A stretch of 64,000 nt of DNA from positions 3,224,001 to 3,288,000 of the forward strand of contig NZ_CP027860.1 in the NCBI RefSeq assembly GCF_003015185.1, given 5' to 3'. How positions within the stretch are numbered: position 1 is the stretch's first letter; each line of letters opens with the position of its first letter. The DNA is from Ahniella affigens (lineage in GTDB: Bacteria > Pseudomonadota > Gammaproteobacteria > Xanthomonadales > Ahniellaceae). The position numbers and the translations under genes are program-made. Shown piece after piece: positions 1 to 64,000 of the stretch. The notes beneath the pieces are model-generated. The model was not told the origin of the DNA. It was given only the letters and a program-made list of their open reading frames with translations, and ran no database searches.

Positions 1-314
1 CTCATGCAAGCATCCTTGACCACCTTGCCGTTGATGCCGAACGTGGTGTCGAGCGAGCCATCGGAATTGAATCGCGCCAGCGCAATGCCAATGCCGCCCC
101 CGGCAATGCTGGCCGTACCCACAGCAACGTACTTGCCGCCGAAGTTGTCCGGGTAACGGAGGACTTTCACGATTCGGTCGGTCAACGTACCCGCAACGTC
201 ATACGGCAAGGTCACCTTGCCAGACGTTCCGAACGTGAGGTCGAGATCGGACTCGGCGGCCAACGCACCCAAGGCCCACGGGAACAGCAGCAACAGGGAA
301 ACAATCATTCGCAT
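1..314 (-). CDS. Delta-60 repeat secreted protein (3' end outside window)
   Basis: This is the N-terminal 104 codons of a gene that runs off the left edge of the window. The ATG at 314 is followed by a hydrophobic signal peptide (about residues 1-20, ending in LGALAA). Two copies of the delta-60 motif are visible: LDLTFGTSGKV just after the signal peptide and SLDTTFGINGKVV near the window edge, joined by a strand ending GIALARFNSDG. Delta-60 repeats form secreted beta-propeller-like proteins of unknown function. An AAGG-type ribosome site lies about 8 bases upstream. The rest of the protein, including any C-terminal sorting tail, cannot be seen. Confidence 0.8.
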   Translation of the reverse strand, partial: MRMIVSLLLLFPWALGALAAESDLDLTFGTSGKVTLPYDVAGTLTDRIVKVLRYPDNFGGKYVAVGTASIAGGGIGIALARFNSDGSLDTTFGINGKVVKDACM

Positions 315-380
315 CGGCACACCTTGATCGCCCTGGATGGGCGTGATGTCCGGGGATACGCGATTTGGGGTCGAACCATG

Positions 381-426
381 ACATGACCTGTCTGCTGCGC
401 CGATCGGCGCGGCAGACAGGTCATGT
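381..426. repeat. 46-bp near-perfect palindrome
   Basis: The arms at 381-395 and 412-426 (acatgacctgtctgc and its complement) pair over 15 bases. The centre is itself self-complementary (cgccgatcggcg), so the whole 46 bases pair with one mismatch. It lies about 67 bases upstream of the delta-60 gene start. It could be an operator, a cruciform or an RNA hairpin; the sequence does not decide. Confidence 0.6.
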
Positions 427-470
427 CGTTCGCGCTTGCGCGCGATGACCAGTGCTGGCCTAAACCCCTC

Positions 471-504
471 CCTTGTACCTTGCGCTGAAGCGCACGGTAC
501 AAGG
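471..504. repeat. Intergenic hairpin
   Basis: The arms ccttgtacc (471-479) and ggtacaagg (496-504) pair, and an inner tgcgc/gcgca stem closes on a TGAA loop. It is part of a cluster of three dyads in the 315-731 gap. Confidence 0.45.
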
Positions 505-532
505 GCAATGTGTCTGCCAAATCCCCTCCCAA

Positions 533-565
533 CCCTCCCCGAACATCAGGGAGGGCTTTTTGTTT
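533..565 (+). terminator. Rho-independent terminator-like hairpin, plus strand
   Basis: A 7-bp stem, ccctccc (533-539) with gggaggg (549-555), is followed by ctttttgttt. It reads as a terminator on the plus strand, yet no plus-strand gene precedes it, so its role here is unclear. It may be a leftover of an intergenic repeat. Confidence 0.35.
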
Positions 566-731
566 CGAGAATGACTGGGAATCCGGGCTTTGAAGGTGTG
601 CCTGGTCTTGATCGTGCAGCCCGTCGTTGCGACGTGCACGCAACGGCCGGTGGCAATTTCGTGATTGCCTCCAGGTTGATCACCCCTGCTTTGGCTCGCA
701 TAGCCGAGACGGTTCGCGCGTGAAACGCCTA

Positions 732-3422
732 CTAGCCCCGGTGCGCCAACACGAGTGGATGTTCCGGGCCGATCGCCTTGGCCAAGGCCGCCAATGCTTG
801 GGGCGGCGGTGGCTGTTGCTGCAGTCGTGCCTGCCACAGCTCCAGCAGGCTTTCGTCCATGGCGTTGCCGTCGATAGCGTCACCGGCTGTGGTGATGGCG
901 GAAGCCGCGAGCCTGTTCGCGGCGTCCTGCTGACCGGCGGTCTGCATGGATTCAGCCAACATCAACAACGCGCGCACGACGTTTCTTCGAGGCAGGGACC
1001 CGGCACTGGCAATGGCTGGCAGGGTGTCAAGCACCGTCTTCAGGTTGGCCTCGGTCGGGGCTTCGCGCAAGGCGATAAAACTCGCAAAGCCGTTCGCACT
1101 GGTCATCAGCGCCGGCTGTGTTGCCAAGGCCGGCCGAATGCGATCGAGCCGTGATTTGGCCTCTGTGGTCTTGCCACTCAGTCGCAGAGTGTCGATGCCG
1201 CCCAAAGTCATGCGCAGGCAATCGGGACTGGTTTCGCCGACACTGTTGCACATGCGCGCCACTGCCGAGTCCACCATTGCTTCTGCCTCGCCCGGCCTTG
1301 CCAGCAGCGCCAACACTTTGGCTTCGGTCAAATCCCGCGCCGCGCGTGCGGGCACGGATTCGGGGATCGTTTGATCCGCGTTGATGGCGTCGAGCGCTGC
1401 TTTGGCAGCCAGCAGGTCGCCGCGAATGAATAATGCATTCGCCTTTTGGGTTGCTACTGTTCGCATGGCGAAGTTCTTGCTGACATTCGACTCTGACCAG
1501 ATCGCTTCGGCTTGACCCGCGAAGTCGATGGCAGCGTCGAGATTTCCATCCAGTAGCATTGCCGTCGCAACGGCACCCAATACCGAGCCTCTTTCGAGCG
1601 CGGTGGTGTCAGTCGCCGTCATGGCTTGCGCTGCTGCTTCTCGAGACGCGATCGAAGCCGACGCCGCATCACCCTTCGCACGCAAAAGCATTCCCCGCAT
1701 CATGCTGATGCGCGCGACGAGCATGCCGCCAGCACGCTGCTCAACGGTCATGTTCTGCTCTGCGCGCGCCAACGATGCTTCTGCTACATCCAGTTCGCCG
1801 ACCCGGATTGCCGAAAACGCCCGATTGACCGCCGCGAGTGCCTTGATCCGGCCTGGGCCCTCCGGCAACGTCGGCTCTAGCCTGTCCAGCATCTCCAGCG
1901 CCTTTGGAAACTCTGCTCGATGAACCAGAAGGTCGATCAGGCTCAGGCGAAGGGCCGCTTGCATGTTCGGGTCTCCAAACGACCCCAACAATCCCGGATC
2001 TGCTGCCAGGTTCATCAGGGACTCCGGATCAATCGGCGTCCCGGGCTCCGTCGCTCGATTGAGTACGGCGACAAAGTGTTCGCGCAGCACTTCCTGCAAC
2101 CGCATCTCAACAAGCGCCGCATCCCGTTCACGCTGTGCCGTGAGCGCCGACGCCGCCGCACGCGCGGACGCTTGTTCGGCACGCTGCGCCTGAATCCAGC
2201 TGAACGTCGTTGCCGTGATCAACGCCAGCGCAAACAACACGCCTGCGGTCACCGCGAATCGATGCCGCTGCACGAATTTGGAGGAGCGATACGCAAACGA
2301 ATCCGGGCGCGCTTCGATCGGCAGCCCGGCCAAATGCCGTTCGATATCTCGCTTCAGCGCCGATGCCGACGCGTACCGGCGCGCCGGATTCGGTTGCAGG
2401 CACGCCAGGACAATCGTGTCGAGATCACCGCGGACACCCGCGACAGTGCGCGAATCGGCGCCATCACGCGTCAACCGCTTCGACGGCAGCTCGGCGAGAC
2501 TGGCTTCGCCGAGCGCGCTGGCACGCAGCAATTCATCGCGCGCAAACGGCCGTTTCCCGGTCATCAACTCGAACGCAATCACGCCCAGCGCATACAAATC
2601 GGTGGCGGTACTGACCGATCCGCCGGCTATTTGCTCGGGCGCAGCGTAGTCGGGCGTGTAGGCCCTTTGGCCGGCATGGGTTGCCGTACTCGGCGCGTCC
2701 GCAAAGTCACCAAGATGTTTGGCGATTCCAAAATCGAGCAGTTTCACTTGTCCTGTCTTATCGACCAGGATATTCGCCGGCTTCAGGTCGCGATGGAGCA
2801 CCAGGTTCTGATGGGCATATTGAACGGCGTCACACACTTGCATGAACAGCATCAACCGCGCGCGTAGCGGAAGATTCAAGCGCGTCACGTGATGGGTCAA
2901 CGACTCGCCGTCGACCAGTTCCATCGCGTACCAAGGCTGAGCCTCGCCGAACACACCACCATCCAGGAACCGGGCGATGTTGGGATGCTGCAGTCGAACG
3001 AGAAATTTGCGTTCTTGGGCAAATCGGCGCATCGCCAGCGGATCATCCCCAAAGGAACTCCCCAGCAGCTTGAGCGCGACCACCTGGTCGAACGCGCCAT
3101 CGTTACGTTCGGCGCGATACACCGCGCCCATGCCACCGCGCCCCAGCATGGCGCACAGGACAAATGGGCCCACTTGAACCCCGATGCGCGGGTCTGGCGT
3201 GATCGAAGTGGTCTGAACTTGCTCAAGCAACGGACGATCCAGCGGACCATCCAGCGCGGCATCGGCCATCAGCAGCCGCGTCACTTCGGCCTTCAGAGCA
3301 ACATCCTCGCCACATTGGCCTGTGAGCCAGGCATCGCGCTCGGCGGCGGGCAGTTCCAGGCATTCACCGAGTAATTGCAGCGCCCGCACCAGTCGGTCGG
3401 TATCCGTGGTCGGGGTTGTCAT
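732..3422 (-). CDS. Transmembrane Ser/Thr protein kinase with C-terminal helical repeats
   Basis: Predicted 896-residue Hanks-type protein kinase. The kinase domain spans about residues 85-365, with the glycine loop LGRGGMGAVY near 93-102, an ATP-binding Lys in VALKLL (about 118), HRDLKPAN (210-217) and DFG (230-232). One membrane segment follows at about 389-410, then an alpha-helical, TPR-like region to the C-terminus, probably periplasmic. The chosen ATG at 3422 overlaps the stop of the sigma-factor gene (ATGA); a longer frame would run into that gene. Kinases paired with PF07638-type sigma factors are known to activate them by threonine phosphorylation. That this kinase acts on its neighbour is inferred from the overlap. 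Confidence 0.9.
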   Translation of the reverse strand: MTTPTTDTDRLVRALQLLGECLELPAAERDAWLTGQCGEDVALKAEVTRLLMADAALDGPLDRPLLEQVQTTSITPDPRIGVQVGPFVLCAMLGRGGMGAVYRAERNDGAFDQVVALKLLGSSFGDDPLAMRRFAQERKFLVRLQHPNIARFLDGGVFGEAQPWYAMELVDGESLTHHVTRLNLPLRARLMLFMQVCDAVQYAHQNLVLHRDLKPANILVDKTGQVKLLDFGIAKHLGDFADAPSTATHAGQRAYTPDYAAPEQIAGGSVSTATDLYALGVIAFELMTGKRPFARDELLRASALGEASLAELPSKRLTRDGADSRTVAGVRGDLDTIVLACLQPNPARRYASASALKRDIERHLAGLPIEARPDSFAYRSSKFVQRHRFAVTAGVLFALALITATTFSWIQAQRAEQASARAAASALTAQRERDAALVEMRLQEVLREHFVAVLNRATEPGTPIDPESLMNLAADPGLLGSFGDPNMQAALRLSLIDLLVHRAEFPKALEMLDRLEPTLPEGPGRIKALAAVNRAFSAIRVGELDVAEASLARAEQNMTVEQRAGGMLVARISMMRGMLLRAKGDAASASIASREAAAQAMTATDTTALERGSVLGAVATAMLLDGNLDAAIDFAGQAEAIWSESNVSKNFAMRTVATQKANALFIRGDLLAAKAALDAINADQTIPESVPARAARDLTEAKVLALLARPGEAEAMVDSAVARMCNSVGETSPDCLRMTLGGIDTLRLSGKTTEAKSRLDRIRPALATQPALMTSANGFASFIALREAPTEANLKTVLDTLPAIASAGSLPRRNVVRALLMLAESMQTAGQQDAANRLAASAITTAGDAIDGNAMDESLLELWQARLQQQPPPPQALAALAKAIGPEHPLVLAHRG

Positions 3423-3949
3423 GGCGCCCCGCCGGATTCGGCAAGGTCGGCATGGATCAGCGCTCGCGCCGTCCGCCAATCGCGAAACACGGTGCGTTCG
3501 GTGACACCCAGCACACGGCTCATTTCAGGGAAACTCAGGCCCCCGAAAAAATGCAATTGCACGATCTGCGCCAGACGCGGATCAGCACGTTCCAGCCGCG
3601 ACAGGCTTTGCTCCAAAGCGAGCACATCAAGGCCATCGTCTGGCGTCTGCGCGCTTCCTTGATCATTGAGCGTCACTAATTGCAGCCCAGCGCCGCGCTT
3701 GTCGCGACCGCGCGCACGCGCCATGTCGACCAGCACCTGGCGCATCGCGCGGCTTGCAAGATTCAGCAGGTGCGCCTCGTCAACGGCACGCACTTCGGCC
3801 AGTTTGAGATATGCCTCGTGCACCAATGCCGTCGTGGCCAAGGTATTGCCCCCGGACGCCAGATGGCGATGCGCGATTCGCTTCAACTCATCGTACAAGC
3901 TGCCGAACAGTCCGGCGGCGTCCTGCGGCGCACCCGATGGGCGGTCCAT
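3419..3949 (-). CDS. ECF-like RNA polymerase sigma factor (PF07638 type)
   Basis: Predicted 176-residue sigma-70 family protein of the ECF-like group. Region 2 includes LYDELKRIAHRHL and the typical HEAYLKL segment; region 4 carries the helix-turn-helix around LSFPEMSRVLGVTERTVF. No anti-sigma gene is adjacent; instead the gene overlaps the Ser/Thr kinase by four bases, which suggests control by phosphorylation rather than by an anti-sigma factor. The start at 3949 (MDRPSG) is chosen because the family begins just before region 2; an in-frame ATG at 4036 would add 29 residues without family similarity. Target genes cannot be read from the sequence; the adjacent secreted beta-helix gene is one candidate. 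Confidence 0.88.
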   Translation of the reverse strand: MDRPSGAPQDAAGLFGSLYDELKRIAHRHLASGGNTLATTALVHEAYLKLAEVRAVDEAHLLNLASRAMRQVLVDMARARGRDKRGAGLQLVTLNDQGSAQTPDDGLDVLALEQSLSRLERADPRLAQIVQLHFFGGLSFPEMSRVLGVTERTVFRDWRTARALIHADLAESGGAP

Positions 3950-4245
3950 GTTTACTCTTGTCTGGGCAAAGCCAGGAAAAAGTATAGGCGCGCCCTGCTC
4001 GAGCGTCCAGCTGGAACCATCGCGGTAGAAACTCACCTCTCAGCGCCCCCGCAATGATCCTGGCCTTCGTGTCATCAACGCCGCACTGGTCCAGAGCTTG
4101 TTCATCGACTTCATCGCAACGCAGTCGTGGTCTGACTGCTCCGATCCGTGCGTCAGCCGCGCATGACTCGGGGACAACTAGGATCGCTCCACTTTTTCTG
4201 GCGAGGACATCCACCTCTGGCATTCCGCCGGTTTCGCCGGTGCAC

Positions 4246-5460
4246 CTACTCGAAACCGTTGCCGAGCAGTTTCGGCCCGGCCTCATAGGCACCGGGATCG
4301 CACAGTGCGATCTGATCGTTGTTGCCATCGATGGGTCGCGTGACACCACGCGCATCTTGCGTCATGCCGGCACATTGCGAGGTGGTGTCAATCATCAGGC
4401 TGTTGTCTTGGAATATGGCCACTGGCACGTTGCCACCCAGATCACGCAGAAACAGTTGCTCGGGCACATCGAGAAACGCCAAGCCTTCGATGTCGTTCGG
4501 CTGCGCCCAAGCCGGCCGCAAACCGAAAAATGCATTGCCACCCTGAGAGGTTCTGGCAATGTTTCCGGTGGGCTCGCCGCCTTCAAAGATGCAATTGGCC
4601 ACCGTCAATGTGCTTTGCCCCAGGCTATTGCCTAGGGTAAAAAAGTCCATACCCGACCGATTCGGCTCACGCGAAAATGTCGAATGGGTCAGAAAGATGT
4701 TGGTCACGGCATTCACGGCCTCCTCGATCCAGATTGAGCCGCCGCTATTTGAGTCGCTGCGAAATGTCGTGTTTTCCATACTCACAACCCGGGTTCCGCC
4801 AGCATCCAGGTTGACGTACCAAATATCCCGAAAGCCCGACGTGTCGCCAACACGGTTGGCGAAAAACAGCGACGAACGGATGAACAGATTCTGGCCCCGG
4901 ACTTGAACCGCACCGCGGGTCTTGCTCAGGTTGTTCCGAACCTGAGTGCGTTCCATCTGCAAAGTCCCATTGCCAACGAAAATGGCACTGGCTGACGAGC
5001 CGGCGTTGGCGCCATTGTCTGCAATGATGCTGTTGAAGATCTGCAGGCTCCCTGAGCCGAGGTTGTTCGCGAGCACCGCCGTCGCAGCATCGGTCACGCC
5101 ACTGGACTCACCACCGCGCAAATCGAGCCGATTCAAGGTCACGGTGGATGGACCGGTCACCGTCATCAACGGAAACTCCGGCGAGCCCGGCACACGGACG
5201 ATTTTGGTCTGGGGCGAGTTGCCCCGAATTTCCAAGCTGTCCTCGATCGGTAGCGAACCAGAGGTCACGTTGACCTGGGCCACCGACGCCTCGAACACAA
5301 TCAGATCGCCGGCACCGGCGTTGATCAAGGCGTCGCGCAGCGAACCCGAGCCCGAGTCATTGCCGTTGGTCACAGCTCTTGTAATGCCCCCGTTGGGCGC
5401 TGCAACTGCACAGCCCAGCGCCAGCCAGCAGAGTACTGCGGCTATCAGACTACGTTTCAT
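4246..5460 (-). CDS. Secreted right-handed beta-helix protein with C-terminal GFE tail
   Basis: Predicted 404 residues. The ATG at 5460 begins a clear signal peptide (MKRSLIAAVLCWLALG, ending near AVAAP), with AGGTGG six bases upstream. The mature protein begins VTNGNDSGSGSLRDAL, the CSLREA-like opening of many secreted parallel beta-helix proteins, and continues with short strands such as LRGNS, FNSIIADN, ENTTFRSDS and VANCIFEGG, typical of beta-helix coils. Near the end, DARGVTRPIDGNNDQ and CDPGAYE match a conserved region of this group. The protein ends LLGNGFE, similar to the tails of other secreted proteins in the window. No catalytic residues are recognised. Its function is unknown; surface or secreted adhesion is possible. 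Confidence 0.8.
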   Translation of the reverse strand: MKRSLIAAVLCWLALGCAVAAPNGGITRAVTNGNDSGSGSLRDALINAGAGDLIVFEASVAQVNVTSGSLPIEDSLEIRGNSPQTKIVRVPGSPEFPLMTVTGPSTVTLNRLDLRGGESSGVTDAATAVLANNLGSGSLQIFNSIIADNGANAGSSASAIFVGNGTLQMERTQVRNNLSKTRGAVQVRGQNLFIRSSLFFANRVGDTSGFRDIWYVNLDAGGTRVVSMENTTFRSDSNSGGSIWIEEAVNAVTNIFLTHSTFSREPNRSGMDFFTLGNSLGQSTLTVANCIFEGGEPTGNIARTSQGGNAFFGLRPAWAQPNDIEGLAFLDVPEQLFLRDLGGNVPVAIFQDNSLMIDTTSQCAGMTQDARGVTRPIDGNNDQIALCDPGAYEAGPKLLGNGFE

Positions 5461-5655
5461 GTCGCCCACCTGTTTGCCCGGAATCGATCCTAAAGACCAG
5501 CAAGAGATGTTCCGAAACCGACGTTGAGCCCAACGCCGAGACAGTCGTTTGCGCGAGCAAATCGGGGGCCCCATGGATCGGCCCACACGAATTCGGGATA
5601 GCCGGCCGACAGCGTTCGCGTGCGTCGGATCGCCCCCACTGCCGTGCGACGTTGG

Positions 5656-6288
5656 TCAGCGATAGAGTTTGTGCTGCTCGATATAGGCCAGCACGGGCTT
5701 TGGCAGCAGGCTCTCGACCGATTCGCCGGCCGCCAACTTGGCGCGGATATCGCTCGCCGAAACGAGCATCGGCGTGACGCCCAGGCTGGCGATCATGCCC
5801 GCAGCGCGTTGGCGCAGCATGGTAGCCCGGGCCACAATGCGCGGCCGCACGTAGCCTTCAAGATCGTTGGTCCAACTGCCGCGGCTCGGCGCGCGCGGTC
5901 GGGTCAGCACCAGCACATGCGCGACTTTGAAAATATCGCGCCAGCGGAACCAGGAATCGAAATGGGCGAACGCGTCGGCCCCCAGCACCAGCACGAGTGG
6001 GCTGGCGGCACCAACCTCTCGGCGCAACTCGCACAGCGTATCGAAACTGTAGCTGGGCCCGGAACGCTGGATTTCACGCTCGTCGACGCCCAGCCCAGGA
6101 TGATCCGCCACGGCCAGCTTGAGCATCGCCAGACGTTGTTCGGGAGATGCCACCGGCTGATCACGATGGGGCGGCACTTGCGCCGGCACCATGCGCAGTT
6201 CGCCCCCCAGGGCTTTGTGCGCTTCACGGGCTACCGTGAGGTGGGCATTGTGGATGGGGTCAAATGTCCCCCCGAACATTGCAAGCAT
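5656..6288 (-). CDS. nadD: Nicotinate-nucleotide adenylyltransferase
   Basis: Predicted 210 residues. It converts nicotinate mononucleotide and ATP to deamido-NAD in NAD synthesis. The N-terminus has GGTFDPIHNAHL, the nucleotidyltransferase (T/H)xGH-type motif, and the C-terminal region has SASDIR, corresponding to the ISSTxIR motif. The ATG at 6288 gives MLAMFGGTFDP; the ATG at 6279 is an alternative start. It is the last of leuS-lptE-holA-nadD, separated from holA by 255 bases with no gene. The rsfS and rlmH genes that commonly follow nadD are not here; a beta-helix gene follows instead. Confidence 0.95.
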   Translation of the reverse strand: MLAMFGGTFDPIHNAHLTVAREAHKALGGELRMVPAQVPPHRDQPVASPEQRLAMLKLAVADHPGLGVDEREIQRSGPSYSFDTLCELRREVGAASPLVLVLGADAFAHFDSWFRWRDIFKVAHVLVLTRPRAPSRGSWTNDLEGYVRPRIVARATMLRQRAAGMIASLGVTPMLVSASDIRAKLAAGESVESLLPKPVLAYIEQHKLYR

Positions 6289-6543
6289 CAAACCGGTCCT
6301 TGTTCTTGATGAGCGTACCCGGCCGAGTCGATCAACCCGGCCCGGTCCCGTTCCAGCCGAGACTAGCCAGAAACTTTCCCCGACAGCAATGGGCAAACCC
6401 CTGCCGCAACGAATGCTGACCAATCTCAAATGAACGTCAAGCCGGCCAGAACTCGGGCCAAAGACCGCTGCCTGGGCAACCGCCTCCCGCCCGAGCGCAT
6501 TCTGCCCGCCCGACGCCGCCCCATCAGGGCCGGCCCCTGGCGC

Positions 6544-7562
6544 TCAAAGTGCGCCGAACTTCCGTCTATCTGCGATTCTCAACAATAGCCGCTCAAACGC
6601 AAGATAGGCGTCGCCGGTTCCGCGCCCCTTGCCCAACCGGTCGACCTCCGCGGCCTCGCGCAACCGCTGCTCCCAGAACGCCCGATCGCCGCGCGCCAAG
6701 GCCTTGCGCACGATTTGTTGCCTGGGCCCGTAGATACGCTCTTGCGGCAGCGCTGCGGCTTGTTGGCTCGGCGCCAATTGGCTCAACCGAACCAAAGCTT
6801 GTAGCTGGGTCAGAAACCACCCCATCAGGCCCGGGACCATTTCGCCTTCGGCCTTGAGACCGCGCAACACGCGGACCACGCGCGCCGCGTCACCCACCAA
6901 GGCCGCATCAACCAGTGAAAACACATCATATCGGGCGCTGTCGGCCATCACCTGGACCACCGTCGGCGCATCGATGCGCGCATCGGGCATCAGCAGTTTG
7001 AGTTTGTCGATCTCTTGCGCGGCGGCCAGTAGATTGCCCTCGACCCGTTCAGCAATGGCAGCCACCGCATCGCCGCTGAGCTGGACACTCCGACTGCGGG
7101 CGCGCTCGGCGATCCAGCCATCGAGATCCTCGCGTCGCAACGGCCAGATCGGCAGGTAACCGCCCGCTCGCTCAATGGCCTGAACCCACTTGCCTTCGTG
7201 CGCCTTGCCCCAGGTCGTGCAGGTGATCAGGAGACACGTATCTGGGGGCGCTGTGGCACAGAACTGTTGAATGGCCTCGGAGCCATCATTGCCGGGTTTG
7301 CCGCCCGGCATGCGCAGATCAATCAGGCGCTGACTGGCAAACAGCGACAGACTGGCGCCTGCACGCGCCAACTCATCCCAATCAAAGCCGGACTCTGCGT
7401 CCAGCACCTGACGCTCGCTGAATCCCAACGCCTTGGCCCGTGCGCGCACGCGGTCAGCCGCTTCCAGCACCAGCAAATGTTCCTCGCCGGCAATCAGGTA
7501 AGCCGTCGCCAGCGCCTTGGCCTCGCGCAGATGGCGATCCAGCTGAGCCAGGTTCCAGGACA

Positions 7563-7563
<1 letters not shown>
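6544..7563 (-). CDS. holA: DNA polymerase III subunit delta
   Basis: Predicted 339 residues, the usual length. Subunit delta is the clamp-loader part that opens the beta sliding clamp. The N-terminus (AYLIAGEEHLLVLEAADRVR) matches the family pattern, and the C-terminal region has the helical collar region ending in FERLLLRIAD. The start ATG shares one base with the lptE stop codon (TGATG), so translation is probably coupled. Confidence 0.93.
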
Positions 7564-10660
<3,097 letters not shown>

Positions 10661-10925
10661 TCAAAATAAGCGATAAATCCGGCATGAAAGTCGTCGCACA
10701 TCCTGTCCACCGACCGCCGTTTCGAGTCCGACGCATGTCCGGACACGATTTTGGCTTCGGAATCACTTCCGTGACCGCTCCGCCGTCACGCAAGTAATTG
10801 ATTTTTTGGGGAGCACAGGCGCTTTTTGCCGCACAGGCCCCTAGCCTAGCCCGAAAGTTTCATCAGCCGCAATGTTCTAGCCGGGGCAACGTCGCTGCCG
10901 CCGCGTCAGGCCCTAGCTTTGAGTC

Positions 10926-13208
10926 TCAAGGAATGTGATAGGGCTTGAAGACAGGGAGCTTTTCAAGCAGCCCCACATCACTGCCGCGGCCATCGGAGAC
11001 CGAATAGACCAGTCTGCCGTCGGGCGCCTCGGCGATTCCCGAAGCATCGGGATAGCTGAGCGGCGTGACCAACATGCGCTCGATCGACAAGTCCGACATG
11101 GGCCCGCGATACAAGTAAGCACCGCGCGAATCGGCGTCCATCGCCACGAACTCATCGTGCTGGGTGATCAGCCAGCGCCGGTAATACTTCGGCATGGGCA
11201 ATGCGTCCAGAAGCATCGATTCCGTCGTGAATTTCAAGTCAGTGGCATACAGTCCAAAACGCCCGACCTTGGTGAATACGATGCGTTTGCGGAGGCTGTC
11301 GTACCATGCTGCGGCCACATCTGCGCGATGCGCGATCTCGCGCAGCCCGTCGCCCTCACGAACAAACAGTCCGAGTTCGCCTTCACGCTCGCCCACCCAC
11401 CCGATCAGCAGTTGGTCGCCCACGTATTGACCAAACCGGTACTCATGGGTCGGCAGCGGCAATTTGGTGGCACGGCGGCGGGCAACATCGATTTCGTACA
11501 ACCCAAACCCTTCCTGCCCGCTGCCGTTGATCAGGATACGCTGACCGTCTGCCGACCAGAACGGCGCGAATCGCGCCATCGGCATGACCGTGGGCACGGG
11601 CTCGGCACTTTCCGGACTGGCAAGCTGCACCAGCCAGACCAAAAACGCGCCGGATCGATCCGAGTAGAAGGCGGCTGATTTGCCGTCGGGTGAATAAGAC
11701 AGGAGCAAATCGCCCGCATTCGACGCAAACGGCAACGGCTCCGGCGCGGCGCCCGGGGCGTCGGACAATGCCAGCATTTGGGTTCGATCGTCGGAGCGCT
11801 CATAAACCATGTTGCCGGCCGCTGAGATGTCCGGGAACACGGCTTCTTCCAAGCGCGTCAAGCCCAAATCGCCAGTGGCGATATCGACCCGGAACAAACC
11901 AAGCCCCTCCGGATAGATTGCCGAGAACACGATCCCCAATCCATCGGGTGTGAAGTCCAGACCGCGAATATCAGTAGACAGCCGAGTCAGGCGTCTCGGG
12001 GTGCCGCCCTTGGCCGGCACGACCCAGATGTCTCCTGCGCTCAGACCCCGTCGAAACGCCAGCCATTGGCCATCCGGGGAAAAGCGCGGCTCGAAATCGA
12101 GATCCCCTTCCTGCACGGGGTACTCGATCGGTGACCAACGTCCGGTGGCCAGATCCAGCACGTGCAGGCTGCTGAACTCGCGCCCCTGCGTCGATCGAAT
12201 CGACATAACGAGCTGCCGATTGTCGGGCGACAAATCAAAAAATGGCAACGATGCCTGGCTGCAATCACCAAGCGCGCGCGGCACGCCACCCAATGCCGAC
12301 ACCATCATCAACGTGCAACCAGGGCCGTCACCCCGTCGAATGAACGCGATGTTCTGCCCATCTGTGGTCCAAATCGGTGCGTTGTCAGACAACGCGTCGT
12401 TGGAGTCGGTGAGTACGATCCGGCCGCCACCGACGTTTGCGGGCTGCAAGATCAACCTTGCGTGGTGAGCATCTGGCGCGAGACTCGAGTAGACCACACG
12501 CGTGCCGTCCGGACTGAGCCTTGGCATGTACTCGTGCGCGGGTGCGGATGCAATGATCACCGCGTTCTCGACCCAACCATCATTCCCAGCGTTACCAGCT
12601 GCCACTGGCGCGTCCCGGTCGCTGTCGGCTGCCCAAAACGCGGCGGCCATAGCAAGCCCCAGAACAAGCCACGCAGCCGCCCAAGCCACCGGCACGCGAT
12701 AACGCGCCAGCCAACTGGATTCCGGCGTGGCCGCAATCGATGCGGCATGATCGGGTTGCATGCGGGCTTGCGAGTCGCCAACAGGCGCGGTCCCGGAAAC
12801 GGCTGACGGCGTCACGACGCTCAAGCTCGGCAACGGCCGACTCGGCTTATCCAGGATGGTGACCTCAGCCAACAATCGATAGCCCATCTTGGCGATGGTC
12901 TCGATATAGCGCGGGTTTTCGGCATCGTCGCGAAACGCCTTGCGCAACGTCGTGATGGCCTGGGTGAGGACATCGCCCGTTGGCAGCGTGCCCGCCCACA
13001 CTCGGTCCATCAACCACTCGCGCTTGACCACCTGGCCTTGGGCAAGAATCAGCTCGGCCAACACCGCACGCGCCTTGTCGGTAATGCGATGCACTTGCCC
13101 GTTGCTCGGGTCGATGACCTCACGCGCCGCCAAATCCACTTCAAACGCTCCAATCTGCAGGCGCTGATCAGCCAAAGACGCAGCACGTTGGAGGTTCGAC
13201 AGCAACAT
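10926..13208 (-). CDS. CadC-like winged-helix regulator with periplasmic beta-propeller
   Basis: Predicted 760 residues. Residues about 15-110 form an OmpR-type winged helix (LVEL-type recognition region replaced by DVLTQAITTLRKAFRDD, then RYIETIAKMGYRLLA). A linker of about 60 residues leads to one membrane segment (VAWAAAWLVLGLAMAAAF). The remaining two thirds contain TolB/PD40-type propeller strands such as RLSPDGTRVVYSS, RFSPDGQWLAFRR and SYSPDGKSAAFYS. No receiver domain is present. Such proteins sense a periplasmic or envelope signal and regulate transcription directly from the membrane; ligand and targets are unknown. The ATG at 13208 is preferred over an upstream GTG at 13226. Confidence 0.88.
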   Translation of the reverse strand: MLLSNLQRAASLADQRLQIGAFEVDLAAREVIDPSNGQVHRITDKARAVLAELILAQGQVVKREWLMDRVWAGTLPTGDVLTQAITTLRKAFRDDAENPRYIETIAKMGYRLLAEVTILDKPSRPLPSLSVVTPSAVSGTAPVGDSQARMQPDHAASIAATPESSWLARYRVPVAWAAAWLVLGLAMAAAFWAADSDRDAPVAAGNAGNDGWVENAVIIASAPAHEYMPRLSPDGTRVVYSSLAPDAHHARLILQPANVGGGRIVLTDSNDALSDNAPIWTTDGQNIAFIRRGDGPGCTLMMVSALGGVPRALGDCSQASLPFFDLSPDNRQLVMSIRSTQGREFSSLHVLDLATGRWSPIEYPVQEGDLDFEPRFSPDGQWLAFRRGLSAGDIWVVPAKGGTPRRLTRLSTDIRGLDFTPDGLGIVFSAIYPEGLGLFRVDIATGDLGLTRLEEAVFPDISAAGNMVYERSDDRTQMLALSDAPGAAPEPLPFASNAGDLLLSYSPDGKSAAFYSDRSGAFLVWLVQLASPESAEPVPTVMPMARFAPFWSADGQRILINGSGQEGFGLYEIDVARRRATKLPLPTHEYRFGQYVGDQLLIGWVGEREGELGLFVREGDGLREIAHRADVAAAWYDSLRKRIVFTKVGRFGLYATDLKFTTESMLLDALPMPKYYRRWLITQHDEFVAMDADSRGAYLYRGPMSDLSIERMLVTPLSYPDASGIAEAPDGRLVYSVSDGRGSDVGLLEKLPVFKPYHIP

Positions 13209-13370
13209 GGTTAATCGGATCTCCACAAGTAGTTAGGGGCAGTCGCCTTCGTTGCAACCGAAACGTGGGACAGGGCGCGTTTCGCGCCTAGCCCCGGCAA
13301 GATTGATCTCATTGCGCGAAGAGTTGAACCGAACTCGGTCGGGGTGGATTCGGAATGCGCCAGGCATCCC

Positions 13371-13402
13371 GACCATTCAGACCATTCAGACCATTCAGAC
13401 CA
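13371..13402. repeat. 9-bp tandem repeat, about 3.5 units
   Basis: Three perfect copies of gaccattca start at 13371 and are followed by a partial copy (gacca). The tract lies about 165 bases upstream of the winged-helix regulator start, in its likely promoter region, so slippage could alter promoter spacing. It is not in a reading frame that I believe is translated. Confidence 0.7.
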
Positions 13403-13578
13403 GCTTCGGCGTCTCTTCAACGATGCGTCGAATCATGGAACTGGTTTAGTCCAGCGCACCCCAAATGTCACTAGGCTCAAAGTCATCGGCATGGTGATTT
13501 CAATTCATGCCCAATTCATGGATCGCCGCGACGCGCACAAACTCGGCATGTTTCGGGCCAGAACAGTTCGTTCTGGCA

Positions 13579-13612
13579 AAAAAAATGGCGACCGCAGCAG
13601 CTGCGATCGCCA
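13579..13612 (-). terminator. Rho-independent terminator after the EF-G-like gene
   Basis: On the minus strand an 11-bp stem with one wobble (ggcgatcgcag with ctgcggtcgcc) is followed by an unbroken run of eight T. It starts about 30 bases after the stop codon at 13642. Confidence 0.8.
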
Positions 13613-13641
13613 GTGCTATGCCAGACGCACACCGCGCCGAA

Positions 13642-15693
13642 TCAATCCTCGTCAGCTTTCGGCTTGAAGGCTTCCGATAGCTGCTTCTGGACAAGCGGTG
13701 GCACCGCCTCGTAGTGGCTGAACTCGATCGAATAACGCCCCATGCCACCACTGACGGCTTTCAACTCATTGGAATAGTCAGCAATCTCGGCCAACGGCAC
13801 CTGCGCCTTGACGATGATTTCGCCACCCCGCTGCGAATCGGTCCCATTGATGCGCGCGCGCTTGGTCGCGAGACCACCGGTGACATCGCCCATCGCCGTT
13901 TCAGGCACCACCACATCGAGGTTGACGATTGGCTCCAGAATGATCGGACGAGCTTTGGTGATGGCGTCGAGAAACGCCTTCTTGCCTGCCGAGACAAATG
14001 CCACTTCCTTCGAATCGACCGGATGGTGCTTGCCATCGTAGACAATCACGCGCACGTCCTGAAGCAAATAGCCGGCAATCGCGCCGTGATCCAACACCAT
14101 CCGAACGCCCTTCTCGATGGCGGGCAGGAACTGCCCCGGAATCGAACCGCCGACGACTTCGTCAACGAACTCAAAACCCCCGCCACGCGGCAGTGGTTCA
14201 ATGCGCAGAAACACCTCACCAAATTGACCCGCACCACCTGTCTGCTTCTTGTGCCGGTGATGCCCGTCGGCGTTGGACGACACGGTTTCGCGATAGGCAA
14301 TCTTGGGCGGCCGCGATTTGACTTCCACCTGATAGCGCTCTTTCAGTCGCTCCAACATGACTCGCAAGTGCAACTCGCCGAGGCCGCGAATGACGGTCTC
14401 GTTGAGCTCTTTGTTGTGCTCAACCCGAAAGCAAGGATCTTCCTCCTCCAGCTTGTGCAACGCCGAGCCAAGCTTCTGCTCCTGACCGCGCGTTGCCGGC
14501 TCGATGGCCAGACCAAACATCGGCTGCGGGAAATCGATCGGCTTCAGGCGGATGTGATCCTCGTCATGGGAATCGTGCAGGATTGCATCGAAGTGGATTT
14601 CCTCCACCTTGGCCACCGCCGCGATGTCACCCGGAATCGCGTCGTCAATTTCCTGGTGATCCTTGCCACGGAGCTTGAATAAATGCCCGACTTTGAACGG
14701 CTTTTTGCCATCGTCGACAAACAACTGGGTATCGCGCTTGACCGTACCTTGATAGATCCGGAACACCCCGAGCTTGCCCACGAAAGGATCGTTGATGATC
14801 TTGAACACATCGGCAACCACATGCTTCTTCGGATCCGGCTCCGCCTGGAACGATTCGGCACTACTCGCCTCGCCTTTACTGAACAACGGCGGGTTGCCCT
14901 CCAACGGCGATGGCATCAACTTCTCGAACAAGTCCAAGAGCTCCGTGACACCAGCCCCAGTCCGGGCCGACACAAAACAAATCGGAACCAGATGCCCTTC
15001 GCGAAGACACTGCTCGAACGCATCATGCAGTTCCTCGCCACTGAGGCCTTCCTCGCCTTCTTCCAGGTAATGCCCCATCACCGATTCATTAATTTCAACG
15101 ACTTGATCGATGATTCGTTGATGCGCCTCTTTGACCGACGAAAAGTCGGCCTCGCCATCTGGCTTGAAGAAGCAGTCGACCACCGCATTGCCCTGCTTCG
15201 CCGGCAGGTTGATGGGCAGACACTCCGAACCGAACGCTTCGCGCAACTGCTCGACCAGCATCTCCAGATCAGCCTCGGCGTGATCGATCTTGTTGACGAT
15301 CAAGAGGCGACACAGACGCCGCGCCTTCGCGTACTCCATCATGCGCGCCGAACTGTGTTCGACGCCATTGACCGCATTGACGACGATGGCGCACGTCTCG
15401 ACCGCCGCGAGTGCCGACAGTGTTGGCCCCCGAAAATCCGGATAGCCTGGGGTGTCGATCAGGTTGACGTGAATGCCCCCATGATCAATCGATGCAATGG
15501 CGCTGTTCAGCGAATGCTGACGATCTTTTTCCATCGGGTCGGAATCCGAGACGGTCGAACCGCGCTCGACCGAACCCATGGTCTGAATGGTGCCACCGGC
15601 CGCCAATAAGGCCTCGAACAGGGTGGTTTTCCCGGCACCGGAGTGCCCCGTCAAGGCAATGTTGCGGATCTGCTGCGTACTGTACTTCGGCAT
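13642..15693 (-). CDS. EF-G-like translational GTPase (EF-G2 type)
   Basis: Predicted 683 residues. The GTPase motifs are GHSGAGKTTL (G1), DTPGYPDF (G3) and NKIDHA (G4); domains II-V follow, with the domain IV segment HRHKKQTGGAGQFGEV and the domain V segment MGRYSIEFSHYEAVP. Canonical EF-G has DTPGH at switch II; here the catalytic-position His is Tyr, and the P-loop lacks the AHIDAGKTT form. Both changes are typical of the EF-G2/FusA2 paralogue group, whose role is not the main translocation step. The start at 15693 (MPKYST) follows a GGGAGGGA site. The gene stands alone and has its own terminator. Confidence 0.9.
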   Translation of the reverse strand: MPKYSTQQIRNIALTGHSGAGKTTLFEALLAAGGTIQTMGSVERGSTVSDSDPMEKDRQHSLNSAIASIDHGGIHVNLIDTPGYPDFRGPTLSALAAVETCAIVVNAVNGVEHSSARMMEYAKARRLCRLLIVNKIDHAEADLEMLVEQLREAFGSECLPINLPAKQGNAVVDCFFKPDGEADFSSVKEAHQRIIDQVVEINESVMGHYLEEGEEGLSGEELHDAFEQCLREGHLVPICFVSARTGAGVTELLDLFEKLMPSPLEGNPPLFSKGEASSAESFQAEPDPKKHVVADVFKIINDPFVGKLGVFRIYQGTVKRDTQLFVDDGKKPFKVGHLFKLRGKDHQEIDDAIPGDIAAVAKVEEIHFDAILHDSHDEDHIRLKPIDFPQPMFGLAIEPATRGQEQKLGSALHKLEEEDPCFRVEHNKELNETVIRGLGELHLRVMLERLKERYQVEVKSRPPKIAYRETVSSNADGHHRHKKQTGGAGQFGEVFLRIEPLPRGGGFEFVDEVVGGSIPGQFLPAIEKGVRMVLDHGAIAGYLLQDVRVIVYDGKHHPVDSKEVAFVSAGKKAFLDAITKARPIILEPIVNLDVVVPETAMGDVTGGLATKRARINGTDSQRGGEIIVKAQVPLAEIADYSNELKAVSGGMGRYSIEFSHYEAVPPLVQKQLSEAFKPKADED

Positions 15694-16022
15694 AGCAAAC
15701 GTCCCTCCCGGTTCAGATTGGCGACCAGTCCCCATTGACTGGCTTTGGTCCGAATCTGTCAGCGAGCGGGGGTTTGGTCAAGCACCACCGTCAATGCATG
15801 TCGCAGTCAATTGTGCTACGCGGCAATCCCCGCACGGGTGCGATTGCTGAGCGAAACCAACAGCGGCCAACGCACACTGCGGCCGAGACCGTCGCGGCAA
15901 GCGCGCCGGATTCGAATCCCAATCATTCAAACAATCCTTGCGCACATTGACAAACCGCCTGCGGCGCGGCGACGCTCGGGCCGCCCTGGGCGCTGCCTGG
16001 ACCCAAATTGCACGGAGCCCCC
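15694..16022. other. Divergent intergenic region
   Basis: This 329-bp gap lies between the divergently oriented EF-G-like and YfcC-like genes and must carry both promoters. I could not pick out a convincing promoter pair. No gene or clear repeat was seen. Confidence 0.4.
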
Positions 16023-17378
16023 ATGTCGATCCGCCTGCCGCACCCGTTGATCCTCTTGCTGGCCTGCGTGGTGCTCGCGGCGCTGGCAACCCATTGGCTG
16101 CCGGCCGGGCAGTTTGAGCGTCGCGCCGACCCCGAAACCGGCGCCGAGTTGGTAGTCCCCGGTTCGTATCATGCGGTGCCAGAAGCGCCGGTGTCGGTCA
16201 TGCAAACGCTGGTCGCGGTTCCCAAGGGCATGGTGGCCGCTGGGCAAGTCATTGCTACGGTGTTTCTGGTTGGCGGTGCGTTCGTGGTGATCGACCGGAC
16301 GGGCGCGCTGCGCCTGGCCTTGCTGGCGCTCGCGCGCGTGCTGAATCGGCGCCGCGCACTCGCGATTCCCGCTTGCTGTTTGTTTTTCGCAGCCGGCGGT
16401 GTGCTCGAAAACATGCAGGAAGAGATCATTGCTCTGGCACCGATTCTCGTACTGTTGGCAACGCAATTGGGGTTCGATCGAATCACCGCGGTGGCCATGA
16501 GTGCTGGCGCGGCGGCGGTGGGCGCGGCGATGAGTCCGATCAATCCATTTCAGGTCATGCTGGCGCAAAAGAGTGCGGAATTGGCGCCGTTCACGAACGT
16601 CGGCTTGCGACTGGTGCTGCTCGTGCTGGCCGTGGGCTTTTGGATCGCGTGGACGCTGAGGCATGCGCGCCGCCACCAGATCGAGCCGCCGGTCGAAGCC
16701 GGGATTCGCACCGCAGCCGACAGCAAACCGGGCCTGTCGGCCACGCGAACCGGATTGATTCTGGGATCAGTCGTGGCTGGCTTCGGGCTGTTTGTCTTTG
16801 GTCTCATTTACTGGAGTTACGGCTTCGACGAACTGTCCGCGATCTTTCTGGTGGTCGGACTGTTTGCCGGCATCGTGGGCGGGCTCGGCATCAGTGGCAC
16901 GGCCGAAGCGTTCGGCGAAGGATTCCGCGAGATGGCGGTCGCCGGTCTGCTGATCGGATTTGCCCGAGCCATTTTTGTCGTGCTGGAGCAGGGGCATGTG
17001 ATCGACACGATCGTCTACGGGCTGTCATCCCCGTTGCAGAATCAACCACCGGTATTGGCGGCGCTGGGCATGATGGGCGCGCAAACCTTGATCCATTTCC
17101 CCGTGCCAAGCGTCAGCGGCCAGGCCGTGTTGACGATGCCGGTCATGGCACCCGTTGCCGATGTCATCGGCTTTAGCAGACAAGTGGCCGTGTTGGCGTT
17201 CCAGAGCGGCGGTGGTCTGGCCGAACTGATCACCCCGACCAACGGCGCGATGATGGCGGTCTTGGCAGGCGCGGGTGTGCGCTTTGAGGCGTGGCTCCGT
17301 TTTGTCTTGCCCGCGTATCTGATTCTGATGGCGATGGCGGCTTTGGCGCTGGTTTATGCCGTCGCGACGAACTGGTGA
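16023..17378 (+). CDS. YfcC/DcuC-type membrane transporter
   Basis: Predicted 451 residues with about 11 hydrophobic segments. The start (MSIRLPHPLILLL) leads straight into the first membrane helix. The early segment HWLPAGQFERR and later conserved loops (GGVLENMQEEIIALAPI; MSPINPFQVMLAQ; SVSGQAVLTMPVMAP; SGGGLAELITPTNG) match the YfcC family of the C4-dicarboxylate/basic amino acid carriers. The substrate is uncertain; arginine/ornithine-like amino acids or dicarboxylates are known in the family. GGAG lies five bases before the ATG; an upstream TTG is rejected. The gene is followed by the REP array. Confidence 0.82.
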   Translation: MSIRLPHPLILLLACVVLAALATHWLPAGQFERRADPETGAELVVPGSYHAVPEAPVSVMQTLVAVPKGMVAAGQVIATVFLVGGAFVVIDRTGALRLALLALARVLNRRRALAIPACCLFFAAGGVLENMQEEIIALAPILVLLATQLGFDRITAVAMSAGAAAVGAAMSPINPFQVMLAQKSAELAPFTNVGLRLVLLVLAVGFWIAWTLRHARRHQIEPPVEAGIRTAADSKPGLSATRTGLILGSVVAGFGLFVFGLIYWSYGFDELSAIFLVVGLFAGIVGGLGISGTAEAFGEGFREMAVAGLLIGFARAIFVVLEQGHVIDTIVYGLSSPLQNQPPVLAALGMMGAQTLIHFPVPSVSGQAVLTMPVMAPVADVIGFSRQVAVLAFQSGGGLAELITPTNGAMMAVLAGAGVRFEAWLRFVLPAYLILMAMAALALVYAVATNW

Positions 17379-17417
17379 GCCGGGTGGGGCAGTGAGGCAG
17401 CGGACTGGCCGGCGCTT

Positions 17418-17850
17418 TGTGGGAGGGCCTTCAGGCCCGAACCAATCTTGCCGCAGGCCCTATTCGCGGCTGAAGCCGCTCCCACAAACTCGCCTTTTTG
17501 TAGGAGGGCCTTCAGGCCCCAATCAAACTTGCCGCAAGCCCTATTCGCGGCTGAAGCCGCTCCCACAAACTCGCCTTTTTGTAGGAGGGCCTTCAGGCCC
17601 CAATCAAACTTGCCGCAAGCCCTATTCGCGGCTGAAGCCGCTCCCACAAATTCGCTTTTTGTAGGAGGGCCTTCAGGCCCGAACCAATCTTGCCGCAAGC
17701 CCTATTCACGGCTGAAGCCGCTCCCACAAACTCGCCTTTTGTGGGAGGGCCTTCAGGCCCGAACCAATCTTGCCGCAAGCCCTATTCGCGGCTGAAGCCG
17801 CTCCCACAAATTCGCCTTTTGTGGGAGGGCCTTTAGGCCCGAACCAATCT
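17418..17850. repeat. Tandem REP array, 80-bp period
   Basis: Five full units start at about 17420, 17500, 17581, 17661 and 17741, and a half unit starts at 17821. Each unit holds two facing palindromes, tgggagggccttcaggccc and gcggctgaagccgctccca, about 30 bases apart. Neighbouring units are almost identical. This is a BIME-like array of the REP type common in Pseudomonas and Xanthomonadales. It fills the space between the transporter and the convergent BNR gene. No RAYT transposase gene is in the window. Confidence 0.9.
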
Positions 17851-17867
17851 TGCGGCCAGCCGCCCCA

Positions 17868-20800
17868 TCATCGACACAACGTGCCCGCCGTGATGCGCGA
17901 CAATGGAATCACGCCGGTCCGGCGCTGACCGGCGACATCGAGTTCGTATTCCGCTTGCATCGCGGTACAAGAGGCGCTCGTCAATCGCAGCGTGCCAACC
18001 GGCGTATTCGTAATGCCGCCCGCCTGATCAATCCGGCCGCCGGTAGTCAAAATCACATTCAACGTTGCCGTATTGCCGGAAATCGGCCCGATCGCTGCCA
18101 ACCACATCGGCGATTGCCGGCCATTGCCCAACACGTCGGCAAAATCATAGGTGAACCACGTCGCAATCATCTGATTCTGATTCGGCATCGTTTCCAGAAT
18201 CAGCCCCTGCCCGGGCTTGCTCGCGTCATGCCACGCACCGGTGTGGCCATACTGGAATAAGTCGGGCGTTGCCGGTCTCGGCAGAATGCTGAAGGCACCC
18301 TCGCCACTGGTCCGGAACAAGTCGCAGACCGTATCCGGGCTCAGCCGCGTCAGCGGAATCTGCCCGACCGCCGCCGCACCATCAATCGTCAACGAATAGC
18401 TGGCCTGCGCCGACGCACAACTATTCATCGTCAACGTCACCGTTCCAACCGGAACTTGCGCGCTTGGATCGCCAGCATCGAACACGCCGTCAGCAGCGGC
18501 CGACACATTGAACGTGACCACACCATTGCTGACCGCCCCAAGACCAAGGAGCCACAGATTCTTGGTCCGCGTCGCACGGGCGCCGTCCGGCAAGAACGTG
18601 TACCAGGACATCAACATCTGATCCGTCTCAGGTAAGGCCAGCAGTTGCATGCCCTGCCCGTCCACGCCCTGCTCCACCCACAACCCACTCCAACCCGGGT
18701 TGACCTTCGGCAACGGTAAGGCACTCAAGCTCGTCCGGAAAATCCCGCGGCCATAGGTAAACGCAAACAGTTCATGCCCCGTCGGCGCCGACACCGCCTG
18801 CAGACGTTCGATCAGCACATTGCCAAGCCCCGAAGCATCGGCTTGCCAAGTCGCACCGTTGTTGAGCCCGACGAACAGACCAATATCCGTACCAAGCAAA
18901 TAGCGTGACCCATCGCGCGGATCGACCAACAGACTGTGCGCCGGAACATCAGGCAGCTTGGTGGACGGATCCGTCCCATCGATTGCAACGAAGGTCTGCC
19001 CCCCATCGGTCGATCGAAACACCTTGTCGCCACCAAAATTGGAGTACACGACAAAAATCCGATTCTGATTCGCCGGATCGATGGTGATCGAAGCCACGAA
19101 TCCCGTGCGGGGCCGCACGACGCGCCAGGTCGGCGTATTCGCATTGGCATTGTCTGTGATCGCAACCGCACCCGAATCGAAACCAACCGCCACGCGCAGG
19201 TTGTTGAACTCGGATACTTCGATTGCCGACACCTGACCCCGGCTCGGGTCCAGGCTGGTCGTCGAAATTGCCTGCCAGTTGTTGCCTCGATTGAGACTCC
19301 GATACACCACGCGTCCGCCGGTGTAGAGGGTATTAGGGTTTACCCGGTCGATCGCCATTGGGGTGATGAACTGATAGTCAGCGCTGTTGGCACCAATGCC
19401 ATTGGCTATACCAACACTGGTCTGACCACCATCTTGACTGCGCTGCAAGTTCGCCCATTGCGATGCGTAATAGAGGACACTGGGCGTGCGCGGATCTACC
19501 AGCGTGTACGCGCCATCGCCACCGTAGATATCGCGCCACCGCTGCGAATCGTCACTCGGCCCCGCCATCGTGCCATTGTCCTGCATTCCGCCGGCAATCA
19601 CCGAGAGGTCTTCGGCGACGCTCCCGTGATAGAACTGCATGACGTAGTAACCGTTGTTGCGATTCTGCCAAACCACCTCGATACCCGCCTCCGTACAGAC
19701 ACTGGTCCCGCCGAAGCCCATGGCGTTGTCGGTCGATTGGATTCCGCCATCGTTGCCGACAAACAACGTGGTCTTATCGACCTCATCGTAACCGGGCTCG
19801 AATGCGATCACATGCTGGTCGGCGTGCGCAAAGGCGGGTGCATTCTCATCCAGACTCCATCGGGAAATCGGCGCGAAATTGCCGCCGCCATCGCCCGATC
19901 GGTATAGATCCACCCCGCCCGTATAAATCACGTTTTCGTTCAAAGGATGGACGGCAATCGCATTGTGATACCAGCCGCCCCCGGCAATGCTGTTCAAGGT
20001 CCGGCAGTCCTCGCTCAAGTTGAAGTAATTGCTGAGCAGCAAGTTGCCATTCGTCGCCGCGGTCGTACGCTCGTAGCGCGTCGTCCAGGTGGCGCCGCCG
20101 TCACTGGAGCGGACCACCCGGCGCACACCGTAGTCAATCGGATCCGCCGACAGGCCATACACCACCGATGTATTACTCGGCGCCACCGCAAGCCCCGTGC
20201 GCCCCACGCCATTGTCGCCGTACACTTTCGTCCAGGTCTCGCCCCGGTTGCCCGACATCCACACGCCGCCCGCACTGTGCATGCCGCAAGACACCAGAAC
20301 CCGTGATGTTGCGGCGCTGTAGGCGAGATCGCTACAGCCTTCAACAATTGGCACCTGCAGCACGCGCGTGAAACTCTGGCCGCGATTGTCACTGGCCCAA
20401 ACACCGGTGCGAGTGGCCGCCAAGAGACGGCCGTCCGGCAACAGCAACAAGCGATTCACATAGTCGAAATCCGACTTGCCTGCCGTGGCTGAGAGCTGCA
20501 ACCAACTCTGCCCACCATCGTCGGACGCAAAGATGCCATCACCCCGCACACCACGACTGCGCGACACCGGCCGATTGACGTAAAAGCCCTCGCCCGTCCC
20601 AACGTAGAGCCGACCCGAGTTCGGCTCCTGAACAATACTGGTGACCGCCAGATTCGCCATGTCGTCACTCGGCAAATTCCAGGAGTTGCCGGCATCGATG
20701 CTCTTCCAAACCCCGCCACTCGCAGCGCCCGCATACATGGTGCGTGAGTTGCCCGTATCAAACCAAATCGCCCGAGTCCGGCCCCCAACAAGATTCGGCC

Positions 20801-21086
20801 CGACCTGACGCCAAATCGGCGTACCTACTTTCGCCGAAGCGCCATCGATCCGGGTCTTGCCCATCCGGTCCCGCTGCGCGAGCGCCTCCCGATAGCGATG
20901 CGATGGCACTTCCTTCTGTCCGACCGGCGCCCGCTTCTGCACGAAATAGTCCACCGCTGCCGCGGCATCGGTGTAGGCGAGTTTGCGCGGCGACAAGTCC
21001 CGCGTCCGTGTCGGCTCTGAATTTGAGCCAATCAGCAACGCGGCAACGGCGAGCCCAAACACGATTCCTGCGACTACTTTGTACAC
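17868..21086 (-). CDS. Large secreted sortilin/BNR-like propeller protein
   Basis: Predicted 1072 residues. The GTG at 21086 is chosen because GGGAG lies eight bases upstream and a signal-anchor sequence follows (VVAGIVFGLAVAALLIG). From about residue 90 to 810 there are BNR/sortilin-type blades with Asp-box motifs such as SIDAGNSW, SDDGGQSW, SDNRGQSF, SGNRGETW, SSDGGATW and STDGGQTF, consistent with one or two beta-propellers. The C-terminal 260 residues contain two copies of a domain with WY/WF..., LG/IGP, PVGTL.L and G.IPL.R patterns, each ending near a Cys (DTVCD; GTLCR). Catalytic residues are not evident. It is likely surface-exposed or secreted; its function is unknown. Confidence 0.82.
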   Translation of the reverse strand: MYKVVAGIVFGLAVAALLIGSNSEPTRTRDLSPRKLAYTDAAAAVDYFVQKRAPVGQKEVPSHRYREALAQRDRMGKTRIDGASAKVGTPIWRQVGPNLVGGRTRAIWFDTGNSRTMYAGAASGGVWKSIDAGNSWNLPSDDMANLAVTSIVQEPNSGRLYVGTGEGFYVNRPVSRSRGVRGDGIFASDDGGQSWLQLSATAGKSDFDYVNRLLLLPDGRLLAATRTGVWASDNRGQSFTRVLQVPIVEGCSDLAYSAATSRVLVSCGMHSAGGVWMSGNRGETWTKVYGDNGVGRTGLAVAPSNTSVVYGLSADPIDYGVRRVVRSSDGGATWTTRYERTTAATNGNLLLSNYFNLSEDCRTLNSIAGGGWYHNAIAVHPLNENVIYTGGVDLYRSGDGGGNFAPISRWSLDENAPAFAHADQHVIAFEPGYDEVDKTTLFVGNDGGIQSTDNAMGFGGTSVCTEAGIEVVWQNRNNGYYVMQFYHGSVAEDLSVIAGGMQDNGTMAGPSDDSQRWRDIYGGDGAYTLVDPRTPSVLYYASQWANLQRSQDGGQTSVGIANGIGANSADYQFITPMAIDRVNPNTLYTGGRVVYRSLNRGNNWQAISTTSLDPSRGQVSAIEVSEFNNLRVAVGFDSGAVAITDNANANTPTWRVVRPRTGFVASITIDPANQNRIFVVYSNFGGDKVFRSTDGGQTFVAIDGTDPSTKLPDVPAHSLLVDPRDGSRYLLGTDIGLFVGLNNGATWQADASGLGNVLIERLQAVSAPTGHELFAFTYGRGIFRTSLSALPLPKVNPGWSGLWVEQGVDGQGMQLLALPETDQMLMSWYTFLPDGARATRTKNLWLLGLGAVSNGVVTFNVSAAADGVFDAGDPSAQVPVGTVTLTMNSCASAQASYSLTIDGAAAVGQIPLTRLSPDTVCDLFRTSGEGAFSILPRPATPDLFQYGHTGAWHDASKPGQGLILETMPNQNQMIATWFTYDFADVLGNGRQSPMWLAAIGPISGNTATLNVILTTGGRIDQAGGITNTPVGTLRLTSASCTAMQAEYELDVAGQRRTGVIPLSRITAGTLCR

Positions 21087-21229
21087 GAAGCGACTCCCAG
21101 CGTTTGTGTGTCAACACCGTGGTCATAGCCGACTTCTTGGACAAGGGAAAGTGAAGCGAGTCATGGTTGACCTAAGACGCGGCGACCCAGAACGCGGCAG
21201 TGCGGCAGCCGCCTTGTCGACAGGCAAGA

Positions 21230-22432
21230 TTAGTCCCTGCCCCCAGCGGGCACGATCAAACTTGCCAACACGCGACCTTGTTCTCTGAACCATGAAAACC
21301 GACCACCATGCAGGCTGGCCATCGTTCTGGCCACGGCCAAGCCCATACCGTAACCGTGGCTCGGCGCGTCTGCAGACTTTTCGGTGTTGCTAACAATGAT
21401 CGCAAGCTCGCCGTCTTGATGCATCAGTTCAAGTTGAATGGGCTGGCTGCCGTGATCAAACGCATTTTTCAGGAGATTGGAGATCGCGCGTTCTAAGCAG
21501 AGTTCGCGGCCTTCGATGACGATCGGTGTGCTCGGCGCGTCGAAGGCGATTGGTCCGAGCATACGGAAGCGGATCGCGAGGCGGTCGCAGAGTGCGGCGA
21601 GGTCGATGCGGGTGATGGGTTCGTCGAGGCCGTGGCGTTGGAGGTCGAGGAACGCGGCGAGGAGGCGGTCCATTTCATCGAGGTTCGCGTCGATCTCTTG
21701 GCGGTTCTTCAATGGCGTGGGTTCGAGTTCGAGGGCGAACTTGAGGCGGGCGATCGGCGTTCGCAGATCGTGCGAGAAGCCGGTGAGCCAGGATTCGCGG
21801 GCGTGGTAGTGCTTGTGCACGGCAGCGGCAGCGGCGCTGAGTGCTTGCGCGAGTGCTTTGACCTCGTAGGAGCCCTGCCCCAGTTTGGCGACATCAATGC
21901 TGCCGTGGACCAGATTTGGTGCAGCGTCAGCGAGTGCCTGGAGTGAGCGCGTCAGGCGGTCGGAGAACCAGCCTCCAATCAGCAAAATCAACGCGGCTGA
22001 TACGATCAGTATCCACCAGCTCGCACGCGCGATGTTGCCGCGCAACGTTTGCATCGGCACACCAATCCATTGCTCAGGATCACGCTGGCTTTGCAACCAG
22101 AAGGTGGGGCGGTCGCCGCCTTCCAGGCGCACGTGATCGCGGCCTCGCCAGTCGCGCAGATCATCAAGGACCGCAACCGCCAAAGGGCTTCGAGTCGTTT
22201 CATCTGGCGGCAGTCGGTTGCGCATCTCCAGCAAGGGCGTTCGACCGTCTTGATGCTGCCGATAGTCAAGGGCACGATCGCCATCGGCTTGACGCGCGGC
22301 AAAGTCAATCCACTCTGCGATCTGGCGACTGCCGCCGTCGAGCGTTTGGCGCGCCATGACGGCACCGGCAACCAAGAACGCGATTAGCACGACGGCCGCC
22401 AAGAGCAACCAGATTTGCACTCTTAAGCTCAT
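21230..22432 (-). CDS. Sensor histidine kinase (EnvZ/CpxA-like)
   Basis: Predicted 400 residues. Membrane segments lie at about 7-27 and 138-156 with a periplasmic sensor region between them, followed by HAMP (about 157-210), the dimerisation/phosphoacceptor helix with SHDLRTPI (His 221), and the ATPase domain with N box NLLKNAFDHG and G box GYGMGLAVARTMASLHGG. The ATG overlaps the response-regulator stop by four bases (ATGA), so the two are translationally coupled. Divergent transcription of a Spy/CpxP-like gene suggests envelope-stress sensing, by analogy with CpxRA. Confidence 0.93.
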   Translation of the reverse strand: MSLRVQIWLLLAAVVLIAFLVAGAVMARQTLDGGSRQIAEWIDFAARQADGDRALDYRQHQDGRTPLLEMRNRLPPDETTRSPLAVAVLDDLRDWRGRDHVRLEGGDRPTFWLQSQRDPEQWIGVPMQTLRGNIARASWWILIVSAALILLIGGWFSDRLTRSLQALADAAPNLVHGSIDVAKLGQGSYEVKALAQALSAAAAAVHKHYHARESWLTGFSHDLRTPIARLKFALELEPTPLKNRQEIDANLDEMDRLLAAFLDLQRHGLDEPITRIDLAALCDRLAIRFRMLGPIAFDAPSTPIVIEGRELCLERAISNLLKNAFDHGSQPIQLELMHQDGELAIIVSNTEKSADAPSHGYGMGLAVARTMASLHGGRFSWFREQGRVLASLIVPAGGRD

Positions 22433-23145
22433 CGTTTCTCTCCGCTCAAGACCAGCACATAGCCAACACCCCAAACAGTTTGCAGATAACGCGGATTGCG
22501 GGAGTCGTCTTCGATCAGCTTGCGCAGCCTCGAGACCATGACATCGATGGAGCGATCGGCGGAACTGTAGTCTTCGCCGCGTGCCAGATTCATCAGGTGA
22601 TCGCGGGTGAGTGGTCGGCCGGCATGTTCGGCGAGTGCGGCAAGAATGGCGAACTCACCGCTGGTCAAGCGGAGTTGCTCGTCGCCCTGAAACAACAGGC
22701 GCTGTTCCAGATCCAGGCGAAAATTACCGAATCGAATCGGCTCGGCAGCGAGTCTCGGCGCGGCACCCACGGGCTGCGCGCGGCGCAGGCGGGCACGAAT
22801 GCGTGCCAGAAGTTCGCGCGGGCTGACGGGTTTGGACAGGTAATCATCGGCGCCGAATTCGAGTCCGAGCACGCGGTCGATCTCGTCGCCTCTGGCAGTC
22901 AACAGCACAATTGGCGTCTCGATACCTTCGCCGCGGAGCTGCTGACACGCGCGAATGCCATCGCCGTCAGGCAGGCCGGCATCGAGCAGGATCAGATCGA
23001 AGTGTTTTTCGGATAGCGCGCGTCGCATGCCGGCCAGATTGGCAACCTCGCGTACGCGATAGCCATGTTCTTTCAGATAGCGCGAGACCAAGTCGGTCAG
23101 GCGCGCGTCGTCGTCCACCAGCAATAGGGAATGGGTCTCGTCCAT
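22429..23145 (-). CDS. OmpR-family response regulator
   Basis: Predicted 238 residues. The receiver domain has the acidic pair DDD (11-13), the phosphoacceptor Asp 55 in LILLDAGLPDGDG, Thr 83 and Lys 105 (LSKPVSPRELLARI). The DNA-binding winged helix ends ADRSIDVMVSRLRKLIEDD and RYLQTVWGVGYVLV. It is the first gene of the regulator-kinase operon and is divergent from the Spy/CpxP-like gene with 187 bases between starts. Confidence 0.95.
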   Translation of the reverse strand: MDETHSLLLVDDDARLTDLVSRYLKEHGYRVREVANLAGMRRALSEKHFDLILLDAGLPDGDGIRACQQLRGEGIETPIVLLTARGDEIDRVLGLEFGADDYLSKPVSPRELLARIRARLRRAQPVGAAPRLAAEPIRFGNFRLDLEQRLLFQGDEQLRLTSGEFAILAALAEHAGRPLTRDHLMNLARGEDYSSADRSIDVMVSRLRKLIEDDSRNPRYLQTVWGVGYVLVLSGEKR

Positions 23146-23332
23146 GGCTGCACTATCGCCGCAGACCGGGGTTTCGACAAGCCGGCCCGGTCGCGGGCTG
23201 CAAGCAAGTGTTGCCGACCGGGGACTTGTTCATAACTGCTTACAAATTGGCCGAGTGCCGACATTCTTGGTTGTTGTTTCGGACGCAATCTGGTCCTGCC
23301 ACCAAGCCGGTGGTCCTTGAAACGGAGTTCTC

Positions 23333-23803
23333 ATGAAAACCCGAAGTCTTGTCCTGGTTGGCCTGTCCGCGCTGGCGCTGGCCGTGACCGGGGTCAGCCT
23401 GGCCCAGCAGCAATCCTTCGGCGCGCGCTGGCTGGAACGGCAGGAAGCCGCGCTGAGTCGTCTGGATCTGGATGCCGCGCAACGTACTCAGCTGGATCAA
23501 TTGCTCGCTGATCAACGCGCTTTTCGGCTCGCTGCGCATTCCGAAATCGGCACGCTGATCGATCAGACGCAATCGGACCTTCGTGCACCAGACGCTGATC
23601 TGCATCAGATCGCGGCCAATGCTGATCGTGCGCTGTTTGCATTGCTGGCCGAGGGCCGCGGACTCCGCAATCAGCGGATGGCGTTCTACGACAGCCTGAG
23701 TCCGGAGCAGCAAGCGGAAGTCCGGAGCATGCTCGCAAATCGCCTGGATCGCGCGAAGCGGCTGCATGCCTTCGTCGGCGATCTGATTGATCAGGCGCCG
23801 TAA
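23333..23803 (+). CDS. Spy/CpxP-like periplasmic protein
   Basis: Predicted 156 residues. The signal peptide (MKTRSLVLVGLSALALA) ends near SLAQQ. The mature part is helical, with charged amphipathic stretches and an LTxxQ-like segment (LDLDAAQRTQLDQLL, then YDSLSPEQQAEVRSML), as in Spy/CpxP periplasmic chaperones or sensors. GGAG precedes the ATG by six bases. Its divergent position beside a CpxRA-like pair suggests that it is a target and feedback regulator of that pair; this is inferred from arrangement only. Confidence 0.78.
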   Translation: MKTRSLVLVGLSALALAVTGVSLAQQQSFGARWLERQEAALSRLDLDAAQRTQLDQLLADQRAFRLAAHSEIGTLIDQTQSDLRAPDADLHQIAANADRALFALLAEGRGLRNQRMAFYDSLSPEQQAEVRSMLANRLDRAKRLHAFVGDLIDQAP

Positions 23804-23951
23804 GTCGGCCATTTGCCCCACCACGTTCCTGCGCTCGCACCTGACCCGGTGACAACTCCCCCGATGCGCTGGGTCAGGCTGCGAGTGTCTTGGAACGTCC
23901 TGTTTGTCCGTCGCAAATCATCTTTCATCACCCAATTCATCAGGAACACTT

Positions 23952-24479
23952 ATGAGCAAGATTTTGTTGTGCGTTGCTGCAATCGCTTTTCTGTCGCTGA
24001 CCATGGATGCTGATGCTGGCGGTCGGGCTCGCGCCGCGGGTGCCAAGCCAAATGCCGCTGGCGGTACCACTGCCGGCGCGGCCGCTGCGGGTTCGGGACC
24101 AAACGGCGGTCGCTTTGCCCGTGGTGGTACGGTCGCCACCGACGGTCAGGGCAATGCCGTAGGTGCCAGCGGCGGCGCGGTGCAAACGGCCAATGGCGGC
24201 ACCGCAGGCCGCGCCGGAGCATTTGAACGGAATGCGGATGGCTCAGGCACCCGCACTGGCGGCTTTGCGGCGAGCGGCAGTCAGGGCAATGTGCAATCTC
24301 AAGGCAGCACCGCGGTCAATGCCGATGGCACGTTTGCCGGATCGCGCAACACGCAGGCGACCAATGCGCAGACCGGAAATAGCTATGACGGCAACACGAC
24401 GTATTCGAACGAAGGCGTGAGCCATTCGGGCACGTGCACGAACGCGGCTGGTGAGGTCGTGACCTGCCCGAAGCGTTAA
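23952..24479 (+). CDS. Gly/Ala-rich secreted protein
   Basis: Predicted 175 residues. The ATG at 23952 is chosen because AGGA lies upstream and a signal peptide follows (MSKILLCVAAIAFLSL, cut near DADA). The mature protein is low-complexity, rich in Gly, Ala, Asn and Thr, with recurring short blocks such as DGQGNAVGA, ASGSQGNVQ and VNADGTFAGS. Two cysteines occur near the C-terminus (SGTCTNAAGEVVTCPKR). No known fold is recognised. Confidence 0.65.
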   Translation: MSKILLCVAAIAFLSLTMDADAGGRARAAGAKPNAAGGTTAGAAAAGSGPNGGRFARGGTVATDGQGNAVGASGGAVQTANGGTAGRAGAFERNADGSGTRTGGFAASGSQGNVQSQGSTAVNADGTFAGSRNTQATNAQTGNSYDGNTTYSNEGVSHSGTCTNAAGEVVTCPKR

Positions 24480-24637
24480 GTTGGCAATGCCCTATCGAGA
24501 CAGGGTCACGATCGTGATGGGGTCCTCACTCGCAAGATGCCGCGCGCGATCAATGGTCGCGTTGCGGCTATCGCGTTTGTTAGTTGGATTGCGGCCGGCT
24601 TAAGCTGCTCCCTCTGAATGCCACGCAACCTGGCCAC

Positions 24638-25039
24638 TCACTCCAGAACGGCGCGACGCTCGGCAATCGCTGCAGTCAGCAGCGTCGTCATCGATGGCTG
24701 CTGCAACGTCGCAGCGCTAGCTACTTTTACATGGCGCAGATACTTGCCGGTGCCTTCCAGCAACGACTCGGGATCCGGCAACGTTGCGCCGTAGTAGAAA
24801 CCGGCATTGATGTGTTTGGACTGAATGCCGATGTAGCAATAATGCTCCGACATCTTCTTTGGACCAAAGCCAAAACTGATGATGCGTTGCTTGGGCCAAG
24901 CCACGATGCAGGGTTCGGGATGCAAACGCAGGACCTGTTGCATCAGCGCCTCAGCCAGCGCGCGCATGGGGGGTGACGCCGATTCGAGCACAGCGTCGAC
25001 TTCAGGCATCACCAGCCGACCCATCACGGTCTTGGCCAT
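24638..25039 (-). CDS. DUF1801 domain protein
   Basis: Predicted 133 residues of the DUF1801/YdhG-like group. The diagnostic part is SKHINAGFYYGATLPDPES followed by LLEGTGKYLRHVKV. The N-terminal half carries helices and an ISFGFGPKK strand. The biochemical role of the family is not established. The gene stands alone on the minus strand. Confidence 0.75.
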   Translation of the reverse strand: MAKTVMGRLVMPEVDAVLESASPPMRALAEALMQQVLRLHPEPCIVAWPKQRIISFGFGPKKMSEHYCYIGIQSKHINAGFYYGATLPDPESLLEGTGKYLRHVKVASAATLQQPSMTTLLTAAIAERRAVLE

Positions 25040-25146
25040 TCACTGTTCCCTCTAGCATCGTTGCCTAAGAATCTGAGTTGATATGCTGGCGATGACCGAA
25101 CTGGTGAAACCAACCCAGCCAATCCGCGCGCCTTATAAATTCGACA

Positions 25147-25177
25147 CAAAAAAATTGGGCTCGATCGCTCGAGCCCA
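25147..25177 (-). terminator. Rho-independent terminator after the beta-barrel gene
   Basis: On the minus strand an 8-bp stem (gggctcga with tcgagccc, loop of four) is followed by AATTTTTTT. It lies about 30 bases beyond the stop at 25207. Confidence 0.85.
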
Positions 25178-25206
25178 CACTTGAATCTAAGCCCTGGATA
25201 GAAGTG

Positions 25207-26355
25207 TCAAAAATCAAATCGCCAAGTCGCCTCGACCTCAACCTGCGGGCCGGTGGCGTCTTTGTTCGTAGCGGAAACATTGCCGAGGAACGCCTGCGAG
25301 TCGGCGTACGTCGCATTCAGCGCAAAGCGGCCGAGATTGCGGGTGTTCTGCTCATAGCCCAGCGCGACATAGCCGCTGCTGATGGCGTCGGAAAGCGCGT
25401 TGCGAAGAATGGACTCAGTAGGCTCCGGCTGCTGATGCGTGCCGTAGCGCGCAACCAAGCCAGCCTGCGGGTTGATCGCGTAGCTCAGCTCAGCGCCGAA
25501 CACGTCCAGATCTTCCCACACAAACTCAGGTGAACCAGAGTCGCCGAGCAATGACAGGAATCGCGTTGGCAACGCGGTGCTGGAGAACGCCGTCAACTCG
25601 CTATAGCGGATGCGATCAGCCGACACCGACATCTGCCACTTCGGCGCAAACTGGTAACGAACCGTGACACCCGCCTGTGACGGCACATCGAAGTCGCCCG
25701 GATCGGAGAACACGCCGCGATAGGCATGCAGCGCTTCCATATTGATCCGCGACTGCACAAACGTATCCATGGCCACAGCTTGGCTCAGCGGCACGCTGTA
25801 ACCCACGCGCACGCCCGTACCGGCGACCTTTTCGATCGGCAATGTACGGTCGGTCAAATCTTCTGAACGCTGCGCCACCGTGGCGCCCATGCCCAGCGAC
25901 GCAAAGCGCTGTTCGGCAATGATCACGCCCGCAGAAAACGTACCGGCGCCCGTATCGGTGCTGAATGTTGGCGCGACGATATCGCGCACCAGCGCATTGC
26001 GGCCCAGGTTGAGCATGGAGCGATCATTGCCCGCATCATGAGCGACCGGCAGATCGGTCAGCGCACTGCGACCAACGCTCAGGCTCAACGTTTGCTCGGT
26101 GTTGCGCACCGGAATCGAGAAGCGCTCTTTGAGAGTGGTCTGTGCACCACGATCGAGAACCGTTGGCACGAGTGTCGCGGATTCTGCCCAATCGAAATTG
26201 GGCGTGACTGCTGCGCGCGCATACGACTGCCATTCACCCAGATCATTCGCACACGCATGCCCGGCGCCGATAGCGGCGACGATGGCGATGCTCAATGTTG
26301 TGCGAGACTTCAACACGGTAATGGCTCGGTGTGGCTTGTTGCGAATGAGCGACAT
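25207..26355 (-). CDS. Predicted outer-membrane beta-barrel protein
   Basis: Predicted 382 residues. The ATG at 26355 gives a basic N-region followed by a hydrophobic core (TTLSIAIVAAIGAG) and a cleavage site near ACAND. The mature sequence is made of alternating strands with aromatic ends and the protein ends WRFDF, an outer-membrane insertion signature (terminal Phe). No specific family is recognised; autotransporter-like or FadL-like barrels are possible. The ribosome site is poor. It has its own terminator and is divergent from thiD. Confidence 0.65.
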   Translation of the reverse strand: MSLIRNKPHRAITVLKSRTTLSIAIVAAIGAGHACANDLGEWQSYARAAVTPNFDWAESATLVPTVLDRGAQTTLKERFSIPVRNTEQTLSLSVGRSALTDLPVAHDAGNDRSMLNLGRNALVRDIVAPTFSTDTGAGTFSAGVIIAEQRFASLGMGATVAQRSEDLTDRTLPIEKVAGTGVRVGYSVPLSQAVAMDTFVQSRINMEALHAYRGVFSDPGDFDVPSQAGVTVRYQFAPKWQMSVSADRIRYSELTAFSSTALPTRFLSLLGDSGSPEFVWEDLDVFGAELSYAINPQAGLVARYGTHQQPEPTESILRNALSDAISSGYVALGYEQNTRNLGRFALNATYADSQAFLGNVSATNKDATGPQVEVEATWRFDF

Positions 26356-26465
26356 GGTGTCAAAAAAACAACAGCACGTCAACCGCCGTTCATCCGATTT
26401 TTTTGCCCAAAATGTGCCAAATGCTTGATCTGTACCCCAAATTCTGGGGATAGGAGCTTCCCAAA

Positions 26466-27272
26466 GTGTCTCAGAAAAACAACAAACCAATGTGTTTGGC
26501 CATTTCGGGTCTCGATCCGAGTGGCGGTGCGGGCTTGATCGCCGATGTCCGGACATTTGCAGCGCTGGGTGTCCATGGACTCGGCGTGGTGTCCGCAGAA
26601 ACCGTTCAGAACGCCAGCCGCGTGGACGCCGTTGTGCCTAAATCGGCCACTACGCTGAAATTGCAACTCGATTGTCTGCTGGAGGAATTGCGGCCAAACG
26701 CCTGCAAGATCGGCCTCTGTGGCGGTGCCGCCCAATTGCGGCTCCTGAAGCGCTACATCGACGCCGGCAAACTAGGCGCCGTTGTCCTGGATCCGGTGTT
26801 GGTGGCGTCCCGTGGCCAGCCTCTGGTGCCGGCCAGCACGCCGATCACGATGCTGCAACTGTTGCCGGCATTGGCGCTGCTGACCCCTAACCTGCCCGAA
26901 CTCGCGACGCTGAGTGGTTTGCCGACGAATTCCCCGGCGCAAGCGCAACGCGCTGCTGAGCATCTATTGGAGCGTGGCTTGTCCGCCATCCTGGTCAAGG
27001 GCGGGCATGGCCGGGGCCGATCCCTGGTCGATCGGTTGCTACTCGCCGAAGGTGATGCGTACGAATTTGCGCATCAGCGCCAAGCCGTCGGGAAGACTCA
27101 CGGCACTGGCTGCCATTTGTCGTCAGCCATTGCCGCCCAACTCGCGTTGGGCCGCGATCTGCCCGACGCGTGTGCGCACGCGATTGTCTGGACACAACGG
27201 GCCATCAGCCATGGCGGCGAGTTTGGACCAGAGCGCGTGCGGTTTCTTGATGATACCGCGCCAGCGCGATAG
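26466..27272 (+). CDS. thiD: Hydroxymethylpyrimidine/phosphomethylpyrimidine kinase
   Basis: Predicted 268 residues of the ribokinase-like fold. It phosphorylates HMP and HMP-P in thiamine synthesis. Motifs are ISGLDPSGGAG near the N-terminus, LLTPNLPE, LVKGGHG and the GTGC anion-hole motif in HGTGCHLSSA. The GTG start at 26466 is preferred because AGGAG lies nine bases upstream; the first ATG (26490) has none. No TPP riboswitch is seen in the 110-bp divergent gap. The gene ends 16 bases from the convergent kynU. Confidence 0.93.
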   Translation: MSQKNNKPMCLAISGLDPSGGAGLIADVRTFAALGVHGLGVVSAETVQNASRVDAVVPKSATTLKLQLDCLLEELRPNACKIGLCGGAAQLRLLKRYIDAGKLGAVVLDPVLVASRGQPLVPASTPITMLQLLPALALLTPNLPELATLSGLPTNSPAQAQRAAEHLLERGLSAILVKGGHGRGRSLVDRLLLAEGDAYEFAHQRQAVGKTHGTGCHLSSAIAAQLALGRDLPDACAHAIVWTQRAISHGGEFGPERVRFLDDTAPAR

Positions 27273-27288
27273 CCCCGCGCTGCCCCAA

Positions 27289-28560
27289 TCAGGCCCCGGC
27301 AAAAAACTGCCGCGCGGTCTCGGCAAAGCGCCAGCAATCACTGAAACGGTTGTAGAGCGGCGTTGGTGACATTCGGATCACATCGGGCTCACGCCAATCA
27401 CCCACGACGCCTTGTGCACCGAGGAACTCGAACAATGCGCGACCGGTATCGCGGCCCATCTTGACACGCAGACTGAGTTGGCAGCCGCGCTGCTCTGCGT
27501 CTGCGGGCGTGACGATGTCAATGTGATCACCGAGTTGGTGCTGCACCAATTGCTCCAAGTATGCGGTCAGTCGCACCGACTTTGCGCGCAGTCGCGCCAA
27601 GCCTGCGCGATGAAACACATCGAGCGATGCCTTCAATGGCGCCAGTGCAAATATCGGTGGGTTCGACAGTTGCCAGCCTTCTGCGCCTGGGGTCGGCACA
27701 AAATCGGGCCCCATCTTGAAACGGGTCGCCTGATCATGCCCCCACCAGCCCGCAAAGCGCGGCAGTTTGGCCTCGGCATGGCGCGCATGAACAAATGCGC
27801 CTGCGATCGAGCCCGGCCCGGAGTTCAGATATTTGTAGCTGCACCAGGCCGCAAAGTCGGCACCACTCTGGCTCAAGTCGACGGGGACATTGCCAACCGC
27901 GTGGGCCAAATCGAACCCCACCATGGCGCCCGCGCGATGCGCCAAGTCGGCAATCTGCTTCAGGTCAAAGCGCTGGCCGGTGCGGTATTGCACGCCTGGC
28001 CACAGAACAAGCGCGATGCGATGCCCTTGTTGAATCAGCACGCGCTTGATCGCCGCCATCGAGATGGTGCCGTTCTCGCCATCGGGATGCAATTCGATCA
28101 GATCGTTGACCGGATCGAAGCCATGAAACGCGATCTGCGACGCGACGGCATGTCGGTCCGACGGAAACGCGCCTGCCTCGATCAGAATCGCCGGGCGTTG
28201 TTTGGTGGGCTGATAGAAGCTGACCATCAACAAGTGCAGGTTGACTGTCAGCGAGTTCATCGCGACGACTTCAGACTCACTCGCACCCACGAGTTCGGCC
28301 AGATGCTGTCGAACAAAACTGTGGTACGGCATCCAAGGATTGCGCCCGCGAAAATGCCCCTCCACGCCCAGATCACGCCAATCCTCGAGCTCGGTCTGCA
28401 TGGCGGCCCAAGTCGCCCGCGGCTGCAGACCCAGTGAGTTACCGCAGAAATACGCTTGCTCGCGACCGTCGTGCTTCGGAATCAAGAACTCATCACGGAA
28501 CGAGGCCAACTCATCGCTCGCATCCTGCGCCAAGGCGTAGGCTTCGGAGATCGGGTTCAT
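27289..28560 (-). CDS. kynU: Kynureninase
   Basis: Predicted 423 residues. This PLP enzyme cleaves kynurenine or 3-hydroxykynurenine to anthranilate or 3-hydroxyanthranilate and alanine. Motifs are YFCGNSLGLQPR at the N-terminus, the PLP-region Asp in GFDLAHAVGN and the Schiff-base Lys in CSYKYLNSGPG. The ATG at 28560 overlaps the ACMSD stop by four bases (ATGA), so they are co-translated. The other kynurenine pathway genes are not in the window. Confidence 0.96.
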   Translation of the reverse strand: MNPISEAYALAQDASDELASFRDEFLIPKHDGREQAYFCGNSLGLQPRATWAAMQTELEDWRDLGVEGHFRGRNPWMPYHSFVRQHLAELVGASESEVVAMNSLTVNLHLLMVSFYQPTKQRPAILIEAGAFPSDRHAVASQIAFHGFDPVNDLIELHPDGENGTISMAAIKRVLIQQGHRIALVLWPGVQYRTGQRFDLKQIADLAHRAGAMVGFDLAHAVGNVPVDLSQSGADFAAWCSYKYLNSGPGSIAGAFVHARHAEAKLPRFAGWWGHDQATRFKMGPDFVPTPGAEGWQLSNPPIFALAPLKASLDVFHRAGLARLRAKSVRLTAYLEQLVQHQLGDHIDIVTPADAEQRGCQLSLRVKMGRDTGRALFEFLGAQGVVGDWREPDVIRMSPTPLYNRFSDCWRFAETARQFFAGA

Positions 28561-29579
28561 GCGGCCTCCTTGGCCTGAAAGCGCGACAGTGGCAATTTCA
28601 GCCATTCGAGCGCGGAGCCGTGAAAGAGCCGGGCCTCGCCAATCGGGTCGAGCTTCAGATGATTGATGCCGCTACCCGGTTCCTGCTCGCCCAGCGGAAA
28701 CGGGTAATCGGTCCCCAACATGACGCGGTCTTGGCCCACGACATCGAGCAAGTAGCGCAGGGCTTGCGGATCATGCACGCAAGAATCAAAAAAGACGCGC
28801 TTCAGATATTCGCGCGGGTTGCGCGGGTTATCGAGCGCGACCAAGTCGGGGCGCATCCGGAATCCATGCTCGATGCGCCCAATCGTAAACGGAAACGAGC
28901 CACCGCCATGCGCGAAGCACACGCGAAGCTTGGGGAGTCGCTCTAACACTCCGCCAAAAATCAGGCTGCAGGCGGCGCGCGATTGCTCTGCCGGCATGCC
29001 GACGAGCCACGGCAGCCAGTACTTCGGCATGGTGTCGGTGCCCATCATGTCCCAGGGGTGAATCAGGAGCGCACAATCCAAGTCCTGAGCCGCCGCAAAA
29101 AAGTCGAACAGCTCGGCCGCATCCAGATTCCAGTCGTTGACATGTGAGCCGATCTGCACGCCAGACAAACCGAGTTGCTCCACACAGCGTTCCATTTCCT
29201 GAATCGCGAGGCGCGGCGACTGCAGCGGCACCGTGCCCAGGCCCGCGAAGTGGCGCGGATAGACGCGACAAATCTCGGCCTTGTGGTTGTTCAAGTGCTC
29301 ATGCAGGTCGAGCGCCTGATTCGGCTTGGCCCAATAAGAAAACAACACGGGCACGGTGGAAATGACTTGCGCCTGCACCCCAAACCGGGCGTATTCCTGG
29401 ATCCGGAGTTCCGGGTCCCACGTATTCGGCCAAATTTCCCGAAAAAACTTGCCGTCCTTGTAGATGCGGTGCCGGCCTTCACTGTGATGAATCACGGCAA
29501 AGCGGTCGTCCCCGTACTTTTCGGCCAAATTTGGCCAGTCGCGCGGCAGAATGTGAGCGTGCGTATCGATCTTGAGCAT
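28557..29579 (-). CDS. 2-amino-3-carboxymuconate-6-semialdehyde decarboxylase (ACMSD)
   Basis: Predicted 340 residues of the amidohydrolase superfamily. Zinc ligands are visible: HAH near the N-terminus (DTHAHILP), a His in LLIHPWDMMG, and the Asp in MLGTDYPFPLG. These and the overall length match ACMSD, which acts after 3-hydroxyanthranilate dioxygenase and steers tryptophan carbon to catabolism rather than quinolinate. The overlap with kynU supports the assignment. The start at 29579 (MLKIDTHAH) fits the family. Confidence 0.92.
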   Translation of the reverse strand: MLKIDTHAHILPRDWPNLAEKYGDDRFAVIHHSEGRHRIYKDGKFFREIWPNTWDPELRIQEYARFGVQAQVISTVPVLFSYWAKPNQALDLHEHLNNHKAEICRVYPRHFAGLGTVPLQSPRLAIQEMERCVEQLGLSGVQIGSHVNDWNLDAAELFDFFAAAQDLDCALLIHPWDMMGTDTMPKYWLPWLVGMPAEQSRAACSLIFGGVLERLPKLRVCFAHGGGSFPFTIGRIEHGFRMRPDLVALDNPRNPREYLKRVFFDSCVHDPQALRYLLDVVGQDRVMLGTDYPFPLGEQEPGSGINHLKLDPIGEARLFHGSALEWLKLPLSRFQAKEAA

Positions 29580-29699
29580 GACGAGATCGCCGGAAATGGA
29601 AGGCGCAAGGTTAGCATTTCCGATTCCAGACGCGAGACAGATTGGACCGGGCGTCACTCGGTCGACCCCACTTGGCCGGCCAAACGCTCGTTTGAAGCG

Positions 29700-30503
29700 T
29701 CAGCAATCGCGCAACTCGAACGCGTCCGCATCCATCCATGCCGGAAAGCGATCACGGTGGCCCTGCAACTTGGACCAAGACAACGTCTGCGTGACCACGA
29801 TTGGCTCGGAACCACAATCCACCAGGGCCTCGCCCACCATGTCGATCACGGCACTGTCGCCAGCATAGTCGAGTTCATTGCCATCGCGACCGACGCGATT
29901 CACGCCGACCACGTAGCAGAGATTCTCGATCGCCCGAGCGCGTAGCAACGTCCGCCATGGATGTCGGCGCGGCGCGGGCCAGTTCGCGACGAACAGCAGC
30001 AGATCGTAGTGCATGCCGCCGGCCTGATCGGCATCGCGACCGTTGCGCATGAACACGGGGAAGCGCAGGTCGTAACACACCAGCGGACAAATGCGCCAAC
30101 CATGCAGACTGACGATAAGTCGTTCCTTGCCCGCGGCGTAGCGCTCGTGCTCTTTCGCCATGCGAAACAGGTGGCGCTTGTCGTAATGCTGGACATCGCC
30201 ATCGGGGCTGGCCCATAGCAGGCGATTGAATACCGACTCGCCGTCACGCATCACCACGCTGCCTGTGATCACTGCACCGACTTCAGCGGCTTTTTGCCGG
30301 AGCCAAGCAACAGTCTCGCCCTGCATCGATTCGGCGCGGTGGATCGCGTCGTTCGAGAAGCCACTCGTGAAGGTCTCGGGGAGCACGATCAAGTCGGTTT
30401 GGCCCTTGAGCCCGCGAATCAATTTGCCATAGAGCGCGCGATTGGCATCGGCGTCGTGCCAGACGGTTGCGGCTTGAATCAGGGAAACGCGGAGATCGTG
30501 CAT
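29700..30503 (-). CDS. Carbon-nitrogen hydrolase, omega-amidase (YafV/Nit2)-like
   Basis: Predicted 267 residues. The nitrilase triad is visible as Glu 43 (LPETFTSGFS), Lys 109 (HYDKRHLF) and Cys 143 (PLVCYDLRFPVF). The TSGFS and YDLRFPVF signatures are those of the YafV/Nit2 omega-amidase branch, which hydrolyses alpha-ketoglutaramate. It lies 120 bases upstream of the ACMSD gene on the same strand. Omega-amidases work with glutamine/kynurenine transaminases, so its place beside kynurenine genes may be functional; that is inference. Confidence 0.85.
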   Translation of the reverse strand: MHDLRVSLIQAATVWHDADANRALYGKLIRGLKGQTDLIVLPETFTSGFSNDAIHRAESMQGETVAWLRQKAAEVGAVITGSVVMRDGESVFNRLLWASPDGDVQHYDKRHLFRMAKEHERYAAGKERLIVSLHGWRICPLVCYDLRFPVFMRNGRDADQAGGMHYDLLLFVANWPAPRRHPWRTLLRARAIENLCYVVGVNRVGRDGNELDYAGDSAVIDMVGEALVDCGSEPIVVTQTLSWSKLQGHRDRFPAWMDADAFELRDC

Positions 30504-31012
30504 ACGGTGGTCCAGTTGCGGGCGTTGATTCGGATTTGAATCGCAACCTTACCACTTTGCAACGGCCAGAAACTGTCAACGCGGGGTGGTGGGCGATGGG
30601 CAATTTGTATGCCGCGGCCTGCATTGCTGGATTTGTCTCGGATGGCTCGTCTCGACTCGTGGGATGGCCTGCATGCACAAAATAGACGTGCGGCGAGGTC
30701 TGTTGGCCCTTTGTGGGAGGGCCTTCAGGCCCGAAACAATCTTGCGGCAAGCTTGGTTCGCGGCTGAAGCCGCTCCCACAAAAACCACGCGTTGTAGGAG
30801 AACCATCAGGCCTGAAACATCCTTGCGGCAAGCCCGGTTCGCCTTTTTGTAGGAGGGCCTTCAGGCCCGAAACAATCTTGCGGCAAGCTTGGTTCGCGGC
30901 CGAAGCCGCTCCTACAAAACCACTCGTTGTAGGAGGCGCAGTCTCAACCTGTCACACTTCGCGTCGAGCGGCAGATCGCCCTGCCACTGCGTCGTTGAAA
31001 CGGAACCCCCTG
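30504..31012. other. Intergenic region with REP cluster
   Basis: This 509-bp gap separates the divergent nitrilase and methyltransferase genes. The first 200 bases hold no clear signal; the rest is the REP cluster at 30711-30935. An open frame passes through the repeats into the methyltransferase, but it is repeat translation and is not counted as gene. Confidence 0.5.
30711..30935. repeat. REP cluster, three units
   Basis: Two well-kept units (30711-30781 and 30848-30917) pair a tgggagggccttcaggccc- or taggagggcc-type palindrome with a gcggctgaagccgctccca-type one. A degraded unit (30793-30840) lies between, and a half-palindrome ends near 30935. They belong to the same family as the 17.4-kb array. 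Confidence 0.85.
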
Positions 31013-31633
31013 ATGAGCGATGTCACTGAAAACCACTGGCAGCAAGTCTACGAGAAGCCGTTGGACGCGCTCAGCTGGACGCGCCCGCACCTCGATCTGT
31101 CGCTGCGGCTCTTGACGAAGCATGGTCTGCAGCCCGCACATCACCTTATCGACGTCGGTGCCGGGGCATCGACGCTGGTCGATGATTTGATTGCTGCGGG
31201 CGTTCGAACTGTCACTTGTATGGACCTTTCAGGCACCGCACTGAATGTCGCCCGCGACCGGCTTGGCGCGCACGCTCGCGACGTCCATTTCTTGGTCGGG
31301 TCGATCATCGAGATTGACTTGCCAACTACTCACTTCGACTTCTGGCACGACCGCGCGGTTTCACATTTTCTGACTGACACAGCAGCGCAGGCAGCCTATG
31401 CGCGGCAGGTCCGCAAGACCTTGAAACCCGGCGGCATTGTTGTACTCGCCGGCTTCGCACCCGATGGCCCAGAGCGCTGCAGTGGATTGCCGGTTTGTCG
31501 TCGTGACGCGCAAGATCAGTGGGACCTGCTCGGTCGCGAAGCCTTCGAACTCCTCGATACCGCCCGTGAAATCCATCTGACACCTACCGGCCGCGAGCAG
31601 CGCTTCTGCTATGGCGTGTTTCGGAGACGTTGA
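31013..31633 (+). CDS. Class I SAM-dependent methyltransferase
   Basis: Predicted 206 residues. SAM-binding motif I is LIDVGAGASTLVDDL, followed by the acidic strand end TCMDLSG and motif IV around FDFWHDRAVSHFL; a typical LKPGGIVVLAGF follows. Substrate is unknown; related small proteins are annotated as generic methyltransferases, some as tellurite- or thiopurine-type. The ATG at 31013 is the first after the REP repeats. Its stop is two bases from the SRAP start codon, suggesting co-transcription. Confidence 0.85.
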   Translation: MSDVTENHWQQVYEKPLDALSWTRPHLDLSLRLLTKHGLQPAHHLIDVGAGASTLVDDLIAAGVRTVTCMDLSGTALNVARDRLGAHARDVHFLVGSIIEIDLPTTHFDFWHDRAVSHFLTDTAAQAAYARQVRKTLKPGGIVVLAGFAPDGPERCSGLPVCRRDAQDQWDLLGREAFELLDTAREIHLTPTGREQRFCYGVFRRR

Positions 31634-31635
31634 GC

Positions 31636-32373
31636 ATGTGTGGCCGCTACTTTCTCAACACCCTGCCCGAGCAACTCGCTGCGTACTTCGACATCAAGGG
31701 CCACAAATACCCCATCTACCAAGCCAGTTACAACATTGCGCCGACTCAGTTGGCGCCGGTCGTGCGACTTGATGCAAATGGTGAGTTTCAGATCGATCTG
31801 TTGCGATGGGGTTTAATACCAGGCTGGGCCAAGGATGCGCGTATCGCGAGCCAGACGATCAATGCCCGTGCTGAGTCGGTCGCCGAGAAGCCCTCATTTC
31901 GGCAGGCCTATCGCAAACGCCGTTGCCTGGTGCTGTTGAGTGGCTACTTCGAGTGGATTGGGGAGGCCAAAGCCAAGCAACCCTTCGCCGTGGTTCCGAA
32001 AAGCGGCCCGTTGTTTGTGGCGGCGGGCCTTTGGGAACAATGGCGGGACCCAACTGGTCGAGACTCAGAAAGCGCGACCGAGCCGCCGCCCATTGAGACA
32101 TTTACGATTCTGACTTGCCAAGCCAGCGACGAAATCGCGCCACTGCACGACCGCATGCCAGTGCTGCTGGGGCTCAATGATTGGCGTTTCTGGCTGGAAG
32201 CACCGGCTCAGGCCCTGGATCCACTGCTGTGCCCGGCGCCATCTGGCACCGCGGTGTATTACCCGGTTGCCAAGGCGATCGGCAGCCCCAAGAACAACCG
32301 GCCGGAATTGATCGAGCCAGTCGTCGCGACACTACCCCAGCGCGTTGGATCGCTGTTCGGCGATTCCGAATAG
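31636..32373 (+). CDS. SRAP-domain protein (YedK/HMCES family)
   Basis: Predicted 245 residues. The protein begins MCGRYF: Cys 2, exposed after Met removal, forms the covalent link to abasic DNA sites, which fixes the start at 31636 rather than the in-frame TTG at 31630. Other conserved active-site parts are NIAPTQ (Asn), NARAESVAEKPSF (Glu) and LHDRMPVLL (His). The family shields abasic sites in single-stranded DNA. Confidence 0.95.
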   Translation: MCGRYFLNTLPEQLAAYFDIKGHKYPIYQASYNIAPTQLAPVVRLDANGEFQIDLLRWGLIPGWAKDARIASQTINARAESVAEKPSFRQAYRKRRCLVLLSGYFEWIGEAKAKQPFAVVPKSGPLFVAAGLWEQWRDPTGRDSESATEPPPIETFTILTCQASDEIAPLHDRMPVLLGLNDWRFWLEAPAQALDPLLCPAPSGTAVYYPVAKAIGSPKNNRPELIEPVVATLPQRVGSLFGDSE

Positions 32374-32394
32374 CAAGACTGCGGGCGAACCGGA

Positions 32395-33711
32395 TCAGCC
32401 AGCCTCAACCGCCTGCACGTTCATGCCTGCCCCAAGCACCAAATCTCGATAGCCAGGGAACGACGTGTCGACGTTGCGGCAATCGCGAATCGTGCTGACC
32501 TCGTCGGCAAACTGCGCAGCGATCGACAAGCTCATCGCACAACGATGGTCGCCGTGACTGTCGACGCTTGCCGCCTGCCAGCGCGTCCCGCCCTGAATGA
32601 CCGCACCATCAGGCCGCTCGTCCAAGTGAACGCCCATGGCCTTAAGCGCCGTCGCCATCACCGCGATGCGGTCGCTCTCTTTCACGCGCAACTCAGCCGC
32701 GCCGCGCACCACCGTCGCGCCTTCGGCCGCAGCAGCCGCGACAAACAAGGCTGGGAACTCGTCGATCATGTCGGGCACACGCGCCAGAGGCACGTCGATG
32801 CCATGCAATGTCGCAGCGCGAACATGCAAGTCAGCCAATTCGTCGGCACCCACTTGGCGCACATTGAGGCGTTCGATCGATGCCCCCATATCGAGCAACG
32901 TATCAAGGAGACCGGTGCGGCGAGGATTCAGCCCCACGTCTTCAATGATCAAATCAGAGCCCTCGATGACGCTCGCCGCAACGAGAAAGAACGCCGCCGA
33001 CGAGAAATCAGTTGGCACATCGATGTCTCGCGCGACCAAGCGGCCACCCCCGCGCACACCCACAGAGTCGCCATCACGCAGAATCTCCAAACCTAGCGCC
33101 GACAGCATCGATTCCGTGTAGTCGCGCGTTGGATGCACCTCGCTGACCCAGGTCTCACCTTCCGCATACAGACCAGCCAACAGCAATGCGGACTTGACCT
33201 GGGCGCTGGCTACCGGCGGACGGAAGCGGCGACCATGCAACTTCGACACCGGCAACACACGCAACGGTGGCCGTTTGCCTTCAGCCGATTCGATCTGTGC
33301 GCCCATCTCGGAAAGCGGATCGATCACGCGTGCCATCGGGCGACGCGTCAGCGATTCATCGCCAATCAGCGTGCTCTCGAATCGTTGCGCTGACAACAGG
33401 CCAACGAGCAACCGCATTGCCGTGCCGGCATTGCCGCAATCGAGCGGTGCGCTCGATGCCTTCAGCCCATGCAGACCCACACCATGAACGATGCGCTCGC
33501 CGGCACTCGGTGCATCAATCCGCACGCCCATCTGCGCGAAACAGCGCGCGGTCGCGCGCGTGTCCTCGCCTTCCAGGAAGCCGCGAACGCGCGTCACGCC
33601 TTCGGCCAGACTCCCGAGCATGATGGCGCGATGCGACACGGATTTGTCACCCGGCACCCGAATGCGCCCGCGCAAGGGCTGCCCGCGACCTGCCAACCAA
33701 TCAAGCCGCAT
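32395..33711 (-). CDS. aroA: 3-phosphoshikimate 1-carboxyvinyltransferase (EPSP synthase)
   Basis: Predicted 438 residues. It joins shikimate-3-phosphate and PEP. The N-terminal substrate site is PGDKSVSHRAI (Lys, Ser, Arg), the PEP loop is GNAGTAMRLL, and the second-domain segments DEFPALFVAAA, RVKESDR and GDHRCAMSLSIA are in place. It overlaps hisC by 11 bases and ends the serC-serA-pheA-hisC-aroA gene series; cmk and rpsA, which often follow, are absent. Confidence 0.97.
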   Translation of the reverse strand: MRLDWLAGRGQPLRGRIRVPGDKSVSHRAIMLGSLAEGVTRVRGFLEGEDTRATARCFAQMGVRIDAPSAGERIVHGVGLHGLKASSAPLDCGNAGTAMRLLVGLLSAQRFESTLIGDESLTRRPMARVIDPLSEMGAQIESAEGKRPPLRVLPVSKLHGRRFRPPVASAQVKSALLLAGLYAEGETWVSEVHPTRDYTESMLSALGLEILRDGDSVGVRGGGRLVARDIDVPTDFSSAAFFLVAASVIEGSDLIIEDVGLNPRRTGLLDTLLDMGASIERLNVRQVGADELADLHVRAATLHGIDVPLARVPDMIDEFPALFVAAAAAEGATVVRGAAELRVKESDRIAVMATALKAMGVHLDERPDGAVIQGGTRWQAASVDSHGDHRCAMSLSIAAQFADEVSTIRDCRNVDTSFPGYRDLVLGAGMNVQAVEAG

Positions 33712-34822
33712 CTTTGGCCTCGATCAGCGACGCAATCAGACGATCGGTTTCGGCTGGATTGCCAACCGTGATTCGGAGGCAGTTCGGCAAACCGTAGGGC
33801 ACCATCGGACGGACAATGACGGCGCGCTCGAACAGCGCATCTTCAATCGGCTGAGCGCGCCGGTGAAAATCAACCAGCAGGAAGTTGGTCTGACTTGGGA
33901 ACACGAAGAAACCGAGCTGGGTCAGAGCCTCGGCGATACGCGCTCGTTGCGTGAGCACGCCTTCGCGCACGCGGGCGAGGTGCTCGTGGTCATCCAACGC
34001 CGCTTCTGCCGCGGCTAGACCGAGCAAATTGACGTTGAAGGACTCGCGCAGACGATTGATTAGTTCGCAGACTTCCCGGTGCGCGACGAGATAACCCACG
34101 CGCAACCCGGCGAGACCATAGGCCTTCGAGAAGGTCCGGCTCACCACGAGGTTCGCAAACTCGCGGCGCAGGCTGATCGCTGACTCTAGTCCTTCCGCAT
34201 TCGCGAACTCGGTGTACGCCTCGTCCACGACCACCGGAATGTGTTTGGGCACCTGCTGCAGCAACGCTTTGAGGTCTTCGATCCGGAAGTGGGTACCGGT
34301 CGGATTGTTCGGGTTCGCAACGAAGATGATCTTGGTGCGCTCGGTGATTGCCTTCGGAATCTGGCTGAGGTCGGTGCCAAGCGGCATCGCGTGATCCCGT
34401 GGAAACGGATCTACGGCAATGCCGGTCGCGCCGACCGCACGGGTGCCAATCGGATACACGGCAAAGCCATAGCGCGAGTAGATGACCTCATCACCCGGTT
34501 CGGCAAACACTTGCGCAAGCTGCATCAGCAGTTCATGCGAGCCATTGCCGAGCACGATCTCCTCTTCCGAGCAATCATGTTTGTCCGCAAGTCGCGCCCG
34601 GAGACCAAGCCCCAGCGGATCGGGATAACGGAAGCTGTCGCGCGCGGCCTTGACCACGGCTTCGACCGCCTTCGGAGAGGTGCCCCAGCCGTTCTCGTTC
34701 GAGCCCAGTTCGACAATGATGTCGCCAAAGCGCTCTCGCAGCCGCGGCAGATCGTGACCCGGGTCGTAGGCCACGAGCTTCTGGATGGGTCGTGCCGCGC
34801 GATTCAGAAAGATGTCGTTCAT
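33701..34822 (-). CDS. hisC: Histidinol-phosphate aminotransferase-like enzyme
   Basis: Predicted 373 residues of the class I/II aminotransferase fold. Visible PLP-site parts are NPNNPTG, VDEAYTEF, the Schiff-base Lys in SRTFSKAYGLAGLRVGY and a C-terminal LRITVG. The position between pheA and aroA is typical for a HisC that also transaminates prephenate or aromatic 2-oxo acids. Its ATG overlaps the pheA stop by four bases. Confidence 0.93.
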   Translation of the reverse strand: MNDIFLNRAARPIQKLVAYDPGHDLPRLRERFGDIIVELGSNENGWGTSPKAVEAVVKAARDSFRYPDPLGLGLRARLADKHDCSEEEIVLGNGSHELLMQLAQVFAEPGDEVIYSRYGFAVYPIGTRAVGATGIAVDPFPRDHAMPLGTDLSQIPKAITERTKIIFVANPNNPTGTHFRIEDLKALLQQVPKHIPVVVDEAYTEFANAEGLESAISLRREFANLVVSRTFSKAYGLAGLRVGYLVAHREVCELINRLRESFNVNLLGLAAAEAALDDHEHLARVREGVLTQRARIAEALTQLGFFVFPSQTNFLLVDFHRRAQPIEDALFERAVIVRPMVPYGLPNCLRITVGNPAETDRLIASLIEAKDAA

Positions 34823-35919
34823 TCGCTCAGGATCGCCTTTGGATAGGAGCCGAGAATTTTCACAAAACTGCTGAGAGGACCAAGATCGGCCAAAGCCGCC
34901 TTGACCGGTTCGTCTTCAACGTGACCTTCGATATCGATGAAGAACGCATACTCCCACTTGCCGCGTCGCGTTGGCCGCGATTCGATCCGAGTCATCGACA
35001 CATTGCGCTTCGCGAGTGGTTCGAGCAGATGAAACAACAGGCCAGGCTGGTCCTGTCCGGATACGAGCAGTGACGTCTTGTCCTGACCTGACGGCGAAAA
35101 CAGATCGCGGCCCAGCACAATGAAGCGGGTGTTATTGTCGGGCCGGTCTTCGATCGGACCCGCAACGATCTTCAGGTCGTAGACGCGCGCCGCTGACTCA
35201 CCGGCAATTGCCGCCGACTCGTCCGAATTCCGCGCGCGCCTGGCCGCTTCAGCGTTGCTCGACACGGGCACTTTCTCGACCTTGCTCAAGTTCGCGCGCA
35301 ACCAGTTGCGGGTTTGGCCCAGCGACTGCGGATGCGAAAACACGCGCTCGATCTTGCCGATTTCGCCAGATTTGCTGAGGAGAAACTGGTGAATCGCCAA
35401 CTCCACTTCGCCGCAAATCTTGAGGCTTGAATCATGGAACATGTCGAGCGTCGAATGCACCGAGCCTTCCGTTGAATTCTCAACCGGCACCACGCCGAAG
35501 TCGGCGCGCTCGGCCTCGACTTCTTGAAACACTTCCTCAATGGTTGCCACCGGCAAGCCATGTACGGAATGCCCGAAGTGCTTGTGTACCGCGGTTTGTG
35601 AGAAGGTCCCCTCAGGCCCCAGGAACGCAATCTTCAGCGGCTCTTGTTGCGCCAGACACGCCGACATGATCTCCCGAAACAGGCGGATCATTTCTTCGTT
35701 GGACAAAGGGCCCTGATTGCGGTCCTTGACCATCCGCAGCACCTGCGCCTCGCGCTCGGGGCGATAGTAGTCAACCGCTGCCTTCAGTGGCCCTTTGACC
35801 TGACCCACCAAGCGCGCGAATTCCGCACGCTCAGCGATCAGCTTCTGGATGTCGCGATCGATCGCATCGATCCGCGCTCGCACTTCACCCAGGTTGGTTG
35901 GTTTGAAGCTGTCACTCAT
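34819..35919 (-). CDS. pheA: Bifunctional chorismate mutase / prephenate dehydratase
   Basis: Predicted 366 residues. An AroQ chorismate mutase domain occupies about 1-90 (RARIDAIDRDIQKLIAERAE). The prephenate dehydratase domain follows with FLGPEGTFSQTA and PVENSTEGSVHSTLD. The C-terminal ACT domain (from about 285) has TSLLVSGQDQPGLLF and the ESRPTRRGKWEYAFF feedback site for phenylalanine. It heads the pheA-hisC-aroA overlap chain. Confidence 0.97.
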   Translation of the reverse strand: MSDSFKPTNLGEVRARIDAIDRDIQKLIAERAEFARLVGQVKGPLKAAVDYYRPEREAQVLRMVKDRNQGPLSNEEMIRLFREIMSACLAQQEPLKIAFLGPEGTFSQTAVHKHFGHSVHGLPVATIEEVFQEVEAERADFGVVPVENSTEGSVHSTLDMFHDSSLKICGEVELAIHQFLLSKSGEIGKIERVFSHPQSLGQTRNWLRANLSKVEKVPVSSNAEAARRARNSDESAAIAGESAARVYDLKIVAGPIEDRPDNNTRFIVLGRDLFSPSGQDKTSLLVSGQDQPGLLFHLLEPLAKRNVSMTRIESRPTRRGKWEYAFFIDIEGHVEDEPVKAALADLGPLSSFVKILGSYPKAILSE

Positions 35920-36000
35920 GCGGGCAAGCCTTTCTCATCAAGCACACCATAACCCATTATTCTTGCAAGATCAGCGATCTGCGTGTGATGGCCATTCTAA

Positions 36001-36105
36001 TCGCAAGTAGCCCTCTCCCCGAGCCCTCTCCCGCGCTCGCGGGGGAGGGAGTAGGCACCCTCTCCCACGCAAGTGGGAGAGGGCTGGGGAGAGGGCTACT
36101 TGCGA
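36001..36105. repeat. 105-bp nested inverted repeat
   Basis: Perfect 20-bp outer arms (36001-36020 and 36086-36105, beginning tcgcaagtagccctctcccc) enclose two inner hairpins: a ccctcccgcg/cgggggaggg stem and a ccctctccca/gtgggagaggg stem. It lies in the 303-bp gap between pheA and serA, both on the minus strand. Such ccctctccc-rich palindromes are common between genes in Xanthomonadales. Confidence 0.8.
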
Positions 36106-36222
36106 CCCAGTTGTGTCGACTGCATTCCAAACCCGCCGCACCAGCGAAACGTTGCTGCGCAGGCCAATGCTTCATAAAACCAAAGAACTGGCCTGATTTC
36201 TGCAGTGTGACTCAGGTCACGC

Positions 36223-37380
36223 TCAGACCAAGCGAACCGACAACACCCCATCAATGCCGCGCAGCTCGGTCAGCAGTTCAATGCCCACCTCATCATCAAC
36301 GTCGACCAAGTTGTATGCATTCTCGCCCTTCGACGCGTTGTGCATCTGCGCGATGTTGATGCCATGCACGCCGAGCACGTGGGTCAGCTGACCGATCATG
36401 TTTGGTTTGTTCAAGTTGGCGACACAGATGCGCGACCGCGCGCCGCGGGCCATGCGCGTGGATGGGAAGTTCACCGAGTTCGCAATGTTGCCGTTCTCCA
36501 GATAGTCGCGGACTTGATCGGCGACCATCACAGCACAGTTCTCTTCTGCCTCATGCGTTGACGCGCCGAGATGCGGCAGCGCAATCACGCGCGGATGCTT
36601 GATCAGATCGGCCTTCGGGAAATCCGATACATAGCGACCGATGCGGCCATCGTTCAGCCCTTGCTTCAGCGCTTCCGGATCGATGATGCCATCGCGCGAG
36701 AAGTTCATCAGCGTCACGCCGGACTTGACGACCGACAACGCCGCGGTATTGAACAAGCCGCGCGTGCCTTCCAGCAACGGCACATGGAAGCTGATGAAAT
36801 CGCTGGACGCGAACAGTTCATTGAGCCCGCTTGCCTTGATCACATCGGACGACAGCGCCCAGGCGCCCTCGACCGTCATATGTGGATCAAAGCCGATGAC
36901 GCGCATACCGAGCGCGCGCGCGGCATTCGCGACGCGGACACCAATCGCGCCGAGGCCCACGACCCCGAGTGTGCGGCCAGAAAGCTCATTGCCAACGAAG
37001 CGTTTCTTCTGGGCTTCGATCGTTTCTTCCATATGGTCCGCAGTCAGGCCCGACACAAAGCTCAACGCATCGTGCAGATTCCGGGCGCTGATCAGCATGC
37101 TGGCGAGCACGAGTTCCTTGACCGCATTCGCATTGGCGCCAGGGGCGTTAAACACCACGACGCCCTGCTTCGACAGCTTGGCCACCGGAATGTTGTTCGT
37201 GCCAGCGCCCGCGCGACCCACAGCAATGACGGACTTTGGCAACTCGATAGGGTGCATGTCGGCCGAACGGACGAGCACGGCATCGGCCTGCTCCAGTTCG
37301 TCGACGATTTCGTAGCGTTCGCTCGGCAGGCGCGACAGGCCCGAAGCCGAGATGTTGTTCAAGGTCTTGATTTTGTACAT
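36223..37380 (-). CDS. serA: D-3-phosphoglycerate dehydrogenase
   Basis: Predicted 385 residues. It is the first step of serine synthesis. The Rossmann motif is LGVVGLGAIGVRVA; the substrate-side Arg is in NFSRDGIIDPEAL and the catalytic His in ALPHLGASTHEAEENC. A C-terminal ACT domain starts near residue 315. The compact 385-residue form with YVSDFPKADL is a distinct PGDH branch from the longer E. coli type. The ATG at 37380 is preferred over a GTG nine bases upstream. It is paired with serC, 75 bases away. Confidence 0.93.
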   Translation of the reverse strand: MYKIKTLNNISASGLSRLPSERYEIVDELEQADAVLVRSADMHPIELPKSVIAVGRAGAGTNNIPVAKLSKQGVVVFNAPGANANAVKELVLASMLISARNLHDALSFVSGLTADHMEETIEAQKKRFVGNELSGRTLGVVGLGAIGVRVANAARALGMRVIGFDPHMTVEGAWALSSDVIKASGLNELFASSDFISFHVPLLEGTRGLFNTAALSVVKSGVTLMNFSRDGIIDPEALKQGLNDGRIGRYVSDFPKADLIKHPRVIALPHLGASTHEAEENCAVMVADQVRDYLENGNIANSVNFPSTRMARGARSRICVANLNKPNMIGQLTHVLGVHGINIAQMHNASKGENAYNLVDVDDEVGIELLTELRGIDGVLSVRLV

Positions 37381-37455
37381 GGTGCCCACTTTTGGTTGTG
37401 CCGGCGGCGTTGTCGCACGCCGGCTCTGAATCGATGTTGCAGCGAACGTCTGGAC

Positions 37456-38556
37456 TCAGCCATTCTTGGCAGCGAAGTCCTGCATGAAGCTGATCAACGC
37501 TTCGACGCCTTCGATCGGCATCGCGTTGTAAATGCTGGCGCGCATCCCGCCGACGGAGCGGTGCCCCTTCAGCGCGAGCAAACCAGCCGCCTCGGATTCC
37601 TTGACGAATTTCTCGTCCAGCGTTTCATTGGGCGAGCGGAATGGCACGTTCATCAACGAGCGGGCGCTCTTTTCAATCGGATTCGAGTAGAAGCCGGAGC
37701 CATCGATGTAGCGATACAGTCGCTCAGCCTTTGCGCGATTGCGCTCGCCCATCGCGGCCACACCACCGTGCCGGGCGACCCACTTGAACACGCGACCCGC
37801 CATGTACCATGAGAACGTGGCCGGCGTGTTCAGCATCGAGCCGTCAGCCGCTTGTGCGCTGTATTTGAAGATGTTCGCCATTGGCGCGGTTGGACGACCG
37901 AGCAGATCGTCGCGGATGATCATGACAACCAAGCCACTGGGGCCGATGTTCTTCTGCGCACCGGCATAGATGATGCCGAACTTCGATACATCGAGCGTGT
38001 CGGCCAGAATGTTCGACGACATGTCGGCCACGAGTGGCACATTGCCAACATCCGGAATGTCGTGGATCGCGATGCCGCCGATGGTTTCGTTCGGCGTGTA
38101 ATGCACGTATGCGGCGTTCGAGTCCAACTGCCACGTGTCGCGCGGCGGAAGCTTCAGAAACCCATCGGCCTCGCCCGTCGCGGCAACGCGCGCGTTCGTG
38201 TAGGGCTTGGCTTCCTTGACTGCTTTTTGGCCCCACTGGCCGGTGACGATGTAGTCCGCACTGCCGCCGAAACCGATGTTCATCGGAATCTGGGCGAAGT
38301 GCTGCGTGGCGCCGCCTTGCAGAAACAGCACCTTGTAGTTGGCGGGAATGCTCATCAGCGCGCGCAGATCGCGCTCAGACTCCTCGGCCATGGCGATGAA
38401 CGCCTTGCCGCGGTGACTCACTTCCATCACCGATGCGCGTGCGTTGGACCATTCCAGAAGCTCGGCTTGCGCTTCTTTCAGAACTTCTTCCGGCAGTACA
38501 GCCGGACCCGACGAGAAATTGAAACCGCGACTCACGAACGACTCCTCAAAGGACAT
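37456..38556 (-). CDS. serC: Phosphoserine aminotransferase
   Basis: Predicted 366 residues. It starts with FNFSSGPAVLPEEVL, has the phosphate-contact segment QGGATQHFAQIPMN, the Asp of LVADMSSNIL and the PLP Lys in YAGAQKNIGPSGL. It converts 3-phosphohydroxypyruvate to phosphoserine and also acts in pyridoxal synthesis. It precedes serA, pheA, hisC and aroA on the same strand, a grouping known in Pseudomonas and Xanthomonas relatives. Confidence 0.97.
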   Translation of the reverse strand: MSFEESFVSRGFNFSSGPAVLPEEVLKEAQAELLEWSNARASVMEVSHRGKAFIAMAEESERDLRALMSIPANYKVLFLQGGATQHFAQIPMNIGFGGSADYIVTGQWGQKAVKEAKPYTNARVAATGEADGFLKLPPRDTWQLDSNAAYVHYTPNETIGGIAIHDIPDVGNVPLVADMSSNILADTLDVSKFGIIYAGAQKNIGPSGLVVMIIRDDLLGRPTAPMANIFKYSAQAADGSMLNTPATFSWYMAGRVFKWVARHGGVAAMGERNRAKAERLYRYIDGSGFYSNPIEKSARSLMNVPFRSPNETLDEKFVKESEAAGLLALKGHRSVGGMRASIYNAMPIEGVEALISFMQDFAAKNG

Positions 38557-38784
38557 GCGAAACCAGCTGGCGTGGCATGCTGTCGTGCGTCAACAGTCGG
38601 ACTTTCAGGGCACCTCTGGACGCACCTGCCACCACGCAGGATTTCCCGAAGTTAGCACGGCTTTCGAGAGTGAACGGTCGGGCGTTTGGGCAGCCCCGGA
38701 AATGTCATAAGCTGCAAACGATTGCGAATACGACGCGCTCAGGTGGCCGGTACCACACCGAGCGCGACATCGCCTTCGCCCGAT

Positions 38785-40458
38785 TCAAGCCAGCGCTTTT
38801 TGCCGGGCCTGACGGGCGCGTTTGCTGACTTTGTTCCCGGCTGTTTTCGACGCTTTGGTGGCGGGCGCGGTCGCAGTCTTGGCGCGTCGTTTGGACGGTG
38901 CTGGCGCGGAAGTCTCGACTGCCGGTTTATCAGACTTGGCCGCGCGCTTGCCCACTGGCTTCGCCCCGGCATTTTCGGCTGGCGCTGGTGCCGCGTAGTG
39001 CGCAAGTGTGGCAGCGGCGTCGGCGGGCGTCACCGCATCGCTCCAGTCTTCCATGCAGGCGATCAGAATCAACTTTTCCAGTTCGGCGCTGAAGCGAAGG
39101 ATGATGTTTTCCGGATCGGGCACCAATTTGGCATCGGTAATGAGCCCAAAGTGCACGCGGCCGTTATAGGACAGAATGCTGATGCCCATACCGATCGAGC
39201 CCGTCTGCGGTACCCAGAACATCTGGTCGCTGATCTTGGCGCCCGCAAAATACAACGGCATTTGCGGACCAGGCACATTGGTGGCAACCGTTGTTGCTTT
39301 GCGTGAGAACATTTCAAGCGCCGGCCCCTGCAGGACGGAGGGGCCCATGCCGAGCGCCGCCAGCAGTCCGAACGCCACGATGGCCTGACGCGAGCGTTTC
39401 AACTCGCGCATATTTTCGGCGACGATTTCGAGGCGACGCAGTGGATTCGCTTCACCGATCGGCAGATTCAAGAAGACGAGCCCGAAATGATTGCCAAGCT
39501 TCTTGGCATGTTCAAGCGGCCGCAGATTGACCGGTACGGTTGCCCGAATCGTCAATCCATCCGGATTCTCGCCTTTTTCGATCAAGTAGCCGCGCAGCGC
39601 GCCCGCGGCGCAGGCCAACAGGATGTCGTTGACCGTGCAGCGCATGGCTTTGCCCAATTGCTTGGCATCGTAAAGCGGCATCGGCTCGGCCCAGGCACAG
39701 CGTTTGCTCACGCCAAGTTGGCCGCGGAACCGGGTCTGCGGGTCGTCCGGCAAGCTGACTGCAATCGCCAGTTCGCGGGCAATCTCGCTGCCCTCGTGGG
39801 CGAGCTTGGCCAATTGTTCCGGGTCGTCAAACAGCTCTTTGCCCTTTTCAACGGCCCTCTCGCCAACATGCAACGCCTGCGACAAGCCTTTGCGTGCGGG
39901 CGCCAGCAGGCGCTCCACCACGTTGCCCTTGTCTTCCTTGAACCACACTTTGGCCAGCGCGGCCTTGTCTTCGTCGGTCGGCTGCACATCGGTCAATGAC
40001 AGCAGCACCTGGATCAGCGCAATGCCGTCGGCGTAGCAGTGATGAATACGCGTAATCAGTGCGCTGCCCTGGCCATATCGCTCGACCACATGGAACTGCC
40101 AGCGTGGTTTGGAGTAGTCGAGCGGTGTCGACGCCAACTGTGACGCGAGACGCTGCAATTCGGGCTGACCCGCAGTGCCCGGCAGCGCGGTGATCCGCAC
40201 GTGCCAGTCCAGGTCGAAATCGTGGTCAATTTCCCAGTAGGCACCGCTCGAGGTGTCCACCGCCTTTTGGCGGAACCGTCGGAATGCCAGGAAGCGATCG
40301 TTCAACATACGCTTGAAACGATCGACATCGAGCGGCGTCTCGAACATCATGACGCCGGTGATCATCATCAGGTTGGTCGGCTTTTCCATGCGCAACCAAG
40401 CGGTGTCGACCTTGGACATGGGTTCGCGCCCCGACCGCAGCATGTTCATTACCGGCAT
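38785..40458 (-). CDS. Wax ester synthase / diacylglycerol acyltransferase with basic C-terminal tail
   Basis: Predicted 557 residues. The active-site motif HHxxxDG is present as RIHHCYADGIA (His 139, His 140, Asp 144), and the second-half motif NVPGPQMPLYFAG is present. WS/DGAT enzymes make wax esters or triacylglycerol for storage lipid. Residues 496-557 form an extra tail of low complexity with 11 Lys and 6 Arg but only two acidic residues, in AAK, KRRAK and KASK blocks like histone H1 or PhaF-type tails. The usual enzymes end near residue 460-490. AGGAG lies seven bases before the ATG. Confidence 0.93.
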   Translation of the reverse strand: MPVMNMLRSGREPMSKVDTAWLRMEKPTNLMMITGVMMFETPLDVDRFKRMLNDRFLAFRRFRQKAVDTSSGAYWEIDHDFDLDWHVRITALPGTAGQPELQRLASQLASTPLDYSKPRWQFHVVERYGQGSALITRIHHCYADGIALIQVLLSLTDVQPTDEDKAALAKVWFKEDKGNVVERLLAPARKGLSQALHVGERAVEKGKELFDDPEQLAKLAHEGSEIARELAIAVSLPDDPQTRFRGQLGVSKRCAWAEPMPLYDAKQLGKAMRCTVNDILLACAAGALRGYLIEKGENPDGLTIRATVPVNLRPLEHAKKLGNHFGLVFLNLPIGEANPLRRLEIVAENMRELKRSRQAIVAFGLLAALGMGPSVLQGPALEMFSRKATTVATNVPGPQMPLYFAGAKISDQMFWVPQTGSIGMGISILSYNGRVHFGLITDAKLVPDPENIILRFSAELEKLILIACMEDWSDAVTPADAAATLAHYAAPAPAENAGAKPVGKRAAKSDKPAVETSAPAPSKRRAKTATAPATKASKTAGNKVSKRARQARQKALA

Positions 40459-40523
40459 TACCCATCTCCTGTCGATCGATCACGAGCGGGCTGAACGCAA
40501 TGATGTCGCGCCCAACCAAGGAA

Positions 40524-40585
40524 GCCACTGAACAAGTTCAGTAGCGAAGCGGGTCTGAAAGTCCAGGATGGACTGATTCCGACCC
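40524..40585. repeat. Five-hairpin element, 62-bp short form (H1 + H5)
   Basis: H1 (40524-40545) and H5 (40551-40585) are joined by five bases; H2-H4 are missing. In H1 a T-A pair of the consensus is replaced by A-T on both arms, while the neighbouring pair has become C/A. It lies 36 bases after the phrB stop with H5 nearest the gene. Confidence 0.8.
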
Positions 40586-40621
40586 TGCCAAAACGATTAA
40601 TAGCCGCGCCCGGGCACCCGG

Positions 40622-42091
40622 TCAATCGTGGCGTTGCTTGTAGGCGTCCAGCGCATCGGCGCGGCTGCCCGACAGATCGATCAATGGCCGCGCGTAGGGC
40701 GTGCCAGCCAGGCCCAATCGGGCCAATTCAGTTGCCGGCAGGCTCCAGGGCTGATGCACGAATTTGTTCGGAACGCGCGCCAGCTCCGGCACAAACTGGC
40801 GCACATAGCGCCCTTCCGGGTCAAAGCGCTCACCCTGGGTCACTGGGTTGAAAATGCGGAAATAGGGGGCGGCATCGGCGCCGGTGCCCGCGCTCCACTG
40901 CCAACCTTGTGTGTTGTTGGCCAGATCAGCATCGACCAACGTGTCCCAGAACCAGCGGGCGCCATGCAGCCAGTGATAGCGCAAGTTCTTCGTCAGCACG
41001 CTGGCAACCAGCATGCGCACGCGATTGTGCATGTAGCCCGTGGTCCAAAGCTCGCGCATCCCGGCATCGATGATCGGCAGGCCGGTACGACCCATGTGCC
41101 AGGCCCGAAGCAACGTCGCGTCCGGTTCGCGCCAGGCGAATTGGTCGAACTCGTCGCTGAGGTTCTCGGTCGGTGTTTTCGGGAAATGAAACAGCAGGTG
41201 ATACGAGAACTCGCGCCAGAACAGCTCGCGCACAAAGAAGTCGGCGTCGGGCGGCAACCCCATGCCGGAGTTCCAATGAGCATGCACCATCGCCAGAATC
41301 TGTCGGGGCGAGATCTCACCGAACGCCAAGTGTGGCGACAGTCTGGACGTGATGCGCTCGGCCGGATAGTCCCGACCTTGCCGATATGACTGCACGTCGC
41401 TGCTCAAGAACTGCGTTAGTCGCTCCTGCGCGCCGTGCTCGCCCGGGTGCCAGATTGCTGAGAACCCGTCCGCCCAAGGCAGTTTCGGCAGCAGGTTCAG
41501 TTCGGACAGTGTTTTCAGCGGCAAAGTCGCCTTCGCACCATCGAGGACCTGGTTCAGATCATTTGACCACGCCTGAACGTGCGGCTCCGGCAACGGTGCC
41601 TCCGCCCGGACCGTGGCGGTGGCCTTGCGCCAGAACGGCGTAAAGACCCGATACGGCGTACCGACGCCGGTGGCGATCTCCCAAGGCTCCAGCAACAAAT
41701 GGGCCTTGTGCGAATGCGCGCCAACGCCGTCCGCCTGGAGACCGTCCTTGACCGCCATATCGACTTCGATCAGGGCTGGGTCATAGCGACGGTTCCAATG
41801 CACCGAAGCCACGGGCAGCGCGGCGATCACGCGCCGCAGCATTGGCAATGAGCCTCCGCGCAAGGTCAGCAACGGGATCGACAAGCGCTCCAAATCTCGC
41901 GCCAGCGCTGTCAGCGAATGGTGGAGCCACCAGCGCGATGCTGCCCCAAGGGCAAAGTCACCGCCCTCCTGCCGCGAGTGAATGAATACTGCGATCACCG
42001 GCTGCCCCGTGGCGACCGCCGCCATCAAGGCGGGATTGTCGGCGACCCGAAGGTCCCGACGGAACCAGATCAGGTTGAATGGCGTCTGCAT
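40622..42091 (-). CDS. phrB: Deoxyribodipyrimidine photolyase, class I CPD type
   Basis: Predicted 489 residues. The N-terminal photolyase domain begins LIWFRRDLRVADNPAL. The FAD domain contains SRLSPHLAFGEISPRQ, FVRELFWREFSYHLLFH, HNRVRMLVASVLTKNL and NNTQGWQWSAGTGADAAPYF, all typical of class I photolyases. It uses blue light to repair cyclobutane pyrimidine dimers. GGAG lies eight bases before the ATG at 42091; the upstream extension in the same frame lacks family similarity. Confidence 0.95.
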   Translation of the reverse strand: MQTPFNLIWFRRDLRVADNPALMAAVATGQPVIAVFIHSRQEGGDFALGAASRWWLHHSLTALARDLERLSIPLLTLRGGSLPMLRRVIAALPVASVHWNRRYDPALIEVDMAVKDGLQADGVGAHSHKAHLLLEPWEIATGVGTPYRVFTPFWRKATATVRAEAPLPEPHVQAWSNDLNQVLDGAKATLPLKTLSELNLLPKLPWADGFSAIWHPGEHGAQERLTQFLSSDVQSYRQGRDYPAERITSRLSPHLAFGEISPRQILAMVHAHWNSGMGLPPDADFFVRELFWREFSYHLLFHFPKTPTENLSDEFDQFAWREPDATLLRAWHMGRTGLPIIDAGMRELWTTGYMHNRVRMLVASVLTKNLRYHWLHGARWFWDTLVDADLANNTQGWQWSAGTGADAAPYFRIFNPVTQGERFDPEGRYVRQFVPELARVPNKFVHQPWSLPATELARLGLAGTPYARPLIDLSGSRADALDAYKQRHD

Positions 42092-42301
42092 GGTGATACT
42101 CCGGTTTGCCCCTGGTGCATGCCTCTGCATGACCGCCAAACCACTGAGCGGCCTAAACGGCGGCACCAGCGGTCATTGCCCTCCCATATTGATGGGAGCG
42201 CCAAGCGAATCCCACAAGATCATGGGATGGCGCTGTCAAACGTGTGAATGAGACTGATTTTGCGCGAACTGCGCCCCCGGACTCAACCATCGAATGCCAA
42301 T

Positions 42302-45300
42302 ATGACACTCAGATTCCCAATGCAATGGCTGTTTGCCGGCAGTTTTCTGCTGGCCGGGGCCGTTTCGGCCCAAACCGCCAAGACCATCGCCACCAGTTCC
42401 ATCGATCAAACACTGAGCACTTCAGTTCAATTGAACGGCGACTACGGCCGTTCGATCGCCTTTGTCGGTGATGTCAACGGTGACGGCTTCGGCGATTTGC
42501 TGGTCGGCCAGCCCCTGTTTGACAACGGTGCCAGCGCCGACGCTGGCGCAGCATACCTCTACTCGGGCAATGCCACAGGCTTCTCGACCAGCCCACTCGT
42601 CAGCTTGCTGCCCGTACAGGCCGGTGCTCGCTTCGGCAGTGCGGTCACCGGAATTGGCGATGCCAATGGTGATGGCTACATGGACTTCGCGGTCGCCGCC
42701 GAATTTCAGGATGGCAGCAACACCGACGAAGGTGCGGTCTGGGTATTCTTTGGTGGCAGCACCGTTTCTCAGAATCAGGCCGGGCTCTTGTTCGGTGCCC
42801 AGGCTTCGGCCTACTTGGGCACGTCGCTCGCTGGCGTTGGCGACGTCAATGGAGACGGTTTCGCCGATCTGGCGGTCGGCGCACCCGGCTTCGACGGATC
42901 CGCCACCAATACGGGCGTCGTCCGCATTTTCTTTGGCGGCTCGGGCACGACTTTCAATGCCGTGGTCGATGTGACTTTGTCGGGGGCCGCCACGGACTAT
43001 CGTCTGGGTTCGAGTGTTGCCGGTGCCGGCGACGTCAATGCCGATGGCTTTGCCGATGTGCTGGCGGGCGCGGCGACCGCGTCGTCGCCCGAGACCAACG
43101 AAGGCCTCGGATTCTTGTACTTGGGCGGGTCGACGATGAACAACGTCGTCGATGTGACCTACCAGATCAACCAGGCCAGTGCCGATTTTGGTCGCAGTGT
43201 CAGCGGCGGTGGCGACTTGAATGGCGATGGCTACAGCGACATTCTGATCGGCGCACCGCTTTATGACGACGGTCAGACTGACGAAGGCGGCGCCTTTGTC
43301 TACTTTGGCGGTGCCACGCCCGACAATGTCTCGGACCTGACAATCACCTCGAACCAAGCCGCGGCGCAGTTGGGCTTTCGCGTCGCGAGTATTGGCGATG
43401 CCGACGGCGATAGTTATGCCGAATTCTCCGTTTCGGCGCCGTTGCTGGATGCTGGCGCCACGGTCGATTCGGGACGGGCCTGGATCTTCCGAGGCCGGCC
43501 CGGTGGCTTGAGTGCTGCGGCCGATGCGGCCTTCTCAATCAATCAAGGCGGCGAACAGATGGGGCGTGCTTTGGCGGGCGGCGACTTCAACGGCGACGGC
43601 TATTCAGATTTCTTTATCGGCGCGCCACTCAATACCGAAGGCGCTAGCACGGGCGCAGGCACTGCCTTTATCGTGCGCGGCAGCATGTTGACCTTTGACG
43701 CAACCTCCGACCTGACCATTGAAGGCGCGGCGCCCGGTGTTGGCTTTGGCACAACCACCGCGACTGGCGACATCAATGGTGATGGGTTCGTCGATCTCGT
43801 CGTCGGTAAGCCGAAAAAGAATGTCAGTAGCGCGGAGGATGGCTCGTTCAGCGCGTATCTCGGCAGCAACCTCGGTCTACAACTCGCAAGCCAAGTCACC
43901 GTTGATGCCACCGCCGCAGGCGGTAATCTGGGTTCGGCTGTGGCCACGTGCGACGTCAATGGCGACGGATTCGCCGATGTCATTGTCGGTGCGGAAAAGC
44001 AAGCCAATGGCCAGGCCAATGAGGGATTTGCCTACATCTACTATGGCGGTCAAGGCGCCTTCAACACGACCGCAGACAAGACATTCGAGATGAATGTTCT
44101 GAACGCCCAGTTCGGCCATAGCGTGGCCTGTGGCGGCGATGTCAATGGCGATGGATTCGGCGATGTGGTGATCGGCGCGCCGTTCGCCGAAAACGGCACT
44201 CCGAACGATGAGGGTTTGGTCTATGTCTTCTTAGGCAGTACCGACATGGATACCAACGCAGATGCCATTTTGGAGGTTAACCAAGGCTCGGCGTTTCTGG
44301 GTCAAAGCGTCGCCGGAATTGGTGACTACAATGGCGATGGCTTCGCTGACATTGCCGCTGGTTCGACGGGCTATGACATTGCCGGCTCCGCCAATGGCGG
44401 CGTCATCTGGATCTGGTATGGCGGGTCCACTTTCAACGCCACGAGCGATGGCTTTGTCGGCGGCACGCAGAATAACTCGCGAATGGGTTTCGCGGTCACG
44501 GGGCTTGGTGATGTCAACGGCGACGGCTTTGACGACTTCGCTGCGTCCGCGAATGAGCATGATCAACCGCAAGTCGACTCCGGTGCCACCTACATCTTTC
44601 TCGGCGCAGCCAGCCCCACGAATATCGCGAACGGCACCTTGTCGCCACAGCAGGCGACGGCGTTTGGCGGTCAGAGCGTTGGCAGTGCCGGCGATCTCAA
44701 TGGCGACGGCTTCGCTGATGTCATCGTCGGTGCGCACCGATGGGACAATGGCGCCAGCGCGGACACGGGCGCAGCTTTCGTCTACTTTGGCGGCGTGACC
44801 GCATTCGACACGACCGCTGATATCACGTTGACCAGCACCACCGCTGGCGACGCCATCGGGACAAGCGTGAGCAGCGGCGATTTCGATGGAGACGGCGATG
44901 TCGATCTGGTCGTCGGCGCGAGCGGCTTCACGAATGGCGACGCGGGCGAAGGCGCGGTGTTCATCTATCGCAACCGTGACATCGGCCGTTTGTCAGGGCC
45001 GCAGGCCTTCAGCGTCACCCCTCTCGCGCCAGTCGAGCAATGGGGTCGCTCCCGAGTCAGTGACGGCTTTTTTGTTGGCATGGAAGGCATCAGTCCGCGC
45101 GGTCGCGACAAGGGCAAGTTGGAGCTCGAAGCCTGCCCGCCGACCCGGCCGTTTGATGCACCGCAATGCACGCGTTTCCTGTCGCCAAGCTGGAGCGACG
45201 TCAACAACACGGCCAGCGTTGCCGGGCTCGCCGCGCAAGCCACCGGCCTCAATGGGGAAACGGTCTACCATTGGCGTGCGCGCGCCGTGTTCGCGCCGTT

Positions 45301-45430
45301 CTCGGTCGGCTTGGGTGGCGCCGCAGACCCAATCACCCCAGCAGTTGGGCCATGGCGTCGAATGAACGCAGAAACCGGTCTCGGCGATGTCCGGGTGAGC
45401 AGCCGCATCTTCGCGGATGGGTTTGAGTAA
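42302..45430 (+). CDS. Giant secreted FG-GAP repeat protein, 14 repeats, DGFE tail
   Basis: Predicted 1042 residues. A signal peptide (MQWLFAGSFLLAGAVSA) is followed by 14 FG-GAP/integrin-alpha-type repeats about 60 residues apart, each with a calcium-loop motif such as GDVNGDGFGDLLVGQP or GDFNGDGYSDFFIGAP. Fourteen repeats could form two seven-bladed propellers. A C-terminal domain of about 130 residues has YHWRAR and GPWRRM and ends GLGDVRVSSRIFADGFE. The start at 42302 is chosen for the signal peptide; no good ribosome site is seen there or at the in-frame ATG at 42248. It is probably extracellular; ligand unknown. It is a paralogue of the protein at 50756-53902. Confidence 0.85.
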   Translation: MTLRFPMQWLFAGSFLLAGAVSAQTAKTIATSSIDQTLSTSVQLNGDYGRSIAFVGDVNGDGFGDLLVGQPLFDNGASADAGAAYLYSGNATGFSTSPLVSLLPVQAGARFGSAVTGIGDANGDGYMDFAVAAEFQDGSNTDEGAVWVFFGGSTVSQNQAGLLFGAQASAYLGTSLAGVGDVNGDGFADLAVGAPGFDGSATNTGVVRIFFGGSGTTFNAVVDVTLSGAATDYRLGSSVAGAGDVNADGFADVLAGAATASSPETNEGLGFLYLGGSTMNNVVDVTYQINQASADFGRSVSGGGDLNGDGYSDILIGAPLYDDGQTDEGGAFVYFGGATPDNVSDLTITSNQAAAQLGFRVASIGDADGDSYAEFSVSAPLLDAGATVDSGRAWIFRGRPGGLSAAADAAFSINQGGEQMGRALAGGDFNGDGYSDFFIGAPLNTEGASTGAGTAFIVRGSMLTFDATSDLTIEGAAPGVGFGTTTATGDINGDGFVDLVVGKPKKNVSSAEDGSFSAYLGSNLGLQLASQVTVDATAAGGNLGSAVATCDVNGDGFADVIVGAEKQANGQANEGFAYIYYGGQGAFNTTADKTFEMNVLNAQFGHSVACGGDVNGDGFGDVVIGAPFAENGTPNDEGLVYVFLGSTDMDTNADAILEVNQGSAFLGQSVAGIGDYNGDGFADIAAGSTGYDIAGSANGGVIWIWYGGSTFNATSDGFVGGTQNNSRMGFAVTGLGDVNGDGFDDFAASANEHDQPQVDSGATYIFLGAASPTNIANGTLSPQQATAFGGQSVGSAGDLNGDGFADVIVGAHRWDNGASADTGAAFVYFGGVTAFDTTADITLTSTTAGDAIGTSVSSGDFDGDGDVDLVVGASGFTNGDAGEGAVFIYRNRDIGRLSGPQAFSVTPLAPVEQWGRSRVSDGFFVGMEGISPRGRDKGKLELEACPPTRPFDAPQCTRFLSPSWSDVNNTASVAGLAAQATGLNGETVYHWRARAVFAPFSVGLGGAADPITPAVGPWRRMNAETGLGDVRVSSRIFADGFE

Positions 45431-45648
45431 ACGGGTTTGAGTAGACAATCACCGGTCGCGATCCGGGGTGGCGCGAATGCCACCTCGGATTGGGTCAGTG
45501 CTCAGATCGGCAATCGTTCGCATTCAGCAACTGCCGGAAGTCAGCATGCCAATGCGGCCGCAGCCAAGCAAATTTGCAATTCCCTTGCTCCCTGATAGGC
45601 GCATAATCGGGATTCCCGCAACTCGCGGGCGACATTGGGAGGCAAGAC

Positions 45649-48483
45649 ATGAACGTTGTCGGAAAACGCTCGGATCGAAAGATCCTGGCTCTCGCTGGAT
45701 TGGCGATCGCCATCAGTGCACAACTCGCTTCTGCTCAAAATATCTCTGCGCCCGGCATGCGGGCATCCGGCAGTATTGGCTATGACGCCAACGGCGTCCC
45801 GCTGATTCAGGCGCAAAACGACTACGACGCCGCTTACTTGTTGGGCTATGTCCACGCCCGCGATCGCTTCTTCCAGATGGATACGCTGCGCCGAACGGCC
45901 AGTGGCACGTTGGCGGAGCTTGTTGGCAGCGCCGCGCTGCCAAGTGACATTCAACTCCGCACCTTGGGCTTGCGCCGCGCCGCGCAAACCACCTGGTCCG
46001 CGATGAATGACGACATGCGCGGCACGCTGAAGGCTTACGCCGATGGCGTGAACCTGTACTTGCGCACCAATCCCCTGCCGCCCGAGTACGGCGCACTGGA
46101 ACTCACCCGCGCCGAATCGTGGTCACCCGTCGACTCGATCGTCGTCGGCAAGATCCTGGCCTTCCAGTTGAGCTTCGACCTCGACATCGACTACACGATC
46201 CGACTCGGGGCCTATCAGCAAGCGGGCGCTGCGGCCGGCTTCAATGGCACGGCCTTGTTCTTCGAGGACACCCATCGCGTGCAGCCGTTCGACAATCGCA
46301 TATCGATCCCGGGCTTTCGCCCTGCCGATGACGCGAAGTCCGCCGGCGAGCCGTTCTGGCAGTCCGTGCCGACGGTGCCGCCCGAAACGCTGCTCATGGC
46401 ACAGGCACTGAAAGACGCTGTGATCGACAACCCAGTACTCGCGCCGCACCTTCGCCCACGCGAAAATCGCGCCGGCTCCAACTGGTGGGTCGTGTCGGGC
46501 AGCAAGACCCAAAGTGGCGCACCGATTCTGGCGAATGATCCGCATCTCGCCTTAGACATGCCGGCGATCATGCATGAAGCGCACATTGTCTCGACGGATT
46601 CGCGCTACGCGACGCCTATGAACGTGTCGGGCCTGACGCCACCCGGCGCGCCCAATATCCTGCTCGGCTGCACCCAAGAATTCTGCTGGGGCTTGACCAC
46701 GAATCCGCTGGACGTCGCCGACACCTATCAAGAGCAGTTCCGCCTGAACACATTTGGCCTGCCAACGCATACGATCTACAAAGGCGTCGCCGAGCCGGTG
46801 AACTGGACCTTCCAGAGCTACTTTGTCAACAGCCTGGACGGTGTCAACGATAACGTCGCACGCAACAACAGCATTGGCTACACCAATGGTGGGGTGACGA
46901 TCACCGTGCCACGTCGCAACAACGGCCCCGTATTGTCGATCACCAACGATACCGGTATTTCTGTGGCTTACACCGGCTGGGGCGCGACGTTTGAGCTCGA
47001 TGCCATCCGTCGAATCAATCGCGCAACGAATTTGACCGAATTCCGCGGCGCACTCGATTTCTTCGACGTCGGTTCGCAGAACTTCGCATACGCCGGCCGC
47101 GATGGAACGATTGCGTACTACACGACGGCCGAAGCACCGATCCGCGAAGACTTGCAAGGAGGCACGGTAGATGGCGCGCCACCCTTCATCATCCGCGACG
47201 GGACCGGTGGCAAGAAAAACGAGTGGCTGCCCGTCACGAATCGTCAGCCGAATCAAGCGGTGCCTTACGAAATCCTGAAGGCCTCGGAAATGCCATTTGT
47301 GGTCAATCCGGCGCAGGGCTATATCGCCAACGCCAACAACGATCCTGTCGGCAATACGCTCGATAACAACGCGTTCAATCAGTTGCGTCCGGGCGGCGGC
47401 TTGTACTACCTGAACTTTGGCTACTCGTCGCTCCGAATGGGTCGCGTTGATCGCATGATGCAATCGCTCTTGGCGCGCGAGCAGAAAGTCACGGTCAACG
47501 ACATCAAGACCACCCAGGCCAACAACCAGTTGCTCGACGCCGAATTGGTCGTGCCCTATATCATCGCCGCCTACGACAACGCGCATACGTCGAATTGGGC
47601 CGACTTGCGTGCTCTGGCCGACAACCCGAAGGTCAAGGAAGCCATTGACCGTCTTGCAGTTTGGGATTTCTCGTCGCCAACCGGCATTCAGCAGGGCTTC
47701 GACCCTGGTGATAACCCGATGGCCTTGGCAGCACCATCAGATATGGAGATCGCCAACTCAGTCGCCGCAACCTTGTTTTCGGTGTGGCGTGGCCAGGCGG
47801 TGCGTTCAACGATTGACTCGACCTTGTCGCGCGTTGGCCTGAGCTCGCAATTGCCCGGCAGTACCGAGTCTTACGTTGCCTTCAAACGGCTGCTGGACAC
47901 TTACAGCACGCAGCAAGGAAAAGGCATTTCCGGCCTGAACTTCTTCTCGGTCACTGGCGCGCCAAATGCCAACGCTGCCCGCGATTTCGTGCTGCTGAAG
48001 GCCATGGCCGATTCGTTGACCTTGCTCGCCAGCAATGAGTTCGCACCGGCGTTCGCCAACTCGACGAACCTCAACGACTACCGCTGGGGCAAGCTCCATC
48101 GCATCGTGTTCGACCATCCACTCGGCGGCCCATTCAACATCCCGGGTCAAGGGCTGTACGGCCTGACGAATCTGGCTCCGAATTTGCCCGGCGTGGCGCG
48201 CGCGGGTGGCTATGAGGCTGTGGACGCGTCAGCGCACAGCACCCGAGCCAATACCCTGAATGGCTTCATGTTCGGATCTGGCCCGGCGCGGCGATTTGTC
48301 GGTGAAATGACAACGCCAATCAGTGCCCAACAGGCCTATCCAGGCGGCCAGAGTGGCGTCCTTGGCAATCCGTTGTACATCTCGCAACTCCCCTTGTGGC
48401 TGGTCAATGCCTACAAGCCGTTGCCAATCGACAAGGATGCGCATGCAGCGACGGTAGTCACGACGCTGACATTTACGCCGTGA
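45649..48483 (+). CDS. Penicillin acylase family Ntn-hydrolase
   Basis: Predicted 944 residues. The signal peptide ends near AQLASAQN. The pro-enzyme layout is alpha chain, spacer, then beta chain starting at Ser 277 in RAGSNWWVVSGSKT, the autocatalytic N-terminal nucleophile. LANDPHL and the following segments are family-conserved. The alpha-chain region contains HARDRFFQMD. Relatives include penicillin G acylases, aculeacin acylase and acyl-homoserine lactone acylases (PvdQ/QuiP); substrate cannot be told here. GGGAGG lies six bases before the ATG. Confidence 0.93.
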   Translation: MNVVGKRSDRKILALAGLAIAISAQLASAQNISAPGMRASGSIGYDANGVPLIQAQNDYDAAYLLGYVHARDRFFQMDTLRRTASGTLAELVGSAALPSDIQLRTLGLRRAAQTTWSAMNDDMRGTLKAYADGVNLYLRTNPLPPEYGALELTRAESWSPVDSIVVGKILAFQLSFDLDIDYTIRLGAYQQAGAAAGFNGTALFFEDTHRVQPFDNRISIPGFRPADDAKSAGEPFWQSVPTVPPETLLMAQALKDAVIDNPVLAPHLRPRENRAGSNWWVVSGSKTQSGAPILANDPHLALDMPAIMHEAHIVSTDSRYATPMNVSGLTPPGAPNILLGCTQEFCWGLTTNPLDVADTYQEQFRLNTFGLPTHTIYKGVAEPVNWTFQSYFVNSLDGVNDNVARNNSIGYTNGGVTITVPRRNNGPVLSITNDTGISVAYTGWGATFELDAIRRINRATNLTEFRGALDFFDVGSQNFAYAGRDGTIAYYTTAEAPIREDLQGGTVDGAPPFIIRDGTGGKKNEWLPVTNRQPNQAVPYEILKASEMPFVVNPAQGYIANANNDPVGNTLDNNAFNQLRPGGGLYYLNFGYSSLRMGRVDRMMQSLLAREQKVTVNDIKTTQANNQLLDAELVVPYIIAAYDNAHTSNWADLRALADNPKVKEAIDRLAVWDFSSPTGIQQGFDPGDNPMALAAPSDMEIANSVAATLFSVWRGQAVRSTIDSTLSRVGLSSQLPGSTESYVAFKRLLDTYSTQQGKGISGLNFFSVTGAPNANAARDFVLLKAMADSLTLLASNEFAPAFANSTNLNDYRWGKLHRIVFDHPLGGPFNIPGQGLYGLTNLAPNLPGVARAGGYEAVDASAHSTRANTLNGFMFGSGPARRFVGEMTTPISAQQAYPGGQSGVLGNPLYISQLPLWLVNAYKPLPIDKDAHAATVVTTLTFTP

Positions 48484-48505
48484 TGTAACGCAAGTGTTGG
48501 ACTCA

Positions 48506-48533
48506 GGAGACTCTGAACGAGTTCAGAGTCTCC
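48506..48533. repeat. Lone H1-type hairpin between convergent genes
   Basis: Perfect 13-base arms (ggagactctgaac with its complement) and a GA centre. The inner ctctgaac/gttcagag core is that of H1 of the five-hairpin element, but the second pair is A-T where the full copies have C-G, changed on both arms. It lies between the penicillin acylase stop and the convergent secreted-protein gene and could act as a bidirectional transcription barrier, although no T run follows. Confidence 0.7.
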
Positions 48534-48604
48534 TTGAGCGAGACAGATTCCGGTTGATCGGCGCAACATTGTCTCCGTCCACGCTGGCACGCCGCGTGAC
48601 GGGA

Positions 48605-49489
48605 TCAATCGCCTTGCTGAGCGGATGCCGACTCTGGGATCTGGCTACCACCCTCAAAACCATTCGTAAAGAGTTCGAATCCGATGAACGCGAACGTCGC
48701 GGTGACCGCACAGTGCGCGCTCACGGCCCCTGTCGTATAAGTCGTTGTGGTTGATGGTGTGCCGGCGCAGCCACTGACGGACTGCAGTACCCAACCTGGG
48801 TTCGTACTCACGTTACAGCTGCTGGTGCCATTGTTTTGCACTATTTCAGGCGCGCATGCAACGACGCCAGCCTCGGGCGGACTCGCTGTTTCCGAAATCA
48901 GGTTGCCGCCTTCGTAGAGAATCTCCACCCGCGAAAGACTGGCGCCCGCTGCTTCTTGCCAGACATTTGCTGGCGCCGTCGTTTGCAGGTGTCCTTGAAA
49001 GCCCAGGCGCACCAACGTTGCTGAGCCGCCGTTGATGGACGTGTCGAAGTTGCTGTTGCCGTAGGAGTTCACGCTGGCGCCTCTGGCCCCAAGCACGCCG
49101 ATGATGTCGCCGCCGTTCACGGCGATCCGAGTCGGCACCATACCGTCTGTTGTATCACCCTGGATCAAAAAGAGCGTCTCGAACGCGTTCGTCGTCTGTG
49201 GAAACTCGCCAGGCGTGGCCGCAAATCGCAGCACCGCCATGCTCTGTGCACCATTGCCCGCTACCGTTGGTACCTGCATCCCGGTAATGACAAAGTTGTT
49301 GGGCGCCACAAACCAAAAGCCGCGCGTGTTGCCTGTGAAGTTGCCAGTGTGACTTGGCAGCGGCATTTGAACTGCAGCCGCAGTTGCCAAACTCAGTGCG
49401 AGACCGCCCAAGACTACCAAGGTCTTGGCAGCGCTTAGGTTCGCGCTCGCGTCTCGCCCATATCGATGCGTTAGCCAAGAAGCATTCAT
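48605..49489 (-). CDS. Secreted protein of unknown function with GFE motif
   Basis: Predicted 294 residues. The start at 49489 has AGG upstream and a signal peptide (TLVVLGGLALSLATAAA). The first 200 residues contain beta-rich sequence without a recognised family. Near the C-terminus, NPGWVLQSVSGCAGTPS followed by YTTGAVSAHCAVTATF resembles the short divergent InlB/Flg_new-type repeat of secreted proteins. It then carries FELFTNGFE, like the tails of its neighbours, but continues 15 residues beyond it. Confidence 0.65.
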   Translation of the reverse strand: MNASWLTHRYGRDASANLSAAKTLVVLGGLALSLATAAAVQMPLPSHTGNFTGNTRGFWFVAPNNFVITGMQVPTVAGNGAQSMAVLRFAATPGEFPQTTNAFETLFLIQGDTTDGMVPTRIAVNGGDIIGVLGARGASVNSYGNSNFDTSINGGSATLVRLGFQGHLQTTAPANVWQEAAGASLSRVEILYEGGNLISETASPPEAGVVACAPEIVQNNGTSSCNVSTNPGWVLQSVSGCAGTPSTTTTYTTGAVSAHCAVTATFAFIGFELFTNGFEGGSQIPESASAQQGD

Positions 49490-49522
49490 AAGCCTATCTT
49501 CAGTGATGGTGATGGTTCGGGA

Positions 49523-49656
49523 GCCTCTGAACAGGTTCAGAGACAACGCAGGCCACGGAAGGACTGCCCAGATACAGCGCTTAACCGCCAGATTCTTGGG
49601 CGCCGAGCCCGGACTCGGCGCGGGTCTGAACGGCCAAGACCGACGTGTTCAGACCC
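49523..49656. repeat. Five-hairpin element, diverged copy
   Basis: H1 is kept (49523-49544, one mismatch), H4 is a different sequence that still pairs (cgccgag with ctcggcg, 49601-49620), and the outer stem of H5 is kept (gggtctgaac at 49622 with gttcagaccc ending at 49656). H3 is recognisable only at its base (gcccaga near 49566 with tcttgggc), and H2 is eroded. Confidence 0.6.
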
Positions 49657-49746
49657 TCGGTCGTTGACGTTAGTCGTTTGGAACTACCCGAGCATCACAT
49701 GGCGTATCCCATGGCAGGCAGTCCGAAGCGCGTGACTGCCTAAGGA

Positions 49747-49892
49747 GCCTCTGAACAAGTTCAGAGGCGATTCGGGCCATGGATGGCCCGCCCAGAATCA
49801 AGCACGCAAGTGTTTGATTCTGGGGCACTGAGTCCGGACACGTGCCGGACTCAGTGCGGGTCTGAAAGTCCAGGATGGACTTATTCAGACCC
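49747..49892. repeat. Five-hairpin element, full 146-bp copy
   Basis: Five adjoining hairpins: H1 49747-49768 (gcctctgaac arms), H2 49774-49789 (gggcca arms, TGGA loop), H3 49792-49823 (14-base arms, GCAA loop, one G-T wobble), H4 49825-49857 (gcactgagtccgg arms, loop holding cacgtg), H5 49858-49892 (outer gggtctgaa and inner agtcca stems, GGA loop, two-base bulge TA). H5 is nearest to the regulator gene stop at 50021. Confidence 0.9.
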
Positions 49893-50020
49893 TCCCTAGC
49901 CGCGAAAAGCATCCAAAGCAGGCCACAAGGTCTTTCAGTCAACTCGCGAACTGCTTTGAAGCCATCTTTCGCGCCACCACTGTGGCAAGCACCGAACAAC
50001 AGGATCCTGACCACCAAGGA

Positions 50021-50680
50021 TCAGCAGCTCAGTTTGATAAGCCTGCGCTGCATCGCCACTGCCACAGCCTCGCCGCGCGACCTGACGCCAAGTCTCCGAT
50101 AAAGATTCTTGACGTGGTGAGAAAGCGTGTTAGGGGTCATTTGTAGTGATTCCGCCGCAGCCCGGTACGTTGCTCCGCGAGCGAAAGCTTGCAGCACATC
50201 GCGCTGACGGCGCGTGAGCTGAATCTCGTCGTCCGGTTCTCTCCGGCGCAATCTCGCACACAAGTGACCCACGACGGAAGGTGAAACTGGCGACTCCCCT
50301 TGCCTCACACGGTCCATTGCATGCGTGACCACGATCGACTCCGAGGACTGCAACACATAGCCGTCCACACCGGATTCGATTGCGTCCAATACGGTGTCTG
50401 TATCGTCTGCCGTGGCAAACGCCAGCACCAAGGCTTGCGGATAAAGGCCTCGAACTAGTGGCAGCAGACTGGTGCCTCGACCATCCGGCAGTTTTGGGTT
50501 GAGCAGCAGCAGATCAAAAGGTTGCTTCACCATGATTCGCGCCGTGACAAGATCTGGTGCCGTCCACGCAAGGTAGTAGGCCTTGTCGTCCGCCAGCATG
50601 TCAGAAATGCGTTGCCGCACCTCTGACTGATGGTCGACGATCGCTACGGAGCAACGGAAAGACGCTTGGATCGGCTTCAT
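50021..50680 (-). CDS. LuxR-family regulator with degenerate receiver domain
   Basis: Predicted 219 residues: receiver-like domain (about 10-125) and a C-terminal LuxR/GerE helix-turn-helix (about 152-215; LTRRQRDVLQAFARGATYRA and TPNTLSHHVKNLYRRLGV). The expected phosphoacceptor Asp is Asn 61 (FDLLLLNPKLPDGRG), the acidic pair at the first strand is Asp-His (VAIVDHQ), and the conserved Lys is Gln 111 (GYVLQSSES). It is therefore unlikely to be phosphorylated. The ATG at 50680 has AAGG upstream. It follows the FG-GAP gene by 75 bases on the same strand and may be co-transcribed. Confidence 0.88.
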   Translation of the reverse strand: MKPIQASFRCSVAIVDHQSEVRQRISDMLADDKAYYLAWTAPDLVTARIMVKQPFDLLLLNPKLPDGRGTSLLPLVRGLYPQALVLAFATADDTDTVLDAIESGVDGYVLQSSESIVVTHAMDRVRQGESPVSPSVVGHLCARLRRREPDDEIQLTRRQRDVLQAFARGATYRAAAESLQMTPNTLSHHVKNLYRRLGVRSRGEAVAVAMQRRLIKLSC

Positions 50681-50755
50681 GGACCTTGCTTGATGCCAAC
50701 GATCATCGGTAGGCACCGCGGGCGGGCGGCACCGCCACACGTCTGTGCCCCAGCG

Positions 50756-53700
50756 CTATTCAAAGCTATCTGAGAATAGTGTGTTTGACTGGGTGCGCAG
50801 ATCACCCAAGCCCGCGCGAGCGCGCATGCGTTTCCAGGGACCGAGTTGGGCGGGCTCCGTCGGTGCCGTGATGCCTGCTGCGGTGATGCCCATCGGCGCA
50901 TAGATCATCCGCGCACGCCAGTGATAGGGCGTGTCTGCGTTGAGTGCATCCGGCATCACGAGTACCAGAGCCCCAGCACTAGAGCTCGTCAGATCGGTCC
51001 ACTCGGGCGTCGTCGTGGTCAAACAACTGTTGTTGCCAAACGCCGTACCATTGGGACACAGCTCGACGCGCATTTTGACGCGCTGGCGGCCAATCGGTGA
51101 CTGCGCCAATGCTGCGATCAGCGTCCCGCTCGGGGAGGTCGTGTCGCCTTCGAAGTCGAATGGTGCCACCGCACTTCGGAACTGTTGCGGGCTGCCGTCC
51201 CGGCCAGCCCCATTGGGAATGGCAACATGGATGGCGCCAGACGCGGACGCCGTCGACACGGCACCGACCACCACTTCGGCAAAGCCATCGCCATTGAGGT
51301 CGGCCAGGGCTCCGGTCTGCCCGAAGCGGGTGTCCGGATCAGCGGACAGGACGGTCTCTGAATTGGTCAGGAGGCCGGTGGCACTGCCGCGATACCAACG
51401 CGCTGAATCGCTCGAACCGACCGGCGAACCGACCAACACATCGGCGAAGCCGTCGGCGTCGATGTCGCCACCGCCGGCCACAAAGAAGCCGTACTCCAAG
51501 CTAGTGTTCCCAAAGATGGTCTGAACGTCACCCGGCCCATCCATCAATCCAGAGCTTGAACCGCGATAGAGGCGGATGGCTCCCGATTGACTGCCGTTCA
51601 CCTCATTGGGGCAACCTACGACCAAGTCAGAGTAGCCATCGCCATTGATGTCGCCGGCAGAGGCCAGACCAACCGAGCAGCGTGCGCCATTTATGGTCGA
51701 CGGCGCAATCTGCTTATCGCTGGTCGTGTCAAAGTTCTCCCCGCCGTGGTAGATCATGACGCGCCCTCGACCCGTGCTTGGGTCGTCGCGCATGCCCACC
51801 GCAAGATCTGCAAATCCATCGCCATTGACATCGCCAGCGCCAGCGATGCGCCAGCCGAACAGCCCCGCCGTCGTGTTCATGAGAATCTGCCGATCGGCGG
51901 TACCAGACACGCCTGATGCCTTGCCGAACCAGATGAATGCCGCGCCACTCTCGGTGACGCCGGCGTTGAGATCATAGTTGAGTGCACCGACACCTAAGTC
52001 GACAATCCCGTCGCCGTTCAGGTCACCGACATTCGCAACCGCCAACCCAAACCCGGCACCGATCTGCGCAACGCTGACCACATGATCAGCGGTGGTGTTG
52101 AACGCACCGGTACCGCCATTGAAGATGCGCACTTGTCCGCCACTGCCAACCATGTTCGGTGCGCCAACTGCGACATCGCCATAACCATCGCCATTGAAGT
52201 CACCCACGGCGACCGAGGCACCAAACGCCTCGCCGACACCACTGTTGCTCACGACACCATCAGCAGTGGTATTGAAACCGCCGGCCGCGCCGTAATAGAG
52301 ATCGATTCGGCCGCTATCAGCCGTTGCTCCGTTCAGATCATAACCGGGACTGCCCACGGCCAAGTCGGCGAGCCCATCGCCATTGATGTCGCCAGTCGCC
52401 ATGTTGTGACCGAACTGCCCATTGGCTTGAGGTCCGTTGATCGAGCTGGTCAAGTTGGGCGACAGACGACGATCGGACTGCACCATGTAGAGCGCACCCT
52501 GGCGAGCACGTCCACCTACCGTTTCTTCCGGCGCACCGACAAACAGCTCAGGAAAACCATTGCCGTTGAAGTCGACAAAAGCCAACGAGCTGCCAAGTCT
52601 GCCGCCTGTCGTGGTGCTGGATAGACCGCGAATTTGATACCTGTCCGTGGTCAAACCTGTGCCAGAACCACGCACCACATGCACTGTGCCGAACTCGTTG
52701 ATTGCATAGTCCGTGGCATTCGGCGAACCAATCGCCAGATCGGCGTAGCCATCACCGTTGCTGTCACCGATGGCGAGCGACGCTCCAAACAGGCTACCTG
52801 CGACATCGGACTGGAGGATCGTATCGACCACCGCATTGGCAGTGGCCGTGGTCGCGCCATGAAACACAAATACAGCGCCTTCGTTGGTTTGCCCATTGTC
52901 GTACAAGGGTGCGCCGATGCTGACGTCTGAGAAACCATCGCCGTTTACATCGCCCAAACCAGCAAACGCTCGACCCAGGTTGAGATCGGCGACATTGCCT
53001 TCGAACGTCAGATCAGCCGTGGTATCGAAACTGCCTGCACCGCCGTAGTAGAGCAAGGCCGCGCCTTCAAGACTCTGACCCGCCGTGAATCTCGGTACGC
53101 CCACCACAAAATCAGACCGACCATCGCCATTGAAATCGCCACCGCCGGAAATCATTGATCCGTATTGGCTGTCAGGCGCAGTCGGAGACATCGTGGCATC
53201 GGCCGTCGTGTCGAACGTTGTACCGCTGCCGCCAAAATAGACTCGAACCTGGCCGGCATCCACGCGCGCCGCGCCATCATCATGCAGCGGCGCGCCGACA
53301 GCGAGGTCAGCGTAGCCATCGCCGTTAACATCCCCGATACCGGCCACCGCCATGCCGAACTGACTTCCCGCTTGACCGGCACCAGTCAACTGCGCCGCGA
53401 GTGTCCAAGGCGTCGGCACAACGGATGATTTTCCGAAGTAGACATATGCACGACCAACGTCCTGAGTCGCCCCGTTGTCCCAGAGCGGCGCACCCACGAT
53501 GAAGTCGTCAAAACCATCGCCGTTCAAGTCCCCCGCACCCGACACACTGGTACCAAATCGTTCGCTGGCCGAGGTCCCGTATTCAACGAAGATCGGACCT
53601 GGACTATTCGAGGTACCAGTACCGAAATACACCGCCACGGCGCCGCGATTGACTGCGGTGCCCCCGGCACTCTCCCCTGGCAGGCCCAGCGCAAAATCGA

Positions 53701-53902
53701 GGAAACCATCACCGTTGACATCGCCCAGCGGCGTCATGGAATAGCCGTGCTCCGCATTCGCCAGCGGCAAAGTTGTCTGACGCGAATCGGCAATGCCAGT
53801 CGCATAGCTGGCATGCGTATCCCATGACATCCCGACGGTCAGCACACCCGTGATCAGGGCCGATGAGAGAAGTAGTAAACGACTAGTCTGAGTGTTGTGC
53901 AC
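50756..53902 (-). CDS. Giant secreted FG-GAP repeat protein, 14 repeats, DSFE tail
   Basis: Predicted 1048 residues. A signal peptide (LLLLSSALITGVLTVG, cut near THA) is followed by 14 FG-GAP repeats such as GDLNGDGFDDFIVGAP and GDVNGDGYADLAVGAP; repeat 7 (VDFNGNGFPELFVGAP) and repeat 13 (GDIDADGFADVLVGSP) have altered calcium loops. The C-terminal domain shares YHWRAR, GPWKRM and GLGD with the 42-45 kb paralogue and ends NTLFSDSFE. It lies upstream of the pseudo-receiver gene on the same strand. Likely extracellular; function unknown. Confidence 0.85.
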   Translation of the reverse strand: MHNTQTSRLLLLSSALITGVLTVGMSWDTHASYATGIADSRQTTLPLANAEHGYSMTPLGDVNGDGFLDFALGLPGESAGGTAVNRGAVAVYFGTGTSNSPGPIFVEYGTSASERFGTSVSGAGDLNGDGFDDFIVGAPLWDNGATQDVGRAYVYFGKSSVVPTPWTLAAQLTGAGQAGSQFGMAVAGIGDVNGDGYADLAVGAPLHDDGAARVDAGQVRVYFGGSGTTFDTTADATMSPTAPDSQYGSMISGGGDFNGDGRSDFVVGVPRFTAGQSLEGAALLYYGGAGSFDTTADLTFEGNVADLNLGRAFAGLGDVNGDGFSDVSIGAPLYDNGQTNEGAVFVFHGATTATANAVVDTILQSDVAGSLFGASLAIGDSNGDGYADLAIGSPNATDYAINEFGTVHVVRGSGTGLTTDRYQIRGLSSTTTGGRLGSSLAFVDFNGNGFPELFVGAPEETVGGRARQGALYMVQSDRRLSPNLTSSINGPQANGQFGHNMATGDINGDGLADLAVGSPGYDLNGATADSGRIDLYYGAAGGFNTTADGVVSNSGVGEAFGASVAVGDFNGDGYGDVAVGAPNMVGSGGQVRIFNGGTGAFNTTADHVVSVAQIGAGFGLAVANVGDLNGDGIVDLGVGALNYDLNAGVTESGAAFIWFGKASGVSGTADRQILMNTTAGLFGWRIAGAGDVNGDGFADLAVGMRDDPSTGRGRVMIYHGGENFDTTSDKQIAPSTINGARCSVGLASAGDINGDGYSDLVVGCPNEVNGSQSGAIRLYRGSSSGLMDGPGDVQTIFGNTSLEYGFFVAGGGDIDADGFADVLVGSPVGSSDSARWYRGSATGLLTNSETVLSADPDTRFGQTGALADLNGDGFAEVVVGAVSTASASGAIHVAIPNGAGRDGSPQQFRSAVAPFDFEGDTTSPSGTLIAALAQSPIGRQRVKMRVELCPNGTAFGNNSCLTTTTPEWTDLTSSSAGALVLVMPDALNADTPYHWRARMIYAPMGITAAGITAPTEPAQLGPWKRMRARAGLGDLRTQSNTLFSDSFE

Positions 53903-54321
53903 CGCTTTGGCCCTCTAGCACCCGGCTGGGCGCGTATAGGACCGTATTGTTCAAGAGCTTCTTCGTCACCGAATCACAGACACCAAGTCACAGCGGGGTC
54001 ACATGCACGTGTGATGAGCAACTCGTGTCATGTCCCGTAAACAACTCGAATAGATGTCTCGACTTTCAAGTTATCTGCAGGACACAACGCGGCGTCATCA
54101 CGTATTCACGGTTTCACATCGCGCCCGGCAGCGGTTGATCGCAAGCCTGCCAAGGAACCTCTGAACAAGTTCAGAGGCACTGCGGGCCAGGGATGGCCCG
54201 CCCAGAATCGAGCACGGAAGTGCTTGATTCTGGAGCACTGAGTCCGGACATGTGCCGGACTCAATGCGGGTCTGAAAGTCCAGGATGGACTGATTCAAAC
54301 CCTTCCCAGGCGCGTAGAACC
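53903..54321. other. Intergenic region with five-hairpin element
   Basis: This 419-bp gap lies between the amylase stop and the FG-GAP start, both on the minus strand. The right part holds the 146-bp element. The left 250 bases should hold the FG-GAP promoter, but I see no strong promoter pair. Confidence 0.5.
54157..54302. repeat. Five-hairpin element, full 146-bp copy
   Basis: Same five hairpins and same length as the 49.7-kb copy. Differences: H2 loop GGGA; H3 loop GGAA and a wobble at another pair; H4 right arm ccggactcaatgc, leaving one C/A mismatch; H5 bulge GA and right arm ttcaaaccc. H5 ends 19 bases from the amylase stop codon. Confidence 0.9.
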
Positions 54322-56496
54322 TCAGTACTGCCAGGTCACATTGACATTGCCGACACCCGAGGCTGGCGTGGTCACGACATGATTCGCACCGGCCTCCCAG
54401 GTCACCGTGCCATCCGCCTTGATCCGAATGAACTTGAACTCGATCGATTTGCCTGCAGGCACGCCGACCGTCAGCCACCAATTCGGATACGTGGTCGGCG
54501 TCGTCAGCATCGCGCCCACCGCAACCGCCTTGTTCGTCGACCAATTACCAAGCTCAATCGTATTACCCGTGAGGTAGATGTTGTCGCCCGGGTTGGTCGG
54601 CGCCGCGTTGTTGATGGTGAACGTGACGGGCACCAGCTTCGCCTGATAGACATTGAAATTGAACGCGTTCGACGCGGTGCCGCTGCCACTGCGTGTTACG
54701 GTCACTGCGTAAGTGCCCTGAGTGACCGCGGGCACGGTCGCAATGATCTCCTGGTCCGACCAGGACGTGATGGTCGCGACCGTCGTACCAAACTTGACGC
54801 TGCCCGTCGCCGCACCAAAGCCCTGGCCGGTGATCGACACCTTCACGCCAGGTTGGGCATGCGTCGGCGTAACATTGCCCAGTTGCGCCGAACTGGTGCT
54901 GGGATCCGTCTGCCACACTGAAATGCTGTTGGCAGGCAAGGTCAGACTGGCCGCCTGAAAGCCGCCCGCAACCGCCGTTGACGATACGAGACTCTGGCCG
55001 CTGACAAGACCGGTCAGATAGTCGCTGTAAGTCCCAATTGGCAATGACGTCACGAGTCCACTCACCGCCTGACTGGCGTTGGCCTTGTTGATCGCCACCA
55101 CGACGACACTGTTGTAGAACTTGCGCTCGAAGATGTACGTGTTGGCATTGATCCAGCGCTGCTGCGTCGAACCATAGGCCAAAGCTTCGTTCGCCCCGCG
55201 GAGGGTCGACAGTTTCTTGATCAGGTTGAACGCCGTCGTGGTTTCGTTGAAGGCCGGCATCTTGCGCCGGTTATCCGGATCGTCGCCACCTTGCAGATAC
55301 TGCTCCGTTCCGTAATAGATGCACGGAATGCCGCGTGCGGTCAGCACGAACGCCAGGGCCGCATGCAGATGCTGCTGATCCTGCGCGCTGGTATCAACGG
55401 TCAGGAACCGCTTTCGATCATGGTTATCGACAAAGTTGACCAGATCGTTCTGATACGCAAAGTCAGTCTGCTGCTGATTGATCACGCCATCGAGCGCCGT
55501 GAACGAACCACCTTGGCCGAACACACTGTTGATGGTCGTGAATAGTGGGAAATTCAGTTCGGCAATGCCGCTCTTGTTGGTGAATTTCAACAAGTCGCCA
55601 TACAGCGGGTTGCCGGAGTCGTCCGCCACCCACTCGCCAAAGATGAAGCTCTTCTTGTTCGTATAGATGTGATTGGCCAGCGTGTATTGCCAACCCCAGT
55701 TCACATGCTTGGTCGCGTCAATCCGAAACCCATCGACGCCATGCGTCTGCAAATTCTGGACCGACAACTTCAACAGATTGTCGACGGTCGCATTGGTTTG
55801 ATTCAGGTCGGACAGATCATAGATCGTGTAGTACTGCGTCTCGTAAGGCGAGTCCCATTGCGCGCCGCCCATGTTCGGACCAGTCTGAAAGAAGTTGGCC
55901 GGATTGGTCGTGTAGTTCGCCTGGAACACGCCATTCTTGTTCAGCGTGCCGTTGTCGCCCGAGCCGCGCACGTTCGAGTGGTTCGGCGCGAAGTCAACGA
56001 TGACCTTGATGCCGTTGCTGTGCGCCGTCGTGACGAAGTTGTCGAACGGCGTCCAGGATTGCGCGGCATCGGTGAAGTGCTCGTCTGGTCGCTCGGTGTC
56101 GCGCATCTCATAGCCGTGGTACGGCGCGGTCGAACCAGCAAGCGCGAGCAGATTGCGATTGTCCAGCGGCGAGGTCACCCAGATCGCGGTGACGCCCATG
56201 TTCTTCAGGTACGGGATCTTGGCCTGCAAGCCTTGGAAGTCACCACCCAAGTATTTCTGCAGATTGGTGCCCGTACTGTCGAACAACGGGTCGCTGGCAT
56301 AGTTATTCGCGGTGCTGCCATCGAAGAACCGATCGACAAATACTTGATAGATCACGTCGCGGTTGTAGCCAGGCCGCAGCGCCTGCGCATCCACCGCACC
56401 CGTTCCGATAACTACCAAGGCAGCAGCCAAGCCAATCGCAGACAAACGACAGCCATTCACGCGCTCTGTCGGCGCGCGTTCTTTAGTGTTTAACAT
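54322..56496 (-). CDS. Secreted GH13 alpha-amylase with CGTase-like domain order
   Basis: Predicted 724 residues. A signal peptide (ending near GAVDAQ) precedes a GH13 barrel with VDFAPNH, GFRIDATKHV (nucleophile Asp), FGEWV (acid/base Glu) and FVDNHD (transition-state Asp). After a C domain, an IPT/TIG domain (TPTHAQPGVKVSITGQGFG) and a C-terminal CBM20-like starch-binding domain (VPVTFTINNAAPTNPGDNIY; GNTIELGNW; WEAGANHV) follow. This A-B-C-D-E order is that of cyclodextrin glucanotransferases and maltogenic amylases. Product specificity cannot be read. The start at 56496 follows GGGAGGA. Confidence 0.92.
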   Translation of the reverse strand: MLNTKERAPTERVNGCRLSAIGLAAALVVIGTGAVDAQALRPGYNRDVIYQVFVDRFFDGSTANNYASDPLFDSTGTNLQKYLGGDFQGLQAKIPYLKNMGVTAIWVTSPLDNRNLLALAGSTAPYHGYEMRDTERPDEHFTDAAQSWTPFDNFVTTAHSNGIKVIVDFAPNHSNVRGSGDNGTLNKNGVFQANYTTNPANFFQTGPNMGGAQWDSPYETQYYTIYDLSDLNQTNATVDNLLKLSVQNLQTHGVDGFRIDATKHVNWGWQYTLANHIYTNKKSFIFGEWVADDSGNPLYGDLLKFTNKSGIAELNFPLFTTINSVFGQGGSFTALDGVINQQQTDFAYQNDLVNFVDNHDRKRFLTVDTSAQDQQHLHAALAFVLTARGIPCIYYGTEQYLQGGDDPDNRRKMPAFNETTTAFNLIKKLSTLRGANEALAYGSTQQRWINANTYIFERKFYNSVVVVAINKANASQAVSGLVTSLPIGTYSDYLTGLVSGQSLVSSTAVAGGFQAASLTLPANSISVWQTDPSTSSAQLGNVTPTHAQPGVKVSITGQGFGAATGSVKFGTTVATITSWSDQEIIATVPAVTQGTYAVTVTRSGSGTASNAFNFNVYQAKLVPVTFTINNAAPTNPGDNIYLTGNTIELGNWSTNKAVAVGAMLTTPTTYPNWWLTVGVPAGKSIEFKFIRIKADGTVTWEAGANHVVTTPASGVGNVNVTWQY

Positions 56497-56707
56497 GAGT
56501 CCTCCCAATGAATCTGGTATGCGTAGGTCGCTTTTCTGTGCGCGACTTGGTCATCGCTCCCGACGATGGCCGCATTTCACGGCGAACGAAGCCTAGGTTT
56601 TGTCACACGGATTCACAATGGCTCTGCAAACGTATTCAACTTCCTGCACGTGATCCGCCGCACGATTCAAAAACGGATTGAACACCAAACGCGGCACACT
56701 ATCGCTC

Positions 56708-57418
56708 ATGCTGAATCCGAATCCACGCATCCGGGCCGTCCCGTTGTTCGATGACCAGTATTGCTGGGTCATCGACGACGCGTTGCTCGAACCCGAGCGT
56801 TGGCGCGACAAAGCGATCCAACACGAACGCGATTTTCAGCGACTGGGTGTGAACGCCTACCCCGGGCTTGAGCTCAGAATGCCCGACGCAATTGGTGCCG
56901 CGTTTTGTGACTACTTTCTGCAACATTTCCGATCCGGGCTCGGCGCACGTCGCTTGATCCGTGGCTACGCCCGACTGGCGCTCGTGACGGATCCACCCGA
57001 ACGCCTGAGCCCGGTGCAATGGCTGCCGCATCGTGATCGATTTGATCTGCCCGCACACGAACTGGCGGCAGCCTCTGTCCTATATCTGTTTCCTGACGGG
57101 CACTTTGGCGGCACCAGTTTCTATCGCCCGAAGCAAGACTTGATCGCGACGCAGCGTCTGCTCATGGACGCCGCGCGACTGCCCGTGTCGGATTTTCAGC
57201 AGCGCTATGGGCTGTCTGCCGGCTATATCGGCGATGGCAATGATTGGTTTGAACGGATCGCGGTGATTCCGCCCCGTTTCAACCGGATGATTTGCTACGA
57301 CGGGGGCTTGTTCCACTGTAGTGACATGCGCCCCACTGACGTTTTGAGCCCCGATCCGACCGTCGGCAGGCTGACCCTGAACGGGTTCTACCTTTGCACG
57401 AAACGCCATTCAGTCTAA
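56708..57418 (+). CDS. DUF6445 protein, 2-oxoglutarate/Fe(II) dioxygenase-like
   Basis: Predicted 236 residues resembling DUF6445. A candidate iron site is visible: HRD in WLPHRDRFDL, a distal His in GLFHCSDM, and an Arg in VGRLTLNGFYL that could bind 2-oxoglutarate; the strand SVLYLFPDGHFGGTSFYRP fits the double-stranded beta-helix pattern. The catalytic call is inference. Relatives are found near tryptophan halogenase-like and SapC-like genes, which are not present here. The ATG at 56708 is chosen; a TTG at 56678 is in frame. It is divergent from the amylase gene. Confidence 0.7.
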   Translation: MLNPNPRIRAVPLFDDQYCWVIDDALLEPERWRDKAIQHERDFQRLGVNAYPGLELRMPDAIGAAFCDYFLQHFRSGLGARRLIRGYARLALVTDPPERLSPVQWLPHRDRFDLPAHELAAASVLYLFPDGHFGGTSFYRPKQDLIATQRLLMDAARLPVSDFQQRYGLSAGYIGDGNDWFERIAVIPPRFNRMICYDGGLFHCSDMRPTDVLSPDPTVGRLTLNGFYLCTKRHSV

Positions 57419-57421
57419 GGA

Positions 57422-57567
57422 GGGTCTGAAGAAGTCCATCCTGGACTTTCAGACCCGCAATGAGTCCGGCACGTGTCCGGACTCATTGCCCCAGAACCAA
57501 GCACTTGCGTGCTTGATTCTGGGCGGGCCATCCATGGCCCGCATCGCCTCTGAACTTGTTCAGAGCC
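57422..57567. repeat. Five-hairpin element, full 146-bp copy, inverted
   Basis: Order on the plus strand is H5, H4, H3, H2, H1, starting four bases after the DUF6445 gene stop. H4 arms are gcaatgagtccgg and its full complement: the C-G pair of the 49.7-kb copy has become A-T on both arms. H5 keeps its stems with bulge GA on this strand. H1 is slightly frayed at its outer end. Confidence 0.9.
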
Positions 57568-57641
57568 TCCCTAACGCGATCAGGCGGCCATTATCCGCGC
57601 AGATATCTCCAAACGTTCTGTGATCGATCGTAAACGGGCCC

Positions 57642-57669
57642 TTGACTTGCCAATCGGACCTCCGATAGC
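57642..57669 (+). promoter_or_regulatory. Probable ilv operon promoter
   Basis: A TTGACT -35 (57642-57647) is followed after 16 bases by GATAGC (57664-57669) as a weak -10. Transcription would begin near 57676, at or just before the leader-peptide ATG. Confidence 0.4.
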
Positions 57670-57678
57670 TTCGAACCC

Positions 57679-57837
57679 ATGATGAACTTTCAAGCCACCT
57701 CAATGAAGTCGATCCGCACTGCAAGCGCAGTGGCGGCTTCCATTGAGCTGGCTGTCAACGCTGCCCTCAACGCAGCGCTTATTATTGTAGTAGTACTTAT
57801 TACGCCCTCCACGGTGCGGGATGAGTGCTTGACCTGA
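57679..57837 (+). CDS. ilvL: ilv operon leader peptide
   Basis: A 52-residue open frame that starts ATGATG and contains eight consecutive branched-chain codons, Leu-Ile-Ile-Val-Val-Val-Leu-Ile (57778-57801), within AALIIVVVLITP. It is followed by a terminator and then ilvD, the classic layout of attenuation control by charged tRNA supply. No ribosome site is clear, and the likely promoter places the transcript start almost at the ATG, so it may be leaderless. The ATG at 57682 is an equally possible start. Confidence 0.9.
   Translation: MMNFQATSMKSIRTASAVAASIELAVNAALNAALIIVVVLITPSTVRDECLT
57812..57820 (+). promoter_or_regulatory. Antiterminator arm of the ilv attenuator
   Basis: The bases cggtgcggg are an exact complement of cccgcaccg (57872-57880), the left arm of the terminator. 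If ribosomes stall on the Leu/Ile/Val codons just upstream, this arm can pair with the terminator arm and prevent termination. Confidence 0.7.
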
Positions 57838-57862
57838 TTTAGCAACAAGAAACCAGGAATCC

Positions 57863-57908
57863 ACGAAAACCCCCGCACCGGCAACGGTAGCGGGGGTTTC
57901 GGTTTTCT
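57863..57908 (+). terminator. ilv attenuator terminator
   Basis: A strong stem (acccccgc plus accg with cggt, one bulged A, then gcgggggt) closes on a GCAA loop and is followed by ttcggttttc. It lies between the leader stop and the ilvD start and forms the off state of the attenuator. Confidence 0.85.
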
Positions 57909-57938
57909 GGGTTCTGAAAAACCTTAAGGACCGATTGA

Positions 57939-59582
57939 ATGCGTAGTGACACGATCAAAAAGGGACCAGACCGGGCACCTGCTCGCGCGATGTTGCGAGC
58001 CACCGGCCGGGACGATGCCGCGATGGCCAAGCCGTTCGTGGCCATCGTGCATCCATGGTCCGACGTGTCGCCGTGCAATTTCACCCTGCGCGCCCTGGCG
58101 CAGCATGTGCGCAAAGGCGTCGAGGCCAACGGTGGCACGGCGTTCGAGTTCAATACGATCGCGGTGACCGACGGCATCAGCATGGGCACGCCGGGCATGC
58201 GCGCGTCGTTGATCTCGCGGGAATGGATCACCGATTCGATCGAATTGGCGGTGAATGGTCACCATCTCGATGCGATGGTGGTGCTGTGTGGCTGCGACAA
58301 GACGATCCCGGCTGCAGCCATGGCGGCGGCGCGCCTGAACATCCCGACCGTGGTGCTGTATGGCGGCACGATCGATCATGGCTTGCATCACGGCAAGCCC
58401 ATCACGATTCAGGAAGTGTTTGAAGCGGTGGGCGCGCACGCTGCCGGCAAGATCGATGAGAACGAATTGCACGCGGTCGAGAAGGATGCCTGCCCAGGTG
58501 CCGGCGCCTGCGGTGGCCAGTTCACCGCGAACACGATGGCGATGATCCTGACCGCGCTCGGTCTGTCGCCGCTCGAAGTGAATGATCTGCCAGCCTTGCA
58601 CCAAGACAAGAACCAAGCCGCGTTCGATTGCGGCAAGCTGGTCATGGATTGCTATCAACGCGGATTCACGGCTCGCCAAGCATTGACACCAGCAGCGTTC
58701 CGCAACGCGATGCGCATGCTGGCGGCGACCGCAGGCTCCACGAACGGCGTGCTGCATCTGCTCGCCATCGCGCACGAAGCGGGTGTGACGCTGGATCTCG
58801 CCGACTTTGATCCGATCTCGGCATCCACACCGGTGATCGCCGATCTGAAACCCGGTGGGCGCTATACCGCGGTGGAATTGAGCGCTGCGGGCGGCACGGC
58901 ACGCGTGGCCAAAGTGTTGAAGGACGGTGGTCTGCTTGAAGATCACCCGACGGTCGAGAACGCGTCGATCTTTGCCGCACTGGATGCCACCGAGTTGGGC
59001 GAACAACCAGAGCCCGTCGTGCATCCAATCGCGAGCCCGGTGAAACCGCGCGGCGGATTCGCGATCCTGAGTGGCAACCTCGCGCCGGAAGGTTGCGTCG
59101 TGAAACTGGCTGGTCATGGCCGCATGCGCCACGAAGGCCCGGCGCGTGTGTTCAATGGCGAACCCGCCGCATTTGCCGCACTGCAGGCCGGCAAGATTCA
59201 AGCTGGCGATGTGGTCGTGATCCGTTATGAAGGCCCCGCCGGCGCGCCCGGCATGCCAGAAATGCTGGGCGTGACCGCCGCGCTGATTGGTCGGGGTCTG
59301 GGCAGCGATGTCGCGCTGATCACCGATGGTCGTTTCAGTGGCGCAACGCATGGCCTGATGGTCGGCCATATCTCACCCGAAGCCGCCCGCGGCGGTCCGC
59401 TCGGGCAATTGCTGGACGGCGACACCGTGATCATCGATGTCGAGAACCGCCGTCTGGACACAACGGCTGATCTTGGCCCGCGCCCCACCACGCCATTCAA
59501 CCCGCGCGCCCAGAGTGGCGTGCTTGCCAAATACGCCCGTCTGGTCAGTTCGGCCAGTCGTGGTGCCATCACCGAAGCCTGA
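57939..59582 (+). CDS. ilvD: Dihydroxy-acid dehydratase
   Basis: Predicted 547 residues of the IlvD/Edd family, short [2Fe-2S]-type length. Cluster cysteines are Cys 46 (SDVSPCNF), Cys 119 (LCGCDKT) and Cys 191 (CPGAGACGG). It makes 2-oxo acids for valine and isoleucine. AAGGA lies eight bases before the ATG, which is 30 bases beyond the attenuator. Its first position in the operon differs from Xanthomonas-type ilvC-first operons. Confidence 0.97.
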
Positions 59583-59607
59583 TCGACCCATCCACCGGAG
59601 AACCCCC

Positions 59608-60636
59608 ATGACGTCGCAAAACACCCCACTCAAACAACAGCGCATCGCCGTCATCGGATACGGCAGCCAAGGTCGCGCGCATGCGCTCAACCTGCGTGAC
59701 TCCGGCTTCAACGTGATCATCGGCGCCCGCCCGAATGGTCCGAGCTTCCAGAAGGCCCGCGCCGATGGCTTCACCGTGACCGATCCGGCGAATGCTGCTG
59801 CCGAGGCCGATCTCGTCGCGCTGCTGACGCCCGATATGCAACAGCCACAAGTGTTTGAGGAAGCGATCAAGCCGAATCTGCGTCCCGGCGCGGCCCTGCT
59901 GTTTGCCCATGGCTTCAACGTGCACTTCGGGCAGATCAAACCCGAGGCAGTGTGGGACATCATCCTCGTCGCGCCGAAAGGCCCGGGCGCTTTGGTTCGC
60001 CGCGAATATGAAGCCGGCCACGGTGTGCCTTGTCTTGTTGCCGTCCACCAAGACGTGTCCGGCCAAGCCCTGTCGCGCGCTCAGGATTACGCGCACGGCA
60101 TCGGCGGTGCGCGCGGTGGCTTGATCACCACGAGCTTCGCGGAAGAAACCGAAACCGATCTGTTTGGTGAACAAGCCGTGCTCTGCGGCGGTGTCACTGA
60201 GCTGGTCGTGCGTGGTTTCGAAACGCTGGTCGAGGCCGGTTATCAGCCGGAAGTCGCCTATTTTGAATGCATGCATGAGCTGAAGCTCATTGTCGACCTG
60301 CTGCACGAAGGCGGCATGGCCAAGATGCATCAGTTCATCTCCGAAACTGCGCAGTACGGCGATCTGACCCGCGGCCCGCGCATTGTCGATGCCGACACGA
60401 AGGCGCGCATGAAAACGATTCTGGAGGAGATCAAGACGGGCCAGTTTGCCCGCGAATGGGTCGGCGAATACAAGTCCGGCAATCAGCAGTATCAGGCCCT
60501 GAAGGAAGCCGATCTGAAGCATCCGATCGAGCAGGTCGGCGAGAAGCTGCGTGCCCGCATGCCGTGGCTGAACCCGGCCCAGCGTGCGAAGGCCGCTGCC
60601 GATGCCGCCCAGAAGAAAGCCGCCGCGACGGCCTGA
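59608..60636 (+). CDS. ilvC: Ketol-acid reductoisomerase
   Basis: Predicted 342 residues, class I length. The Rossmann motif is [24 protein letters not shown] and a C-terminal knotted domain with Mg-binding [12 protein letters not shown] and [13 protein letters not shown] follow. It reduces and isomerises acetolactate. GGAG precedes the ATG at 59608; the frame extending upstream overlaps ilvD and is not used. The C-terminus has a short Ala/Lys-rich extension. Confidence 0.97.
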
Positions 60637-60648
60637 GCAGGAGCAGAC

Positions 60649-62322
60649 ATGAGCGAGTCGACTGACATGATCAAGACCGGTGCCGAATGGTTGATCCACG
60701 CCCTCGAACGTGAGGGCGTAGACACCCTGTTCGGCTACCCGGGTGGCGCCATCATGCCGGTGTACGATGCGCTCGTAGGCAGCAACCTGAAGCACATCCT
60801 GGTTCGCCATGAACAAGGCGCCGCCCTCGCTGCGGTGGGCTATGCCCGCGCCAGTGGCAAGGTCGGCGTGTGCATGGCCACAAGCGGTCCCGGCGCCACC
60901 AACCTGGTGACCGGGATCGCCGATGCGTTCATGGATTCGGTGCCGGTGGTTGCGATCACCGGCCAAGTGCCATCCCATTTGATGGGCACCGATGCGTTTC
61001 AAGAAGTGGATGTGTTTGGCATCACGCTGCCGATCGTCAAACACAGCTTTATCGTGCGCCGCCCGGAAGACGTCTGCGCCATTGTGCGTGAGGCGTTTGC
61101 GATTGCGTTGGAAGGTCGCCCAGGCCCCGTGCTGATCGATCTGCCGAAAGATGTGGCCGTGGGCCGTGGCCCGGAGAAACCCTGTCAGCGCGAATCCAAG
61201 CGCCCGGTGCCACCACGTTTAGATGCGATCCAGAAAGCCCGCACGCTGATCCGCGACGCGAAGCGCCCCGTGCTGTATATCGGCGGCGGCGTCGGGATGG
61301 CGAATGCCGAAGCATCGATGAAAAAAATGTTCGAGGCGACCCGCATTCCGGCCGTCTGCACGCTGAAAGGTCTGGGTGCGATGGATGCCCGCGACCGTCT
61401 GTACCTGGGCATGCTCGGCATGCACGGCAACCCGGCGGCAAACTTCGCAGTGCAGGAAGCCGATCTGCTGATCGTCGTTGGTGCGCGCTTTGACGACCGC
61501 GCGACCGGCAAGCTCGACACGTTCGCACCGCGCGCCAAGATCATCCATCTGGATGCCGATACCGCCGAGATCGACAAGCTGCGTCACGCCGATGTGGCCC
61601 TCCTCGGCGATCTGAACAAGAGCCTCGAAGCCCTCTCAGACAGCACAACAATTGCCGACTGGCAGACGCGTTGCCAATGGCTGAAGTCGCAGCATCAGTG
61701 GCGCTATGACGCCCCCGGTGGGGACATCTACGCGCCTTTGCTATTGAAGCAATTGTCCGACCTCGGCGGTCCCGGCATGATCGTCAGCTGCGATGTCGGC
61801 CAGCACCAAATGTGGGTCGCGCAACACTGCACGTTCTCGCACATTGCCAATCACCTGACCAGTGGCGGCCTCGGCACCATGGGCTTTGGCCTGCCCGCAG
61901 CGATCGGCGCGAAGCTGGCCCGGCCTGACGCGCAAGTCGTCTGCGTCAGTGGTGACGGCTCGATCATGATGAACATCCAAGAACTCGCCACGCTGTATCG
62001 GTACGGCATTCCGGTCAAGGTCATCGTCATCGACAACGCTGGCCTCGGCATGGTCCGGCAGTGGCAGGAACTCTTTTTCAACCAACGCTTCAGCGAAGTG
62101 GATTTGTCGGACAACCCGGACTTCTCTGAGCTCGCGCGCGCGTTCCGGATTCCGGCACGCACCATCGACCGGCGCGAACAAGTGCTGCCGGCACTGAAAG
62201 AACTGTTGGAAGACCAAGGCAGCCGCCTGCTGCATGTGCGCATCGACGCCAAGCGCAACGTCTGGCCTTTGGTTCCACCTGGCAAATCCAACGCTGACAT
62301 GATCGAGGAGCACGCCCCATGA
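60649..62322 (+). CDS. ilvB: Acetolactate synthase, large subunit
   Basis: Predicted 557 residues. This ThDP enzyme has [15 protein letters not shown], the catalytic Glu in [10 protein letters not shown], the central-domain GMHGNPAAN, and the ThDP/Mg motif GDGSIMMN with N26 later. The FAD-region and quadratic RQWQEL segment indicate the biosynthetic enzyme. AGGAG precedes the ATG. It overlaps ilvH by four bases. Confidence 0.97.
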
Positions 62323-62588
62323 TCCGCCAACAATCCATGAGAGTCCTGCTGCGTCGAAGCGAAGGCGCCTTGCTGCGCCTGATCGGCACGGTGCAGCGCC
62401 GTGGCTTTGAAGTCACCGACATCGCCACACACGCGCAGGATCATGATTCCTGGCTCGTGATGTTGAAAGTCGAATCAAATCGCGAGCTCAGACTCTTGGA
62501 ACGCCAAGTCGAGAAGCTCTACGACGTGATCGAACTGATCGAAGAAGCACCCCGCTTCGAACACCCTGCCCTGGCTGCGTATGCCTAA
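62319..62588 (+). CDS. ilvH: Acetolactate synthase, small regulatory subunit (ACT only)
   Basis: Predicted 89 residues, a single ACT domain ([18 protein letters not shown]), much shorter than typical IlvH/IlvN of about 160 residues and closer to IlvM. It overlaps ilvB by four bases. Its brevity suggests that it binds and activates the large subunit but may lack the usual C-terminal domain for valine response. Confidence 0.9.
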
Positions 62589-62591
62589 GTT

Positions 62592-62653
62592 GGGTCTGAA
62601 TCAGTCCATTCTGGACTTTCAGACCCGCATCGCCTCTGAACTTGTTCAGAGGC
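62592..62653. repeat. Five-hairpin element, 62-bp short form inside the ilv operon
   Basis: Order on the plus strand is H5 (62592-62626), linker gcatc, H1 (62632-62653). H4-H2 are missing, and the junction falls on a cccgca direct repeat that flanks that segment in the 57.4-kb copy. It starts four bases after the ilvH stop and 40 bases before ilvE. Confidence 0.85.
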
Positions 62654-62693
62654 TCCCTAAGCCCCGAATACGAAAATCAAGAGAGAACCCATC

Positions 62694-63668
62694 ATGGCCC
62701 ACAAACCCTCACAACTGATCTGGCACAACGGTCACTTCGTGCCTTGGTGGGAAGCCAAAGTGCATGTGCTGACTCACGGTCTGCACTATGGCTCCTCGGT
62801 GTTCGAAGGCATTCGCGCCTACGCGACCGACAAAGGCGCGGCGATCTTCCGCTTGCGCGATCATGTGGAGCGGCTGTTCGAATCCGCGCGCATTCATCGC
62901 ATGCAGATTCCCTATAGCCAGGACGATCTGTTCGACGCATGCAAGCAGATCATCCGCGTCAATCGCTTGACCAATGGTGCCTACCTGCGTCCGATCGTGT
63001 TCCGCGGCTATGGCGAGTATGCGCTGGCACCGTCGCCACAGTTGCCGATCGAAGTGGCGATTGCCGCCACGGAAATGGGCGCGTACCTCGGTGCCGAAGG
63101 CTTGGAGCGCGGCGTTGATGCGTGCATTTCATCGTGGCAGCGCCCGGCCGCCAATACCTTTCCGACGATGGCCAAGGCGGGCGGAAACTACCTGAACTCC
63201 TCGCAGATCAGCATGGAGGCGCAACGGCACGGTTACCAGGAAGGCATCGCGCTGGGTACCGATGGCATGTTGAGCGAAGGTGGCGGCGAGAACGTGTTCC
63301 TGGTGAAAAAGGGCGTGCTGTACACACCGCCGACCAGCGCTGCGATCCTGACCGGCATCACCCGTGACACCGTCATGACGCTCGCGCAGGAACTCGGCTA
63401 TGAAGTGCGCCAGCAAACCATGCCGCGCGAAGCGCTGTATGTCTGCGATGAAGCCTTCTTCACCGGTACTGCCTGCGAAATCACCCCGATTCGTTCGATC
63501 GATGGCCTGACGATTGGCAATGGCAGCCGCGGGCCGATCACGCACGAGCTGCAGGATCTGTTCTTTGGCCTCGTCAAAGGCAAGTTGGCTGATCGCTTTG
63601 GCTGGCTCGATTATGTCGGCGGTGGCGAGATCGAAGTCGAGCACGATCTGCATTCGGCCCTGGCCTGA
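62694..63668 (+). CDS. ilvE: Branched-chain amino acid aminotransferase
   Basis: Predicted 324 residues of the class IV PLP aminotransferases. Key parts are [16 protein letters not shown], the PLP Lys in [12 protein letters not shown], the [12 protein letters not shown] segment and [15 protein letters not shown]. It carries out the last step of valine, leucine and isoleucine synthesis. It follows the short hairpin element. Confidence 0.97.
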
Positions 63669-63679
63669 TCAGCCCGCTC

Positions 63680-64000
63680 ATGAGCGAACTTCGCCACGCC
63701 GAACCAAGACCGCATGCCAGCAGCGAGCCCTATCTGCATCGGGTGCTGCGCGCACAGGTTTACGACGTGGCCGAAGAAACCCCATTGGAGCGCGCGCCAC
63801 GCCTGTCCAAGCGACTCGGCACGCTGGTGATGCTGAAGCGCGAGGATCTGCAACCGGTCTTCTCTTTCAAGCTCCGCGGCGCCTACAACAAGATGCGGCA
63901 ACTCAGCACTGCGGAGCGGGCGCGCGGCGTGATCTGCGCGTCGGCGGGCAATCACGCGCAAGGTGTGGCACTCGCGGGCCGCAGGTTGGGTGTACGCGCG
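63680..64000 (+). CDS. ilvA: Threonine ammonia-lyase, N-terminal part (cut by window end)
   Basis: The first 107 codons are visible. The PLP Lys is in [12 protein letters not shown], followed by the [10 protein letters not shown] phosphate-binding loop, both typical of biosynthetic threonine deaminase. It starts 12 bases after the ilvE stop and supplies 2-oxobutyrate for isoleucine. Any C-terminal regulatory domain is outside the window. Confidence 0.95.

Follow-up and report, generated by a model that had tools for sequence, protein, structure and literature searches.

Five-hairpin miniature transposable elements in Ahniella affigens and its relatives: a conserved fold with two GGA loops and CsrA/RsmA as candidate ligand

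The repeat described here, present in three full copies in the window (the whole stretch of 64,000 nucleotides of the Ahniella affigens genome that was analysed) and in many more beyond it, is almost certainly a miniature inverted-repeat transposable element (MITE), 152 bp long, gene-less and with the ends GGAG...CTCC. Its body consists of five consecutive hairpins, and their fold is conserved in the lineage of spreading copies. In the explanation that we favour as a whole, and to which we assign a probability of about 0.5, the MITE is moved by an IS5-family transposase and carries a selected RNA fold that would bind CsrA/RsmA. Judged from sequence comparison, the element probably belongs to a widespread MITE family with a structured, CsrA/RsmA-binding RNA.

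A preliminary description of the window had given the element a length of 146 bp, which has to be corrected, the true unit at the first copy (49744-49895) being 152 bp long, with GGA added on the 5' side and TCC on the 3' side. It had also listed three full copies with the same hairpins in the same order; all three were found, but the copy at 57.4 kb lies on the minus strand and its hairpin order matches only when read from there. The diverged copy, the two short derivatives and the lone H1-type hairpin of the same description are all real. The features in the window are the following.

49744-49895, plus strand: full MITE copy, GGAG...CTCC, 152 bp, flanked by CTAA (49740-49743) and CTAG (49896-49899)
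49747-49768, plus strand: H1, terminal hairpin on the left inverted repeat
49773-49790, plus strand: H2, loop AUGGAU, with GGA at 49781-49783
49792-49823, plus strand: H3, loop GCAA
49825-49857, plus strand: H4
49858-49892, plus strand: H5, terminal hairpin on the right inverted repeat, with loop GGA at 49873-49875
54154-54305, plus strand: second full copy
57419-57570, minus strand: third full copy, with TTAG on either side
49520-49658, plus strand: diverged, shorter copy, 70% identity
62589-62656, minus strand: 68-bp derivative with H1 and H5 only, CTAA on either side
40520-40588, plus strand: second short derivative with H1 and H5 only, ends read from the sequence
48506-48530, plus strand: lone H1-type hairpin

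The element extends well beyond the window, with 76 full copies found by BLAST in those stretches of the genome that were examined, and its terminal pattern GGAGNNTCTGAANAAGTNCA, with two mismatches allowed, has 314 matches in the genome of 6,120,935 bases and 0 when reversed as a control. Size variants of 68, 151, 175 and 176 bp each lie between exact flanking duplications, and so do tandem arrays of 279, 303, 406 (two) and 533 bp, in which the units have a 127-bp period and the inner H1 copies are missing. Tandem H2-H5 arrays of this period, with up to five units, were observed in loci L052 (2660-3319; five units with ten GGA sites) and L018 (1222-1754), and more of them in L019, L020, L056, L066, L067 and L077, several with exact 4-bp flanking repeats. 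In copies of 175-176 bp (L053 2904-3079, L065 2998-3172, L104 2968-3143) an extra GC-rich hairpin is nested in the loop of H4 and looks like another palindromic repeat inserted there.

The transposable nature of the repeat had been overlooked in the preliminary description; it is seen in the 4-bp target duplications and in the ends held in common with a 13-copy IS5-family element. Identical 4-bp flanks surround 46 of 75 copies (one of the 76 was dropped for lack of flank) as against 1 of 300 offset controls, the commonest duplications being CTAG (16), CTAA (11) and TTAG (8). There is also an unoccupied site: when the two flanks of the copy at C1:5183123 are put together, keeping a single duplication, they match part of another repeat family in L067 at 87% over positions 2-116 of 116. 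The copy round 1224-1375 of L004 (C1:5183 kb) lies within a member of another family of palindromic repeats; several more members were seen, including one at about 36.0 kb of the window.

As to the partner, the genome contains 13 equally scoring DDE_Tnp_1 matches and two weaker ones. All 13 lie within 1223-bp elements that have the MITE's ends and exact 4-bp duplications, and one of the weaker matches lies inside a 1213-bp copy; the transposase of the 1223-bp element belongs to the IS5 family (NF033581, 325.7 bits, cut-off 140). The equal transposase scores and exact duplications of the thirteen 1223-bp copies (L024-L036) suggest recent activity. The right end reads GGAGGGTCTGAATAAGTCCA in the MITE and GGAGGGTCTGAACAAGTCC in the IS, and exact 11-mers common to the window copy of the MITE and the one IS copy compared are confined to the ends. 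Membership in the IS5-family MITEs, which rests on this anatomy, is close to certain, and transposition of the MITE by the IS5-type transposase in trans is probable. The transposase of the 1223-bp IS would recognise GGAGNNTCTGAAYAAGT at both MITE termini and would move the MITE into CTAG/CTAA/TTAG-like intergenic sites, duplicating 4 bp. Ten other carrier genomes were checked for a matching IS; seven have PF01609 genes, and ends could be matched to those of the genome's own MITE only in G236 (L201), where the PF01609 element and the MITE have the common end GGAAGCTCTGATTTA. The PF01609 genes of G282 have the ends GGATGCTCTGAT, and one gene of G163 has ends with CTGTTGAAAAAC.

The presence of three PF01797 matches in the genome, together with the GGAG beside a hairpin, which we take to resemble REP tags, might point to a REPIN or BIME mobilised by a RAYT (Y1) transposase. 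This is extremely improbable, as an IS5-family element has the MITE's ends and duplication length, while different repeats flank two of the three Y1 genes and none was seen beside the third. A REP/RAYT origin was therefore rejected: no association with a RAYT was found, and ends, duplications and transposase are all IS5-type. Other repeats were observed along the way. In L002 (680-2067; C1:982 kb) another repeat, with GTGGGAG-tagged hairpins, forms a tandem array after a Y1 transposase gene, presumably a RAYT, and in L001 (1405-2560; C1:3203 kb) several hairpins in a row, of the types CAGGGTTTCACCCTGGG and GCCCCTTCGGGGC, come before a Y1 gene that we take to be IS200-like. The window itself holds, on opposite strands at 42446-44929 and 51257-53725, many coding repeats of the GD(V/L/F)NGDG type (repeat families D1-D7), presumably FG-GAP-like units.

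Compared with 200 dinucleotide shuffles, the first copy (49747-49892) folds with a z of –13.5 on the plus strand and –13.3 on the minus strand, about equally well on both, and the other two with –8.6 (54157-54302) and –12.4 (57422-57567). The earlier observation that base pairs had altered on both arms is borne out and extended by three alignments. In A2, which comprises 25 cores and was aligned without the model, 71 cells have changed on both sides versus 19.4 after shuffling. Alignments A3 and A4 were made to the model, and are thus biased towards it, and their counts are not independent, since genomes and places have common ancestry: A3 (62 places, built from 58 selected source loci, some sharing a genome) has 285 both-side-changed cells versus 68.1, with 30 of 34 pairs altered on both sides and a covariation score of 0.433 versus 0.155 for shuffled and at most 0.084 for slid versions, and A4 (19 places in genomes outside the order) has 163 such cells versus 47.5 and a score of 0.684 versus 0.201. 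The H3 loop had been read as a GNRA tetraloop, which applies to many relatives, but others have GCAT, GTCA or GGCA.

Substitutions were also counted in 70 own copies with 88% identity or more, dropping six strongly diverged or inserted ones of the 76 and setting one gap event aside. Changes found in at least three copies amount to 0.21 per paired site versus 0.50 per unpaired site and keep the pair in 18 of 27 cases, and single-copy changes amount to 0.63 per paired and 0.54 per unpaired site and keep it in 29 of 78 (Fisher p = 0.013, with a double change entered as two events, one per side, and two-copy changes in neither class; of the 12 two-copy changes at paired sites, 5 leave the pair intact and 7 break it). 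Shared changes spare the stems and single-copy ones do not, so the stems have been kept in the spreading lineage and not after insertion. The five-hairpin fold would be the cargo of the MITE, maintained by selection in the spreading lineage, and we consider it rather likely that this selection acts at the RNA level.

That conservation is seen before and not after insertion would also suit a structure needed as DNA, in which cruciforms or single-stranded hairpins bind a DNA protein or aid transposition, or quasi-palindromes are kept perfect by template switching between the arms; Watson-Crick pairs do dominate (1813 of 2091 cells), and the terminal repeats form hairpins themselves. We hold such a role to be quite unlikely. 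Correction of one arm by the other predicts neither conserved loops nor G-U over A-C, and the loop regions of H2 and H4 are better conserved than the outer stems. Moreover, the IS has the same ends and duplications, only the ends being common, and lacks the internal hairpins, which are therefore unnecessary for its movement; IS5-type DDE transposases work on double-stranded ends, which again argues against a DNA-level role.

Selection at the RNA level, which we prefer, raises the question of the strand. The active strand had been left open; the GGA loops and, to a weak extent, the prevalence of G-U over A-C now favour the H1-to-H5 strand without settling it. On this strand G-U and A-C cells stand at 85:39 in A3 and 21:5 in A4. 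Counts that leave out the weak row L223:1331-1411, which is included in the A4 covariation and loop counts, give 71:30 (A3) and 18:5 (A4) once per genome, pair and type, and an excess of G-U in 18 pairs versus 7 by pair (p = 0.043). Per genome, G-U is in excess in 34, fewer in 4 and equal in 4. Without the three strongest pairs, all of them in H3, the ratio is 58:44, and in the own copies it is 20:13 among single-copy changes (p = 0.30) and 7:2 among shared ones (p = 0.18). The G-U excess points to the GGA strand with moderate strength.

Using a simple gene finder of our own, 69 of 75 own copies were placed (one of the 76 was dropped for lack of flank, and six lie at stretch ends), and none is within a gene; the genes that point into the element number 38 upstream, at the H1 end, and 43 downstream, at the H5 end, so that there is no orientation bias, and adjoining gene 3' ends outnumber 5' ends by 81:57. 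The picture in other genomes comes from 39 loci, a single metagenome-assembled Lysobacterales genome supplying 29; after eight were dropped, the 31 placed include none within a gene, with 22 genes running into H1, 17 into H5, and 39 3' ends versus 23 5' ends (own and other loci together, p = 0.0057). A simple consensus scan round the first copy saw no promoter-like or terminator-like site, so the RNA, if it matters, is probably made by read-through; in that case about half of the own copies are probably read in the GGA sense. Read-through from neighbouring genes in the H1-to-H5 sense would yield an RNA that presents the loops of H2 (CANGGAUG) and H5 (CAGGA).

Hairpins in such places might act as RNA without CsrA, on either strand, through stability, processing or anti-read-through in the way of REP, ERIC or Correia-like repeats, making insertions tolerable. 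The intergenic position, the preference for gene 3' ends, the lack of orientation bias and the similar folding of both strands are all consistent with this reading, and ERIC and Correia elements are reported, in the accessible text of two papers, to act via RNase E and RNase III (PMC10969869, PMC2229807). We nevertheless regard it as somewhat unlikely, as it does not account for the retention of GGA in these two loops when the stems change, nor for the one-strand G-U excess, as far as that excess holds.

The GGA loops speak for our preferred reading, that of an RNA bound by CsrA/RsmA, which the preliminary description had hinted at for H2 and H5; the hint is strengthened by the conservation of GGA far outside this genome. 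The H2 loop CANGGANG is found at 57 of 62 places in A3 and 15 of 19 in A4. Among hairpins picked by a script, some of them perhaps wrongly, the H5 loop has GGA at 49 of 62 places despite unrelated stems and the complement TCC at 1 of 62, and H1, which is also terminal, has GGA at 3 of 59; outside the order, GGA was read by eye from the output in the H5 loop at 15 of 19 places, and the places with an H5 devoid of GGA number 13 of 62 in A3 and 4 of 19 in A4. Of the 70 own copies, one has a change at any of the six GGA sites in H2 and H5, and the other unpaired sites are changed in a mean of 6.8 copies each, a constancy with P = 0.00035 when six unpaired sites are drawn and 0.0075 when they are drawn from all sites; the base preceding GGA in H2 varied (9 copies).

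The genome encodes CsrA, with three PF02599 matches, the best of which passes PRK01712 and TIGR00202. The repeats of CsrB, CAGGA(U/A/C)G, are described in the available text as sitting in hairpin loops, and the SELEX consensus of CsrA as RUACARGGAUGU, mostly in six-base loops closed by AC-GU (PMC7652899). According to the same text, most selected hairpins have at most 4 contiguous pairs and a very stable structure may hinder CsrA (PMC7652899); the stems of the element are longer than in most SELEX ligands. By motif, strand and position, CsrA/RsmA is the best candidate ligand, and we put the chance that it is the ligand a little under even. CsrA/RsmA would then bind the H2 and H5 loops, bound copies might form a dispersed mobile sponge or local mRNA-stability modules, and the benefit of binding to the element could lie in the sponge, in mRNA stability or in less harm to the host.

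A model search of relatives, as had been envisaged, detected the core in many genomes. The model, R1, is restricted to H2-H4, since H1 and H5 are too dissimilar to be aligned into a covariance model of all five hairpins. Taking as a match an E-value of up to 0.001 (E-values being rough) and with at most 14 or 15 candidates scored per genome, and with the own genome included in each sample, R1 matched 67 of 299 genomes and 33 of 85 genera in the order sample, 16 of 274 genomes in the class sample and 37 of 299 in the phylum sample; 34 of the last lie outside the class, with weaker matches, the best of about 58 bits. DNA search alone reached 11 of 61 genomes, own included. The carriers include Arenimonas fontis and Tahibacter soli, and further ones are metagenome-assembled genomes labelled Lysobacterales, Xanthomonadales, Gammaproteobacteria or Proteobacteria.

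Most of the loci inspected (17 of 18 from the class search; 6 of 9 from the phylum search, all but L236, L240 and L242) have five hairpins in one order. Judged by eye, L225, L226, L230, L233 and L241 have identical 4-bp flanks, the remaining inspected loci agreeing in three of four positions or in none, and the H5 loop has GGA in four of the five inspected loci outside the class (L238, L239, L241, L243, L244). The ends vary, from GGAG..TCTGAACAAG in Ahniella affigens to GGAAGCTCTGATCAA, CAGGCTGTTGAAAAAC and GAGGTTGTGA in other genomes; the differing ends around one core indicate that the core persists while the ends change. Viral contigs gave 0 exact matches to the core pattern, and a blastn search of plasmids with the own element and with one distant relative gave none. 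Rfam returned no match at gathering score in the 64-kb window and, over 13 loci, nothing but a tRNA next to one of the elements. In a literature search mostly without subscription papers, no published description of the five-hairpin family was found and six core strings occurred in no paper.

Like IS5-family MITEs, the element shares its ends with an IS5-family element, makes 4-bp target duplications, contains no gene and is present in many intergenic copies; unlike them, it has a five-hairpin core with covarying stems, two conserved GGA loops and different ends across a phylum. It is already known that MITEs can have strongly folding transcripts, and ERIC, Correia (NEMIS) and QMITE2 are likewise described as small MITEs of this kind, with no five-hairpin core bearing GGA loops in the accessible text on them (PMC10969869, PMC2229807, PMC5896051). 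QMITE2 further differs, according to the part of its description that is available, in having 7-11-nt direct repeats and a GTAG REP, and the same source says that most bacterial MITEs end in TA (PMC5896051).

The sponge RNAs CsrB and RsmX/Y/Z resemble the element in their several GGA-loop hairpins, with an H5 loop motif that equals the CsrB repeat CAGGA(U/A/C)G, and the five-unit tandem array with its ten GGA sites is a further likeness. In contrast to these RNAs, the element is mobile and multicopy, with two GGA loops per unit and long stems, no promoter or terminator of its own at the copy scanned and no Rfam match at threshold; none of the Csr/Rsm models of Rfam matched, RsmW scoring 16.6 bits against a threshold of 52. 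Rfam RF01740, the gyrA RNA, consists of two adjacent hairpins of similar geometry, and two relatives score 37.1 bits (L044) and 23.5 bits (L042). The 37.1 bits fall on H4-H5 of the relative at L044 1555-1627, possibly a chance likeness of two adjacent hairpins. Identity with the gyrA RNA, listed for Pseudomonas in the available text (PMC2864571), was rejected, the scores being under the threshold of 45 and the own copies searched giving no match.

We propose, tentatively and at well under even odds, that the elements form a phylum-wide transposable family with a mobile CsrA/RsmA sponge, in which a fixed five-hairpin RNA bearing a pair of CsrB-like loops would have outlived several changes of ends, and hence of transposase. 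Known bacterial MITE families are mostly confined to one species or genus, and the five-hairpin family contrasts with them in that the internal fold persists and the ends change; it would stand as a conserved, structured family with no Rfam 15 entry matching it at threshold. If the proposal is true, the genome of Ahniella affigens has well over a hundred CsrA/RsmA sites, among them the ten GGA loops of one tandem array, and a selfish element would be tapping a global post-transcriptional regulator. Should CsrA bind, transposons would rewire this global regulator, and the copy number of the element would be a direct, testable dosage of its binding sites.
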